From the NCBI GenBank assembly GCA_027451445.1, contig DAIDJG010000569.1, forward strand, positions 1 through 49,902: a stretch of 49,902 nucleotides of DNA. Reading direction: 5' to 3'. This document shows positions 1 through 49,902 of this stretch, in pieces (the stretch's first letter is position 1; each line of letters opens with the position of its first letter). A program made the position numbers and the translations under genes. The notes under the pieces are model-generated. The model did no database searches and was not told the origin of the DNA. It was given only the letters and a program-made list of their open reading frames with translations. This stretch comes from Singulisphaera sp. (GTDB taxonomy: Bacteria; Planctomycetota; Planctomycetia; Isosphaerales; Isosphaeraceae).

Positions 1-2
1 TG

Positions 3-611
3 GGTCAGGATGAGCTGATCTTCGTTGATGTGACGGCCTCGACGCACTGGGCGTCGGAGGCGATCGAGGTGCAAGGACCCCGCCGGTACTTTACGCCGGC
101 AAACAATCAGAGCATGGGATGGGCTATCCCCGCGGCCGTCGGCGCCCAGCGGGTTCGTCCCGACCGGCAGGTCGTCTGCGTTACGGGAGACGGCTGCTTC
201 CTGATGGCCGCGATCGAGATGTCCACGGCTGCTCGGGCGGGGTTGCCGGTCAAGTTTTTTGTGTTTGACGATGGCACTTATCACTACATGCAAATGCTCC
301 AGGAACCCGTCTTCCGACGAACGACTGCCACAGAGATCGCACCGATCAACTACGGTGCGTTTGCGGCCGCAGTCGGTCTTGGCTACAACGAAATCCCACA
401 CAATGGCGACCTTCCGTGCGGTATCCAACGGGCCCTGGCTACGCCTGGTCCCGTCCTTACTCGCGTGCTCATCAGCTACGAAGGTCGCGAGATTCGCTGG
501 CTCAACGCGCTGAAGTCGACCTATCTCCGACGGCTCCCCACCGAACAGAAAGTCCGGATGGCGGCCCGCGTCGGCGTGCGAACGTTGAATCGTCATCCGG
601 ACGATGATTGA
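3..611 (+). CDS. ThDP-dependent enzyme, C-terminal part (cut by left edge)
   Basis: The reading frame is open from the first bases of the window, so this is the 3' end of a longer gene. The visible 202 residues match the C-terminal pyrophosphate-binding domain of thiamine-diphosphate enzymes of the acetolactate synthase/benzoylformate decarboxylase group. The ThDP/Mg signature is visible as VTGDGCFL, followed about 25 residues later by FDDGTYHYM. The second half of the usual signature (ND or NN) is therefore DD. An in-frame GTG at 30 exists, but family-type sequence precedes it, so it is not the start. The substrate cannot be told from this part. The arginine-rich tail after the domain is not typical of acetolactate synthase, so I do not call it ilvB. 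Confidence 0.85.
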   Translation, partial: GQDELIFVDVTASTHWASEAIEVQGPRRYFTPANNQSMGWAIPAAVGAQRVRPDRQVVCVTGDGCFLMAAIEMSTAARAGLPVKFFVFDDGTYHYMQMLQEPVFRRTTATEIAPINYGAFAAAVGLGYNEIPHNGDLPCGIQRALATPGPVLTRVLISYEGREIRWLNALKSTYLRRLPTEQKVRMAARVGVRTLNRHPDDD

Positions 612-1305
612 CATTCCGTATCTGCATCACGAATGTGGGAGCCCGGCCGGGTCAAGGACGGATCCGGCAACCGAGGGGAGGCGATGTCCGCTTGTGTCTT
701 GGCGACGGGAATGGTTCATTCCGCCCGTTGCGCATGCTCCATGGTCGAGCGACTTTCGCCGTACGCGTAATTGGGACCTCCGGGTCCGCCCGACTGGAAG
801 GACCTTATCTCAGATTTTCATGATTTCTTCATTTGGGCCGGTTTCACGGCCTTAAGCTCGTAACGTAAGTTTGCTTGGACAGGCGGGTGCCGTTGCGGCA
901 ATTTCAACGTAATGGCAAGCCTCGCGAGTGGGATGTGCATGGATGCGTTAACATCGTGTTTGGGAACGATTGCTGAGGCATTGGTTGGGGATTAATGGGT
1001 CGTTCTGTTCAAGTGGTTCGTGGCAGAAACCGATGAAACCCAAGAATTGCGCGCGTTTGCAGGCTTGCCTTGCAAGATCGATTCGAGTGGAATAGACGAT
1101 TGTCCGGCTTTCGCCAGAGCGACCTCCCCGTCCCGCCGCGACCACAAGTCGCGTCGAGACGCCAGTATCCAAGGATTCGATCGGCGCGGCAGACGTTGAG
1201 TTTGACCTCTCCGCCCGATCAGCACGATCGCGACTCACCCCTCGATATAACGAACAACGAGCTTGGTTCTGTACTGCGACGGGTCGCCATTGCGAAGGGG
1301 ATCTT
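612..1305. other. Gene-poor stretch of about 0.7 kb
   Basis: No convincing coding region was found here. Short open frames exist on both strands, but none has a plausible ribosome-binding site with family-like sequence. No clear tRNA, terminator or repeat was seen. The stretch separates the ThDP enzyme from the small coiled-coil gene and may hold that gene's promoter or decayed sequence. Confidence 0.5.
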
Positions 1306-1746
1306 ATGCGAAGGATCTTCCTCGGTTTATCGCGCGTGATCGGCATAGGGCTCTCGCCGATCACTCGCCCCCTGGCGCAGCGGCTGGATGCGCGCGTCGA
1401 ACAACTCCTGAATGAGCGGCTCTCCGAGGAACTGGAAGCCCGCCTGATTCCGACGCTGACCGCCGCGGTCACCGCCACGGCGCAGACGGTCAGCCGGCTC
1501 GACGCGCTCATCGAGCAGACCAATGGCTCGACGCTCGAGACCAACCAGACGCTCAGTTCGTTGCTCGACGAGGTGGCTCGCCTTCGCGAACAAATCGAAT
1601 CCTTCCAACAGTTCGTTCCCTCTCCCAACGGAGAATGTGATTCAGACATGCACTCCGGTCTGGCGATCGTCAATCATGACGAGGCGTGCGAACCCTTTGA
1701 CGATGCAGAGCGCGAGTCCGTCGGCGAACGGGCGAAGGTTGGCTAG
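1306..1746 (+). CDS. Small coiled-coil protein, function unknown
   Basis: A 146-residue protein starts at ATG 1306, with GAAGGGG a few bases upstream as a plausible ribosome-binding site. The first ~25 residues are mildly hydrophobic with arginines (MRRIFLGLSRVIGIGL). Residues ~25-105 are predicted long alpha helix with heptad-like leucines (LNERLSEELEARL, LLDEVARLREQIESF). The acidic tail is low in hydrophobics. This pattern fits a small coiled-coil protein, possibly membrane-peripheral, but I recognise no family. A longer open frame lies antisense (948-1673); it is rejected because its composition is Ser/Arg-rich shadow sequence. The helix-forming composition favours the plus strand. Confidence 0.5.
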   Translation: MRRIFLGLSRVIGIGLSPITRPLAQRLDARVEQLLNERLSEELEARLIPTLTAAVTATAQTVSRLDALIEQTNGSTLETNQTLSSLLDEVARLREQIESFQQFVPSPNGECDSDMHSGLAIVNHDEACEPFDDAERESVGERAKVG

Positions 1747-1867
1747 GTTGGCAACTCGACTTCCGCGCTCCTGACCTTGACCCATCGGCGCGACTCCGTA
1801 TGATGCCGGGCGCCTGGCGCAGGGCGCACAGCGTGCTCCCCAACTGGGTCAATGGAGTGACCCGACC

Positions 1868-3808
1868 ATGACTCTCGTCTCCCTGACGATCGTCGCCGCG
1901 TCCGTGCTTGGTTGGTCCGACATCACGGTTACGCCGAGTCGCGGCGACCGCGGCCACTCATCGCTTCAACGTAATCTGGCGCAACTCGACCGACCGAGCG
2001 AACGAACCCTCGAAACACTAAGGCGTTACGACCTCGAACGGCGTTACAAGAAGGACGTGGATGCCGCGCTCGCGAGTCTCGCGAAGTTCGCCCACGAACG
2101 TTCTGAGCCTGACGTGGTCTATGCGCTAGCCGAGCTCTCCTGGCTCGAAGGCCGGCGGCTCGACTCCACGCGGTGGCACAAAGCGGAAGCCATCGATCAT
2201 TACCTCGACGCCGTTGCGTACGCCTACGATTTTCTCTTCGACGCCGACCCTCTGCTCGTCGAAGGACGCAAACCGTCCGACCCGCGCTTTCGCCTCGCGT
2301 GTGACCTCTATAACGGCGGCCTCGAGCGGGTCATCCGCGTCGCTCAGTCCGAGCGCCGAATCGAGGCGGAAGGGACGATCAAGCTGAAAGTTCGAGACCG
2401 GGAGCAGATCCTCCGCGTCATTCTGCATCAATCGCCGTGGAAACCCGCCGACATCAGCCAGATCATTCTGGCCTCCGACTTCGAAGTGTCGGGCTTGCGC
2501 GCGATGACCTACCAGTACGGCCTGGGGGTGCCACTCATCGCGGTTCGCCAGTCCGATCAGTCGGGAAAAGGCGACGAGCGTTTCTATCCCCCCGAGATGG
2601 CGTTCCCGTTGACGGCGTTCCTTGTCCCGAACTCTCGGCTTCGCGATGCAAACCCCGATGGCAAGGAACCGCGCGAGTGCAGGCTCGAGCTCGTTGACCC
2701 TGTCCGGGTGCGCAATGTCGGGCCGGCTGCGACGCCCTTGCCGGTCGAGTCCGACTTCACAATGCCGCTGGCCTACATGTGGTCGCGTACGGACTTGAAT
2801 CGCTATCGCTGGAACGGCCTCTTCCGGCCCGGCGAGGCGCTGGGACGAGCCAACTTGATGCTCTTGCGGCCCTACGAGCCGGACAAGATCCCGGTGGTCA
2901 TGGTCCACGGACTGATCTCCAGCCCGCTTGCCTGGATCCCAATGCTCAACGACCTCCTGTACGAGCCGACCATCCAGCAGCGCTATCAGTTTTTCCTCTA
3001 CATGTACCCGACCGGCGTACCGCTCCCGATCGCTGCCGCACACCTGCGCGACTCGCTCCAGCAAGCCGATCATCTTTACAATTCGAGCGGCGATAACCCT
3101 ACGTTCAAACAGATGGTCCTCCTCGGACATAGCATGGGTGGCCTGCTCAGCCACGCGATGACTGTGGACAGCGGAAATCTTTGGTGGCAGCTCAATTCCG
3201 ACCGCCCGTTCGATGAAATGCTCGGTGAAAAAGTGGTCCTCGATGAGCTGCGAGGGTATCTGTTTTTCAAGCCACTGCCGTTTGTTCGGCGGGTCGCCTT
3301 TCTGGCGACACCCCACCGGGGCTCGGAACTGAGCCGGGGCGTCGTCGGGCGGGTCGGCAACAACCTGATCGGAGAAACTGACCATGTCGCCTCGCTGCTC
3401 GGCAAGCTGATCAAGGACAACCCCGAGGCGTTCCCTCGGCGGTTCCGCCGGCTGCCGACCAGCATTGAAACGCTGACACCTGACTCCGATGTCCTGCTCG
3501 CGCTGCTTAAGATGAGACCTGCGCCCGATGTCATTTATCATTCAATCATCGGCTCACTACGCGCGGACGGAGTGGACCACACTTCGGACGGTGTTGTCCC
3601 CTACCGCAGCGCACACCTCGATGACGGGGTCGCCTCGACGCGAGTCGCGTCGGAGCGAGTTGTGCGATCGGGTCACAGCGTTCAAAATGATCCGGAGGCG
3701 ATCCGAGAAGTGAGACGGATCTTGCTGGAACACCTGAATTCACTCGCCGTTCCTCCCCCGACGGCTTCCGCTCCGGCACGCGTGGAGGGTGTATCGGCCC
3801 GGCAGTGA
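1868..3808 (+). CDS. Alpha/beta hydrolase (lipase/esterase-like), probably exported
   Basis: A 646-residue protein starts at ATG 1868. The N-terminal ~300 residues are an uncharacterised region with a short hydrophobic start (MTLVSLTIVAASVLGW) that could be a signal peptide. The alpha/beta-hydrolase core follows: the oxyanion-loop motif VVMVHGLIS, then the nucleophile elbow GHSMGG with Ser422. Near the end come SDGVVPY with Asp574 and SGHSV with His603, which complete a plausible Ser-Asp-His triad. Family knowledge supports ester or lipid hydrolysis; the substrate is unknown. The long N-terminal region is unlike compact lipases and is common in large planctomycete hydrolases of this kind (inference). 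The gene stands alone on its strand, with the MmgE/PrpD gene 222 bp downstream. Confidence 0.85.
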   Translation: MTLVSLTIVAASVLGWSDITVTPSRGDRGHSSLQRNLAQLDRPSERTLETLRRYDLERRYKKDVDAALASLAKFAHERSEPDVVYALAELSWLEGRRLDSTRWHKAEAIDHYLDAVAYAYDFLFDADPLLVEGRKPSDPRFRLACDLYNGGLERVIRVAQSERRIEAEGTIKLKVRDREQILRVILHQSPWKPADISQIILASDFEVSGLRAMTYQYGLGVPLIAVRQSDQSGKGDERFYPPEMAFPLTAFLVPNSRLRDANPDGKEPRECRLELVDPVRVRNVGPAATPLPVESDFTMPLAYMWSRTDLNRYRWNGLFRPGEALGRANLMLLRPYEPDKIPVVMVHGLISSPLAWIPMLNDLLYEPTIQQRYQFFLYMYPTGVPLPIAAAHLRDSLQQADHLYNSSGDNPTFKQMVLLGHSMGGLLSHAMTVDSGNLWWQLNSDRPFDEMLGEKVVLDELRGYLFFKPLPFVRRVAFLATPHRGSELSRGVVGRVGNNLIGETDHVASLLGKLIKDNPEAFPRRFRRLPTSIETLTPDSDVLLALLKMRPAPDVIYHSIIGSLRADGVDHTSDGVVPYRSAHLDDGVASTRVASERVVRSGHSVQNDPEAIREVRRILLEHLNSLAVPPPTASAPARVEGVSARQ

Positions 3809-3882
3809 TACACCTCATGCAAAGTTCAACCCTGGCGTTTTTATCTGTTCCGAGGCCTCCTGCGCCAAGATAGATCAGCGGT

Positions 3883-3912
3883 TTAAGAGTTAATGCGCTG
3901 TTCGTGTATAAA
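3883..3912 (+). promoter_or_regulatory. Possible promoter upstream of the MmgE/PrpD gene
   Basis: TTAAGA (3883-3888) and TATAAA (3907-3912) are 18 bp apart and lie about 120 bp before the ATG at 4031. The -10 is good and the -35 is weak. This is a sequence-only guess. Confidence 0.3.
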
Positions 3913-4030
3913 CGGATCGCGGCAGCCGAGCCGAGTTGCATTCGGGTGCGGCGGGACGTCGTTTGCCAATCGCGGCTTTGAGCCGTAAGATGCACGCTTC
4001 TGGCGAGACCAACCAGTGTCCTGAGGCCGA

Positions 4031-5398
4031 ATGATGACCGACACCCTGAGCGAACGACTCGTCGCGTTCGCGTTGAACACAAGGTTCGAAGATCTTCCTG
4101 AGATGGTCGTCGTGGAGGCTCGCCGGCGACTGCTCGATGCGTTTGCCTGCGCGGTCGGAGCGTTGCGGGAGCCGGCGCCCACGATTGCACGACGCGTCGC
4201 GACGACGATGCGAGGCGAGCCCGGTGCGTCGCTGTTCGGCGGGGGACGGTCGACGGCGGACTGGGGTGCGTTTGCAAACGGCGTTCACATCCGCTATCTG
4301 GACTGCAACGATACGTACCTTTCACTCGAGCCCGCACATCCGAGCGACAACTGGGCTGCGGTCATGGCGGTTGGCGAGCACGTTGGCGCGAGCGGGAAGG
4401 ATTGGATCGTGGCGGCGGCGGTGGCCTACGAAGTGCAGTGCCGGCTGTGTGATGCCTCGAGCATCCGAGCGAGGGGCTGGGACCACACAACCTACGGCTC
4501 GCTCTCAACGAGCCTGGCCGCAGCGAAATTGCTGGGGCTGACCCCGGCCCAGACGCTCCATGCGCTTGGGATCGCGGGAACCACGGGCACGGCACTCCGT
4601 TTGACTCGTGCAGGCGAACTCTCGATGTGGAAGGGCTGCGCCTTTGCATTTGCAGCGCGCAACGGCGTCTTCGCGGCGTTGCTCGCCAAGGAAGGAATGA
4701 CCGGACCAGCGCCGCTGTTTGAGGGGGACATGGGTTTCTGCCAGCAGGTCTCCGGGCCGCTCCCTGTCCAGAAGCTCGGCGGATCCAACCCAGGCGATTG
4801 GATGCTGCCGAAGACGTCAATCAAGTTTTGGCCGGCGGAGTACCACAGTCAGTCCGCGATCGCCGCAGCGCTCGATATTCGTCCGCGCATTCACGACCTC
4901 GCTTCGATCCGCTCAATCGAGATCGCCACCTTCAGAACCGCTGTCGAGATCATCGGCCAGGATCCCGAAAAATGGCGGCCGAAAACCCGCGAGACGGCCG
5001 ATCACAGCCTCCCGTATTGCACCGCGGTGGCTCTCGTCGATGGCGATGTTTCCGCCCGTCAGTTCGAGCCGGATCGTCTCGGAGATCCCGCCCTCCTGGA
5101 CCTCGTGAAGCGCACGAAGGTCGTTGAGGACACCGAGCTTTCCGCGGAGTATCCGTCCGCGATTCCGAACCGCGTGCGCGTGACTCTGAATGACGGTCAG
5201 GTCTTCGAGTCAACCGTTCGTCATCCTCCAGGCCATGACAAGAACCCACTGACCGACGCACAGCTTCGCCAGAAATTCCAGGGGTTAGTCACGCCGGTCC
5301 TGGGCCAGGAACGGGCGGATGCGATCTGGAATCGACTCTCGAAACTCGAGGAAGACAGCGCGCCTCACCAAGCGATCGCACTCGTCGCGGACGCATGA
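4031..5398 (+). CDS. MmgE/PrpD family protein (2-methylcitrate dehydratase-like)
   Basis: The 455-residue length is normal for the family. The MmgE/PrpD fold is recognised across the whole chain: an N-terminal helical domain with ARRRLLDAFACAVGAL, the conserved stretch FANGVHIRYLDCNDTY near residues 85-100, HPSDN, then AVAYEVQCRL and the late WPAEYHSQSAI motif. Characterised members dehydrate 2-methylcitrate to 2-methyl-cis-aconitate in propionate breakdown, but the family also holds cis-aconitate decarboxylase and uncharacterised hydrolyases. The presence of a prpB homologue 2.9 kb downstream supports the methylcitrate role (inference). No methylcitrate synthase is in the window. ATG 4031 is adjacent to another ATG at 4034; either may be used. 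Confidence 0.88.
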   Translation: MMTDTLSERLVAFALNTRFEDLPEMVVVEARRRLLDAFACAVGALREPAPTIARRVATTMRGEPGASLFGGGRSTADWGAFANGVHIRYLDCNDTYLSLEPAHPSDNWAAVMAVGEHVGASGKDWIVAAAVAYEVQCRLCDASSIRARGWDHTTYGSLSTSLAAAKLLGLTPAQTLHALGIAGTTGTALRLTRAGELSMWKGCAFAFAARNGVFAALLAKEGMTGPAPLFEGDMGFCQQVSGPLPVQKLGGSNPGDWMLPKTSIKFWPAEYHSQSAIAAALDIRPRIHDLASIRSIEIATFRTAVEIIGQDPEKWRPKTRETADHSLPYCTAVALVDGDVSARQFEPDRLGDPALLDLVKRTKVVEDTELSAEYPSAIPNRVRVTLNDGQVFESTVRHPPGHDKNPLTDAQLRQKFQGLVTPVLGQERADAIWNRLSKLEEDSAPHQAIALVADA

Positions 5399-5604
5399 GT
5401 CCGCCTCGGGACTGGATTCCACTTGCGTGACGAGAGGTCCTACGGGTGCTACTTCCCTCACAAACGATACTGCGATGTGACGATAAGCTCTGTGATCGAC
5501 TGTTGTCACCGGGCCGCCTTGACGACCGAGGATGGATCTGATACCACCGCGCACCGCGTCGCGGTCTTACGACGGACCGATCGCTCTCAAGGAGGGGAGG
5601 CGAA

Positions 5605-7026
5605 ATGCTGTTCAATTCTTATCATTTTGCCTATTTCTTTGCCTTACTTTTCCCGACTTACTGGGCACTTCGTAAGCATTACAAGGTCCAGAACCTCTTG
5701 CTTTTGGGTGCAGGCTACTATTTCTACGCCTGTTGGAATCCCAAGTTCCTCTCCCTTCTGATTCTGTCGACCGTCATGGATTATGCCTGCGGCATCGCCG
5801 TCGACCGGATCGACGACAGCCGTAAGCGAAAGGCCTTCGTGGCCCTCAGCATGGCGCTGAATCTGGGGATGCTGGGGTACTTCAAATACTACAACTTCTT
5901 TGCGGAGAGCCTGCAGGTCGCTCTGAGCCGGATGGGGCTGCAGGTGCCATTGGCTCAGTTGAACGTGGTGCTGCCGATTGGGATCTCGTTCTATACGTTC
6001 CAGTCGATGAGTTACGTGATCGACGTGTATCGCAAGGACATCAGGCCGACGAAGAACTTCATCGAGTTCGCGACGTTTGTCTCGTTCTTCCCGCACCTGG
6101 TGGCCGGACCGATCATGAGGCCGACGACCCTCTTGCCCCAGGTTGCGGGGCCGCGTCGATTCAACCTCGACCAGTTTTACCAAGGGTCGTACCTCATCTT
6201 CTGGGGGCTCGCCAAGAAGATCGTCGTGGCCGACAACCTGGCCACGATCGTCAACGACCTCTTCGGGCGCTGGCAGACGATCGACGGGGGCCTGGCGCTC
6301 CTGGCCATCTACGCATTCGCCTTCCAGATCTACTGCGATTTCTCGGGTTACACCGACGCGGCTCGAGGGATCGCGAAGTGCCTGGGCTTCGAGCTCGCAC
6401 TCAATTTCAACCTGCCCTATTTCGCGACCAGTCCGAAAGACTTCTGGACGCGCTGGCACATCAGTCTCTCAAGCTGGTTGCGCGATTATCTGTACATCTC
6501 GCTCGGTGGTAATCGGCGCGGGACGTTGATGCTGTACCGGAACTTGATGTTGACGATGATCATCGGCGGCCTCTGGCACGGCGCCGCGTGGACGTTCGTT
6601 ATCTGGGGGTTCTACCAGGGACTGCTGCTCGTCGCGCACCGCTTGCTCGAACCGTGGCTCAAACGCATTCAGCCGCGGGGACCCGTCGAGTCGGTGAGCT
6701 GGGACCTGTTGCGCATGTTCGTAACGTTCCATCTTGTCTGCGTGGGCTGGCTCATCTTCCGAGCGAACTCGATGGAGCAAGTGCACGGGATGTTGACGGC
6801 GATCGCGACACGGTTTGCGGTCCCGGCAACGTCGTATCTCGCGCCGGTCGTTGCGGTCGTGGCGCCGCTGCTCATGGTTCAGACGGCACAATACGTCTCG
6901 AAGGACCTCGACATCATTTCGAGAGCTCCGTGGTACCTGCGCAGTGCGTTCTACACAGCGTGCTTTTACGCGATCGTGATCGGCGGGGAATTTGGTGGCG
7001 CGCAGTTCATCTATTTTCAGTTCTGA
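5605..7026 (+). CDS. MBOAT family O-acyltransferase (AlgI-like)
   Basis: A 473-residue polytopic membrane protein with a strong ribosome-binding site (AAGGAGGGGAGG) just before ATG 5605. The N-terminus MLFNSYHFAYFFALLF and the block around FWTRWHISLSSWLRDYLYI are hallmarks of the AlgI/DltB branch of membrane-bound O-acyltransferases. The conserved histidine is His325 in GGLWHGAAWTF. Known AlgI-type proteins pass acetyl groups across the inner membrane to a periplasmic SGNH partner, which acetylates an exopolysaccharide. The next gene, 18 bp downstream, is such a partner, so the two very likely form one acyl-transfer system. The acceptor glycan is unknown, and no polysaccharide synthase lies nearby. 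Confidence 0.93.
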   Translation: MLFNSYHFAYFFALLFPTYWALRKHYKVQNLLLLGAGYYFYACWNPKFLSLLILSTVMDYACGIAVDRIDDSRKRKAFVALSMALNLGMLGYFKYYNFFAESLQVALSRMGLQVPLAQLNVVLPIGISFYTFQSMSYVIDVYRKDIRPTKNFIEFATFVSFFPHLVAGPIMRPTTLLPQVAGPRRFNLDQFYQGSYLIFWGLAKKIVVADNLATIVNDLFGRWQTIDGGLALLAIYAFAFQIYCDFSGYTDAARGIAKCLGFELALNFNLPYFATSPKDFWTRWHISLSSWLRDYLYISLGGNRRGTLMLYRNLMLTMIIGGLWHGAAWTFVIWGFYQGLLLVAHRLLEPWLKRIQPRGPVESVSWDLLRMFVTFHLVCVGWLIFRANSMEQVHGMLTAIATRFAVPATSYLAPVVAVVAPLLMVQTAQYVSKDLDIISRAPWYLRSAFYTACFYAIVIGGEFGGAQFIYFQF

Positions 7027-7044
7027 CGCGAGAGGGCGACGCTC

Positions 7045-8193
7045 GTGGAGACCGAACCGTACCACGCGACGACCGCTCGCTCCAAGGTGCCGGCCGGGTT
7101 CCTTGGAATGGTCCTGCTGGTCGTTCTACTCGAACTGTATATTGGGCGGCGTTATCCGCCCGAGGTGAACGGCAACAGCAACGACTGGCGTGTGGCTGCT
7201 GAGTTGGCGAAACGCCAGGCTGCGGAGTGCGACCTCCTCTGCTTCGGCGACAGTCAGATGAAAACGGACGTCCAGCCGAGGGTGCTGGAACCCCTCCTCG
7301 GCCGCCCAACCTTGAATCTCGCGGTCATCGCCGGCCAAGCCCCCTCCAGCTATTACCTCTTCCGCCGCGCGCTGAGGGCGGGTGCCCGTCCGTCGATCGT
7401 GGTTGTCGACTACTTTCTCCCACTCCTGACTTCGAACACCCAGTTCAACGACGAGCAGTGGCCCGAAATGTTGTCGCTTGCGGAAACCGCCGAGCTCTCC
7501 TGGAACGCGCACGAGGCCCGCGTACTGGGGAACTGGGTGGTCCGCAAACTGTTCCCCTCCTACCATCGCCGGACCCAGATTCGGATCCACGTCCTGCTCA
7601 ACCTCCAGGGCAAGTCTCCCAGCACGCTCCTCGCGGGTACGGTGTACGGGAGGAACTCGATCGCGAATCGAGGCGGACTCGTCCGCGAGCGAAACACCCT
7701 CAATCACGATGACCTTACGCACGTTCCGCCTTGCGAAAACCCCGGCGGTTTCACTTGTACTCCGGTTAATCAATTATATATATATAAATTTTTTGATTTA
7801 GCTCGAGCGCACGGGATACGATTGGTCTGGGTTTTGTTGCCCACGACCCCCGCCTGGCAGGCTCGGATCGACGCAGCAGACCCGCATCAGCTTTATGAAA
7901 AAGCCATGCGGCAAATGCTCGCGCAGTACCCCAACGCAACGGTCGTTGATGGGAGGCATGCGAACTACACGCAACAGATTTTCTGGGACCGAACCCATCT
8001 TGATGGTCTTGGCGCGGCGGCATTTAGCACCGAGCTTGCTGCGGTCCTTCAGCGTGAGGAGAACGAGGGATTGAAATCGAATCGCTGGATCAATCTCCGT
8101 CCGTATCCCGGTGAGCCCTCTGGCGCCCATCTTGAAGACATCATCGATTCCTGTGAGATCGTGAGGGCCGATCCAAGGAATCATTGGCGCTGA
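7045..8193 (+). CDS. SGNH/AlgJ-like periplasmic acyltransferase partner
   Basis: A 382-residue protein begins at GTG 7045, 18 bp after the MBOAT stop, consistent with one transcript. Residues ~18-34 form a membrane anchor (FLGMVLLVVLLELYIG). SGNH-type motifs follow: block I CFGDSQ with Ser70, and the late DRTH with Asp315 and His318, together giving a Ser-Asp-His triad. In AlgJ/AlgX-like proteins this domain receives the acyl group from the MBOAT protein and esterifies a polysaccharide in the periplasm. The codons from 7765 to 7800 are extraordinarily AT-rich (a (TA)6 run followed by A and T runs), yet the frame is intact and continues into AHGIRLVWVLLP, a stretch typical of the family. The absence of a ribosome-binding site consensus suggests translational coupling. 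Confidence 0.85.
   Translation: METEPYHATTARSKVPAGFLGMVLLVVLLELYIGRRYPPEVNGNSNDWRVAAELAKRQAAECDLLCFGDSQMKTDVQPRVLEPLLGRPTLNLAVIAGQAPSSYYLFRRALRAGARPSIVVVDYFLPLLTSNTQFNDEQWPEMLSLAETAELSWNAHEARVLGNWVVRKLFPSYHRRTQIRIHVLLNLQGKSPSTLLAGTVYGRNSIANRGGLVRERNTLNHDDLTHVPPCENPGGFTCTPVNQLYIYKFFDLARAHGIRLVWVLLPTTPAWQARIDAADPHQLYEKAMRQMLAQYPNATVVDGRHANYTQQIFWDRTHLDGLGAAAFSTELAAVLQREENEGLKSNRWINLRPYPGEPSGAHLEDIIDSCEIVRADPRNHWR
7765..7800 (+). repeat. AT-rich (TA)6 tract inside the SGNH gene
   Basis: Positions 7775-7786 are six TA units. They are flanked by TTAATCAAT on the left and AAATTTTTTGATTTA on the right. The tract encodes residues NQLYIYKFFDL using TTA, ATA, AAA and TTT codons that neighbouring genes avoid. 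Confidence 0.9.
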
Positions 8194-8303
8194 GCGTGTT
8201 GAATCGTCGGAACGGCCGGTCCTTTTCCCGCATGGCGCACCGCGATAGCATGAAGTGGGACGAGATTCGAAGCTCGGTTGGAACGTGAAGCGCAAGGTCT
8301 ACG

Positions 8304-9185
8304 ATGTCATCACGTGGCGCCCGATTACGTGCGGCGTGGACAGCCCAGCCGATCATGATCCCGGGCGCGTTCAACGCTCTCACCGCCAAGATCGCGGAAC
8401 GATTGGGATTTGAAGCGGTCTACCTCTCAGGCGGAGCGCTTGCCGCCGGCTGGGCCGGACTGCCGGACGTCGGCTTGCTTTCGGTGAGCGAATTTGCTGA
8501 ACAAGCGGCCGTTTTAGCCAGGGCAACAAGTCTGCCGTTGCTCTGCGACGCGGACACGGGGTTCGGCGAGCCCGTCAACGTTGAGCGCACCGTCCGGCTC
8601 TATGAGGATGCTGGTGCGGCCGGCTTGCATCTGGAGGACCAGGTGCTTCCCAAGCGCTGCGGGCACCTGTCCGGAAAAACTCTGGTCGATCCCGCGACGA
8701 TGGTCGCCAAGGTTCGCGCTGCGGTCGCCGCGCGTCGCGATTCCGATTTCGTCATCGTGGCGCGGACGGATGCGCGGTCGGTGGAAGGGTTTGATGCGGC
8801 CCTGTCGCGTGCCCGCGCGTATGTCGCCGCGGGCGCCGACATGATCTTTCCTGAGGCGTTGGAGAGCGAGGAGGAATTCGCTCGCTTCGCACAATCGCTC
8901 GACGCTCCACTGTTGGCGAATATGACCGAGTTCGGACGGAGTCCCCTGCTCTCCTTCGAACAGCTAGCGGCGCTGGGCTACCGAGCGGTGATCTATCCAT
9001 TAACAGCGCTGCGAGCGGCGATGTACGCAGCCGAAAGAACGCTCGAGCACCTGCGCGAACACGGGACGCAACGCGACCTCCTCGGACAGATGCAGACGCG
9101 TGCAAGGCTCTACGACCTTTTGGGCTACACCGCCTGGGAAGCGCGTGATCGCACCTACTTCTCCGGGAAGAGTACCGACGAATAG
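8304..9185 (+). CDS. prpB: 2-methylisocitrate lyase (isocitrate lyase/PEP mutase superfamily)
   Basis: The 293-residue length matches PrpB. The barrel start PGAFNALTAKIAERLGFEA, the metal-binding DADTGFG (Asp82, Asp84) and the catalytic KRCGH at 117-121 are visible. KRCGH is the form seen in methylisocitrate lyases, with Cys119 as the general acid. The enzyme splits 2-methylisocitrate into pyruvate and succinate in propionate breakdown. Later helices contain VIVARTDARS and IFPEAL, both typical. It lies 110 bp behind the SGNH gene and shares its strand. With the MmgE/PrpD gene upstream, it suggests a methylcitrate route, although synthase and aconitase genes are not here. Related oxaloacetate- or phosphonate-processing enzymes are less likely given KRCGH. 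Confidence 0.88.
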   Translation: MSSRGARLRAAWTAQPIMIPGAFNALTAKIAERLGFEAVYLSGGALAAGWAGLPDVGLLSVSEFAEQAAVLARATSLPLLCDADTGFGEPVNVERTVRLYEDAGAAGLHLEDQVLPKRCGHLSGKTLVDPATMVAKVRAAVAARRDSDFVIVARTDARSVEGFDAALSRARAYVAAGADMIFPEALESEEEFARFAQSLDAPLLANMTEFGRSPLLSFEQLAALGYRAVIYPLTALRAAMYAAERTLEHLREHGTQRDLLGQMQTRARLYDLLGYTAWEARDRTYFSGKSTDE

Positions 9186-10087
9186 TTCAGAGCGCCGCGG
9201 GCTCGGTTTGGGACCGTCCCGCGTGTGCGGGAAAGCGCTCGGTTTCCACTCTGATGGTACTCGACTTCGCCGAGCCGCCCTCAATAACGCGGCTACCCCT
9301 TCCCCCGTCGCCATCCCAACATCTCGCCTCAATCCAAGCGGACCGTTGACCGGTCAATCCTTTCTGTTACATTAGACATTTGCCCCGAGGCTTTGATGCT
9401 TCGTGGTCCTCGATCGGCCGGGGTCCCCTTCTTGCCCACGGCATCTGCTGGCGGGTCCGAATGCATTTCGGCCGAAAGGTTTACGCGATTTTGACTTTCG
9501 GATGCGCGACCGGTGTCGCCTGTGTATCAGCACACGCGCACATGGCGGTCCGTTACCGGAGAACGACACTCCACTTTCTGTTCCAGTTGAGGCACCGCGG
9601 GTATGTGGGTAGTCCTGGGATTGTGGCTCCTCGGGTTCTGGGCGTGGCGCGGTGCGCCGCGCGCGTTGGACCATTGGAGAGTCCACATGGCCAATTCGCT
9701 GCCGTTTGGCAAGGGAATTGACGAATCCTCGGATCCTGGCATCCGCGGTCGACTGGGACAGTGCGGGAACCCGTTTCAACCAAGGGGGGACGATTCCCCA
9801 GAGGTTGGCGTGCGGGGCGCGGCCGTTGCGCCGTGCTGTTGGATGGCCTTTTGCGCGGCACGACGATTGGGCTGCGTTTCAGGGGCGCCTCTCTCCCTTC
9901 TCCTCGTTGTGTAGTGCGGAAATGCGCTTCGCGCGAGTCTTGGTGTGTCGTTAACGGTTCCGGTCTCGCCTTTGTCGGATCTTGGTCGGAGCGGGGTTTC
10001 CTGACCCGTCTGCTTTGGATCGCGGCTCCGGCGGATCGCAGGGTGCGCCCGGAAGACGACCACAAGAACGAAAGTTGAGGCGCTGAC
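9186..10087. other. Gene-poor stretch of about 0.9 kb before rny
   Basis: No recognisable gene was found. Two overlapping plus-strand frames look faintly protein-like. One (9461-9721) begins with a signal-peptide-like segment; the other (9603-9914) begins with a tryptophan-rich hydrophobic segment. Neither has a good ribosome-binding site or known family. A promoter-like pair sits at 9346-9373. The stretch could hold the rny leader, a non-coding RNA or a decayed gene. Confidence 0.45.
9346..9373 (+). promoter_or_regulatory. Sigma70-like promoter in the gap before rny
   Basis: TTGACC (9346-9351) and TACATT (9368-9373) are separated by 16 bp. It is about 710 bp ahead of the rny start, so it would give either a long leader or a separate short transcript. 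Confidence 0.45.
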
Positions 10088-11644
10088 GTGTTTGGGAACA
10101 TTGTGGGGTGCCTTCTCGCGCTCCTCGCCGGGATCGGGTGTGGCTGGGGGGCCGCACAATACCTGGCGCGCGTGCGAGCCCAGACTGCTCGAGGTCTCGC
10201 CGAGGAGATCCTCGCCAGTGCTCGGCGCGAGGCCGAGAACATCCGCAAAGAGGCCGACCTTGGCTCGAAGGAAGAATCACTCCGCCGGCGGGAAGCTCTC
10301 GACGTTGAAGTCGAAGAAGCTCGGCGCGACCTGCGCGACCAGCAAAAACGCCTCGAAAAACGCGGTGACTTGCTCGACCAGAAGCTCGACATGATTAACA
10401 AGCGGGAACGCGAATTCGAAAGCGTGCAGCGCTACCTGACTGAGCAGCAGGAAGACTTAAACCGCCGCGGTCAAGAAGTGAAGCAGATTCTCAGTGAGCA
10501 ACGCGAAGTGCTGCACCGCACGTCGCAGCTCGGGCCGGACGAGGCCAGGGCGATGCTTCTGAAACGGCTTGAGGACGACCTGCGCCATGAGGTCGGAGGG
10601 CTCATACTCAAGCACGACCAGCTCCTCAAGGACACGTGCCAGCATAAAGCACGCGAGATCCTCGCCACGGCGATTCAGCGCTACGCCGCCTCGCATACCG
10701 CGGAAACGACCGTCAGTACCGTCGACATCCCGACGGACGACATGAAGGGACGGATCATCGGTCGCGAAGGAAGGAATATCCGTGCCTTCGAGAAGGCGAC
10801 GGGAGTCGACGTGATCGTCGACGATACGCCGGGCATCGTGATTGTCACGGGCTTCGACAACGTCCGGCGCGAGATTGCCAAGATTGCACTCGAAAAACTG
10901 ATCCAGGACGGCCGGATTCACCCCACGCGCATCGAGGAAATCGTCAAAGAAACGCAGGAGGAGATGGAGCAGCACATCAGGCGAGTCGGCCACGCCGCTG
11001 CGCAAGAAGCGAATGTCCCTGGACTGCACGAGAAACTGCTCGATCTCCTGGGCCGGCTCAAGTTCCGCACCAGCTACTCTCAGAACGTGTTGCAGCACTC
11101 GCTCGAAGTCGCCTATCTCACGGGCTTACTGGCCGAAGAGCTGGGCCTCAACGGTGCGCTGGGGAGGCGGTGTGGTCTTTTGCACGATATCGGAAAGGCC
11201 GCCGATCACGAGATGGAAGGCGGCCACCCGGTCATCGGCGCCGAGCTGACCAAACGTTATGGTGAGGTGAGAGAAGTTGTCCACGCGGCGCTCGGCCACC
11301 ACGATGATCTCCGTCCGGAGAATCCGTATACGGTGCTGGTCGCTGCCGCGGACGCGATCAGTGCGAGCCGCCCAGGTGCGCGCCGAGAGACCCTCGAGAA
11401 GTACGTCCGCCGTCTCGAAGAGCTCGAGGCACTTGCCTGCGGGTTCCCTGGTGTCGAACAAGCGTATGCCATTCAGGCGGGTCGCGAAATCCGCGTCATT
11501 GCCGACAGCCAAAGGCTCAACGACGAAGAGTCCGCCAAGCTTTGCCGTGACATCGCCCGTGCCGTGCAGGACCAATTGACGTATCCTGGTGAAGTGAAGG
11601 TCACCGTTCTTCGCGAGTCGCGTAGCGTTGAGTTTGCGCGATAA
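10088..11644 (+). CDS. rny: Ribonuclease Y
   Basis: A 518-residue protein with the full RNase Y architecture. An N-terminal membrane helix (residues ~4-26) is followed by a long coiled coil rich in Arg/Glu (~30-190). The KH domain carries [15 protein letters not shown] (~220-235), and the HD domain has His366-Asp367 in LLHDIGKA plus ALGHHDD later. RNase Y is a membrane-anchored endoribonuclease that starts mRNA decay. The chosen start is GTG 10088, directly before the membrane helix. Length and domain order match the family closely. The next gene is ymdB, the same order as the ymdA-ymdB pair of Bacillus, which supports both calls. Confidence 0.97.
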
Positions 11645-11741
11645 GAGCTGATCTCTTCATTCAAACCTTTCGCGCCACGGTTCAGCATCGCTACGGATTC
11701 CATCCTCAGATCATTTCACTTGCAGCGGAAAGTCAGGCACG

Positions 11742-12560
11742 ATGCCCCTGAAGATTCTCTTTATCGGCGACGTCGTCGGCTCGCCGGGACGTAAGATCGT
11801 CGGGCAGGTCCTGCCCCGGCTCATCCGGCGCTGGGACCTTGGGCTCGTGGTGTGCAACGCCGAGAATTCCGCGGGCGGATCGGGGATGACGGCGCGTTGC
11901 CACGAGGAACTCGTCGACGCCGGCGTCGATGTTTTTACGCTTGGTGACCACATCTATCGGAAGGATGAGGTGTTCGCGCTCTTCGAGCAGACGAATCGGC
12001 TTCTCAAGCCCGCGAACTTTCCCCCGGAAGCACCGGGGGAGGAGTCGGCGATCGTCGAAGCGCGAGACGGAACACCTGTGGGGGTCTTCACGTTGCTTGG
12101 CCGGACGTTCATGAAGCCGGTCGACTGCCCCTTCCGCGCGGCGGATCGGCTCCTCGAACAAATGGCGCGCAACGCTCGCGTCATCATCGTCGACTTTCAC
12201 GCCGAAGCCACCAGCGATAAACAACTCCTGGGTCGTTATCTCGACGGCCGCGTGACCGCGGTCCTTGGCACGCACACGCACGTCGCAACGGCCGACGAAC
12301 AAATCCTTCCTCACGGTACGGCCTATCAAACGGACGTGGGAATGACGGGGCCGCACGACTCGATCCTTGGTCGTCGTTACGACCGTGTACTCGCGGCGAC
12401 CCTCACGTGCGTGCCTCATTACTTTGAGGTTGCGACAGGCGATCCCCGGCTGAACGGCGCGTTGATCGAAGTCGACCCCGACAGTGGGAGGGCGCAAAGC
12501 ATCGTGCGAGTGGCGATCAATCATACCGAAGCGCAGAGACTTTTGACGGACGCGACGTAA
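11742..12560 (+). CDS. ymdB: YmdB-type metallophosphoesterase (cyclic nucleotide phosphodiesterase family)
   Basis: The 272-residue length is normal for the YmdB/TIGR00282 family. The di-metal site is readable: FIGDVVGSPG with Asp10, NAENSAGGSG, LGDHIY, VDFHAEATSDK and GTHTHVATAD. Near the end comes MTGPHDSILG, a hallmark of the family. YmdB of Bacillus hydrolyses cyclic mononucleotides and affects biofilm and RNA metabolism. The 97 bp spacing after rny on the same strand suggests co-transcription. The stop at 12560 lies only 4 bp from the stop of the convergent phosphotransferase gene. Confidence 0.93.
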   Translation: MPLKILFIGDVVGSPGRKIVGQVLPRLIRRWDLGLVVCNAENSAGGSGMTARCHEELVDAGVDVFTLGDHIYRKDEVFALFEQTNRLLKPANFPPEAPGEESAIVEARDGTPVGVFTLLGRTFMKPVDCPFRAADRLLEQMARNARVIIVDFHAEATSDKQLLGRYLDGRVTAVLGTHTHVATADEQILPHGTAYQTDVGMTGPHDSILGRRYDRVLAATLTCVPHYFEVATGDPRLNGALIEVDPDSGRAQSIVRVAINHTEAQRLLTDAT

Positions 12561-12564
12561 GAGG

Positions 12565-13572
12565 TCAGCGGCTGTCGTCGCGAATTTTCTGTCTGAGCCG
12601 AGCGAGCCCTTTTTGAATTCCGCGTGTTACGTCGCCGCGGTCGCGAAATGTCCGCTCTTCGAGATAGAACCAGCGAGCCCAGTGCCCCGCACCGAGCAAT
12701 GCGGCGGACATTTCAAACGCTTCGATGAGGGGCGTCTCGACCTCATCCAGCGCCTGGACCGCGTCGTAGGCTGTGAGCGCACCGGCACGCGCTGCGCGGT
12801 CGGAGCCGATCCATTCGCACAGCAGCCGCGCGAGGTCAGTCGCAACGCACTCGAATCCCATCGCACCGAAGTCGACGAGACCCGCGACTCGGTCCCCTTC
12901 GAACAGAAAATGCTCGGGGCGGGCGTCTCGCAAGCAAGGTTGTCGCCAACACGTGAGCCCCGCAACTTTGTGAAGCGATTCGAGCCAGGCCGGGGCGACT
13001 TTCCGCGCTTCGTCCAACCATTGACGCGCGAATGGCGTGGCGGAGTCCTCGGGACGCTGGCGCAAGCGCATCTCAAGGCGTGAAAAATCGGTCGAGAGCC
13101 ACGACTGTAGCTCGTTCAAACGCGATTGTAAGCCGGGACTAGGTCCCGTCGAACCCTCGGCTCTGAGCCTCTGGTGGAAGGCACCGAGGGCGGCAAACCC
13201 CGCGCGGACGCGATTTACGGTCTTTGTATCCGGAGTTGCGGGCTGCCCTGGAAGCCACGGGGCGAGTTCCCAGAGCCGGCCGGCACAAGCCTGAATCGTC
13301 TGGCCGTCGAGTGCCTCGAGTGGTCGTGGAACGAATCCGGTTGGTGCGGCTTTGCAGATCCAACGATGAATGATTTCGAGCGCGGGTCGGGGAGGTCCCT
13401 CGGGAGGCCAGGCACGCAGGACGAGAGCGCCACGGCCCGAAGCGTACCGCCACAAGCGCGCACCGCTGAGCCCCCCGGCGTTTCCCAGGCCTACGAGGTC
13501 ACCGCTGGGACGCGCGATCGCCGGATAGCGCGTAAGGACGGCCCTCAGGTGTCGGTCCCACTCGGAGGTCAT
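12565..13572 (-). CDS. Phosphotransferase of the APH/choline-kinase-like fold, atypical active site
   Basis: About 335-346 residues depending on start: ATG at 13572, 13584 or 13605. None has a clear ribosome-binding site, and all lie inside the end of the upstream plsC gene, so translation is probably coupled. The fold is recognised by an N-lobe with ARLWRYASGRGALVLRAWP and by a C-lobe with LRDARPEHFLF followed by VAGLVDFGAMGFE and DLARLL. This layout is that of aminoglycoside-phosphotransferase-like kinases. However, the catalytic loop HGDxxxxN reads LRDARPEH here, so the leading His and the metal-binding Asn are replaced. The substrate is unknown. It may be a small-molecule kinase or a degenerate homologue. 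Confidence 0.7.
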   Translation of the reverse strand: MTSEWDRHLRAVLTRYPAIARPSGDLVGLGNAGGLSGARLWRYASGRGALVLRAWPPEGPPRPALEIIHRWICKAAPTGFVPRPLEALDGQTIQACAGRLWELAPWLPGQPATPDTKTVNRVRAGFAALGAFHQRLRAEGSTGPSPGLQSRLNELQSWLSTDFSRLEMRLRQRPEDSATPFARQWLDEARKVAPAWLESLHKVAGLTCWRQPCLRDARPEHFLFEGDRVAGLVDFGAMGFECVATDLARLLCEWIGSDRAARAGALTAYDAVQALDEVETPLIEAFEMSAALLGAGHWARWFYLEERTFRDRGDVTRGIQKGLARLRQKIRDDSR

Positions 13573-14329
13573 CTTCGGGTCCATCAGATTGCCGTACGCC
13601 CTCATGAAGGCTGCCGAGCGCCCGCCGCTGAAGCGCTCGGATAGCGTCCATCATCTGCTCGGCAACGATGGCCAGCCGCTGCTTGTCGATCGGGCCGTCA
13701 GGAATCGGGCCGGTCAGATCGATCGGTTCGCCATAGATGACGCGCGTGTGTGACGGGGTGATCAATCCGCGCCAGACCTGATTCGTCGCCGGGGTGCCCC
13801 AAATGAACGCGGGGATCACGGGCACTTTGGCGTGCAGGACGAGGAATGCCACGCCCGGTTTCGCCTCGAGGAGCGTCATCCCCGACGTGGGATTGATCCG
13901 TCCCTCAGGAAAGATGGGTACAACACGCCCCTCGTCCAGCGCACGAAGCGCGGCACGTGTCGCGGCGAGGTCGTGACCGTCACGTCGCACCGGGATACAG
14001 CCGAGCAAGCGGCACATCGGTCGGAGTGCCCAAAACTCGTAAAACTCCCGCGCGATCAAGAAGCCCAACACGCGCTGACTCGAAGCCTGCAAAACCATCG
14101 GGTCAAGACCTGCCGTGTGGTTTGAGATCAGGATGGCGGCCCCTTGTGCTGGGACAGGTGCCATGACTGGGGCTTCCAGGCGGTGCCAGACCAAGCAGTA
14201 GAGTCTGTTGACGATCCAGAGGAACTTTCGCACGCCATGGATCTCGGGTCGGCTGCGTTTGCCTGTGATCAGAGCCCAGGGACTCAGCAAGACCACGCCG
14301 GAAAGCAGAAGTAAGGAAAATGGATTCAT
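13499..14329 (-). CDS. 1-acylglycerol-3-phosphate acyltransferase-like (PlsC family)
   Basis: A 276-residue protein from ATG 14329, which sits directly before a hydrophobic helix (NPFSLLLLSGVVLLSPWAL). In-frame sequence upstream of this ATG looks non-coding. PlsC motifs are clear: SNHTAGLDP gives HX4D with His71 and Asp76, and IFPEGR lies at 139-144. Family members acylate lysophosphatidic acid at the inner membrane in phospholipid synthesis. The last ~40 residues are polar and overlap the start of the phosphotransferase gene by ~70-105 bp in another frame. That is a large overlap and suggests the tail is a recent extension, or that the downstream start lies later. Confidence 0.88.
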   Translation of the reverse strand: MNPFSLLLLSGVVLLSPWALITGKRSRPEIHGVRKFLWIVNRLYCLVWHRLEAPVMAPVPAQGAAILISNHTAGLDPMVLQASSQRVLGFLIAREFYEFWALRPMCRLLGCIPVRRDGHDLAATRAALRALDEGRVVPIFPEGRINPTSGMTLLEAKPGVAFLVLHAKVPVIPAFIWGTPATNQVWRGLITPSHTRVIYGEPIDLTGPIPDGPIDKQRLAIVAEQMMDAIRALQRRALGSLHEGVRQSDGPEDDLRVGPTPEGRPYALSGDRASQR

Positions 14330-14770
14330 CGCGTGGGCTCGTTCACGTTGCAGCGGCGTTCTCGGCGGCGCACGTCCTAAGGAGGTCTCGGACGGCTCAA
14401 TTGTCCGGGAATCGGAAACTCGGTCAAGGCGGCGATCGCAGACGAATCTTGGGGCGAATGGTCGATCGTTCGTCAGGACGAACCACGAGTGCAGCTTCGA
14501 CCAAACATCACCGTTTGGCGATGCCGCCACCGTTCTGAATCGCTCGGAAACGGGCGCACGACAGAATTCGGCGAACATCGACGCTGAGCCGGATTTTTGA
14601 TTGCGACCGCTATTATGCGTGGCTATAATTCGGCCCTGTATCTCGTGGTGGACTCGCGTGTTGCCTGTGTGATCTTCGTGACTACACAGGGTCGGAGCGA
14701 GTTGATCATCCGGATTTCCCCACCAGCGGACGACCGCAGTCCACCGAGTGATTCCTTGAGGAGAAGATCG
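14330..14770. other. Divergent intergenic region between plsC and the small lipoprotein
   Basis: About 440 bp without a convincing gene. It contains the promoter at 14601-14629 and a long 5' leader for the lipoprotein gene. Any plsC promoter on the minus strand must also lie here, but none was obvious. Confidence 0.5.
14601..14629 (+). promoter_or_regulatory. Promoter for the small lipoprotein gene
   Basis: TTGCGA (14601-14606) and a perfect TATAAT (14624-14629) are 17 bp apart. Transcription from here would give a leader of roughly 135 nt before GTG 14771. Confidence 0.6.
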
Positions 14771-15010
14771 GTGAAGCTCCGTTTGTTGACCTCGTCGATT
14801 CTGTCAGGGTGCGCCCTTTCGCTGGCCCTGATCAGTGGTTGCAGCTCGGAAGAGACCCCCGAGGCCCCCGCTACCAATCCGGCGCCGGCTGTGACCCCGG
14901 CCAAGCCGGCCGAACCCGCCAAGCCCGCGGATGAGAAGCCCGCCGACAAGCCTGCTGACAAGCCCGCGGACGAGAAGCCCGCTGACAAGCCGGCCGAAGA
15001 GAAGAAGTAA
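14771..15010 (+). CDS. Small Pro/Ala/Lys-repeat lipoprotein
   Basis: A 79-residue protein from GTG 14771, preceded by GAGGAGAAG. An open frame continues upstream to 14597, but the signal peptide begins here, which decides the start. Residues 3-23 form a lipoprotein signal ending in ISGC with Cys24 as the lipidated residue. The mature part is only ~55 residues, almost all Pro, Ala, Lys, Asp and Glu, in repeats of KPAD/EKPAD. It should be a disordered, charged tether on the inner or outer membrane. No catalytic domain is possible at this size. The unit is complete, with its own promoter (14601-14629) and terminator (15042-15078). The function is unknown; peptidoglycan association is a guess by analogy with other Pro/Lys-rich tethers. 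Confidence 0.8.
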   Translation: MKLRLLTSSILSGCALSLALISGCSSEETPEAPATNPAPAVTPAKPAEPAKPADEKPADKPADKPADEKPADKPAEEKK

Positions 15011-15041
15011 TCCTTTCGATCTCGAATCGGCTAGATGAATT

Positions 15042-15078
15042 CGGCCGGCTCTCCTTTGCGGTGAGCCGGCCGTTGGCT
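15042..15078 (+). terminator. Intrinsic terminator after the small lipoprotein
   Basis: A perfect 10-bp GC stem (15042-15051 with 15063-15072) has an 11-nt loop and is followed by a short T-rich stretch (TTGGCTTTT). Confidence 0.75.
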
Positions 15079-15233
15079 TTTCGAATCTCCCGCTTCACGC
15101 CGATTCGGAACCGCGAGAGCTCCACGATTGGTCATCAGACCGCTGCTCCGAAAACTGCGTCATGACTGAAGTCACCCGTGCATTCCCCATCGAGATGATG
15201 CGACGGGTGCCGGTGCAAAGTTTCGAACTCGGG

Positions 15234-15866
15234 TTAGTGCAGTTCCACGGACCAGTACGCATTATCGAGGAACGTTTTCCAGCTCTGATACTTTCGGTGC
15301 GAGAGTTTGAGACTCAGGACCGGGCTTGTTTTGGGCGCGATCGGTTCCTTGACGAGTCGCATGCCAGCCTCCCAGGGCGTCCTCCCGCCCTTGCGGACGT
15401 TGCACTTGAGACAGGCGCAGACGATATTCTCCCAGTTGGCCTGTCCGCCTCGGCTTCTTGGTAAGACGTGGTCGAGGCTCAGTTCGCTGGTCGCAAACCG
15501 TCGTCCGCAGTATTGGCAGCGGTTGCCGTCGCGGGCGAAGATGTTGCGACGATTGAATTTGACCTTTTGCTTTGGGAAGCGATCGTAGGTCAGGAGCCGA
15601 ATGACGCGCGGGACCTGGATCTCGAAATGGACCGTTCGAATGAACTCATCGTCCGGTTCTTTGAAGCGCGCGCGTGCCTCGGACACCTCGCGCCAGCTCT
15701 GGAAGTCGAACGATTGATACCGTCCGTCGTCGAGCGTGATCACTTCCGCCAAATCCTTGAAGAGGAGGCAGAAGGCGCGTCGAACCGAGATGACGTGGAC
15801 GGCCATGAAGTACTTATTGAGGACGAGGACGCTGGCATCGAGGGAGGGACTGGCACCTAGGCTCAT
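15234..15866 (-). CDS. HNH endonuclease domain protein
   Basis: A 210-residue protein from ATG 15866 (MSLGASPS). Longer in-frame starts exist, but the conserved part begins with SVLVLNKYFMAVHVISVRRA, the usual opening of this HNH subfamily. Residues 117-155 hold the HNH/zinc module: CQYC, then LSLDHVLPRSRGG with Asp132-His133, then the CxxC-like pair C152/C155 in CACLKCNVRKG. Proteins of this type are widespread single-domain HNH proteins, often in bacterial chromosomes without a partner. Possible roles in DNA repair are suggested for the family but not proven. No restriction methylase or toxin gene is adjacent, so I infer a housekeeping or unknown role. Confidence 0.9.
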   Translation of the reverse strand: MSLGASPSLDASVLVLNKYFMAVHVISVRRAFCLLFKDLAEVITLDDGRYQSFDFQSWREVSEARARFKEPDDEFIRTVHFEIQVPRVIRLLTYDRFPKQKVKFNRRNIFARDGNRCQYCGRRFATSELSLDHVLPRSRGGQANWENIVCACLKCNVRKGGRTPWEAGMRLVKEPIAPKTSPVLSLKLSHRKYQSWKTFLDNAYWSVELH

Positions 15867-16006
15867 GGTCGAGGCTCTCCTCCGAGTAGGCGGGACCTTG
15901 GGCATTGGCGTAACGAGAAACACGCGGCGAAGAAGATCCGGTAGGCTCAACAGCGGGAGTCGCTCAACCGGGTTGCCGAGGTTCCATGCGCCAACGCCCG
16001 CAGGCC

Positions 16007-17146
16007 CTACTCGAGAGCCTCTCGGACGGCGCGTCCGACCTCAGCGGTGGTTGCTTTGCCTCCCAGGTCTGGAGTCCTCGGTGTCCCGGCCGCCAACACC
16101 TTAGCCACGGCCCGGCGGACGCGCTCGGAGGCGCGAGACGCGTTCAGATGATCGAGCAGCATCGCGATCGATAAGATCGCCGCGATCGGATTCGCGATTC
16201 CTTTCCCCGCGATGTCGGGCGCCGAGCCGTGCACGGGTTCGAACATGCTCGGCGCGGTCCGCAAGGGGTTCAAGTTCCCCGACGCCGCGAGTCCCATCCC
16301 ACCCTGGAGCACCGCCCCAATGTCGGTGATGATGTCGCCGAACATATTCGTCGTCGCGATCACGTCAAAGCGCTCCGGGCTCACGATCATTCTCATGCAA
16401 CAGGCGTCAACGTGCTGATAATCGCCTTTGATCTCGGGATAGTCACGAGAAATTTCGGTGAAGGCACGCATCCACAGATCATGCGCAAATGTGAGAACGT
16501 TGGTCTTGGCCACAAGCGTGACCTGGCCGACAAGGCCACGTGCGCGCTCGGCCTCGCTGAGCGCAGGGAACGGCCGCTGCCGGCCGCGAGTGCGGGCCAG
16601 CTCGAACGCGAAGCGCAGGCAGCGCTCGACCCCGGCTCGCGTGTTGATCGACGTTTGGATGGCCACCTCTTCCGGCGTCCCCTTGCGGGTGAAGCCGCCG
16701 GCACCGACGTAGAGGTCCTCGTTGTTCTCGCGGACAACCACGAAATCAATCTCGTCCGGCCCTTTCCCTTTGATGGGTGTATCGACGCCGGGATAGAGAC
16801 GGACCGGGCGGAGGTTGACGTACTGGTGAAACGCGAACCGGAGGTGCAGCAAAATGCCTTTCTCGAGCACTCCCGGCGCGACGTCAGGGTGGCCGACAGC
16901 GCCCAGGAAGATCGCATCACACTTCCGCAGGTCTTCGACGATCGGCTCGGGAAGCACTTCTCCGGTGCGGAGATAACGTTCACCACCCAGGTCGAAGTGG
17001 GTCAGATCAAAGGAAAAGTTCTCCCGGTGCGCGACGTCTTCGAGGATCTGCAATCCCTCTCGAACCACTTCGGGACCCACCCCGTCACCTGCAATCACAC
17101 CAATCCTGGGCAACTCCGCCTCCGGGCACACGACCGTTTTCAGCAT
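16007..17146 (-). CDS. leuB: 3-isopropylmalate dehydrogenase
   Basis: About 379 residues from ATG 17146; an alternative ATG at 17176 adds ten. The beta-decarboxylating dehydrogenase fold is clear: IAGDGVGPEVV at the start, LRPVRLYPGV, the NAD-loop region VVVRENNEDLYVGAGG, AKTNVL with the catalytic Lys, YQHVDACCMRM, and FGDIITDIGA with metal-binding aspartates. The closing block EPVHGSAPDIAGKGIANP is diagnostic. Sequence details resemble the actinobacterial LeuB branch more than the E. coli type. It oxidises 3-isopropylmalate in leucine synthesis. Isocitrate-, tartrate- or homoisocitrate-type activity cannot be excluded from motifs. No other leu genes are in the window. Confidence 0.85.
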   Translation of the reverse strand: MLKTVVCPEAELPRIGVIAGDGVGPEVVREGLQILEDVAHRENFSFDLTHFDLGGERYLRTGEVLPEPIVEDLRKCDAIFLGAVGHPDVAPGVLEKGILLHLRFAFHQYVNLRPVRLYPGVDTPIKGKGPDEIDFVVVRENNEDLYVGAGGFTRKGTPEEVAIQTSINTRAGVERCLRFAFELARTRGRQRPFPALSEAERARGLVGQVTLVAKTNVLTFAHDLWMRAFTEISRDYPEIKGDYQHVDACCMRMIVSPERFDVIATTNMFGDIITDIGAVLQGGMGLAASGNLNPLRTAPSMFEPVHGSAPDIAGKGIANPIAAILSIAMLLDHLNASRASERVRRAVAKVLAAGTPRTPDLGGKATTAEVGRAVREALE

Positions 17147-17498
17147 CTTGCGAGATTCAACCACGAGCCGCGTCACCGGGGGCGGGTTGAATCCGTATCA
17201 TGAACGCAGGCTTCCACTATAGCCCGGCCATTGGGGTCGTACAAGCATACGGGCCGGCACCGGGAGACCATCACGACCATCCCTTCGATTTTTCCCAGGT
17301 GGCAAGGTCACCACGCGCCTCAGGAAAATCGTTGACAATCGGCTCACATTGCCCATAATTTGTGTACGAGACTCCACTTACAACAGCCGAAAATTCCTAT
17401 CCGCAACTGGCTGGCTTCCGCATCTAGCAAGATTTATCTTTTCAGGGCGAACGATCGTTCGCCGCCGGTTCGCGTCAGCAATCCGAGGAGAAGGCTGA
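17147..17498. other. Intergenic region between leuB and the kinase gene
   Basis: About 350 bp between divergently transcribed genes. It holds the near-consensus promoter at 17332-17359 for the kinase and a leader of about 130 nt. Nothing else was recognised. Confidence 0.6.
17332..17359 (+). promoter_or_regulatory. Near-consensus sigma70-type promoter of the kinase gene
   Basis: A perfect TTGACA (17332-17337) and CATAAT (17354-17359) are 16 bp apart. This is the best -35/-10 pair in the window, about 140 bp before ATG 17499. Confidence 0.7.
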
Positions 17499-18794
17499 AT
17501 GGCCACTTCGGTCGAGAGCAACCCCCCCGCGAAAGACAAAGACACCAAAGGCCTGTCGAGCCTGAGCGAACTGAACCTCGAAAAGTCCGTCCTCAGGCGC
17601 GGTCTGGCCACGGCGAATGAGATCGAGATCTGCAAAGCCCATAAGGCGAAACTGGCCAACACGGACAGTTCCAAGAGCCTTCTCGATATCATGGTCGAGG
17701 CGAAAGTCCTCACCAAGAATCAGTCGTTGCGCCTGCTCCAGGAGATGGGGGCAACCAAGCCCAAGCTCGAGATTCCGGGCTACGAGATCATCGAGAAGCT
17801 CGGCAAAGGGTCGATGGGGGTGGTCTACAAGGCGAGGCAGTCGAGCGTCGATCGTATCGTGGCCGTGAAGATCCTGCTGGACGCCCTGGCTCAGAACAAG
17901 GAATTCATCAAGCGGTTCGACCGCGAAGCGAAAATCGCTGCCAAGTTGTCACACAACAACATCGTCAACGCGATCGATGCCGGCGAAGCCCACGGGTACC
18001 ACTTCTTCGTCATGGAATACGTCGAGGGCTCGACGATCAAGGACGCCCTCGACCAGAACCAGGTCTACGACGAAAAGGTTGCGCTGCGGATTGTTCTCGA
18101 CGTCGCCGAGGCGCTCAAGCACGCCCAGCAACGCGGGTTGATTCACCGTGATATCAAGCCGGAAAACGTGATCCTCACCAAGGATGGCGGCGTGAAGCTG
18201 GCCGATCTCGGCCTGGCACGACTGACGGCCGACGAGAAATGGGCCATGTCCGAGGCGGGCATGGCCATCGGCACGCCCTATTACATCAGCCCCGAACAGG
18301 TTCGAGGGCAGGTGGACGTCGATATTCGCGCGGATATCTACAGCTTGGGGGCCACGCTCTATCACATGGTCACCGGTCATGTCCCTTACAGTGGAGAAAC
18401 GCCGACCGAGGTGATGCGCAAGCATGTCGATAAGAACGTGATGCTCGTCCCGCCGGACCACCTCAATACCAAGCTTTCCAGCGGTTTGGGCATGGTCGTG
18501 GAGACGATGCTGGCGAAAAACCGGGACAACCGGTATCGCAATCCGGACGACTTGATCCTCGACCTGAAGTGCCTGCTTCAGGGGGACAGTCCGATGCTCG
18601 CGGGGCAGAAGCCCGAGACGCTGTCGGTTCTGGCAGAAGGTGAGGTCAAGGAGGGCGCGGCGGCGGCAGTCTCGGAAGCGATCATGACCGAGTGGGCGGG
18701 TTACATCAACAGCCGAAACTCACTGATCGCAGCGCTCGTGATGATGCTGGCCCTCTCGATCGTGACGAATATCGTCTTTCTCGCCACGCGTTAA
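17499..18794 (+). CDS. Membrane-anchored serine/threonine protein kinase
   Basis: A 431-residue protein from ATG 17499 with GAGGAGAAGG upstream. Residues ~20-85 form an N-terminal helical region. The kinase domain (~94-370) has the glycine loop GKGSMGVVY, Lys124 in VAVKIL, Glu143 in helix C, HRDIKPEN with Asp218, and GTPYYISPEQ. The magnesium motif reads DLG (Asp236) rather than DFG, a known tolerated variant. Residues ~406-428 form one membrane helix close to the C-terminus, so the kinase faces the cytoplasm with almost nothing outside. That differs from PASTA- or PQQ-type receptor kinases. The N-terminal module could be a sensor or docking domain; its ligand is unknown. Confidence 0.95.
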   Translation: MATSVESNPPAKDKDTKGLSSLSELNLEKSVLRRGLATANEIEICKAHKAKLANTDSSKSLLDIMVEAKVLTKNQSLRLLQEMGATKPKLEIPGYEIIEKLGKGSMGVVYKARQSSVDRIVAVKILLDALAQNKEFIKRFDREAKIAAKLSHNNIVNAIDAGEAHGYHFFVMEYVEGSTIKDALDQNQVYDEKVALRIVLDVAEALKHAQQRGLIHRDIKPENVILTKDGGVKLADLGLARLTADEKWAMSEAGMAIGTPYYISPEQVRGQVDVDIRADIYSLGATLYHMVTGHVPYSGETPTEVMRKHVDKNVMLVPPDHLNTKLSSGLGMVVETMLAKNRDNRYRNPDDLILDLKCLLQGDSPMLAGQKPETLSVLAEGEVKEGAAAAVSEAIMTEWAGYINSRNSLIAALVMMLALSIVTNIVFLATR

Positions 18795-18986
18795 GGTCGC
18801 AGAAAGTCTCGCGATCGTGTGCAGCACTTTCTGTCGAGAAGGCTTTGGACTGCTCGAGAAAAGGTGCTCGGATCGCCCCGCGCGCTCGATGAGGAGCGAT
18901 TGACACGGTCGATGGAGTGACGCACACGCCGCCTTGGCAGTGACGGTCATCACTCCATGCATCGCGCTCATAACAAACAACGACGC

Positions 18987-19295
18987 TCAGTTTTTGCTGA
19001 AGTCAAACGAGCGATTAAACTCTTTGCCCAACGGGTCCTTGAGGAACCGGACGTGGCAAGCGGGGCAAAGATCGAACCGAAACCCCTTGTGCAAGGGGCG
19101 GGACAATTCCTCGTTGCTGAGAGTCTCGTCGCGCTGAAGGAGCTCCGAGACAGCCTCCATGTGGTCCTCGTCCAGGTCTTCCTCCGTGATTTCGTTGGGG
19201 TCAAAGCCCGCGTAGGCCTCGATCTTGACCACATAGCGCGGGTCACCGGAGTCAGTCAAATCCTTGCCGCAGAGATCACACGTGAAGTGGACCAT
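18987..19295 (-). CDS. Small zinc-ribbon-like protein, function unknown
   Basis: A 102-residue protein from ATG 19295. Two CxxC pairs are visible: Cys6/Cys9 in FTCDLCGKDL and a second in DLCPACHVRFLKDPLG. They are separated by an acidic segment (NEITEEDLDEDHME), and the arrangement fits a single zinc site that joins the two ends. The protein resembles short conserved proteins found in planctomycetes (from memory, not searched). It lies 48 bp before the end of the YfhO-like gene, upstream on the same strand? In fact it is downstream of that gene in transcription, so it may be the last gene of a YfhO-first transcript. A role in RNA or protein binding is possible but unproven. Confidence 0.75.
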   Translation of the reverse strand: MVHFTCDLCGKDLTDSGDPRYVVKIEAYAGFDPNEITEEDLDEDHMEAVSELLQRDETLSNEELSRPLHKGFRFDLCPACHVRFLKDPLGKEFNRSFDFSKN

Positions 19296-19343
19296 CAGCG
19301 TCTTGTCCCTCAGTGATTGGCCGGTTTGGAAGTCCGGAGGAGA

Positions 19344-21911
19344 TCATCGATTCGATTGTAACGCGACGGCTCGTGGGCTTCCAAGTCCCTGAGCGATAAT
19401 TCGAGTAAAGCGGAACAACGGAAACCTCGTCAAGGCGAAAACCAGCAACAACGCCGCAAAAAACGATGCCGCCAGGGCGCTGCGCACCTCGGGAGGATCG
19501 TATCGCAACGTAATGCTATGCATACCTTTCTTTACGGGAATCGTGAGGAACACCTCCTTGTACGGCTCAACCCGTACGGGTTCACCGTCGATCTGAGCAC
19601 GCCATCCTGGGTCATAAGTTTGACGTATCAGGATTCTAGAACCCTCTTTTGCATCGGCGACGATTGTGAGCATGCCGTGGTCGTGGAGTGCTTCCAACCG
19701 GACAGCATTGGTTGCCGAACTTACGAGCGGCTTGGCGTTGAGGTATGCGATCCATACCGTGCCAATGTGCTCGACGCGTTCAAACGCGTTTGGCGGCGGC
19801 GGCGACGCCGCGATCACCGCGGCGACCCCAGATTCTTCGAGCCGGTCGCGCGTTCTCAAAACGCCTGCCCACGTGATCTCTCGGCGGCTCGTTCGAGCTT
19901 GGTTCGACGGTTCGTATAAGGGCGCAAACCAGTCGAGACTACGCGCCAGCTCGACCGAATCGTAGTTGCGAGGGTCCGCGAGCCCGTAGCGCATCAAGGT
20001 GTTCGGTGCGAGCTCTTCGCCGATTGCGAGGATGCGTCCTCTCGTTCCGATTTCACGGCGCAGGTGCTCAATGACCGGGCTTGTAGGGCAATAACCGTCG
20101 CGGGCGATGGCGGGATTGACACCGACGCCGAACGTGAAGAGATTGAGCAACGTAAGTGCGAGTAGACTGCCTCGTAACGCGTTTGCTGAGAGCCACGTTC
20201 GTCGCGCGGAAAGTGAAAGCGCGGCGAGCGCGACGAGTTGGGCACTGGCCATGCCGAGATACCGAGGGACAAAAGACAACGTGGCTCGCACCTGCCGCTC
20301 CGCACGTAGGCGGAACGCCTCTGAATCGGTCGAAGGCGACCTGGTCGAGGCCTGCGCGTAGTGCTCCAGAGCCCGACTGCGCAGATGGGCCTCGGCACGC
20401 GGCACGTTCAGCGCGAGAATCGCCATCACCGCTGCGAGAGCAAGCCAGAGTCGCGGGCCGATTCGCCCCGGCCGAGCGCTCGGTTCGGTGGTCAGCGACT
20501 CGATCCCGAAAGCGCCGAGTAGGATCAGTGCGAACGCGACCCAGAGGGTCATTCGCCGGTTATCAGTCACGTTCAGGACTGGTAGCGCACGGAGCAGATT
20601 GTCAACCGGGGGCAAGCCAAACGCCCCCGACGCGCCGACGACCAGGAGGCCCGTTAGAAAGACGAGACGCGGCTGTCGCTTGCGAGCTCGCCAACCGACC
20701 GGCGCGAGCCAGATCAACGTGGCCAGACCGACAAATCCGCCAGCGGCTTCGTTCACGTTGTGCACGCCCAGCGCGCGGGCGAGATTCGGATGCCCTCGTC
20801 GTTGGCTGCCGTACACGTACGGCCAGGCTGTGCAAACGGCGTTGAGCCAACGGGGTTTGGCGATGGTCCACCAGGGTGTGCGCTCGCGTGCGCGGTCGGC
20901 CCACACAGGACTCTTTGCGAGGTAGAACCCCAGAGGCACGACTTCGACAGCCGCGAGCGCGATGCCTAGCAGCACGCCGCCGGCCCAACAGGCGAGACTG
21001 GAGCGGCTAATGACCGCGTCGTGCTCAAGTGGGGAGGGCGAGGCTCCGTCCGAGCCAGCCTTGTCCTGGTGACGAGTCTTCGAGTCACTGGGACATCGCG
21101 TGTGATCGCTTTCGGCGTGAGATCGCGTGGCTCGCGATGATCCAACGGCTCGAAGACTCACCGTTGAATCAAGGCTGGCTCGGACAGAGCCTCGCCCTCC
21201 CCCAAAAACGTGTGTCATCGAGGCGCGCCAGAGCACGTACAGCCCCGCTGCGAGAAGGACGTGCGCGCTCGTCTGGACGTGTCCGCCGACGAGCACCAAG
21301 CCCACGGTCGCAGCCACAACCCCAAGCGATCTCGCGCCGGGCGTTCGCAAGGCGCGCTCGGTGGCCCAGAAGAGCCAGGGCATCCAGATGGCGACGTTTG
21401 TGACGGGGTAGAGTAGCCACAAAACGAGGAAGCCGCAAAACGGGTACGAAAGCCCGGCGAACCAGCGTCCCCAGCATCCCAGTTCCCAGCACCGCGCGAG
21501 CAAAAACATCCCCAGGCCCGCTGTCAAAAGTCGCCCGGCGGCCATCCAGGCGTAAGCGCTCGGCAGTTTGCCGAGATAAGGTAGCAGATGGAAGGGGTCG
21601 AACACGGCGCTCTGACCATTCGCGAGATGCGGCGCACCGCAACCCACGAAATCGTTCCAGAGTGGCAGACGCCCGCTGCGCAACATCTTGCGATTGAATT
21701 CCAGCCAGGGCTGGAATTGGAGTACCGGGTCCATCAGGAGCCGATTCTCGGGTTCGTAGAGCGGACCCCCGCGCTCCCGAAAGCTCGACTGGACGAGCAG
21801 GACATCGGAGGGGCTGAGCACCTTCCCACCGAAAAGCGATTCGTGGAAGAAGATGCCGACAAGAGCCGCGAGCACGAGGCCGAAGGTGAAAAACTCGCGG
21901 CGGGGCGACAT
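19344..21911 (-). CDS. YfhO-like polytopic membrane protein
   Basis: About 855 residues from ATG 21911, chosen because AAGGAGG lies 10 bp upstream. An earlier ATG at 21998 would leave this site inside the gene. The protein has many membrane segments, a periplasm-type start (FHESLFGGKVLSPSDVL), the motifs PLWNDFVGCGAPHLANGQ and ITLRYDPPEV, and a soluble C-terminal domain (DPGWRAQIDG) before the last helix. This is the architecture of the YfhO/GT-C-like family, which in Bacillus glycosylates lipoteichoic acid. In planctomycetes the acceptor is unknown. A hydrophilic insert of ~70 residues (nt 21000-21209), rich in Ser/Arg/Asp/His, interrupts the membrane region. Confidence 0.85.
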   Translation of the reverse strand: MSPRREFFTFGLVLAALVGIFFHESLFGGKVLSPSDVLLVQSSFRERGGPLYEPENRLLMDPVLQFQPWLEFNRKMLRSGRLPLWNDFVGCGAPHLANGQSAVFDPFHLLPYLGKLPSAYAWMAAGRLLTAGLGMFLLARCWELGCWGRWFAGLSYPFCGFLVLWLLYPVTNVAIWMPWLFWATERALRTPGARSLGVVAATVGLVLVGGHVQTSAHVLLAAGLYVLWRASMTHVFGGGRGSVRASLDSTVSLRAVGSSRATRSHAESDHTRCPSDSKTRHQDKAGSDGASPSPLEHDAVISRSSLACWAGGVLLGIALAAVEVVPLGFYLAKSPVWADRARERTPWWTIAKPRWLNAVCTAWPYVYGSQRRGHPNLARALGVHNVNEAAGGFVGLATLIWLAPVGWRARKRQPRLVFLTGLLVVGASGAFGLPPVDNLLRALPVLNVTDNRRMTLWVAFALILLGAFGIESLTTEPSARPGRIGPRLWLALAAVMAILALNVPRAEAHLRSRALEHYAQASTRSPSTDSEAFRLRAERQVRATLSFVPRYLGMASAQLVALAALSLSARRTWLSANALRGSLLALTLLNLFTFGVGVNPAIARDGYCPTSPVIEHLRREIGTRGRILAIGEELAPNTLMRYGLADPRNYDSVELARSLDWFAPLYEPSNQARTSRREITWAGVLRTRDRLEESGVAAVIAASPPPPNAFERVEHIGTVWIAYLNAKPLVSSATNAVRLEALHDHGMLTIVADAKEGSRILIRQTYDPGWRAQIDGEPVRVEPYKEVFLTIPVKKGMHSITLRYDPPEVRSALAASFFAALLLVFALTRFPLFRFTRIIAQGLGSPRAVALQSNR

Positions 21912-22046
21912 GGGCGCAATGCCTCCTTGCATCGCAACGGTGCGCGTCTTCGCGGAGTTCAGGCGCCTGGGTTTACCCCTTTGCCCCGATTTGGGCAAGA
22001 CGAACTTGCAATCGTTTCGATCGTGCGATCGTGCGGCTTGGAGCGT

Positions 22047-23444
22047 TCAGAACAGCTCCGCGATGGGTTGACCGCCCTCCGTGACGATCGGCGTTGGCCT
22101 TCCTTGCGCGCTCACCCACTGGGCACCCGGATCGATTCCGAGATGAGTGAAAACCGTCGCCGCGAGGTCCTGCGGCGTGACGGCGCGCGACAGAATGCCG
22201 TGCCCTTTGCTATCCGTCGAGCCGATGATCTGACCGTGACGGAGCCCGCCGCCCGCCAGCACCAGCGACATGACGTTCGTCCAGTGATCGCGTCCCGCGT
22301 CGCGATTGATCATGGGCGAGCGTCCAAATTCGCCCATCATGATGACGAGCGTATCGTCGAGCCGGCCGCGTGCCTCGAGGTCGAGGATCAACGTGGCGAG
22401 GACCTGGTCGACGCGCGGGAGGAGCGGCTTCAAGCCCTTCTCGATGCCCTTCCAGACAACGCTGTCGCCATGATGATCGAAGTACCCCCAGGCGCCGCTG
22501 ACGAGCACGTAGGTCACTCCCGCTTCCACGAGCCGCCGCGCCAGGAGCGCCTTGGTCCCAATGCTGTCGTGCCCGTACGCATCGCGCAGTTTCGGGTCCT
22601 CCTTGTCGAGCTCGAACGCCCTTTGCGCCTTGCCCGAGCTGACCATCTCGAGTGCGATCCGCGCGTAACGGTCTGTGTTCTCCATCACATCCGAGCGATC
22701 AAGGTCGGCGCGAAGGTGGTCGAACTGCCGGCGCAGGTTTTCGCGGTCGCCGAGGCGGTCGAGCGTGACCCCATCCGGCAGGCGGAACCGGCCAGCCAAC
22801 TCGCTTCCTTTCACCGGCTCAAAGGCGCTCCCCATATGGCCTGAGCCCCACACGTCGGCCTTCCAACTGTCGGCCAGGCCGACGAACGCGGGGAGGCTGG
22901 GGTCGTTCGGCCCTCGGAACTTGGCCACGATCGAGCCCATCGAAGGGTATCCTGCGCCGTCTCGGCCGTCGTCGGTCCGCCTGGCGAGCGGGTTGCCCGC
23001 CTGCATCGTGATGGGCGTGTGGTTGCTTGCGGAGCAGTCCATCGTGCGAATGACCGTCAGCCGATCCATGATCGCCGCCTGACGCGGCAGATGCTCGCAG
23101 AATCGAACGCCGGGGACGCTTGTGGCGATCGTGCCGAACGGGCCGCGAATCTCCTTGGGCGCATCCGGCTTGGGATCCCACATGTCGAGGTGACTCGGTC
23201 CCCCCGAGAGCCAGAAGAGGATCACCGACCTGGGTGCGCGTTGCAAATTCGGCGCGGCGGCTTCTGCGCGAAGTTGAAGCAGTTGCGCGGCGGACAAACC
23301 TCCGATCCCCGACAATCCCGCGCGCAGGAACCACCGGCGCGTGGGATTACCTACCGCAATCAGATCGGCCGCGCGCGGTTCCCAGCCCTGCAATCCGGCC
23401 TCATGAAACGCGTTTTTCCGCACGTTTTCGGGTCGATTCAACAT
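22047..23444 (-). CDS. DUF1501 protein with twin-arginine signal
   Basis: A 465-residue protein from ATG 23444, preceded by GAGAGAGG. A twin-arginine export signal is seen as TRRWFLRAGLSG (Arg36-Arg37). DUF1501 features follow: FWLSGGPSHLDMWDPKP, NHTPITMQAGNP, YVLVSGAWGYFDHHGD, and VIMMGEFGRSPMINRDAGRDHW. The fold belongs to the alkaline-phosphatase/sulfatase superfamily, and the Asp/His-rich motifs suggest metal binding. DUF1501 genes are greatly expanded in planctomycetes and usually lie next to a DUF1549/DUF1553 cytochrome-like partner. No such partner is present here, so this is an orphan copy. The substrate is unknown. Confidence 0.93.
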   Translation of the reverse strand: MLNRPENVRKNAFHEAGLQGWEPRAADLIAVGNPTRRWFLRAGLSGIGGLSAAQLLQLRAEAAAPNLQRAPRSVILFWLSGGPSHLDMWDPKPDAPKEIRGPFGTIATSVPGVRFCEHLPRQAAIMDRLTVIRTMDCSASNHTPITMQAGNPLARRTDDGRDGAGYPSMGSIVAKFRGPNDPSLPAFVGLADSWKADVWGSGHMGSAFEPVKGSELAGRFRLPDGVTLDRLGDRENLRRQFDHLRADLDRSDVMENTDRYARIALEMVSSGKAQRAFELDKEDPKLRDAYGHDSIGTKALLARRLVEAGVTYVLVSGAWGYFDHHGDSVVWKGIEKGLKPLLPRVDQVLATLILDLEARGRLDDTLVIMMGEFGRSPMINRDAGRDHWTNVMSLVLAGGGLRHGQIIGSTDSKGHGILSRAVTPQDLAATVFTHLGIDPGAQWVSAQGRPTPIVTEGGQPIAELF

Positions 23445-23581
23445 GCCTCTCTCCCGCTGAGGACCGTGCAGTCTCCGCATTGGCTGATAGATAGCATATC
23501 GTCCGATGAGAGGCCTTTCCAGCAAATCTTAAACATTAACTGCAACTGGTCCGACCCACGGACGACGAGCGCCGTCGCCGC

Positions 23582-24780
<1,199 letters not shown>

Positions 24781-24784
<4 letters not shown>

Positions 24785-25302
24785 GGCGACTTCGAACCGG
24801 TGTCGCCCAACGACTCGTCGCCTTTCGCATCACGCCGACTTGGCTCCTGAGGTGCCCGACTTGCGGCTTCGAACTCGGCGAGGTAAGCGAGAGTGCGATC
24901 GAGTTGGTTCTTGTAGTGGCGGACACGCAGCAGACTCCGAATGCGGCACAGGAGCTCGATTTTATTGACGGGCTTCGTCAAGAAGTCGTCGGTCCCCGAC
25001 TGCACGCCTCTCTCGAAGTCGGACTGCTCATTGAGCGCAGTGACCATCAAGATGAGGAGATCCTTGGTGACCGGATTGGCGCGCAGTTTGCGACAAACCT
25101 CGAAGCCCGACAGTCTTGGCATCATGACGTCGAGCAGCAAAAGGTCTGGGCGAAACTCATCGACGACGCGAAGGGTTTCCTCACCGTCATAGGCCGTACG
25201 GAGTTCGCAGTCGACGTCGCTGAGATACGCTTCCAGCAACTCGATGTTCTGAAGGTTGTCGTCGGCGATCAAGATTCTCGGGGGAGCTTTCGTGAGATCC
25301 AA
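24781..25302 (-). CDS. Stand-alone response regulator receiver protein
   Basis: A 173-residue protein with a single receiver domain (~8-128). The acidic pair is Asp14-Asp15, the phospho-acceptor is Asp58 in LLLLDVMMP, the switch threonine is Thr88 and the conserved lysine is Lys110 in DFLTKPVN. A short helical tail (RVRHYKNQLDRTLAYLAEFEAA) and a polar end follow, with no DNA-binding or enzymatic output domain. Such proteins act by binding partners or as phosphate relays. The YKNQL tail resembles those of receiver proteins that feed GGDEF or histidine-kinase systems. It is co-transcribed with, and overlaps, the RlmI-like gene. No histidine kinase is nearby. Confidence 0.93.
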
Positions 25303-25622
25303 AGCAGGGTCTCCAGGAGCGCGTGACCGGCGGGGCCCGGAATCTCGTCGCGTTCGCGGACAGGCTCGACAGCAGGCACGGACCAGTTCCGATCGCTGTT
25401 ACGGCCTGATTCTAACCGCCTTTCCGCAGCGCAGGAACCGGAATCGTCGCAAGTTGGCTGGGCTGGCCCAGGTTCTCGCATGCATGCTGGCAAAAGTAGA
25501 AGCGTTGACGCTTGTCGCAGGACTTTTGAGTGGTACAATAACCGAGAACGTGTTTTCGGCCTGAGTAGTTCCGTGCTCTTGCGGCGTGACACGTCCTCTC
25601 TGCATGGTGAGGAGGCACGACT
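25303..25622. other. Divergent intergenic region, response regulator / sigma factor
   Basis: About 320 bp. It holds the extended -10 promoter at 25512-25539 for the sigma factor. The promoter for the minus-strand pair must also be here but was not recognised. Confidence 0.5.
25512..25539 (+). promoter_or_regulatory. Extended -10 promoter of the sigma factor gene
   Basis: TTGTCG (25512-25517), a 16-bp spacer and TACAAT (25534-25539) with TGG immediately before it form an extended -10 promoter. The start codon follows about 85 bp later. Confidence 0.5.
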
Positions 25623-26201
25623 GTGCCTTTGTGTGATATCGACCGTCAGTTGATCGACCGCTGTCTGGGGAAGGAGCCCGGGGCGTGGAACGATTTCGTC
25701 GATCGTTACATGGGCCTCATCTACCACGTTATTCACCACGTCTCGCACGCCCGGAGCATCGCCCTCTCGCCCGCGGATATCGAAGACATCGCGGCCGAGA
25801 TTTTCCTGGCGATCGTTGACGATGATTACGGCGTCCTGCGCCGTTTCAAGGGGGATAGCGCCCTCCCCACCTATCTCACTGTCGTTGCACGACGTGTTTG
25901 TGTGAAAGAGGTCGTCAAGCGTCATCGGGAAGCCGAGCTCGGGCACACGAGTGCGCATCGCGCCGTGGTCGGTGATGACGGGTCGGGCGAAGCGGCGGCC
26001 ATTGCCACGGCCGAGGAAGTGCAAAAGATGCTGGAGCACATCTCCGACCGAGAGGCCGAAGTGGTGCGGCTCTATCATCTCAAGTACTTGAACTACCGTC
26101 AGATCGCCAAGCAGCTCAATATTCCCGAAAACTCGGTCGGCCCGATCCTGGCGAAGGCTCGACAGAACCTGCGCCGAGTCGCCGAGCAGCGCGCCACGTA
26201 G
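25623..26201 (+). CDS. ECF-type RNA polymerase sigma factor
   Basis: A 192-residue protein from GTG 25623 with GAGGAGG upstream. Region 2 (~10-95) contains WNDFVDRYMGLIYHVIHH, the acidic DIEDIAAEIFLAIVDDDY, and LPTYLTVVARRVCVKEV, which matches the -10 recognition helix. Region 4 (~135-190) contains ISDREAEVVRLYHLKYLNYRQIA and the helix NSVGPILAKARQNLRR. No region 1 or 3 is present, as expected for ECF sigma factors. No anti-sigma gene is adjacent; the convergent neighbour is a lipoprotein. In planctomycetes many ECF factors are linked to kinases, and the nearest kinase here is 8 kb away. Regulon and signal are unknown. Confidence 0.9.
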   Translation: MPLCDIDRQLIDRCLGKEPGAWNDFVDRYMGLIYHVIHHVSHARSIALSPADIEDIAAEIFLAIVDDDYGVLRRFKGDSALPTYLTVVARRVCVKEVVKRHREAELGHTSAHRAVVGDDGSGEAAAIATAEEVQKMLEHISDREAEVVRLYHLKYLNYRQIAKQLNIPENSVGPILAKARQNLRRVAEQRAT

Positions 26202-26274
26202 CACGATCGCGGATGTCAGACGTTAAACGTGAGCGTTACTTTGCTCTTCTAACATCTACAGGCCGCCGACCGCA

Positions 26275-27420
26275 TCAGCGCGCAAATCCCGGAGGCGGAC
26301 CCTCGCGCAGGCTGGCGGTGGCCGATCGAATGGAGTCCGGCTCAGGTGCGCTCGGGAGCGGCGGCGTGACCAAAGGCGCGCTGCCTGCGCCCAGGTCGGC
26401 GGTGAGAGCGACCGGATCCTGTGGACTCCGTCGGTCGTCGAGCCCGACGGGAGAAGGTTCGCCGAGCTTCACGCCCGCCGGCGGGGCGGGACGCGTACTT
26501 CGCATCGCTGCCGGCGGCTGTCTCACGCCGGGGTTCGGCAACTCCGCGAGGTTCACTCGCTTGTGGTCCTTCTTCGTGGGCTCCACGAACAGCAGAGCAC
26601 GGCGTTTGGGGGAAATCTCCGCGTTGACGCGGGGCGAGCTCAAGGTGACGTCAAGCTTCATCCCCTCCTGAGTCCATTCGAGCGTCAGCTTCTTGGGTAC
26701 CTGAACCTTCTCGCCCTGGCCGTCGGACCCCGCGGGGATGTCGGGCCAATACTCGCCGATGTTCGCCTGGGCGAGCACCTCGTTCTTGGGGGAGTAGACA
26801 ACGTGTTGCACGATCCGATGCGTTGCCGCATCGAGAACGGTCTCGCGGCGAAACGCCCGGCCGGGGCTGTTACCTTTCCCGGGGGGGTGCGTCAACACGA
26901 GCGTCTTGCCGTCCTTCGAGGGCCTCACAGTGATTGCCGCCGCTTCATCCTCAGGGATGGTCCGGAAACCGAGGGCCTCGACGATCCAATCGGGCTGGAG
27001 CGTCGCGGCTAGCGGACTATTGCCCATGTCGTCGTACTTGCAATAATAGATGGCCTTCTCGGCATTCCGGCCGCGTGTCATCGCCCAAAACCAGAATTCG
27101 TCCTGGTTCGAGCCGATGTCGGCAACGTCGTATACGTGTGTGGCGAGCTCCAGCTTGAAGTCACGCGGTCGCGCCATCGCCAGGTGACCATTAACTCCGC
27201 CATTTAAATTTGGCGATGTGACGTAAATGGTTGGTGATGCTTCGAAGGTCTGCAGTCGCTCGGCATTGCGGTTCAGCTCGGCAACCAGTTCTGTTGCGGC
27301 TGGCGTTGCGCCGGTGACGAGCGGCTCGGGTCGGGTGAAGTTTCCCACGCCCGCCGTTCTGCAGCCCGTCGACATCGCGAGTGTAAACAGCGCGACGAGT
27401 ACGGTTCGATAGACCTTCAT
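26275..27420 (-). CDS. Probable lipoprotein, LolA/LolB-like in its N-terminal half
   Basis: A 381-residue protein from ATG 27420, preceded by GGAGG; an earlier in-frame ATG lacks a signal peptide. The signal ends in STGC with Cys20. The -3 residue is Ser rather than Leu, so the lipobox is only fair. The mature part begins with NRNAERLQTFEA and then alternating strands (HLAMARPRDFKLELAT, DEFWFWAM, IYYCKYDD). This suggests the half-barrel fold of LolA/LolB-like lipid-binding proteins, which is inference from pattern only. The last ~110 residues are proline-rich and probably disordered. If the fold is right, a role in envelope lipid or lipoprotein handling is possible. Confidence 0.72.
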   Translation of the reverse strand: MKVYRTVLVALFTLAMSTGCRTAGVGNFTRPEPLVTGATPAATELVAELNRNAERLQTFEASPTIYVTSPNLNGGVNGHLAMARPRDFKLELATHVYDVADIGSNQDEFWFWAMTRGRNAEKAIYYCKYDDMGNSPLAATLQPDWIVEALGFRTIPEDEAAAITVRPSKDGKTLVLTHPPGKGNSPGRAFRRETVLDAATHRIVQHVVYSPKNEVLAQANIGEYWPDIPAGSDGQGEKVQVPKKLTLEWTQEGMKLDVTLSSPRVNAEISPKRRALLFVEPTKKDHKRVNLAELPNPGVRQPPAAMRSTRPAPPAGVKLGEPSPVGLDDRRSPQDPVALTADLGAGSAPLVTPPLPSAPEPDSIRSATASLREGPPPGFAR

Positions 27421-27684
27421 GGCAACCTCCGGTCGGGCGAGTCGTCCCTTGCCGGACGAACGACCGGCGCGAGTCTCAGGGCGGGTTCCTCGATGCGCCA
27501 AGGGAAGGGAATCGCGACGGGAGTCGGAACGATAGCATTCTACCCAAAATGGGACAAGCACGATTCCTGGATTCCCGTAATCTTCATCGACCCGAAGCGC
27601 GTGCGCCCGCGAGTAAATCTTTCACGAGCGCATGTCGCCCAAAGGAACCATCGACCGTCATCGATCAGGTCGAACCGAGAGGCG

Positions 27685-28875
27685 TCAGCCCAGGAATCGC
27701 TCGAGGGCATCGAACCCCTTCTCGAGCGTGCGCATATCGGTCGCAAACGAGAGCCTTGCATAGCCCTCTGCCCCGAAGGCCGCGCCCATGACCAAAGCCA
27801 CGTGCGCCGAGGCGAGCGCGGTGAGGCAGAACTCGGTGGAATTCGTCACAACCTTACCGCCCAGCGTTCGGCCGAAATGGGCCGATACGTTCATGAACGC
27901 GTAGAACGCGCCACCGGGAGGAATACACGTCACGTTCGGCAAAGCCGCGATCCGTTCCAGCACGTACGCCCTGCGCTTGGTGAACTGCTCCTTCATCGCG
28001 ACGACCGAGTCCTGGGGCCCGTTGATGGCCTCAAGTGCAGCCCACTGGCTGACGGAGCACGGGTTACTCGTTTCCTGGCTCTGCAGGTCACCCATGAACT
28101 TCGCCACCGCGAGCGGGGCGATCGCCCAACCGATTCGCCACCCGGTCATCGCGTAAGTTTTACTCACGCCGGAAATCGTGATCGTTCGTTCGGCCAGTGC
28201 CGGTCTCAGAGTGGCAAAACACGTTGGCTGTTCGCCATTGTAAGTCAATTGCTCGTAGATCTCGTCTGACAGGACTCCGACCTGCGTTTTCAGCACGGCG
28301 TCAGCTAAAGCTTCGAGCTCCCCCCGCGAATAGACGACGCCGGTGGGGTTCGATGGGCTGTTGATCATGAGAAGTTTGCTGCGAGGGGTGACGGCGGCTG
28401 AGAACTGCTCAGGCGTCAGCTTGAACCCGCTTGATTCGGGCGTCTCGATGATGATCGGGGTGGCGCCAGTCAGCTTGACCAGGTCGGAGTAGCTCACCCA
28501 GTAGGGCGCGGGGATGATCACCTCATCTCCGGGCCCGCACACCGCCATGAGCGCGTTGTGGATCGAATGTTTCGCGCCATTGGAAATCACCGTCTGCGCG
28601 GCCTGTGTCGGTAACCCGTGGCGCTTGGTATAGAGGTCGGCGAGCGCCTGGCGCAGCTCCGGGATGCCCGCCGGAGGCGTGTAATGAGTCTGGCCCGATT
28701 GCATCGCCCGCCGGGCAGCTTCCTGGATGTTATCCGGAGTCGGGAAGTCCGGCTCGCCCAGCGCAAAGTCGAGGACGGCAATTCCTTCGGCTTTCAGGCG
28801 CTTTGCTTCGGCTGCCATCATGAGGGTTGCCGAAGGTGCAATCAGATTTGACCGTTCTGCAAGTGCCAAGGGCAT
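27685..28875 (-). CDS. Class I PLP aminotransferase (aspartate aminotransferase-like)
   Basis: A 396-residue protein from ATG 28875 (MPLALAERSN). The ten residues upstream in frame look non-coding. Fold-type I features are clear: LDFALGEPDFPTP near residues 35-47, SNGAKHSIHNAL, the PYWVSY loop, INSPSNPTGVVY, SDEIYEQLTYNG, and SGVSKTYAMTGWRIGW with PLP Lys239. This is the sub-family Iβ/Iγ seen in aspartate aminotransferases of thermophiles and planctomycetes. It interconverts aspartate and oxaloacetate with 2-oxoglutarate/glutamate. Prephenate- or aromatic-aminotransferase activity is possible, since this sub-family is broad. Confidence 0.93.
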   Translation of the reverse strand: MPLALAERSNLIAPSATLMMAAEAKRLKAEGIAVLDFALGEPDFPTPDNIQEAARRAMQSGQTHYTPPAGIPELRQALADLYTKRHGLPTQAAQTVISNGAKHSIHNALMAVCGPGDEVIIPAPYWVSYSDLVKLTGATPIIIETPESSGFKLTPEQFSAAVTPRSKLLMINSPSNPTGVVYSRGELEALADAVLKTQVGVLSDEIYEQLTYNGEQPTCFATLRPALAERTITISGVSKTYAMTGWRIGWAIAPLAVAKFMGDLQSQETSNPCSVSQWAALEAINGPQDSVVAMKEQFTKRRAYVLERIAALPNVTCIPPGGAFYAFMNVSAHFGRTLGGKVVTNSTEFCLTALASAHVALVMGAAFGAEGYARLSFATDMRTLEKGFDALERFLG

Positions 28876-29443
28876 CGTTCCGCCTCGCTCCCGACAAGAA
28901 CCCAACTCGGCGGGCGTGGCCGCCTCTCCACCTTATCCACGGAGAATGCCCAGCGTAACAAGGTTCGGAGCCCGCGTCACGTCGTTCCTGCTTGGCGAAT
29001 GTTCAACCGAAGAGGACGTCGAGCGTTTGGTCTCATCCACCGTCGGCACGCGCCCTGAGCGTACGGCGGTTCGATCCGCCGGTAATTTTTCCGTGCGTTT
29101 TTTCTTTTACCCAAGTTTGCTGGCCCATTTGCCCAAGGTCGACCGAGGTGATAAGATATGCTGGCCTGGCAAGTGGTGACGGACGATCCGTTCCTCCACT
29201 ACATTATTAGTGGTAATTGGTCGATTTGGACCAGCCGGAGGTCGATCCCAAGGGAGTAGGGTGCAGCGCTCGTTCGAGTTTGTGCGGTCGAGAGTAGTGG
29301 CCAATGGTCAATCGCAGTCGTCGGCTCCCGCAAAGTGGTTTTCAGGGTCGTTCCGACAGGAGGCGGAAACGGCCTGGGCGTGAGGGTCGATGATTCGCCC
29401 ACGACTTCTATGAGTTGGCAGCTTCTGAGGGGTGGGGGATCAC
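28876..29443. other. Divergent intergenic region, aminotransferase / ketoacyl synthase
   Basis: About 570 bp without a recognisable gene. It contains a candidate extended -10 promoter (29129-29157) for the ketoacyl synthase and a leader of more than 250 nt. No hairpin or riboswitch motif was recognised. Confidence 0.5.
29129..29157 (+). promoter_or_regulatory. Candidate promoter upstream of the ketoacyl synthase
   Basis: TTGCCC (29129-29134), a 17-bp spacer and TAAGAT (29152-29157) preceded by TGA (extended -10) form the candidate. It lies about 280 bp before the start codon. Confidence 0.4.
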
Positions 29444-30724
29444 ATGCGTCGTGTGATGGTCACCGGCATTGGAGTGGTTTCGCCGAACGGGATCGGGCGT
29501 CGCGCGTTCAGCGATGCGATCTTAGAGGGGCGGTCGGGCGTCAGCTACATCGAGAGCTTCGACACGACCGGGCTCCCCATCAAGATCGCAGGCGAGGTTA
29601 AGAACTTCGACGTTTTACCGTACCTGGGCGAACATAAGAAGAACGTGAAGCTCATGAGCCGCGCTGTCGGCTTCGCAGTCGGCGCGGCTTCTCTCGCGGT
29701 CGAAGATTCCGGCATCGACGCGAACAAGCTGGATCCCTCCCGTTTTGGCGTGTGTATGGGGACGGGAATCACTCCGGTCGACGTCGAAGAACTCGTCGGC
29801 CCGATCGCGCACGGTCTGGGGACGGATGGCGCGTTTGATATGAGTCGGTTCTCAATGGCCCGGGCGGAGTCAATCTTCCCACTGTGGCTGCTCCGGCACC
29901 TGCCGAACATGGCGGCGGCCCACATCTCGATCCTGCACCATGCGATGGGCCCAAACAACACGATCGTCACCGCCTGCGCGGCGGGGACGCAGGCCGTGGG
30001 CGAGGCGTTCCGACTGATCGCGCGGGGCGACGCGGACGTGATGCTCGCCGGAGGCTGCGACAGCCGGCTTGATCCGCAATTGCTCGTCGCGTACAACGCG
30101 ATGAAGACGGTCAGTTCGTCGTCGCGGTCACCAGAGCAGGTCTCCCGGCCATTTGATGGAGAGCGCGACGGGTTCGTGCTGGGCGAGGGGGCTGCGGTAC
30201 TCGTACTGGAGAGCCTCCGAAGTGCGCGGCGACGTAAGGCCACCATCTATGCCGAGGTGACGGGATACGGTTCGTCGTTCGACGCGTACGGCATCACCCG
30301 TCCCGAGCCCGAAGGCAAAGGCGCCGCGCTGTCGATGACTGCGGCGATGCGAGAGGCGCGTCTGGACCCTGCGGACGTCGACTACATCAACGCCCACGGG
30401 ACGAGCACACGGCTAAATGACCTCATGGAAACGGTCGCTGTGAAACGCGTGTTCGGCCACCGTGCCGCTTCGATCCCGATGAGCTCCCAGAAATCGATGG
30501 TTGGGCACCTCATCGGCGCCTCCGGCGCACTCGAAGCGGCCGCAACGGCCCTTTCGCTCGAGCAAGGCGTCGTGCCCCCGACGATCAATCAGGAGAAACC
30601 CGACCCGCACTGCGACCTCGACTACGTGCCGAACACCGCGCGCGAGATTTCGCTGCGAACCGCAATCTCCAACAGCTTCGGATTCGGCGGCCAGAACGCA
30701 TCGCTGGTGATGGCTCGCGTGTAG
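29444..30724 (+). CDS. Beta-ketoacyl-ACP synthase (FabF/KAS II family), paralog 1
   Basis: A 426-residue protein from ATG 29444. A GTG at 29432 is possible, but the conserved RRVMVTGIGVVSPNG starts here, with a G-rich site upstream. The Cys-His-His triad is intact: Cys178 in TACAAGTQA, His318 in NAHGTSTRLND and His355 in SMVGHLIGASG. The final GFGGQNASLV motif is present. It condenses malonyl-ACP with acyl-ACP to lengthen fatty acids. It is not next to other fab genes, and a second, clearly different paralog lies at 44531-45784. The segment ARAESIFPLWLLRHLPNMAAAH is typical of synthases found in polyketide- or lipid-specific gene sets. A specialised role is therefore as likely as general fatty-acid synthesis. 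Confidence 0.93.
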   Translation: MRRVMVTGIGVVSPNGIGRRAFSDAILEGRSGVSYIESFDTTGLPIKIAGEVKNFDVLPYLGEHKKNVKLMSRAVGFAVGAASLAVEDSGIDANKLDPSRFGVCMGTGITPVDVEELVGPIAHGLGTDGAFDMSRFSMARAESIFPLWLLRHLPNMAAAHISILHHAMGPNNTIVTACAAGTQAVGEAFRLIARGDADVMLAGGCDSRLDPQLLVAYNAMKTVSSSSRSPEQVSRPFDGERDGFVLGEGAAVLVLESLRSARRRKATIYAEVTGYGSSFDAYGITRPEPEGKGAALSMTAAMREARLDPADVDYINAHGTSTRLNDLMETVAVKRVFGHRAASIPMSSQKSMVGHLIGASGALEAAATALSLEQGVVPPTINQEKPDPHCDLDYVPNTAREISLRTAISNSFGFGGQNASLVMARV

Positions 30725-30963
30725 CGTTCTCGATGAACGCAGGGCGAATTTCTGCGAAAGCGCGGAACCAAAAGCGCGCGCAGTCGCTCCCATTTTGCGT
30801 TTACTGATCGACCCGCCCCGACGGTGAATCAGCATCGACTGCACGATTGCGATGGTGAGTTTTCGGCGATCGGTTAAAGTACGCGTCACGTGACTCCCAC
30901 TCGGACTTCGTTCATGTCCCCCGAGTGGTGTTCTGGACGGCTTCACGATTCACCGATCGGCTG

Positions 30964-33906
30964 ATGCGCGAAGGATTGCGCGGATTCGCGTGGTTTGTCC
31001 TGGCGATTGGGATCATTGGAGTCGGATTCTCCGACGCCCAGGACGTCCCGGTACGTCCGTCGGATCAGCGGCCGCGATTGACCATTCCTCCCGGCTTGCC
31101 CCGTTATCAGATCGCCGCTCGGCTTGAGCTCGATCGCAGACAAGTGGTTGCCCATCAAGCGGTTGAATTTACGAACCGAACGCAGGTACCGGCACGCGAG
31201 CTCGTGTTCCACGTTTATCCACGTTATCGGGTCGAGGACAAGGACAAGAAGAGCCTCTCCAAAACTCTCGAAGTGTTACGACTTAGCCCGGACGAGGCGA
31301 TGGACCCGGAGGGCCGGCGCCTCGCCGTATCGAGCGTTCGGGTCGCTGGTCAGAGCGTACCTTTCGACTTTGATCCGAGGGTCGACACAATCATGAGCGT
31401 GCCGCTCCCGCGCGAGGTGGCACCCGGAGAGAAGGTTGTCGCGGAGATCGATTACATCGTCGACCTTTCGGAATTCTGGGGCCGCTGGGGACATCATCGG
31501 AGCATCACGTACCTGCTCAACTGGTATCCCGTTCTGGCACATCACGATGACAAAGGCTGGGAGCGGACCCCTTTCGTCCCGTGGCACCAGCCTTGGCACC
31601 AGGAAGCGGGGCATTACACAGTGCAGTTCGACCTTCCCGAGGGACAGGTCGTTGCATCGACCGGAAAGATCACCCGCGTCGAACACCGCCCGAGGGGTCG
31701 CCAGAACGTCACCATCGTCGCCAGGCCCGCGCGAGACTTTGCGTTTGTGTGTTCTGATCGTTTTGAGGTCCGCGAACGTCAGGTCGGTGCTACGCGCGTG
31801 AGAGTGCTTGCTTTTCCCGAACATGCGTCGAACGCCGAGCACGTGATGGAGTACGCGTCCGAGGTCATCCCGCTCTATGAAAGCTGGTTCGGCCCGTATT
31901 ACGACGATGAATTCGAGGTGGCCCCTTCGTTCTTCGGCTGGAACGGCAACGAATGCTCGGGCCTGGTCCTGCTTGACGATCGCGTTATGCGCATTCCGTC
32001 CGCAGGCGCCCGCTACCTCGACCACCTCGTCACGCACGAAACGCTGCACCAGTGGTTCTGGAACGTTGTCGGCACCGACGGCTACGCCGAGACGTTCATG
32101 GATGAAGGGATTGTCAACGGGATCACGGCGATCCGCCTTGATCTGAAATACGGCCGGAACGCTCCCTTGATCACATGGCAGCGCAACATTCGGTGGCTGC
32201 CGACGATCGGGCGTGAGGACCTGCGACTCGCCGGTTATTACGGCTGGCGTGCCCGCGGCAACAACGGGCCGGTGATCCAGGACCTCGCGGCGATGAAGAA
32301 TCTGGGGGCGCTTTTCAGCCTCGCCTATGACCGCGGCGGCAAGGTCATCGGAATGATTTATAACCGGCTGGGACCGGACCGGTTCAACGCCTTCTTCCGA
32401 AGGATCTACTTCGACTTCGCCTACAAGACGTTTCACTACGGCGATCTCAAGCGCGAGCTCGTCGAATTCGACCCGGAGGGCGACTGGGCGCGGTTCCTGG
32501 ACGGCTGGCTCATCGAGCATAAAGACACCGACTGGGCGCTCGTCGGAGTTCACGACGGCACGCCGACGCTCCGTAGTACGCAACGCGAGGTGGTCGTCGA
32601 GCTCCAGCAGAAAGGTTCGATGATTGAACCAACCGTCGTGCTCTGTCGGTGCGGGGACACCGACCTGCGGGTGCCGATCTGGCCTGACCGCGGCAGTTAC
32701 AATGTCCCAGGCGCTCGAGTCGAACACGACGATAAATCCGACCGCTGGGTCATACGCGTTCAAGCGCCAGCGGCTCCGAACCAGGTGCTGGTCGATCCGG
32801 ACCACGCGCTTCTCGATGCGGTTCCCGATAACAATCGCTGGAGGCCGGAGGTCTCGTGGCGGGTCACGCCGTTCATGACCCCGCTCGACGAGTCCGGCCA
32901 GTTCCAGGCCTATGATCGGCCATCGATCGTCGCCGGTCCGTTCATCGACCAGTATGCGCGCGGTGGGTTCAAAGTCGGCTTGCAACGTATCGACAAATGG
33001 CAAATCACCGCATGGGCTGGAACCGAGCCGGCGCTGAGGGAGGCGATCTTTGGCGGCCAGGCCACCCTCTTTCATTTTCCCTGGCCGAGTTGGTCGGCGG
33101 GGCTGTTTTACGAGGAGGGCCTCTATAACTGGTACAACGACCAACGGCACTCCGGCGGTCGTGCGTTCCTGCGTTATCGATTGCTCGAGTCGACGAGTTT
33201 TCTGACGGATGACCAGGGCTTCGCCGAGCTCTACTTCGGCACCGGCTGGGAATTCTGGGCCGGCGACGACGGACGCCCGATCCAGACCGGCCAACTCCGC
33301 GCGTTCGGCGGCCGGTTCCACTTGAGCACACTCTTTCCATATTGGGACCCTGTCGAGGGTTACGTCGTCGATGCATCCGCCGAGTACGGCAATAAGGCAT
33401 TCGGATCGAATTTCGATTACACGCGGGCCACGCTTGAATACGGCATCGTGCGAGCGCTCCCGACCTGGTCCGGCGAGCGTTCCAAAAGCCGAATCGCAAT
33501 ACGCGGGTACGGCGGCTTTGGATCCCCCGATAACCTCGACCTCTTCCGTCTTGGTGGCGGACGGCGGCTACGCGCGCTCGACCTCAGTCAGAATCTGGGC
33601 AGCTCGGTCTGGCTCGCCACGGTGGAGTGGCGTTACCCGCTCTGGCAGGAGCTTGACCAGGACCTTCTCGACCATGTGCTCTGTCTCAAGAACCTCGTCG
33701 GTGCCGTGTTCTTTGACGTGGGCCAGTCGTATTTTGCCGGCCGCTGGGCACCGGTGGTCTTCGGACCCGGGGTGGGGATCCGGATCGACACGGCACTCTT
33801 CGCCTTCCTCGAGCGCGCGACGATCCGAATCGATATCGCACAACCCGTAGGGCTGAACCGAGCGCTTGGCCCGGTCCTTTGGTTTGGTCTCAACCAGGTC
33901 TTTTGA
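30964..33906 (+). CDS. M1-type zinc peptidase fused to an Omp85-like outer-membrane barrel
   Basis: About 980 residues. ATG 30964 begins a clean signal peptide (MREGLRGFAWFVLAIG). GTG 30925 upstream is also possible and is used for the numbering here. The N-terminal half is M1 peptidase-like, with a beta-rich domain and then the zinc site HETLH (His371, Glu372, His375) followed 18 residues later by Glu394 in FMDEGI, the gluzincin spacing. The half ends with VLVDPDHALLD. The C-terminal ~310 residues are alternating amphipathic strands with FRLGGGRRLRAL and VWLATVEWRYPLW, resembling the Omp85/BamA barrel. The chain ends in phenylalanine (LWFGLNQVF), as outer-membrane beta-signals do. No POTRA repeats are seen. 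I infer an outer-membrane protein carrying its own peptidase domain. The usual M1 aminopeptidase motif GxMEN is replaced by NECSGL, so specificity is uncertain. Confidence 0.82.
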   Translation: MREGLRGFAWFVLAIGIIGVGFSDAQDVPVRPSDQRPRLTIPPGLPRYQIAARLELDRRQVVAHQAVEFTNRTQVPARELVFHVYPRYRVEDKDKKSLSKTLEVLRLSPDEAMDPEGRRLAVSSVRVAGQSVPFDFDPRVDTIMSVPLPREVAPGEKVVAEIDYIVDLSEFWGRWGHHRSITYLLNWYPVLAHHDDKGWERTPFVPWHQPWHQEAGHYTVQFDLPEGQVVASTGKITRVEHRPRGRQNVTIVARPARDFAFVCSDRFEVRERQVGATRVRVLAFPEHASNAEHVMEYASEVIPLYESWFGPYYDDEFEVAPSFFGWNGNECSGLVLLDDRVMRIPSAGARYLDHLVTHETLHQWFWNVVGTDGYAETFMDEGIVNGITAIRLDLKYGRNAPLITWQRNIRWLPTIGREDLRLAGYYGWRARGNNGPVIQDLAAMKNLGALFSLAYDRGGKVIGMIYNRLGPDRFNAFFRRIYFDFAYKTFHYGDLKRELVEFDPEGDWARFLDGWLIEHKDTDWALVGVHDGTPTLRSTQREVVVELQQKGSMIEPTVVLCRCGDTDLRVPIWPDRGSYNVPGARVEHDDKSDRWVIRVQAPAAPNQVLVDPDHALLDAVPDNNRWRPEVSWRVTPFMTPLDESGQFQAYDRPSIVAGPFIDQYARGGFKVGLQRIDKWQITAWAGTEPALREAIFGGQATLFHFPWPSWSAGLFYEEGLYNWYNDQRHSGGRAFLRYRLLESTSFLTDDQGFAELYFGTGWEFWAGDDGRPIQTGQLRAFGGRFHLSTLFPYWDPVEGYVVDASAEYGNKAFGSNFDYTRATLEYGIVRALPTWSGERSKSRIAIRGYGGFGSPDNLDLFRLGGGRRLRALDLSQNLGSSVWLATVEWRYPLWQELDQDLLDHVLCLKNLVGAVFFDVGQSYFAGRWAPVVFGPGVGIRIDTALFAFLERATIRIDIAQPVGLNRALGPVLWFGLNQVF

Positions 33907-33948
33907 GGCCACGTGATCGGGGCTACTTCGTGCCGGACGAGTCCTTTT

Positions 33949-33977
33949 TTGACAACTCGACGGGTGAGACATAGGTT
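33949..33977 (+). promoter_or_regulatory. Promoter candidate for the FHA-PilZ gene
   Basis: A perfect TTGACA (33949-33954) and TAGGTT (33972-33977) are 17 bp apart. The site lies about 170 bp before ATG 34144. Confidence 0.4.
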
Positions 33978-34143
33978 TCAGTCGACAGGGCGGGAGAGAC
34001 CACAGCCTGGAAGGCGACCCCAGACACCGGCGCCCGCACCGACGCGTGGTCCCTTTTCAGTGGCCAACCGCGGTCTCCTGTGCGCTGTCGTCGTACGTCA
34101 TCACCAAGGATCTCACGGTGCGTCCTGCCACGAGCTTCAATCG

Positions 34144-35703
34144 ATGAACTCATTCCTGGAAGCCGCCGGGGTGGTCAGCCCCTGGCAATTGAGCATCGAG
34201 AGCCAGTCGGCTCCCAAGGTTACCTGCCCATCATTTAGCACGCCCTTCGTCGTAATTGGGCGGGAATCCAATTCGGATCTATGCCTCGCGCACAAAGACG
34301 TCAGCGAGCGCCACGCCCTGTTACAATGGATCGATGGGCATCTCTATGTGGTCGACCTGGGGAGCCGTAACGGCGTTCTCTGGGAAGGGCAACGCCAGCG
34401 CTCGGGATGGCTGGCTCCCGGTAGTACGATTCGGATCGGTCCCTATCGAATTGGTCTTTCGCCCGGGTCGGTTCCCTTGGACCGCGCGCAGCCCCCACGC
34501 CTCGATGATCCTACGTTCCAGGAAGTCGCGCTCGATATCAAGCTCCGCGGCATCCGTTCCATCGAAGGACGGGTGCAGGGCCGTTTCGCGCTTTTGGGGA
34601 GCGCCGCCGAGTGTGACGTGCGACTGCTTGACCCGACGGTGGCCACCTATCACTGCGCGATCGTGAATACGGCGCAAGGCGTTTGGCTGGTCGACCTGCT
34701 GGCACCCCAGGGCGGGACCATCGTTAATCATGAGGAAGTGCGCTGTGTTTGTCTCACCGAGGGTGCGACCTTTGAAGTCGGTCGTTCGGCGATCCGCGTC
34801 GCGGGAGCCGAAGCGGCCGCGACACGTTCAATGCCGGAAGTGGCCGTCCCTGAACCCGTCGTGACCCGGTCGACTCAAGAGAACGCACCCGTCGCGGTCG
34901 AGCTTGCTCCCGCGGTGACGCTCCCGACGGACGTGCGTCCGTCGGCGATTCCTTCACCGCACCTTCCACCCGTCCACGAAGTCGCCGCCGTGTCCGCGCC
35001 GAAGATCTCCCAGGGCTTGGGTCGCAGCGCTGCGCTGCCGTGGAGTCGGCATCGGGGTGCCGGTGCCTCGAGCCGGAAATCGTTGTGGGACGAGCCCGCA
35101 GCGGCCGACGAGACAGCGCCCGATCCAACTCGATGGGTTAAATCGCGGCCGCCGCAACGAATTGAGCCCGAATCCGTGGATAGCCGGACCGGAAAGGACC
35201 GGAGAACGTCATGCCGGTATTCCATCAACAATCGGCGCGCCGAGATTTCCTGGTTTGACGCAAACCCTGCGCCGGCTCTGGAGCTGAAATCGAAGAGCGC
35301 GGAGCCGAGCGTGTTCTCGCCGATCCTCTCGCGGATCCCCGGATTCCGGGGTGCGGCAACGGCTCTGGCGGCCCGTGACGCTGTCGAACCGATCGAAGAG
35401 GAGAAACCGATCGGGCGCGAGGCGATCCAGAACCGTACTGTGGTCGTGTCACTCGTCGACGTCAGTCACGCCGGTCTCGCCGTCCTGAGCCCGGCGGTGC
35501 CTCCCCGAGGAGAGCGTGTCTGGTTCCGGCTCGAAAACTCCGAAAACCCGGATTGGATCGAACTGACCACCGTGGGCGCATCGACGACGCCGGAGCAACT
35601 GCACCTGGTACGCTTTGCATTCCGTGAATCATGTCCATATGATTTGTTTAAGTCATTGGTATTTGAAAGAATTTCCGCGAGGACGGAGGACCGGCCGGAG
35701 TGA
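34144..35703 (+). CDS. Two FHA domains plus C-terminal PilZ-like domain
   Basis: A 519-residue protein from ATG 34144 (MNSFLEAAG). The open frame extends further upstream, but that part reads as non-coding. FHA 1 (~25-105) has VIGRESNSDLCL, SERHALLQ and DLGSRNG, the three core motifs for phosphothreonine binding. FHA 2 (~125-210) is weaker (LLGSAAECDVRL, ATYHCAIV, LLAPQGGTIVN): the Ser/Arg of the second motif is replaced, so binding may be lost. A long proline/alanine-rich linker follows. The last ~120 residues hold a PilZ-like domain with DRRTSCRY (RxxxR-like) and VSLVDVSHAGLAVLS (DxSxxG). The domain order couples Ser/Thr-kinase signalling to cyclic-di-GMP binding. It ends with CPYDLFKSLVFE, matched in the next gene. 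Confidence 0.85.
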   Translation: MNSFLEAAGVVSPWQLSIESQSAPKVTCPSFSTPFVVIGRESNSDLCLAHKDVSERHALLQWIDGHLYVVDLGSRNGVLWEGQRQRSGWLAPGSTIRIGPYRIGLSPGSVPLDRAQPPRLDDPTFQEVALDIKLRGIRSIEGRVQGRFALLGSAAECDVRLLDPTVATYHCAIVNTAQGVWLVDLLAPQGGTIVNHEEVRCVCLTEGATFEVGRSAIRVAGAEAAATRSMPEVAVPEPVVTRSTQENAPVAVELAPAVTLPTDVRPSAIPSPHLPPVHEVAAVSAPKISQGLGRSAALPWSRHRGAGASSRKSLWDEPAAADETAPDPTRWVKSRPPQRIEPESVDSRTGKDRRTSCRYSINNRRAEISWFDANPAPALELKSKSAEPSVFSPILSRIPGFRGAATALAARDAVEPIEEEKPIGREAIQNRTVVVSLVDVSHAGLAVLSPAVPPRGERVWFRLENSENPDWIELTTVGASTTPEQLHLVRFAFRESCPYDLFKSLVFERISARTEDRPE

Positions 35704-35758
35704 TTTCGCTCTGTCCGATCGGATTCCTCGACGTCCTTGAGCATGTGGGAGGTTGACG

Positions 35759-36199
35759 ATGGGAGTGCAGCAGAAGAAAAGCCATGTCCAGCCGTCGACG
35801 CTCCCTTCCGGTCAGGACGACCGCCGGAGTGTGTGTCGTTACACGGTCGTTCTCGATCAATGCTGGCTCGGATGGTGGGACGGAGCGACATTCATCACGA
35901 CGGCCGGTCGCATTGTCGACCTCAGCCTGCGCGGTGCTCTGCTTGAAGTGGAGGCGCTGCCGGCGACCGAGCAGAGCGTGTGGCTGTGTCCTCCCGGTAC
36001 ATCAACTCCTGAGTGGCTCGAAGCGCGTCTGGTTCAGTCGAAGAAGAAACTTCTCGGCCCGCGGCATGTTCGGATTGCCTTCCTCCGGATCTTCCCATAC
36101 GAGTACTTCAAGGCGCTGGTCTACGGTTCGGGTTCGTCCAGTCCTCGGCAAGTGCCCGAGAAGGCGGAAGAAGAGCAGTTCGAACCGGAAGAGTGGTGA
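35759..36199 (+). CDS. Small PilZ domain protein
   Basis: A 146-residue protein from ATG 35759 with GGGAGG upstream. It has the PilZ signature pair: DDRRSVCRY (RxxxR) near residue 20 and VDLSLRGALLEV (DxSxxG) near residue 55. The end, FPYEYFKALVYG, closely mirrors the end of the preceding FHA-PilZ protein, so the two PilZ modules are probably related by duplication. PilZ domains bind cyclic di-GMP and change conformation to act on a partner. It lies 55 bp behind the FHA gene and should be co-transcribed. The acidic tail (EKAEEEQFEPEEW) is unusual and may be a contact site. Confidence 0.88.
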   Translation: MGVQQKKSHVQPSTLPSGQDDRRSVCRYTVVLDQCWLGWWDGATFITTAGRIVDLSLRGALLEVEALPATEQSVWLCPPGTSTPEWLEARLVQSKKKLLGPRHVRIAFLRIFPYEYFKALVYGSGSSSPRQVPEKAEEEQFEPEEW

Positions 36200-36270
36200 T
36201 CCAAGCTTGAGGATTGAGGCCGTCTCTTCGAGGGAGCGAGTGGTGGTCCATCGCGCTGACGTGTCCTCCG

Positions 36271-36300
36271 TTGTGGGGGTCGGGTTCGAACCTGTATGAT
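36271..36300 (+). promoter_or_regulatory. Promoter candidate for the APC permease, followed by an inverted repeat
   Basis: TTGTGG (36271-36276), an 18-bp spacer and TATGAT (36295-36300) form the candidate. A 7-bp inverted repeat (36309-36315 with 36324-36330) lies at the expected transcription start and could be an operator or leader hairpin. Confidence 0.4.
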
Positions 36301-36362
36301 GTCGCCTCGGCCGGTTACGGGTGACCGGCCTTAACTCGCCATTCATCCGGGCCTTCCTCCCC

Positions 36363-37760
36363 ATGCTTCAGCGTCGGCTGAGACTTCTTCAAGCTGTTAG
36401 CTTGAACATGTCGACAATGGTCGGGATGGGCCCGTTCATCACGATCCCCTTGTTTCTGGCCACCATGGGTGGTCCCCAGGCGATGATCGGCTGGGTCCTG
36501 GGCGCGATCGTGGCGCTCTCCGACGGTCTCGTATGGAGCGAGCTCGCCGCAGCGTTCCCCGGGTCCGGCGGAACGTACCATTTCTTCGACGCAATCTACG
36601 GCGAGTCGCGATTCGGACGAGGCGTGAAGTTCCTCTTCGTGTGGCAGTTTCTTTTCAGCGCCCCGCTCGAAGTCGCATCAGGCGCGATCGGACTGACGCA
36701 ATACGCCGGTTTTCTCTGGCCTGGTTTGGAACGAACGGCGTGGCACATCACCGCCGCGGTTCCCCTGGTTGGGCTACTCGATTGGCACGTCGCCTGGGGG
36801 AAAGTTTTGGCGATGGGTGTGATGCTCGCCATCACGGTTCTCGCTTACCGACGGATCGAAGTTGCAGGGCGGCTCATGGTCGTTCTTTGGGTCGGAGTGC
36901 TCGTCACCGTGATATGGGTCATCGTCGCCGGGTTCGCTCATTTTGACGCGGGCTTGGCGTTCGATTTTCCGCCAGGCGCTTGGACGGTCGACCGTCGATT
37001 TGTCATGGGTCTCGGCGCAGCCGTTGCGATCGCGATGTACGACTACGTCGGCTATTACCAGGTCTGCTATCTTGGCGACGAGGTGGTTGATCCCGCGCGG
37101 ACGATCCCGCGTTCGATCGTAATCTCCGTCTTTGTTGTGGCAATCGCCTACCTCGCGATGAATGTCAGTATCGTCGGAGTGCTCCCGTGGCGTGAGGTCA
37201 TCGAATCAAAGCACGTGGCCACCGACGTGATGTTGCGCTTGCATGGGGAATCCACCGCGCATGTGGTCACGCTCTTGATCATCTGGACCGGTTTGGCATC
37301 GACCTTCGGCGCACTTCTCGGATATAGCCGCGTCCCCTACGCCGCAGCGTGCGCGGGCCATTTTTTTCGAGGCCTCGCCAAGACCCATCCTACGGGGGAG
37401 TTTCCGCACCGCTCGCTGCTGCTCATCAGCGGGCTTTCCACCCTTGCGTGCCTGGCCGATCTGGAAACCGTGATCGCCGCTCTCCTGACGTCACGGATCT
37501 TGGTTCAATTCGTTGGCCAAATCCTCACTGTATTCTATCTGAGAGGGCGCACCGACCTTCGCGGAAGGCTGCCCTTCCGCATGATCCTTTTTCCGCTCCC
37601 CGCGCTGCTTGCGCTCGTAGGCTGGCTCTTCGTGTTCGTGACGTCTCAGCAACGGACCGTGCTCTATGGACTCGGCTCCCTAGTTCTTGGATTGGCCGCG
37701 TTCGGATTGTGGGATCGCCCGCAGCGCACGCTGTCAGAGTTCGACGCCCCCACGCCATAA
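36363..37760 (+). CDS. APC-superfamily amino acid permease
   Basis: A 465-residue protein from ATG 36363 (MLQRRLRLLQAVSLNMSTM). An in-frame GTG at 36321 would fall inside the inverted repeat, so the ATG is preferred. About 12 membrane segments are visible. The helix-1 region reads NMSTMVGMGPFITIPLF, and the next contains ALSDGLVWSELAAAFPGSGGTYHF, which is the APC signature (E-L-x-x-x-x-P-x-S-G-G-x-Y). A later YYQVCYLGDEVVDPARTIPRSI matches the conserved cytoplasmic loop. Family members are amino-acid/proton symporters or antiporters in the inner membrane. The substrate is not evident. It stands alone, convergent with the LptFG genes. Confidence 0.9.
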   Translation: MLQRRLRLLQAVSLNMSTMVGMGPFITIPLFLATMGGPQAMIGWVLGAIVALSDGLVWSELAAAFPGSGGTYHFFDAIYGESRFGRGVKFLFVWQFLFSAPLEVASGAIGLTQYAGFLWPGLERTAWHITAAVPLVGLLDWHVAWGKVLAMGVMLAITVLAYRRIEVAGRLMVVLWVGVLVTVIWVIVAGFAHFDAGLAFDFPPGAWTVDRRFVMGLGAAVAIAMYDYVGYYQVCYLGDEVVDPARTIPRSIVISVFVVAIAYLAMNVSIVGVLPWREVIESKHVATDVMLRLHGESTAHVVTLLIIWTGLASTFGALLGYSRVPYAAACAGHFFRGLAKTHPTGEFPHRSLLLISGLSTLACLADLETVIAALLTSRILVQFVGQILTVFYLRGRTDLRGRLPFRMILFPLPALLALVGWLFVFVTSQQRTVLYGLGSLVLGLAAFGLWDRPQRTLSEFDAPTP

Positions 37761-37880
37761 CGCGAAAGGCCGTCAAGGGCGCTGACCGCGCGTTGGGTGC
37801 ACCGTTCGATCCTCAAGCCGCCGACGATAAGATCGAGCTCGCAGAATTGGGACCTGAAGCCTGAAATCGCCGTCACCAGC

Positions 37881-39041
37881 TTACGTCCGAATCCCCCACC
37901 AGCGAATCCTTGCGTACGTCCCGAACCCGATCAGCGGTGCCCACGCGGCAAGCTCGGGCGGGATAACGGAATTGCCGCCGAGATACTGCGAGACAAAGAT
38001 CAAGGCATAGAAGATGGCAGAGGTCCCCAGGGAGAGCCCAAGATTGATGAACATGTTACGGCCGTATCCGCCGAGGACCAGCGGGAGGCTCATGAACATC
38101 AGCGTCAAGCTCAGAGCGGGGCGCAGGATGCGGCTGTGGAGGAAAACTGCCATCTCGATGCGATTGGACTCGTTCGACGGTAGCGTGAGGCCTCGGATCA
38201 GATCGACAGTGGGCGCGAACTGATACCACTCCGATCGGCGGGTCACGGACTGAAAATCGAGGTCTGTGCGCAGGAAGTAGCAGTCACCGCCCGCACTGAC
38301 GGGCTTGTCAAATGGGAGAGGGATTCCTTTCGGGTCGGCAACGCGTTCGATAATAGCGGACTCTTCTGTTTTCTCCTTCTCATCGAGCGGAGGATTCAAG
38401 CTTGCGTTTCGAGCGATCCAGCCTCCTCGGAGCGGCGACCTCAAGGCGGACTGAGGGATGTACCGCGCTTTTTCCGCCGTCAGTTCGCGAATCTCGCCCG
38501 AGACGCGAACGGGGAGCGTCGCACTGAAACCCATGACCGATTTTGTTCCGCGGTCTGCGTCTCGTCCGCGGACGTAAATGCTGTTGGAATCATAGGCACC
38601 CTTGACGTCGACCTTATCTTTACCGTCGTCGGCATGGTCCCGCTGCAGTTCCTCCGCAAAGCGGGGCATGATCACTTCCTGGTTGTAAACCGCCAGCAGA
38701 CTGACGATGACCGCCGAGATGAGAACTGGGCGAATCACTCGCTGGGTGCTGATGCCGGCGGCGAGCATGGCGAGGAGTTCGTTGTTCTTCTGCATCCACG
38801 TGACTGTAAAAATCGCGGCCATCATGCTGATGACGCCGCAGAGCCGGTCGTAATACTGGCTCATGTGGACCAGATAATAGCGACCGATGACCCAGACCAG
38901 CTCAGCGCCTTGCGCGCGCTTGAGGAATTCGTCGAAATTGGAGAAAGCGTCGATGACGACATTCAGGCCCACGAGCGCCGTGAAGCAGATCACGTAGGCT
39001 TTGAAAAACGCCCAGTATCGTTCGCGGTCGAGAATACGCAC
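37881..39041 (-). CDS. LptF/LptG family permease 2
   Basis: A 386-residue protein with the YjgP/YjgQ layout: three helices near the N-terminus (RERYWAFFKAYVICFTALVGLNVVID and others), a large periplasmic beta-rich segment (~130-270), then three helices (RPALSLTLMFMSLPLVLGGYG, AIFYALIFVSQYLGG, AAWAPLIGFGTYARI). LptF/LptG pairs extract lipopolysaccharide-type lipids from the inner membrane with the ATPase LptB. The ILDRERYWAFFKAY start matches the family opening (LDRYI...F). It lies 66 bp after permease 1. No lptA, lptB or lptC gene is in the window. I cannot say which of the two is LptF and which LptG. Confidence 0.88.
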   Translation of the reverse strand: MRILDRERYWAFFKAYVICFTALVGLNVVIDAFSNFDEFLKRAQGAELVWVIGRYYLVHMSQYYDRLCGVISMMAAIFTVTWMQKNNELLAMLAAGISTQRVIRPVLISAVIVSLLAVYNQEVIMPRFAEELQRDHADDGKDKVDVKGAYDSNSIYVRGRDADRGTKSVMGFSATLPVRVSGEIRELTAEKARYIPQSALRSPLRGGWIARNASLNPPLDEKEKTEESAIIERVADPKGIPLPFDKPVSAGGDCYFLRTDLDFQSVTRRSEWYQFAPTVDLIRGLTLPSNESNRIEMAVFLHSRILRPALSLTLMFMSLPLVLGGYGRNMFINLGLSLGTSAIFYALIFVSQYLGGNSVIPPELAAWAPLIGFGTYARIRWWGIRT

Positions 39042-39107
39042 GTAAGCACTCCCACGTCCTGCCCAGGGACACCGCGTCAGGTGGACTCAACCCACCGTTC
39101 CGGCGGA

Positions 39108-40322
39108 TTAGTGTTTGATGACCGGTGGAAGCACGATTCCTGTCAGCACGGCCATGACAAAGTTGCCCGACCACAGCGTCAGGATCGGATGATAGGCGCC
39201 TTCCTTGCCAAGGTTGATGCCGAGCAAGAGGAGCGGATAGTAGATGCCGATGATCGGCAAAAAGCAGGTGATGAACGCGCTCAAGAAGTCGCGACGTGCG
39301 AACCGAATTCCAACCGGAGCGCCGAGCAAGACGAAGAAAAAGCTGCCGAAAGCCAGGGAGTTACGAAACTGCTTCTCCGTCTCGTAGCCATCGTACCTGC
39401 GCTGCCACTCCCCGTAGTCAATGTAAGCCGTCTGAAATTCTTTCCAGTTGATGCCGGTGACTCGCCCCGAGCCAAATCCGAATGCGACGCTGATGGCCTG
39501 CCTTTTTCGCTCCTGGTCGATTAGGACCTTCACCTTCTTCTGCTCGGCGACGAGTTCCGTGTTGGTCCATTCTTGCGTCTTCTTCTCGAGGAGCATTCCG
39601 TCCCCTCCCGGAGGCAGAGGCATGTCTAACGTATTGTTGTTGATCAAGACGATGTTTTGATTCTTGCCGTTATTCGAGATCTCGGCATCCACGAAATAAA
39701 CATGCGCGACGCTATGCTCGTAGTCAAACCGGATCGTCGCCTTCTTGGCCTGGATGATGGTGTCGAACCGATCCATGTTGTCGAGGCTTTCACGATGTTT
39801 GAAGGTGGGATCGATCATCGTCTTGCCTTCGACCGTCCGGGCGAAAATCAAGAACGGCCAGCGCGGGTTCTTGAGCTCGTGGTCCTTGCGGAGAAATTTG
39901 TAAAACATCTCCTCCGAGTTCTTGAAGATGACGAGCTTGGCCTCGTGAGCGGCGCGCGGGATCCAGATGGCACTCAGGTAGACGAGCACGCCACTCATCA
40001 CGGCGCCCAGGATCCAGGTGGGAATCAGGACAATGGTGGCACTCTTACCGGCCGTCTTGATGGCGACGATCTCATTGTCCGACGCGAGCCGGCCGTAGAC
40101 CACGGTCACTGCGAACAGGAGCGAAACCGGGATTGTGAACGGAAGCGTGCTCGGGACGACGAACGGCACGAACCGTATGATGTCGCCTGGCGTGAGGCCG
40201 AATTTGAGCGCCTCAGCCATGACCATGAAGAGGACGAAGATCCCCGTCATGGCGACGAGCGCGAGGATGAAAGAACGCAGCACCTCGCCGATCACGTAGC
40301 GCTGAATGATAGTCAAGAACAC
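39108..40322 (-). CDS. LptF/LptG family permease 1
   Basis: About 404 residues from GTG 40322 (GTG-TTC-TTG), preceded by a good GGAGGG site. An ATG at 40421 overlaps the previous gene and lacks such a site. The opening TIIQRYVIGEVLRSFILALVAMTGIFVLF is the typical LptF/G first helix. FTIPVSLLFAVTVVYGRLASDNEIVAIKTAG is the conserved cytoplasmic block (the permease's contact with LptB), followed by a long periplasmic domain and three C-terminal helices ending near VLTGIVLPPVIKH. With permease 2 this forms the expected heterodimer for lipid export. The periplasmic domain is somewhat larger than usual. Confidence 0.9.
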   Translation of the reverse strand: MFLTIIQRYVIGEVLRSFILALVAMTGIFVLFMVMAEALKFGLTPGDIIRFVPFVVPSTLPFTIPVSLLFAVTVVYGRLASDNEIVAIKTAGKSATIVLIPTWILGAVMSGVLVYLSAIWIPRAAHEAKLVIFKNSEEMFYKFLRKDHELKNPRWPFLIFARTVEGKTMIDPTFKHRESLDNMDRFDTIIQAKKATIRFDYEHSVAHVYFVDAEISNNGKNQNIVLINNNTLDMPLPPGGDGMLLEKKTQEWTNTELVAEQKKVKVLIDQERKRQAISVAFGFGSGRVTGINWKEFQTAYIDYGEWQRRYDGYETEKQFRNSLAFGSFFFVLLGAPVGIRFARRDFLSAFITCFLPIIGIYYPLLLLGINLGKEGAYHPILTLWSGNFVMAVLTGIVLPPVIKH

Positions 40323-40399
40323 CGGCGCCCTCCGCTTCCTTGCACCAAGGCCCACCGGACCCGTCGTTTCGTGGCCGAATCGTTCGGTCACTTGTCCTT

Positions 40400-41686
40400 T
40401 TACGCGACCGTCTCGAGACATCCTGCATACGCCGCCGCGAGGCGCCGCGCGCCTTCGACGAGCTCAGACTCGCTGGGGACTCCAAAGCACAACCGTGCGT
40501 GGTTCCGAGGGACCGGGCCGGGCGACTCGGCGAAGGCGAGCGCACCTGGCACGTAGATCACCCCTTCTTCGAGGCAGCGTGCGAAAAAGGGCCCGTCCGG
40601 CCCGGTGTCGAGCCCTTCGGGGACCGTGAACCAGAGGAACAATCCCCCCTTGGGTCGCGTCCAGGTCACCGCGCCATCGAATCCCGCAAAGTGCTCATCA
40701 AGGGCCGCGAGCATCACGTCGCGCTTCCGTCGATATAACCCGATCAGTTCCGCAAGGTGGCGCTCATACGTTCCATCGGCCAAGACCCGATCGAGCACCT
40801 GCTGGGCGAAATGCCCTGAGCCGAAGTCATGGTTTCCTTTGAGCCTCAACACGGTCTCCAGGAGCGCGGGGGGCAAGACGCCGTAACCGGTTTTGAAACC
40901 GGGGCTGAACGTCTTGCTGAACGTACGCGCCAGGATCACGGTTTCGCCCTCGGGATCGTGTCGCCAAACGCTCGGTGCTTCGGCGTCCGAATAAGTGAGG
41001 CCCCGGTAAGCCGCGTCTTCGAGGATGAGGATCTTCTGCTCGCCGGACCAGCGTGCGATCAACTCCACCAAGGGTTTTCGGCGCTCTTCGGCCAGGCTGA
41101 TTCCGGTTGGATTCGAGTGCTCGGTGATCGTGTAAAGAAGCTTGACACGATGGAGCATTCCCTGGGCTTTAAGTTCCTGTAGGGTGGCTTCCAGAGCATC
41201 GAGCTTTAGCCCTCCCTCGTCCGTTTCGACCCCAATCGCTCGGGCCCCGCGAGTTTCCAGCACGCCCAGAAAAACGAAGTAAGTCGGCGATTCCACCAGA
41301 ACGATATCGCCCGGATCGAGCAACGCTTCGGCGATCAGATACAACAACTGCTGCGAGCCTGTCGTCACAACCGTGCGCGCAACGGACTCGCGAAAAGTCC
41401 CCGCCGGCACGTGCTCGTTCCGCTCAAGTTGCTCGATCAGATGAGTGCGAAGCTGCAAGTCGCCGATCGTGGTCCCATACTGCAACGCCCGGCGCCCTTC
41501 TACGGACTCCGACAAGACCCCCTCGATGGCCCTTCTCGCGGCCTCAACCGGGAGCGAACCTTGGTCAACAAACCCGGCAGCCAGCGAAACGAGGCCGGGG
41601 TTAGCCAAAGCCATCTGCATCATGGTGCTGATCGCGGGGGGTGAAGTCCGGGAGGAGGCTGAGCTCAGAGAGATCGGGCGTGTCAT
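40400..41686 (-). CDS. PLP-dependent aminotransferase (2-aminoadipate/MocR-type group)
   Basis: A 428-residue protein from ATG 41686 (MTRPISLSSA). Fold-type I features: SLAAGFVDQGSLP, LQYGTTIGDLQLR, TTGSQQLLYLIAEALLDPGDIV, ESPTYFVFL, YTITEHSNPTGISL, ILEDAAYRGLTY, and ARTFSKTFSPGFKTGYG with PLP Lys258. This matches the 2-aminoadipate/aromatic/alanine group of aminotransferases that lacks the GntR domain of MocR regulators. Its position inside the lipid-like array (between the phosphatase and LptFG genes) suggests it could make an amino-acid or amine part of an envelope lipid. That is inference; it could also be a housekeeping gene caught in the array. Confidence 0.9.
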   Translation of the reverse strand: MTRPISLSSASSRTSPPAISTMMQMALANPGLVSLAAGFVDQGSLPVEAARRAIEGVLSESVEGRRALQYGTTIGDLQLRTHLIEQLERNEHVPAGTFRESVARTVVTTGSQQLLYLIAEALLDPGDIVLVESPTYFVFLGVLETRGARAIGVETDEGGLKLDALEATLQELKAQGMLHRVKLLYTITEHSNPTGISLAEERRKPLVELIARWSGEQKILILEDAAYRGLTYSDAEAPSVWRHDPEGETVILARTFSKTFSPGFKTGYGVLPPALLETVLRLKGNHDFGSGHFAQQVLDRVLADGTYERHLAELIGLYRRKRDVMLAALDEHFAGFDGAVTWTRPKGGLFLWFTVPEGLDTGPDGPFFARCLEEGVIYVPGALAFAESPGPVPRNHARLCFGVPSESELVEGARRLAAAYAGCLETVA

Positions 41687-41802
41687 CGTGGGGAAAGCCG
41701 ATTCAGGAAGGGGCCGATCGCCGAGGGCCTGTTTGTACTCTAGCGATCGACCGTTTGATGTCAAGCTCGATACAAGAGCCGCAGGCCCCGTGCCCAGACA
41801 CC

Positions 41803-43176
41803 TCAGCGGCGCTCAGGGTTCGACTTGCCGGACGCGGCTTCGACGACTTCGTCCGGATCGCGCGCCCCGTGAGCGCTCTGCCGCAACAAGGTGGCTGTCG
41901 GATCGTTTCGATAACGTTCGGGAGCGCGCGGGGGCAGAACCCGGTTGTACAGTAGCGTGACGGTCGCTTTTGGCCGGTACCCGCGATGGCGCTCGATATC
42001 GCGCATGATGTCAAACAACGGGTCGCCCTTAACCACAAACCGATAAATCCCCCACCACGCGGGGGTTCGATCCATGCAGCCGTGGCAATGGACCAGAATC
42101 GGCCAGGCATTGGGGTCTTGAGCGATTCGGAGCGTCTCATCAAGGAAAGCGTTGGACTTGGTGGGGTCAGATGAGTTCAGAACGTAGCGAATCCCGTGCT
42201 GTTTTGCGAACCGCAACTCCTCCGGCAGCCTCGGACTCCGGAACCGGGTGTCCTCCGGAAAGAGGTTGATGATCGTCTTGATGTGATGCCGGCGCTCGAC
42301 GACGTCCAATCCTTCCCGGGTCGGCATTGCACTGATAAAAATCCGCCCTGGTACGATCGCGCGAAAGCGATCGATCGGCCGATGGTACCAGGTCACCCAG
42401 ATCCCAACGATTGTCAGCGCGAACCAGATTCCCACTCCGCTCAGAGTGTACATTCCGCCTCGTAACCAGCGGCGATCGCCCTCCACGGGCGGAAGCAAGC
42501 GCACCAGGGCGAGATCGAACGCGATCAGCGCCCAGACGAACGCCCAGCGCGGCCAATAGCCTACCGGCTCCACATGAGGGGGATCCCATTGCCGCATGAT
42601 CACCAACACGAGTGCCACGATCAGCAATGGCGCGACGCGATGTTCTCGTGCCGTCCTCCAGAACTGGGCCCAGCGGCCGCGCTCGCGAATTAAGATTCCT
42701 GCGACAAGGCACGCGCCGACGATGGCCGTGGTGGCCAATCCTAATCGCTGCGCCACGGGAGCGCTGCGATCACCGATTGTCCTCCAGCCAAGCCCGTACC
42801 AGCCGTCGAACGTCGGACCCGGGGTCGCTGCGTGCCAGTAGCCAGCGAGGGATAGGACCAAACCAACCGCCCAGAGGCCGCGGTTCGTGCGCGTGCGCAC
42901 CAGCCCAACAACAGAAAAGACGATGGCGAGGGCGGAGACATATATCGCCACCCGATCGATCGTGTCTCCGGCCTCAGCCAATCGATACGCGGGGGGAGGC
43001 AGAGGGCTAAAATTTGGTCGTTCCACCTGAGGGAATTCGCGATCGAGATCGTCGGGAAAATCCACGACGTGCCAGACTGCAGGGACGACAGCCAGCGCAA
43101 GGACCAACCACGGCCAAAGTTGCAACACCCGTTGACGTTTGGTTGGAAGTTCCGGGCCAGCGTTCTCGGCACTCAT
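41803..43176 (-). CDS. Membrane-anchored Cx5R (dual-specificity/PTP-like) phosphatase
   Basis: A 457-residue protein. The N-terminal ~265 residues hold about seven membrane helices (WPWLVLALAVVPAVW, VSALAIVFSVVGL, LLIVALVLVIM, FALTIVGIWVTW and others). The C-terminal ~165 residues are a cysteine-phosphatase domain: GRIFISAMPTREGLDVVERRHHIKTIINL, a probable general-acid region at SSDPT (Asp337), and the P-loop VHCHGCMDRTPAW with Cys364 and Arg370 (Cx5R). The Asp-Arg-Thr following the loop resembles that of phosphoinositide-type phosphatases. Membrane anchoring plus lipid-gene neighbours suggest a lipid-phosphate substrate, as in PTPMT1-like enzymes (inference). Confidence 0.85.
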   Translation of the reverse strand: MSAENAGPELPTKRQRVLQLWPWLVLALAVVPAVWHVVDFPDDLDREFPQVERPNFSPLPPPAYRLAEAGDTIDRVAIYVSALAIVFSVVGLVRTRTNRGLWAVGLVLSLAGYWHAATPGPTFDGWYGLGWRTIGDRSAPVAQRLGLATTAIVGACLVAGILIRERGRWAQFWRTAREHRVAPLLIVALVLVIMRQWDPPHVEPVGYWPRWAFVWALIAFDLALVRLLPPVEGDRRWLRGGMYTLSGVGIWFALTIVGIWVTWYHRPIDRFRAIVPGRIFISAMPTREGLDVVERRHHIKTIINLFPEDTRFRSPRLPEELRFAKQHGIRYVLNSSDPTKSNAFLDETLRIAQDPNAWPILVHCHGCMDRTPAWWGIYRFVVKGDPLFDIMRDIERHRGYRPKATVTLLYNRVLPPRAPERYRNDPTATLLRQSAHGARDPDEVVEAASGKSNPERR

Positions 43177-43272
43177 CGGACAACACTCCGGAGACTCGGA
43201 AAATTGCTGCCAAGCAGGAGACGTTCCGAGGCAATGCGCCGCGGTCGATGATCGAGTGACGTTTCGCGGGGC

Positions 43273-44217
43273 TCATGCAGCCTTCGTCTCGCCTTCGGTG
43301 GGAAGGTCTTCCGCTGGCCAGAAGAAGTATTCATTGCTGTTCGTCGGATGCTGTCGCACTTGAGCCTCGAGCAGGTTGATGTAGGACTGGACCCAGTGTG
43401 CGGCCTGCGCCGTTTTCACGGCATCGCCCGGAACGTGGAATCGGGGATGGTATTCGATGTGAAATCGTCCGTCGTTCTGCATTTGACAGAATACGGGGAC
43501 CACCGGTGCGCCGGTCAACGCCGCCAAATTGACCCAGGTCGCCGAGAAGTGAAACGTGTGCCCGAGAAACGTCGCGGGCTGCGAATGCTGTCCAGCCCAG
43601 CGCACGTCTCCCGCGATATAGATCAGCATTCCCGATTGCAGGACGCGCGACGCGCGAAGGATCGACCCGGCGGCGGCTGCGGTATCGCCCTGCCGCGAGA
43701 TGAACAGTTTGTCCTGGCCGAGGGGGCCTTCACTCTCGAACTGCCGGGCCATGTATTTGGATACATGACGCGGCCGCTCCATGTAGAACCGCAGAGGGTA
43801 TTTCTCGCGGAAGAGCCAGTGGGCCGGCAGTAAGTGGGCGCCGAAGTGGCACGCGAGGATGATCGCGCCTTTCCCGAGCGCGAGTGCCTCATCGAGGTGT
43901 CGACGGTCGTCAACGAGAAACATCCGGCCGGCGCGGTCATCGGAGACGCCATCCAGAAGAAGATCGCGCGTGCGCCAGCGAACCTGGTTTCCCGCGAGCT
44001 CCAGGCTCGTCGAAGAAATATCCCAGCCACAGCCAAGCGTCGTACGAGCGCGTTCGACGGCAGTCTGGAAAGCCAGCCGGAGCTCGCTGTGCAGGTTGTA
44101 CTCCGTTCGGCCAATCCCCGCGACCATCCGCGAGGCCAACGGCAACGGCAAGCGCCGAAGGGCCGGCAAGATGATTCGCAGCAAGCCCTTGCGTATGTTC
44201 AGCGCACGCCGTTGCAT
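43273..44217 (-). CDS. Lysophospholipid/lipid A-type acyltransferase (LpxL/HtrB-like)
   Basis: A 314-residue protein from ATG 44217. It matches the LPLAT/LABLAT family: an amphipathic start with ILPALRRLPLPLASRMVAG, GKGAIILACHFGAHLLPAHW, the block LIYIAGDVRWAG, FLGHTFHFSATWVNLAALTGAPVVPVFC, and IEYHPRF near the end. These enzymes transfer acyl groups from acyl-ACP to lipid A or other membrane lipids at the inner membrane. The catalytic HX4(E/D) motif reads His124 followed by FGAHL, so the expected acidic residue is not at its usual place. A nearby ACP and ketoacyl synthase suggest this enzyme uses the chain they make. Confidence 0.87.
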   Translation of the reverse strand: MQRRALNIRKGLLRIILPALRRLPLPLASRMVAGIGRTEYNLHSELRLAFQTAVERARTTLGCGWDISSTSLELAGNQVRWRTRDLLLDGVSDDRAGRMFLVDDRRHLDEALALGKGAIILACHFGAHLLPAHWLFREKYPLRFYMERPRHVSKYMARQFESEGPLGQDKLFISRQGDTAAAAGSILRASRVLQSGMLIYIAGDVRWAGQHSQPATFLGHTFHFSATWVNLAALTGAPVVPVFCQMQNDGRFHIEYHPRFHVPGDAVKTAQAAHWVQSYINLLEAQVRQHPTNSNEYFFWPAEDLPTEGETKAA

Positions 44218-44276
44218 TGTGGGACTCCCTTCCCGAAACTCGATCGTCGCGCTCCGGCGACACGATGACGTTTGCC

Positions 44277-44534
44277 TTAGGCCGCCGCGGCTCCGCGCTG
44301 CTGGGCAACATAACGCGCGAGGTCGGAGACCGTGCTCAAGGTTGGCACAGCGTCGTCGTCGATGACAATATCAAAATGGTCCTGAATCTGAAGCAGCACT
44401 CCCACCAGGTCGAGGGAGTCGATGTTCAAGTCGTCGATCAGTCGAGAATTGTCGGTGATCGCGACGTTTGAGGGAATCTTGGCTGCCGAGCGTACCGCGT
44501 CGGCGACCTCGGCTACAAGTGACGGACTGCTCAT
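44277..44534 (-). CDS. Acyl carrier protein
   Basis: An 85-residue protein from ATG 44534, whose first bases overlap the stop of the upstream ketoacyl synthase (ATGA). An earlier ATG at 44543 is less likely because GGAG is then too close. The phosphopantetheine site is Ser40 in IDSLDLVGVLL. The helix pattern (SLVAEVADAVRSAAKI, HFDIVIDDDAVPTLSTVSDLARYV) is typical. It is not next to fabD/fabG genes, so it is probably a pathway-specific carrier rather than the housekeeping ACP. Coupling by overlap to the ketoacyl synthase implies fixed stoichiometry. Confidence 0.93.
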   Translation of the reverse strand: MSSPSLVAEVADAVRSAAKIPSNVAITDNSRLIDDLNIDSLDLVGVLLQIQDHFDIVIDDDAVPTLSTVSDLARYVAQQRGAAAA

Positions 44535-45784
44535 GAGTTCCATCTCCGGAAAATGAGGGCGTTATTCGTCCCGCCGAAGCCGAATGAAGCGCTCATCACG
44601 ATGTCGACGGGCGCGGATCGTGCGGTGTTGGGAATATAGTCGAGGTCGAGTTCGGGGTCGGGGCAGTGGTTGATCGTGGGAGGAAGAATCTGGTCTCTTA
44701 AGACACGCACGCACACCGCAGCCTCGATGGCGGACGCCGCACCGAGGCTGTGGCCGAGAGCTCCCTTGATGGAGCTCAGCGGGAGGTCGCGTGCGCGATC
44801 GCCGAACACCTCTTTGATCGCCTGGGTCTCAACTCGATCATTGACAACGGTGCTGGTGCCGTGCGCGTTGTAATAACCCACGTCGCCGGGCCGGACGCTC
44901 GATCGTTCGAGGGCGGTGCGGAGGCATTGGACGATGCGCTCGCCGTTTGGCATGGCCATGTGGTAGCCATCGGAATTGATGGCCCAGCCAAGAAGCTCTG
45001 CCTGAATATGGAGATCATAGCGACGTGCCGCGGATTCCGTCGCAAGCACGATGGCTCCCGACCCTTCGGCCAGCACGAACCCCGCCCGGTCGATGCTAAA
45101 GGGGCGGCTGGCCTGGCCGGGGTCCGTTTCGGAGCGGTCCTCGGGCTTTCGACCGAGGAGCGCCTTCATCGTAGCAAACCCATTGACGATCGGGGGTGTA
45201 AAACTGCTCTCCCCGGCGCCGCAAAGCGCGATATCGGCCTCGCCGCTGCGCAGGAACATGGCGCCGAGGGCGACGGCGTGGCCTCCGGAGGCACAGGCGT
45301 TCGCCGGCGCGACGCTCGGACCATAAAGGCCGAGGTGCTGAGCGATCTGGCCGCCGGCCTGATTGACGATCAGGCCGGGAACCAGGTAGGGGCTGGCGGC
45401 GAGGCTCTTCCGACGCGACATCCGGGCTTGCTCGGCATCGAGAAGATCGACGCCGCCGAACGCGGAGCCGACAACCACAGCGACTCGGTTTCGATCGAAT
45501 TCCCGACCCTCGCATCCGGAATCAGCCCAGGCCTCGCGAGCTGAGGCCATGGCCAGATGAAGGTACCGAGCGCTCAGCTTGGCGATTGCGGAGTCCTCGG
45601 TCGGTGTTCCGGGACCGAATTCGGTAACCATGCCGGCGAGGTCGGTCAGGAAGGACTCAGCCGGGAGCGAGGCGTGCCGACGAATCCCTGAACGGCCGGC
45701 GATCAACCCGTCCCAGGTCGCGTCCATCCCGCGACCAAGGCACGTGACCGCCCCGTGACCTACCACCACGATCCGTTCGGACAT
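44531..45784 (-). CDS. Beta-ketoacyl-ACP synthase, paralog 2 (array-specific)
   Basis: A 417-residue protein, the first gene of the minus-strand array. The thiolase-fold triad is intact: Cys164 in [10 protein letters not shown], His308 in [11 protein letters not shown], and His345 in [11 protein letters not shown]. The start [16 protein letters not shown] and the final [12 protein letters not shown] match the family. It differs clearly from the paralog at 29444-30724 in the active-site neighbourhood (NACASGG versus TACAAGT), so the two have separate jobs. With the overlapping ACP and the LpxL-like gene it forms a minimal synthase-carrier-transferase set. The region upstream of 45784 is shared with the divergent FAH-family gene. 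Confidence 0.93.
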
Positions 45785-45905
45785 CCCTGTCCTCCTCGTC
45801 GTGCCTCGGGAGCGAACCCCGATCGCCGACGCGCTCTTTTGTCTATCGGGTTGTGCGATCCGAACCCGTGAGATTTTTGGGTCTGGGCGAACTCTCCGTT
45901 CGTGC

Positions 45906-45911
45906 TATCAT
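45906..45911 (+). promoter_or_regulatory. Extended -10 element before the FAH-family gene
   Basis: TATCAT (45906-45911) is preceded directly by TGC, an extended -10. No good -35 is seen. It is about 65 bp before ATG 45975. Confidence 0.35.
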
Positions 45912-45974
45912 CTCGATTCGGACGAAAATGCCAACATCAACTCTCACGGCTCGGCTGCGAGGAATCATAACTCG

Positions 45975-46841
45975 ATGAGGATCGCCAAGTTTACCACGCG
46001 CGATGATGACGTTCCCCGCGTCGGATTGCTCGATGACGATCGACTCAGACCGCTCGGTGCCGGCCCGCAACGGCTGAGTGCACTCTTGCATGATGACGAC
46101 GTCGCAGGCCGGATCAATGAGCTTTTGAGCGCCGGCGGGTCGGTCGTTCCGCTCGATGCGGCACGGCTGCTCGCTCCGCTCGACGAGCAGGAGGTTTGGG
46201 GAGCCGGGGTTACCTACGAGCGCAGTAAGGTCGCCCGTCAGGAGGAATCGGAACAAGGCGGCTCGTTTTACGATCTGGTCTATCGCGCGGCCCGGCCCGA
46301 GTTGTTCTTCAAGGCGACGCCCAGTCGCGTTGTCGGACCGGGGCAGGCGATCCGGGTCCGTCAGGACACAGCCTGGTGCGTTCCCGAGCCCGAGCTCGCA
46401 CTCGTTCTCTCGCCGTCCTTGCGACTCGTTGGGTTCACTGTGGGGAACGACGTGAGTGCGAGGGACATCGAAGGGGAAAACCCGCTCTATCTTCCGCAGG
46501 CGAAGGTTTACGACGCGAGTTGTGCACTCGGGCCTTGGATTACGCTGGCGCCGGCAATGCCTGAGCGTTCGGCGATCGGCATCAAACTCGAGATCGATCG
46601 TGATGGAGTGACTACGTTCGCGGGGTCGACGAGCATTGCACGCATGGCGAGGCGATTTGACGAGCTGATCGACTGGCTCGGACGAGACAATCTCTTTCCA
46701 AACGGCGTCGTTCTGCTAACAGGCACCGGGATTGTGCCGCCAGACGAGTTTTCGTTGCGAGAAGGTGACGTCGTGCGTATCACGATTGATGGTATTGGGA
46801 CGCTGTCCAACCCGGTGATCCAGGGGGCGAAGCCCGCCTGA
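45975..46841 (+). CDS. Fumarylacetoacetate hydrolase (FAH) family protein
   Basis: A 288-residue protein from ATG 45975 ([11 protein letters not shown]). The frame is open further upstream, but that part lacks family sequence. FAH-fold motifs: [26 protein letters not shown], the metal-binding [37 protein letters not shown], and [20 protein letters not shown]. The [19 protein letters not shown] stretch resembles that of 2-keto-3-deoxy sugar-acid dehydratases/hydrolases. Likely reactions are C-C bond hydrolysis or dehydration of a 2-keto acid, with magnesium. No sugar-acid genes are adjacent. It is divergent from the lipid array. Confidence 0.9.
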
Positions 46842-47060
46842 GCTGCGATTGATTCCGCAGACTGAAACCGCCGCCGGTACGAAGCTTTCTTCTCGCTCTC
46901 AGCGGCGAGAATCCCGCACGACGCTCCTGCTCGAACATTCCGACTGGTCTAGATATCGAATTGGTGGGAGAGTGATGGCATTGGGACCGGCATTCGTGTA
47001 GACTAGGGATTTAGGGATCGTACCGACTCATCCGGTCTTCGCATCGTTGAGGGAATACCC

Positions 47061-47984
47061 ATGCGCCGTGGTCAGGGAAAATGTGGGTCGAGAGCGGCAT
47101 TCACGCTCATCGAATTGCTTGTCGTGATCGCGATCATCGGCGTACTGGTGGCCCTGATCATGCCTGCGGTGCAAGCCGCACGCGAGTCGGCCAACCGCGC
47201 CAAGTGCATCAATAACCTCAAGCAACTGGGACTGGCCGCGCAGGAATACCACGATGGATTCAACCAGTTTCCATCGGGCTGGGTCTGTGACTCGGTCAAC
47301 GACGCGAATTGCCAGATGAACTCGCCGGTGCCCTATATGTGGGCTGGACAAAGCGGCTTGTTCGTCAAACTTGAACAAGTTAATTTGTTCAATGAAATTA
47401 ACTACATGCTCTACACCAACGCGCCCGATAATATGACCAGCATTCGGCGCACGATCGAGGGATTCGTCTGCCCCTCGAACCGTAAGGCCATGATGGTTCC
47501 CAACTTCTATAATAATCCCACAGGCAACCGGATGGGACCGCTCGACTATCGTGGAAACATGGCATCGGGAATCAACGCCAACCTCGTCGCCCAGAACATT
47601 CAGTACCCCGCGAACGTTTATGTGGATAATGGGGTTATGTATTGCAATTCAACAGTGTCGCTGGCCGATATTCAGGACGGGACATCGACGACGGTGTTGA
47701 TGGGTGAAAGCACAACGGGTGACTGGGCCGAATCCACGAGTTGCTGTGTGCGTACCGATCAGAATCGAACCCTGAACAAGCCCATCTGGGCTCCTCCGCC
47801 CTCGTCGCAGCCGCCGACCCTCGGAAACAACCTCTACTGGGCCAGCAAGCATCCGAATTTGGTGAACTTCTTGAAGTGTGACGGCAGCGTGTCGAGCATC
47901 ACCAACTCGGTCAACAGGATCACCCTCAATTCATTGATGAGCCGAAACGGTGGTGAGACGATTTCGGCCGACGCGATCAAGTAA
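47061..47984 (+). CDS. DUF1559 protein with prepilin-type N-terminus
   Basis: A 307-residue protein from ATG 47061. The N-terminus RAAFTLIELLVVIAIIGVLVAL is a type IV prepilin-like signal; cleavage would fall before Phe14, with Ala instead of the usual Gly at -1, and Glu18 at position 5. The family continues with MPAVQAARESANRAKCINNLKQLGLA and NQFPSGW, and ends with the H-X9-DG motif in KHPNLVNFLKCDGSVSSI. DUF1559 proteins are hugely expanded in planctomycetes and are thought to form pseudopilus- or surface-type structures. The gene is a single-gene unit with a strong terminator right after it. Confidence 0.95.
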   Translation: MRRGQGKCGSRAAFTLIELLVVIAIIGVLVALIMPAVQAARESANRAKCINNLKQLGLAAQEYHDGFNQFPSGWVCDSVNDANCQMNSPVPYMWAGQSGLFVKLEQVNLFNEINYMLYTNAPDNMTSIRRTIEGFVCPSNRKAMMVPNFYNNPTGNRMGPLDYRGNMASGINANLVAQNIQYPANVYVDNGVMYCNSTVSLADIQDGTSTTVLMGESTTGDWAESTSCCVRTDQNRTLNKPIWAPPPSSQPPTLGNNLYWASKHPNLVNFLKCDGSVSSITNSVNRITLNSLMSRNGGETISADAIK

Positions 47985-48008
47985 TCGCCGATACGCCGAC
48001 GATTTCCG

Positions 48009-48044
48009 CGGCGGGGTCGAAGCTTCGACCCCGCCGTTTTTTTT
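48009..48044 (+). terminator. Strong intrinsic terminator after the DUF1559 gene
   Basis: A perfect 28-bp palindrome (14 + 14, 48009-48036) is followed by eight T residues (48037-48044). In practice the loop is the central few bases around AAGCTT. Confidence 0.93.
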
Positions 48045-48214
48045 GCAAAAAGCCGAAACCGCGTTTGCAGACGTGGGCGCAATGGAACAAACGCCATCCC
48101 TCCAACCGTGGATCGCCGATCACATGACCCAGGTGTGATTTACCGCGCGAGCCAAAAAACAGCGGAGCCTTCGACCCTCCGTCGTTTTGGCTCTCCAAAC
48201 CTTCCGACGCGCAT

Positions 48215-48241
48215 AAAAAACCCCCGTCAAACTGGCGGGGG
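48215..48241 (-). terminator. Intrinsic terminator of the ferredoxin gene
   Basis: Read on the minus strand, a 6-bp G/C stem (48236-48241 with 48221-48226) with a 9-nt loop is followed by six T residues. It lies 41 bp beyond the fdxA stop. Confidence 0.8.
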
Positions 48242-48282
48242 AAGATTGTGCCGATGCCCTCGGACTCCGGGTGTGACGAGCG

Positions 48283-48582
48283 TCAGCGAGTGGCCTTGTT
48301 GCACGACTCGCCTTCGAGCGCGTCTTTCTTCTCGTTGATCACGGGGCACTTGCTGCATTCTTCGGCGTTCAGTTCGGTGAACTCTTTCCAGTCGTCCGGC
48401 AGGTTATCCTGATGGAAGATGGCCTCGACCGGGCACTCGGGAACGCATGCCTCGCAGTCAATGCACTCCTCCGGATGAATGTAAAGCATCTGTGCCCCTT
48501 CATAGAAGCAATCGACGGGGCAGACGACGACGCAGTCCGTGTATTTGCAGTCGAAGCACGGCTCGGCGACAATGTGAGCCAT
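48283..48582 (-). CDS. fdxA: Seven-iron (3Fe-4S/4Fe-4S) ferredoxin
   Basis: A 99-residue protein from ATG 48582. The first cluster set [17 protein letters not shown] and the second [15 protein letters not shown] match Azotobacter-type 7Fe ferredoxins, including [17 protein letters not shown] between them. The C-terminal extension ([22 protein letters not shown]) is also family-like, with an added CSKC pair that such ferredoxins usually lack. It is a low-potential electron carrier in the cytoplasm. It is monocistronic, with its own terminator at 48215-48241. Confidence 0.94.
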
Positions 48583-48733
48583 TCAAAGCTCCTCCCAGGA
48601 CCAAATGGAGTCTCGGAACGATATGTCTGTCGGGTAACCTCGGGGCGCATCAATCCCCATTCCCAACTTCAAGGCCCATCTTAGGAAGCCCCGCGCGGTC
48701 GGTCAAGGCCCGGTCGGGGCTTCCGGCGCAACG

Positions 48734-49351
48734 TCACGACTTGGCTTTACGCTTCGCGGATTTGATCACCACCGGCTTCTCGGGAACGTTCTCGTGCTGT
48801 CCGCGCCGGGCCGTCGGCACGGCTGCGATCTTGTCCACGGTTTCCATCCCTTCGATCACCTTACCGAACACCGCATAGCCGGGCCGGAAGCCCGATCCAT
48901 CGAGTCGCGCGCCCGCGCTGCCGTTATCGACAAGGTTGATGAAGAACTGGGAGGTGGCTGAATCCGGGTCGCTGGTCCGTGCCATGGCGATCGTCCCGCG
49001 CTTGTTGCTCAGGCCGTTGCGCGATTCGTTCGTGATCGGGTCCGCTTGTCCCCCCTTCTCCTGCATATTCTCGGTGAACCCGCCGCCCTGGATCATGAAC
49101 TGGTTGATCACGCGGTGAAAGATCAGGCCGTTGTAGTAGCCTGAATCCACATACTTCAAAAAATTGTCGACGGTCTTCGGCGCCTTCTCGCGGTCCAGCT
49201 CCAGAGTAATCGGGCCCATCGACGTATCGAGGACAACCTGCGGATGCGCATCGTCGTCCGCGGCTCTCGCGTTGATCGTCGTGAACGAGCTCAGAACCGC
49301 CAGCGCGGCCAGGCCCAGGTACCGGAAGAATTTGGGTCGTCCTTGTCGCAT
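48734..49351 (-). CDS. Secreted cyclophilin-type peptidyl-prolyl isomerase
   Basis: A 205-residue protein from ATG 49351, with GAGGA about 10 bp upstream. Residues 1-30 are a signal peptide ([23 protein letters not shown]). The cyclophilin domain (~38-195) contains [27 protein letters not shown], the active-site [16 protein letters not shown] with Arg and Gln, and [11 protein letters not shown]. The usual tryptophan of the cyclosporin pocket is absent, as in many bacterial forms. It assists folding of exported proteins in the periplasm. The C-terminus is lysine-rich ([10 protein letters not shown]). Confidence 0.95.
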
Positions 49352-49527
49352 GTCGGAGAGATCCTCACAAGTAAATCATCGGAAATGCCCGCACTGACAC
49401 GAGCGAGCTCGACCCCGGAATCTAGCACAACGCGATGGACACTGTCGAGAAGCTGGCCAACGCCAGCCGGCCGGCCGTGCGGATCGAAACGCCGGGAACG
49501 TCAACCGCGGCCGACGCAAAAACAGAG

Positions 49528-49568
49528 ACCGGCGGCCAATGGAAGGGTTTCCATCGACCGCCGGTTTT
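49528..49568. terminator. Bidirectional hairpin terminator
   Basis: An outer 8-bp stem (49528-49535 with 49558-49565) and an inner 6-bp stem (ATGGAA with TTCCAT) form a long hairpin. It is followed by T residues on the plus strand and by a T-rich stretch on the minus strand. It most likely ends the minus-strand TPR gene. Confidence 0.7.
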
Positions 49569-49595
49569 CCGTTCGATGCCGAAGCTCTCGGTCGC

Positions 49596-49902
49596 TCAGC
49601 GAGTCTCGTCCGCACCCAGCTTCTTACCGATTTTGTCGAGTTCGGCCACCATCTCGGGGTTAAGTTGGCTGCGACCCGCCTTCGCCCGCTCGAAATAGGG
49701 GCGTGCTTTGGTGGACTGCCTTTGGTCCGAGGACATCAAACGGGCCATGTGCAGATTGAGCACGGGGTGATCGGGCGACTTGCGCAGTCCCTTCGAGTAC
49801 GCGTCCTCCGCATCACGAACCTGCCGGCGCCCTTCCTGGATCGCGCCCAGGGTGTCAAACACCTCGGGAGGGAGAACGCCCGCGTCGACCCGTCCGATGA
49901 GC
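49596..49902 (-). CDS. TPR-repeat protein, C-terminal part (cut by right edge)
   Basis: The frame is open to the window's right edge, so this is the last ~100 residues of a longer gene. The visible sequence has tetratricopeptide-type helices: VFDTLGAIQEGRRQVRDAEDAYSKGLRKSPDHP with the conserved Gly/Ala/Pro spacing, then LNLHMARLMSSDQRQSTKARPYFERAKAG. TPR proteins form scaffolds for protein contacts. Function cannot be told without the rest. A hairpin terminator lies 28 bp after the stop. Confidence 0.82.
   Translation of the reverse strand, partial: LIGRVDAGVLPPEVFDTLGAIQEGRRQVRDAEDAYSKGLRKSPDHPVLNLHMARLMSSDQRQSTKARPYFERAKAGRSQLNPEMVAELDKIGKKLGADETR

Follow-up and report, generated by a model that had tools for sequence, protein, structure and literature searches.

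A planctomycete protein family predicted to join an M1-type zinc peptidase to an Omp85-type barrel

A gene of Singulisphaera sp. encodes a single chain that is predicted to consist of an M1-type zinc peptidase followed by a 16-stranded Omp85-type barrel, with no POTRA domain found between them. The gene lies in contig DAIDJG010000569.1, within the window (the whole stretch of DNA that was analyzed, 49,902 nucleotides long), and its open frame (30925–33906, + strand, as are all features below) runs from a GTG to a stop codon at 33904–33906 and encodes 993 amino acids. An earlier note on this DNA had claimed this frame and had read it as a peptidase joined to an Omp85-like barrel with a terminal Phe; the frame exists, and the combination of the two parts in one chain is supported by the results described here. 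We consider it fairly probable that the protein is an outer-membrane zinc aminopeptidase, in which the M1 domain would lie on the periplasmic face and the barrel, like that of PlpD, would chiefly anchor the enzyme.

Translation probably does not begin at the GTG (30925). A likelier start is the ATG at residue 14 (30964), which is in frame, lines up with where several homologues begin, and opens a signal-peptide-like stretch (residues 14–38, 30964–31038; the cleavage site was judged by eye). We also considered a fusion created by an assembly artefact or a frameshift, which is ruled out by a single continuous frame across many genomes, one of them complete. A survey of homologues found the same fusion in many genomes, including one that is complete and from a cultured organism: 11 relatives with 48–78% identity come from 11 genomes, among them the complete sequence of Singulisphaera acidiphila DSM 18658, and the fusion is therefore not due to chance. 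The full-length version is present in 21 of the 45 genomes of the family (Isosphaeraceae) and in at least 3 of the 392 sampled genomes of the phylum. The searches of the phylum scored no more than two candidates per genome (protein and A5 queries) or five (A3), so that these counts are lower bounds. Sensitive searching for homologues was confined to Planctomycetota, and a wider scan, in which short peptide patterns were run against 84,980 species genomes, detects near relatives only. Three carriers labeled "Kuenenia" (L007, L008, and L011) were considered as spread beyond the family, and this was rejected, because the genomes that the family search gave for these same places (G437, G436, and G434) belong to the family of the window. 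Among plasmids, 24 records matched, all with less than 60% identity and none covering 80% of the query, and comparison with PHROGs gave nothing useful.

The Pfam Peptidase_M1 family (PF01433) matches residues 308–515 of the window protein (43.3 bits, E 4e-11; cut-off 27.7), and it matches every row of a 14-row alignment of the window protein and 13 homologues at E ≤0.1. The zinc site that had been read from the sequence, HETLH followed after 18 residues by Glu, was borne out by the alignment: H371-E372-T-L-H375 and E394 (HExxH-x18-E, 32035–32106) have exactly 18 residues between H375 and E394, and H371, E372, H375, and E394 are invariant in 14/14 rows. The earlier note had also stated that the GxMEN motif is missing and that the activity might not be N-terminal trimming. 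However, phmmer aligns the GAMEN motif of ERAP1 with NGNECSGLV (31942–31968), a changed form in which the flanking letters (NGNECSG) differ from the literal motif but the exopeptidase glutamate, E343, is retained and invariant in 14/14 rows. Y468 (32326–32328, in YDRG), which by analogy with M1 enzymes occupies the position of the catalytic tyrosine, is likewise invariant in 14/14 rows. We therefore dropped the reading that there is no aminopeptidase motif, and the doubt about N-terminal trimming is not supported. As both E343 and Y468 are present, the sequence makes it likely that the window protein would have aminopeptidase activity; the roles of single active-site residues, including Y468, are presumed to be those in known M1 enzymes.

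The predicted structure agrees with this assignment, as an N-terminal β domain and a thermolysin-like catalytic domain were found in the arrangement known from M1 enzymes. Domain I (β) comprises residues 57–285 (31093–31779), as placed by AF2 secondary structure and by the VIA alignment to 1z1w, which begins at residue 57, and catalytic domain II comprises residues 286–530 (31780–32514), as placed by the Pfam match, AF2, and VIA; both sets of boundaries are approximate. The best solved match of the full-chain model was the aminopeptidase 1z1w (VIA Z 33.2 over 436 residues, rmsd 4.0, model residues 57–662), and in Foldseek the model matched insulin-regulated aminopeptidase with an E value of 3.7e-20. 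The catalytic domain is among the best-conserved parts of the chain, with 25.7% invariant columns across the 14 rows.

The peptidase had been described as joined directly to the barrel without a visible POTRA; the second part of this description is supported, and the first calls for some adjustment. No POTRA was found: Pfam gave no POTRA match to the window protein at E ≤10 (its filters drop most matches above ~0.1), and in the AF2 full-chain model there are no helices between the strands of residues 531–627. At the junction, a β-sandwich and a linker intervene. The β-sandwich, which resembles M1 domain III (residues 531–618, 32515–32778; placed by AF2, VIA, and alignment conservation), is the least conserved domain of the chain, and the 48-residue linker (residues 619–666, 32779–32922) is conserved, with 12 of its 48 columns invariant across the 14 rows.

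Residues 667–993 (32923–33903) are predicted to form 16 strands in the full-chain model and again in a model of the barrel alone. When the barrel-only model was compared with solved structures, the best 50 of 490 Foldseek matches were all BAM, TamA, or SAM entries, as were all 50 matches listed by VIA (Z ≥17.4), the top one being TamA (Z 20.8 over 274 residues). Both models were built on 12 sequences and have pLDDT values of 66.9 and 68.4, with values below 50 at residues 423–468 and in parts of the barrel. Y468 is the last residue of the former stretch. The GGGRRLRAL and EWRYPLW blocks singled out in the earlier note lie in the strand 11–12 loop and in strand 12, respectively. This loop (33526–33603) is at the position of L6, which in Omp85 proteins carries a conserved RG motif. 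Here it holds RLRAL, in which R883 is invariant in 14/14 rows and the residue at the position of the motif Gly is Ala in 12 rows and Gly in two (L014 and L015). Apart from L6 (26 residues) and L4 (16), the outer loops are predicted to be short. The last strand (33874–33903, from the alignment and the full-chain model) ends in an aromatic residue, as in C-terminal β-signals, and this Phe is present in 14/14 rows.

Comparison of the sequence with Omp85 profiles gave weak matches and a divided answer; neither of the two outcomes that would have spoken against the earlier reading, a C-terminal part modeled as a soluble β-sandwich or the lack of any Omp85 profile match, was seen. NCBIfam Omp85_fam (NF047779) matches residues 808–993 of the window protein with an E value of 2.7e-5 (23.8 bits, against a full-length cut-off of 200), and it matches 7 of the 14 rows at E ≤0.1. 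The Pfam Omp85 family (PF01103), on the other hand, gave no match to the window protein at E ≤10 (HMMER filters drop most matches above ~0.1), and matched five other rows of the 14 (best 4.2e-9). In hhalign, the barrel profile showed a weak match to a profile of BamA-type barrels from three POTRA-bearing proteins, including one of the same genome (probability 97.1, score 82.9; 50 column shuffles scored 22.3 at best and the reversed profile 15.5). A comparison of the barrel profile with the sequences of solved structures retrieved no BamA or Omp85 protein and three weak unrelated rows; it is by fold that the barrel is tied to Omp85 proteins of solved structure.

A related family has the same layout but lacks the zinc site, and is found in at least 13 of the 392 sampled phylum genomes. 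HExxH is absent from all 13 zinc-less reading frames (L084–L096), one of which (L095) begins after the site. A profile comparison of the window's family with the 10 zinc-less members longer than 800 residues gave a probability of 99.9 over 804 columns. In trees, which hold 10 (M1 domain) and 11 (barrel) of the 13 frames because short or cut ones were left out, the zinc-less proteins form a clade separate from the family of the window. On a single fusion event as the origin of both families, the M1-domain tree weakly rejects a single clade of zinc-bearing and zinc-less proteins (AU p 0.024, with long branches and a group named post hoc); the barrel tree allows such a clade without support (67/34), and places the window's family on a long branch apart from the other three Omp85 sets. 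As judged from these sequences, a chain of this layout can persist in the absence of catalysis, as the zinc-less family shows.

The genome also encodes a separate, BamA-like Omp85 protein with three POTRA stretches, whose gene was the only one listed in a PF01103 search of the genome at E 0.001 (the window gene was not among the matches), and so the window protein need not be an assembly factor. No functional or operon partner was found among the neighbors, and conservation of the gene order does not extend beyond near relatives. The window has an amino-acid permease gene nearby (36321–37760). Of 18 other loci that we examined, 4 also have one near the gene, in one case only partly inside the stretch; none was found in the remaining 14 stretches, each 9 to 20 kb in length. 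The permease belongs to the gene order kept among near relatives, with the exception of one rearranged locus (L006).

We infer from these features a mechanism in which Sec would export the chain and the C-terminal barrel would insert into the outer membrane, with the peptidase on the periplasmic face, held by the short β-sandwich and the conserved linker. Zinc would be bound by H371, H375, and E394, and a water molecule would be activated by E372; Y468 would steady the transition state, and E343 would bind the free N-terminus of the substrate. Short peptides would thus lose single residues by trimming at the outer membrane. The barrel would be used for anchoring above all, as that of PlpD is, rather than as a channel, and it would stand in for helical domain IV, which in classical M1 enzymes forms a cap over the active site.

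The earlier note suggested protein turnover at the surface or in the periplasm. A surface location cannot be told from sequence, and the periplasmic side is the likelier by analogy with PlpD. A surface enzyme would require an autotransporter-like barrel that moves the M1 domain through the outer membrane to degrade peptides outside. Both ends of an even-stranded barrel lie on the periplasmic side, which argues against such transfer. The patatin-Omp85 proteins were first interpreted as surface enzymes (Heinz and Lithgow, 2014; PMC4104836), but later work located the enzyme domain of PlpD in the periplasm (PMC11116518), and although feeding on external peptides would suit a heterotroph of soil or bog, we regard a surface enzyme as quite unlikely. 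A different role would make catalysis secondary, with the M1 fold substituting for POTRA domains and binding nascent outer-membrane proteins for an Omp85 machine. Before PlpD, the Omp85 proteins that had been studied were ones that assemble or translocate proteins (PMC11116518), and the homologous zinc-less family would be in keeping with a scaffold of this kind. However, every catalytic residue is invariant within the family of the window, its catalytic domain belongs to the best-conserved parts, and the genome already has a POTRA-bearing Omp85 protein; we consider a scaffold or assembly helper unlikely.

The position of the barrel, which stands in the order of parts where domain IV caps the chamber of classical M1 enzymes, raises the question of whether short peptides could pass through it straight into the M1 chamber, coupling uptake to trimming. 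The shortness of most predicted outer loops and the nearby permease gene are consistent with such a port. In solved Omp85 barrels, however, the lumen is plugged by L6, and the permease is weak evidence, as it reflects the gene order of near relatives and was not found in most of the stretches; a peptide intake port therefore seems to us very unlikely. Finally, the C-terminal part might be a soluble β domain and the chain an ordinary secreted M1 enzyme, a reading that draws on the middling model confidence and on the failure of Pfam Omp85 to match the window protein. A soluble β-sandwich was rejected on the Foldseek and VIA comparisons of the barrel-only model, in each of which all 50 matches listed were Omp85 structures, and the score against BamA-type profiles (far above that of the shuffles) and the universal terminal Phe also argue against a soluble domain, which we consider exceedingly improbable. 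The periplasmic aminopeptidase anchored by its barrel is thus the reading that we prefer.

The M1-Omp85 family bears on what an Omp85 barrel can be used for. PlpD suggested that the barrel can be a chassis for an enzyme, whereas the Omp85 proteins studied earlier build or cross the outer membrane (PMC11116518). A family with an M1 domain, no visible POTRA, and all catalytic residues kept would extend this use to peptide hydrolysis and equip planctomycetes with a peptidase bound to their outer membrane. As a parallel, the zinc-less family offers a natural contrast, which asks what a barrel-bound fold does without catalysis. One could go further and see in the Omp85 barrel a general chassis for peptidase-type domains across Planctomycetota, used here as a gated port that replaces the M1 cap and admits outside peptides to the active site, with the other branch having lost its zinc site and retained the chain as a receptor or scaffold; this is a conjecture to which we give little credence.

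Among the papers listed by our searches of the open-licence PMC literature, we found no description of an M1-Omp85 fusion, as judged by titles and the openings of abstracts. Classical M1 enzymes (E. coli PepN, tricorn factor F3, ERAP1, and LTA4H) share domains I–III, HExxH-x18-E, the GxMEN Glu, and the catalytic Tyr with the window protein, but they are soluble or single-pass proteins, their GAMEN letters differ, and a helical domain IV caps the active-site chamber where the window protein has its barrel. The zinc-less M1-like-Omp85 proteins have the same order of parts as the window protein over the full length but lack HExxH and form a separate clade. BamA and TamA assembly factors carry an array of POTRA domains before the barrel, and none was found in the window protein. 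If the Omp85 superfamily is defined by its barrel, as in PMC4104836, the window protein would fall within it by its predicted 16-stranded C-terminal barrel; the wording of the abstract of PMC11116518 is stricter and calls for at least one POTRA, which would leave the window protein outside, although the introduction of the same paper describes POTRA domains as "usually" present in Omp85 proteins.

Planctomycete propeller-Omp85 proteins (L044, L046, L071, L073–L075, L082, and L083), which we liken to the WD40-Omp85 subfamily, differ from the window protein in having a β-propeller between enzyme and barrel and a short peptidase part that is not M1 by Pfam; four of the eight (L046, L074, L075, and L083) match Peptidase_MA_2, under its cut-off. 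Seven of them (without L044) formed the top of three barrel sets compared by profile with the window's barrel (probability 99.0, score 132.7), this set also being the most diverse of the three, and in the barrel tree they do not cluster with the family of the window. PF00149, which we take to be the calcineurin-like metallophosphatase family rather than an M1 peptidase family, was not among the Pfam matches of the window protein at E ≤10, the only one being PF01433. The "Metallo" (PF00149) and "noNterm" subfamilies resemble the window protein in having a barrel without POTRA, and in the former an enzyme domain, called a metalloprotease, precedes the barrel (Heinz and Lithgow, 2014; PMC4104836, whose main text does not contain "peptidase", "zinc", or "planctomycet"). 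PlpD of Pseudomonas aeruginosa is, like the window protein, a single chain with an N-terminal hydrolase and a C-terminal 16-stranded Omp85 barrel, and its barrel acts as an anchor, the use proposed here, but it carries a patatin domain, which differs in fold from M1, and one POTRA (PMC11116518). Neither a patatin domain nor a POTRA was found in the window protein, for which Peptidase_M1 was the sole Pfam match listed at E ≤10. We rate the window protein as a variant of the enzyme-Omp85 fusions in which the predicted passenger is an M1 peptidase.

The open frame at 30925-33906 on the forward strand encodes 993 residues, and its true start is likelier to be the in-frame ATG at 30964 (residue 14), because several homologues start at the corresponding position and a signal-peptide-like stretch begins there. 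An earlier note, made from the sequence alone, had described the product as an M1-type zinc peptidase, and both profile and fold searches bear this out. The Pfam Peptidase_M1 profile matched residues 308-515 with 43.3 bits (cut-off 27.7), and a full-chain model built with 12 sequences (mean pLDDT 66.9, pTM 0.61) retrieved M1 enzymes as all of the 50 Foldseek matches listed. Model residues 57 to 662 could be superposed on tricorn factor F3 (1z1w), with Z 33.2 and an rmsd of 4.0 for 436 aligned residues. The aligned part takes in predicted domain I, domain II, and the beta-sandwich of domain III; beyond it, the chain diverges from classical M1 enzymes. Residues 423-468, within the catalytic domain, were modeled with low confidence.

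The putative active site is conserved in all 14 aligned proteins (the window protein and 13 full-length homologues), in which H371, E372, H375, and E394 (HExxH, 18 residues, then Glu) are invariant, as is Y468, which stands where the catalytic tyrosine is expected (YDRG). In M1 enzymes, the glutamate of the GxMEN motif binds the free N-terminus of the substrate. This motif had been reported as missing, but a phmmer alignment to ERAP1 places N-E-C-S-G-L on M-E-N-W-G-L, and we therefore take E343, which aligns with the GxMEN glutamate and is invariant in 14 of 14 rows, to be the N-terminus-binding residue.

Peptidase and barrel do lie in one chain, but not in the direct junction that had been proposed: an M1-type sandwich (531-618) and a linker (619-666) intervene. 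Of all the domains, the sandwich is conserved least, with 7 invariant columns of 88; the linker has 12 of 48, a density equal to that of the catalytic domain (63 of 245). Conservation of the linker suggests that peptidase and barrel may be held in a fixed arrangement. No POTRA match was listed for the window protein by Pfam at E ≤10, a search in which HMMER filters drop most matches above ~0.1, and the full-chain model has no helices among the strands of 531-627; the earlier reading that no POTRA domain is visible thus stands.

The C-terminal part was modeled as 16 strands (residues 667-990) in the full chain and again as 16 strands in a barrel-only model of residues 636-993 (pLDDT 68.4, pTM 0.69). 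With the latter, all 50 matches listed by Foldseek (E from 1.7e-6) and all 50 listed by VIA (Z 20.8-17.4) were BAM, TamA, or mitochondrial SAM, in keeping with the Omp85-like barrel first proposed. The longest outer loop, which has the L6 position and joins strand 11 to strand 12, contains R883, invariant in 14 of 14 rows; in 12 of these rows, Ala takes the place of the Gly that normally completes the RG motif. Sequence evidence agrees with the fold evidence but is weaker. An Omp85 profile match, suggested as a check, was obtained in part: NF047779 (Omp85_fam) matched 808-993 at E 2.7e-5, far below its full-length cut-off, and PF01103 matched 5 of the 14 rows (best 4.2e-9) but had no listed match to the window protein itself. 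The barrel profile, compared with a set of three BamA-type barrels, all POTRA-bearing and one from the window's own genome, gave probability 97.1 and a score of 82.9 (50 column shuffles, ≤22.3; reversed profile, 15.5). Searched against the sequences of solved structures, it found no Omp85 protein.

We term the bacterial family Isosphaeraceae, since the close relatives bearing names are Singulisphaera and other Isosphaeraceae; of its 45 genomes searched, 21 encode a full-length version. In 18 of the 21 this is a single match; in G413 and in G404 one frame is split into two pieces, and in G445 the two pieces lie on different contigs. A raw tally of 37 of 45 includes other M1 proteins. Among 392 genomes drawn from the phylum, at least three encode the M1-barrel protein (the window's own, G307, and G344), a lower bound because at most two candidates were scored per genome. 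In a tree of 51 M1 domains, the window's family forms one clade, and none of the six rows nearest to it, all M1 proteins, has a barrel match. Three public contigs titled Candidatus Kuenenia stuttgartiensis (L007, L008, and L011) appear to belong to the Isosphaeraceae; these names look wrong, because Isosphaeraceae genomes (G437, G436, and G434) match at the same places. M1 and M28 peptidase domains share single chains in two planctomycete genomes (L023, 970-3999; L040, 916-3849).

We also found relatives without the zinc site. A profile built from two distant relatives, L043 and L072, which match PF01103 (5.3e-12 and 1.5e-8) and lack a Pfam M1 match, gave strong matches (E < 1e-60) in at least 13 of 392 planctomycete genomes (L084-L096, in G033, G020, G001, G023, G214, G178, G149, G164, G134, G018, G065, G118, and G191). 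HExxH is absent from all 13 reading frames, of which L093-L096 are partial or cut and L095 starts after the site's place; the genes of G065 and G191 have their barrel ends on another contig. When the window's family was compared by profile with the 10 longest of these proteins, 804 columns aligned, beginning at residue 58 and running through to the barrel end (probability 99.9, E 3e-36), and by this evidence the two families are homologous over their full length. In the alignment made, some or all of the positions of the zinc ligands, E343, and Y468 carry other residues in those 10 proteins. The M1 tree, in which long branches play a part, weakly rejects a single fusion event at the origin of both families (p 0.024); the barrel tree permits one, without support.

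PD40 propeller repeats precede an Omp85 barrel in eight planctomycete proteins. Four of these (L046, L074, L075, and L083) have an N-terminal Peptidase_MA_2 match below cut-off, with HEFTHQ in L074 and L083, HEYAH in L075, and no HExxH in L046; L044, L071, L073, and L082 have no peptidase match. When the window's barrel was compared with three barrel sets, seven propeller-Omp85 barrels, which are also the most diverse set, ranked top (score 132.7; shuffles ≤24.0). The barrel tree did not group them with the window's family.

Gene order around the M1-barrel gene is conserved in near relatives only and therefore offers no partner gene as a functional clue. Downstream lies a gene (33913-35703, forward strand) whose product has an FHA domain and weakly matches PilZ. 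The GTG listed as its start probably lies upstream of the true one, as no Met codon occurs before residue 78 (~34144); the gap to the M1-barrel gene would then be ~240 bases. The nearest relative (L010, 8989-14398) has ~5.4 kb between the same two frames where the window has a few bases (or ~240), indicating an insertion or deletion. Two adjoining LptF/LptG-type permease genes (37881-40421, reverse strand) are a sign of lipopolysaccharide export, and hence of an outer membrane.

Both ends of a 16-stranded barrel point toward the periplasm. The enzyme domain of PlpD, the patatin-Omp85 protein of Pseudomonas aeruginosa, was long thought to be surface-exposed and is reported as exclusively periplasmic (PMC11116518). 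We propose that an M1 aminopeptidase would be exported and then fixed to the outer membrane by the barrel, an anchor replacing the capping domain IV; on the two grounds just given, the M1 domain would lie at the periplasmic face, where it would trim short peptides. The protein is probably an outer-membrane-anchored, periplasm-facing aminopeptidase, with putative activity and substrate. The 10.9 Mb genome also encodes another Omp85 protein, this one bearing three POTRA stretches, and has two other M1 matches (one over the Pfam cut-off, one under), so the M1-barrel protein would be a specialized extra and not the sole copy of either function.

Heinz and Lithgow (PMC4104836) distinguish ten Omp85 subfamilies, some of which lack POTRA domains and one of which carries a metal-dependent enzyme domain (PF00149); the terms "peptidase," "zinc," and "planctomycet" are absent from the main text. 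By their barrel definition, the window protein is an Omp85 protein; by wording in PMC11116518 that requires at least one POTRA domain, it is not. Judged by titles and the starts of abstracts, searches of open-licence literature listed no paper on an M1-Omp85 fusion. The M1-barrel protein is a variant of the enzyme-Omp85 proteins, apparently one previously undescribed.
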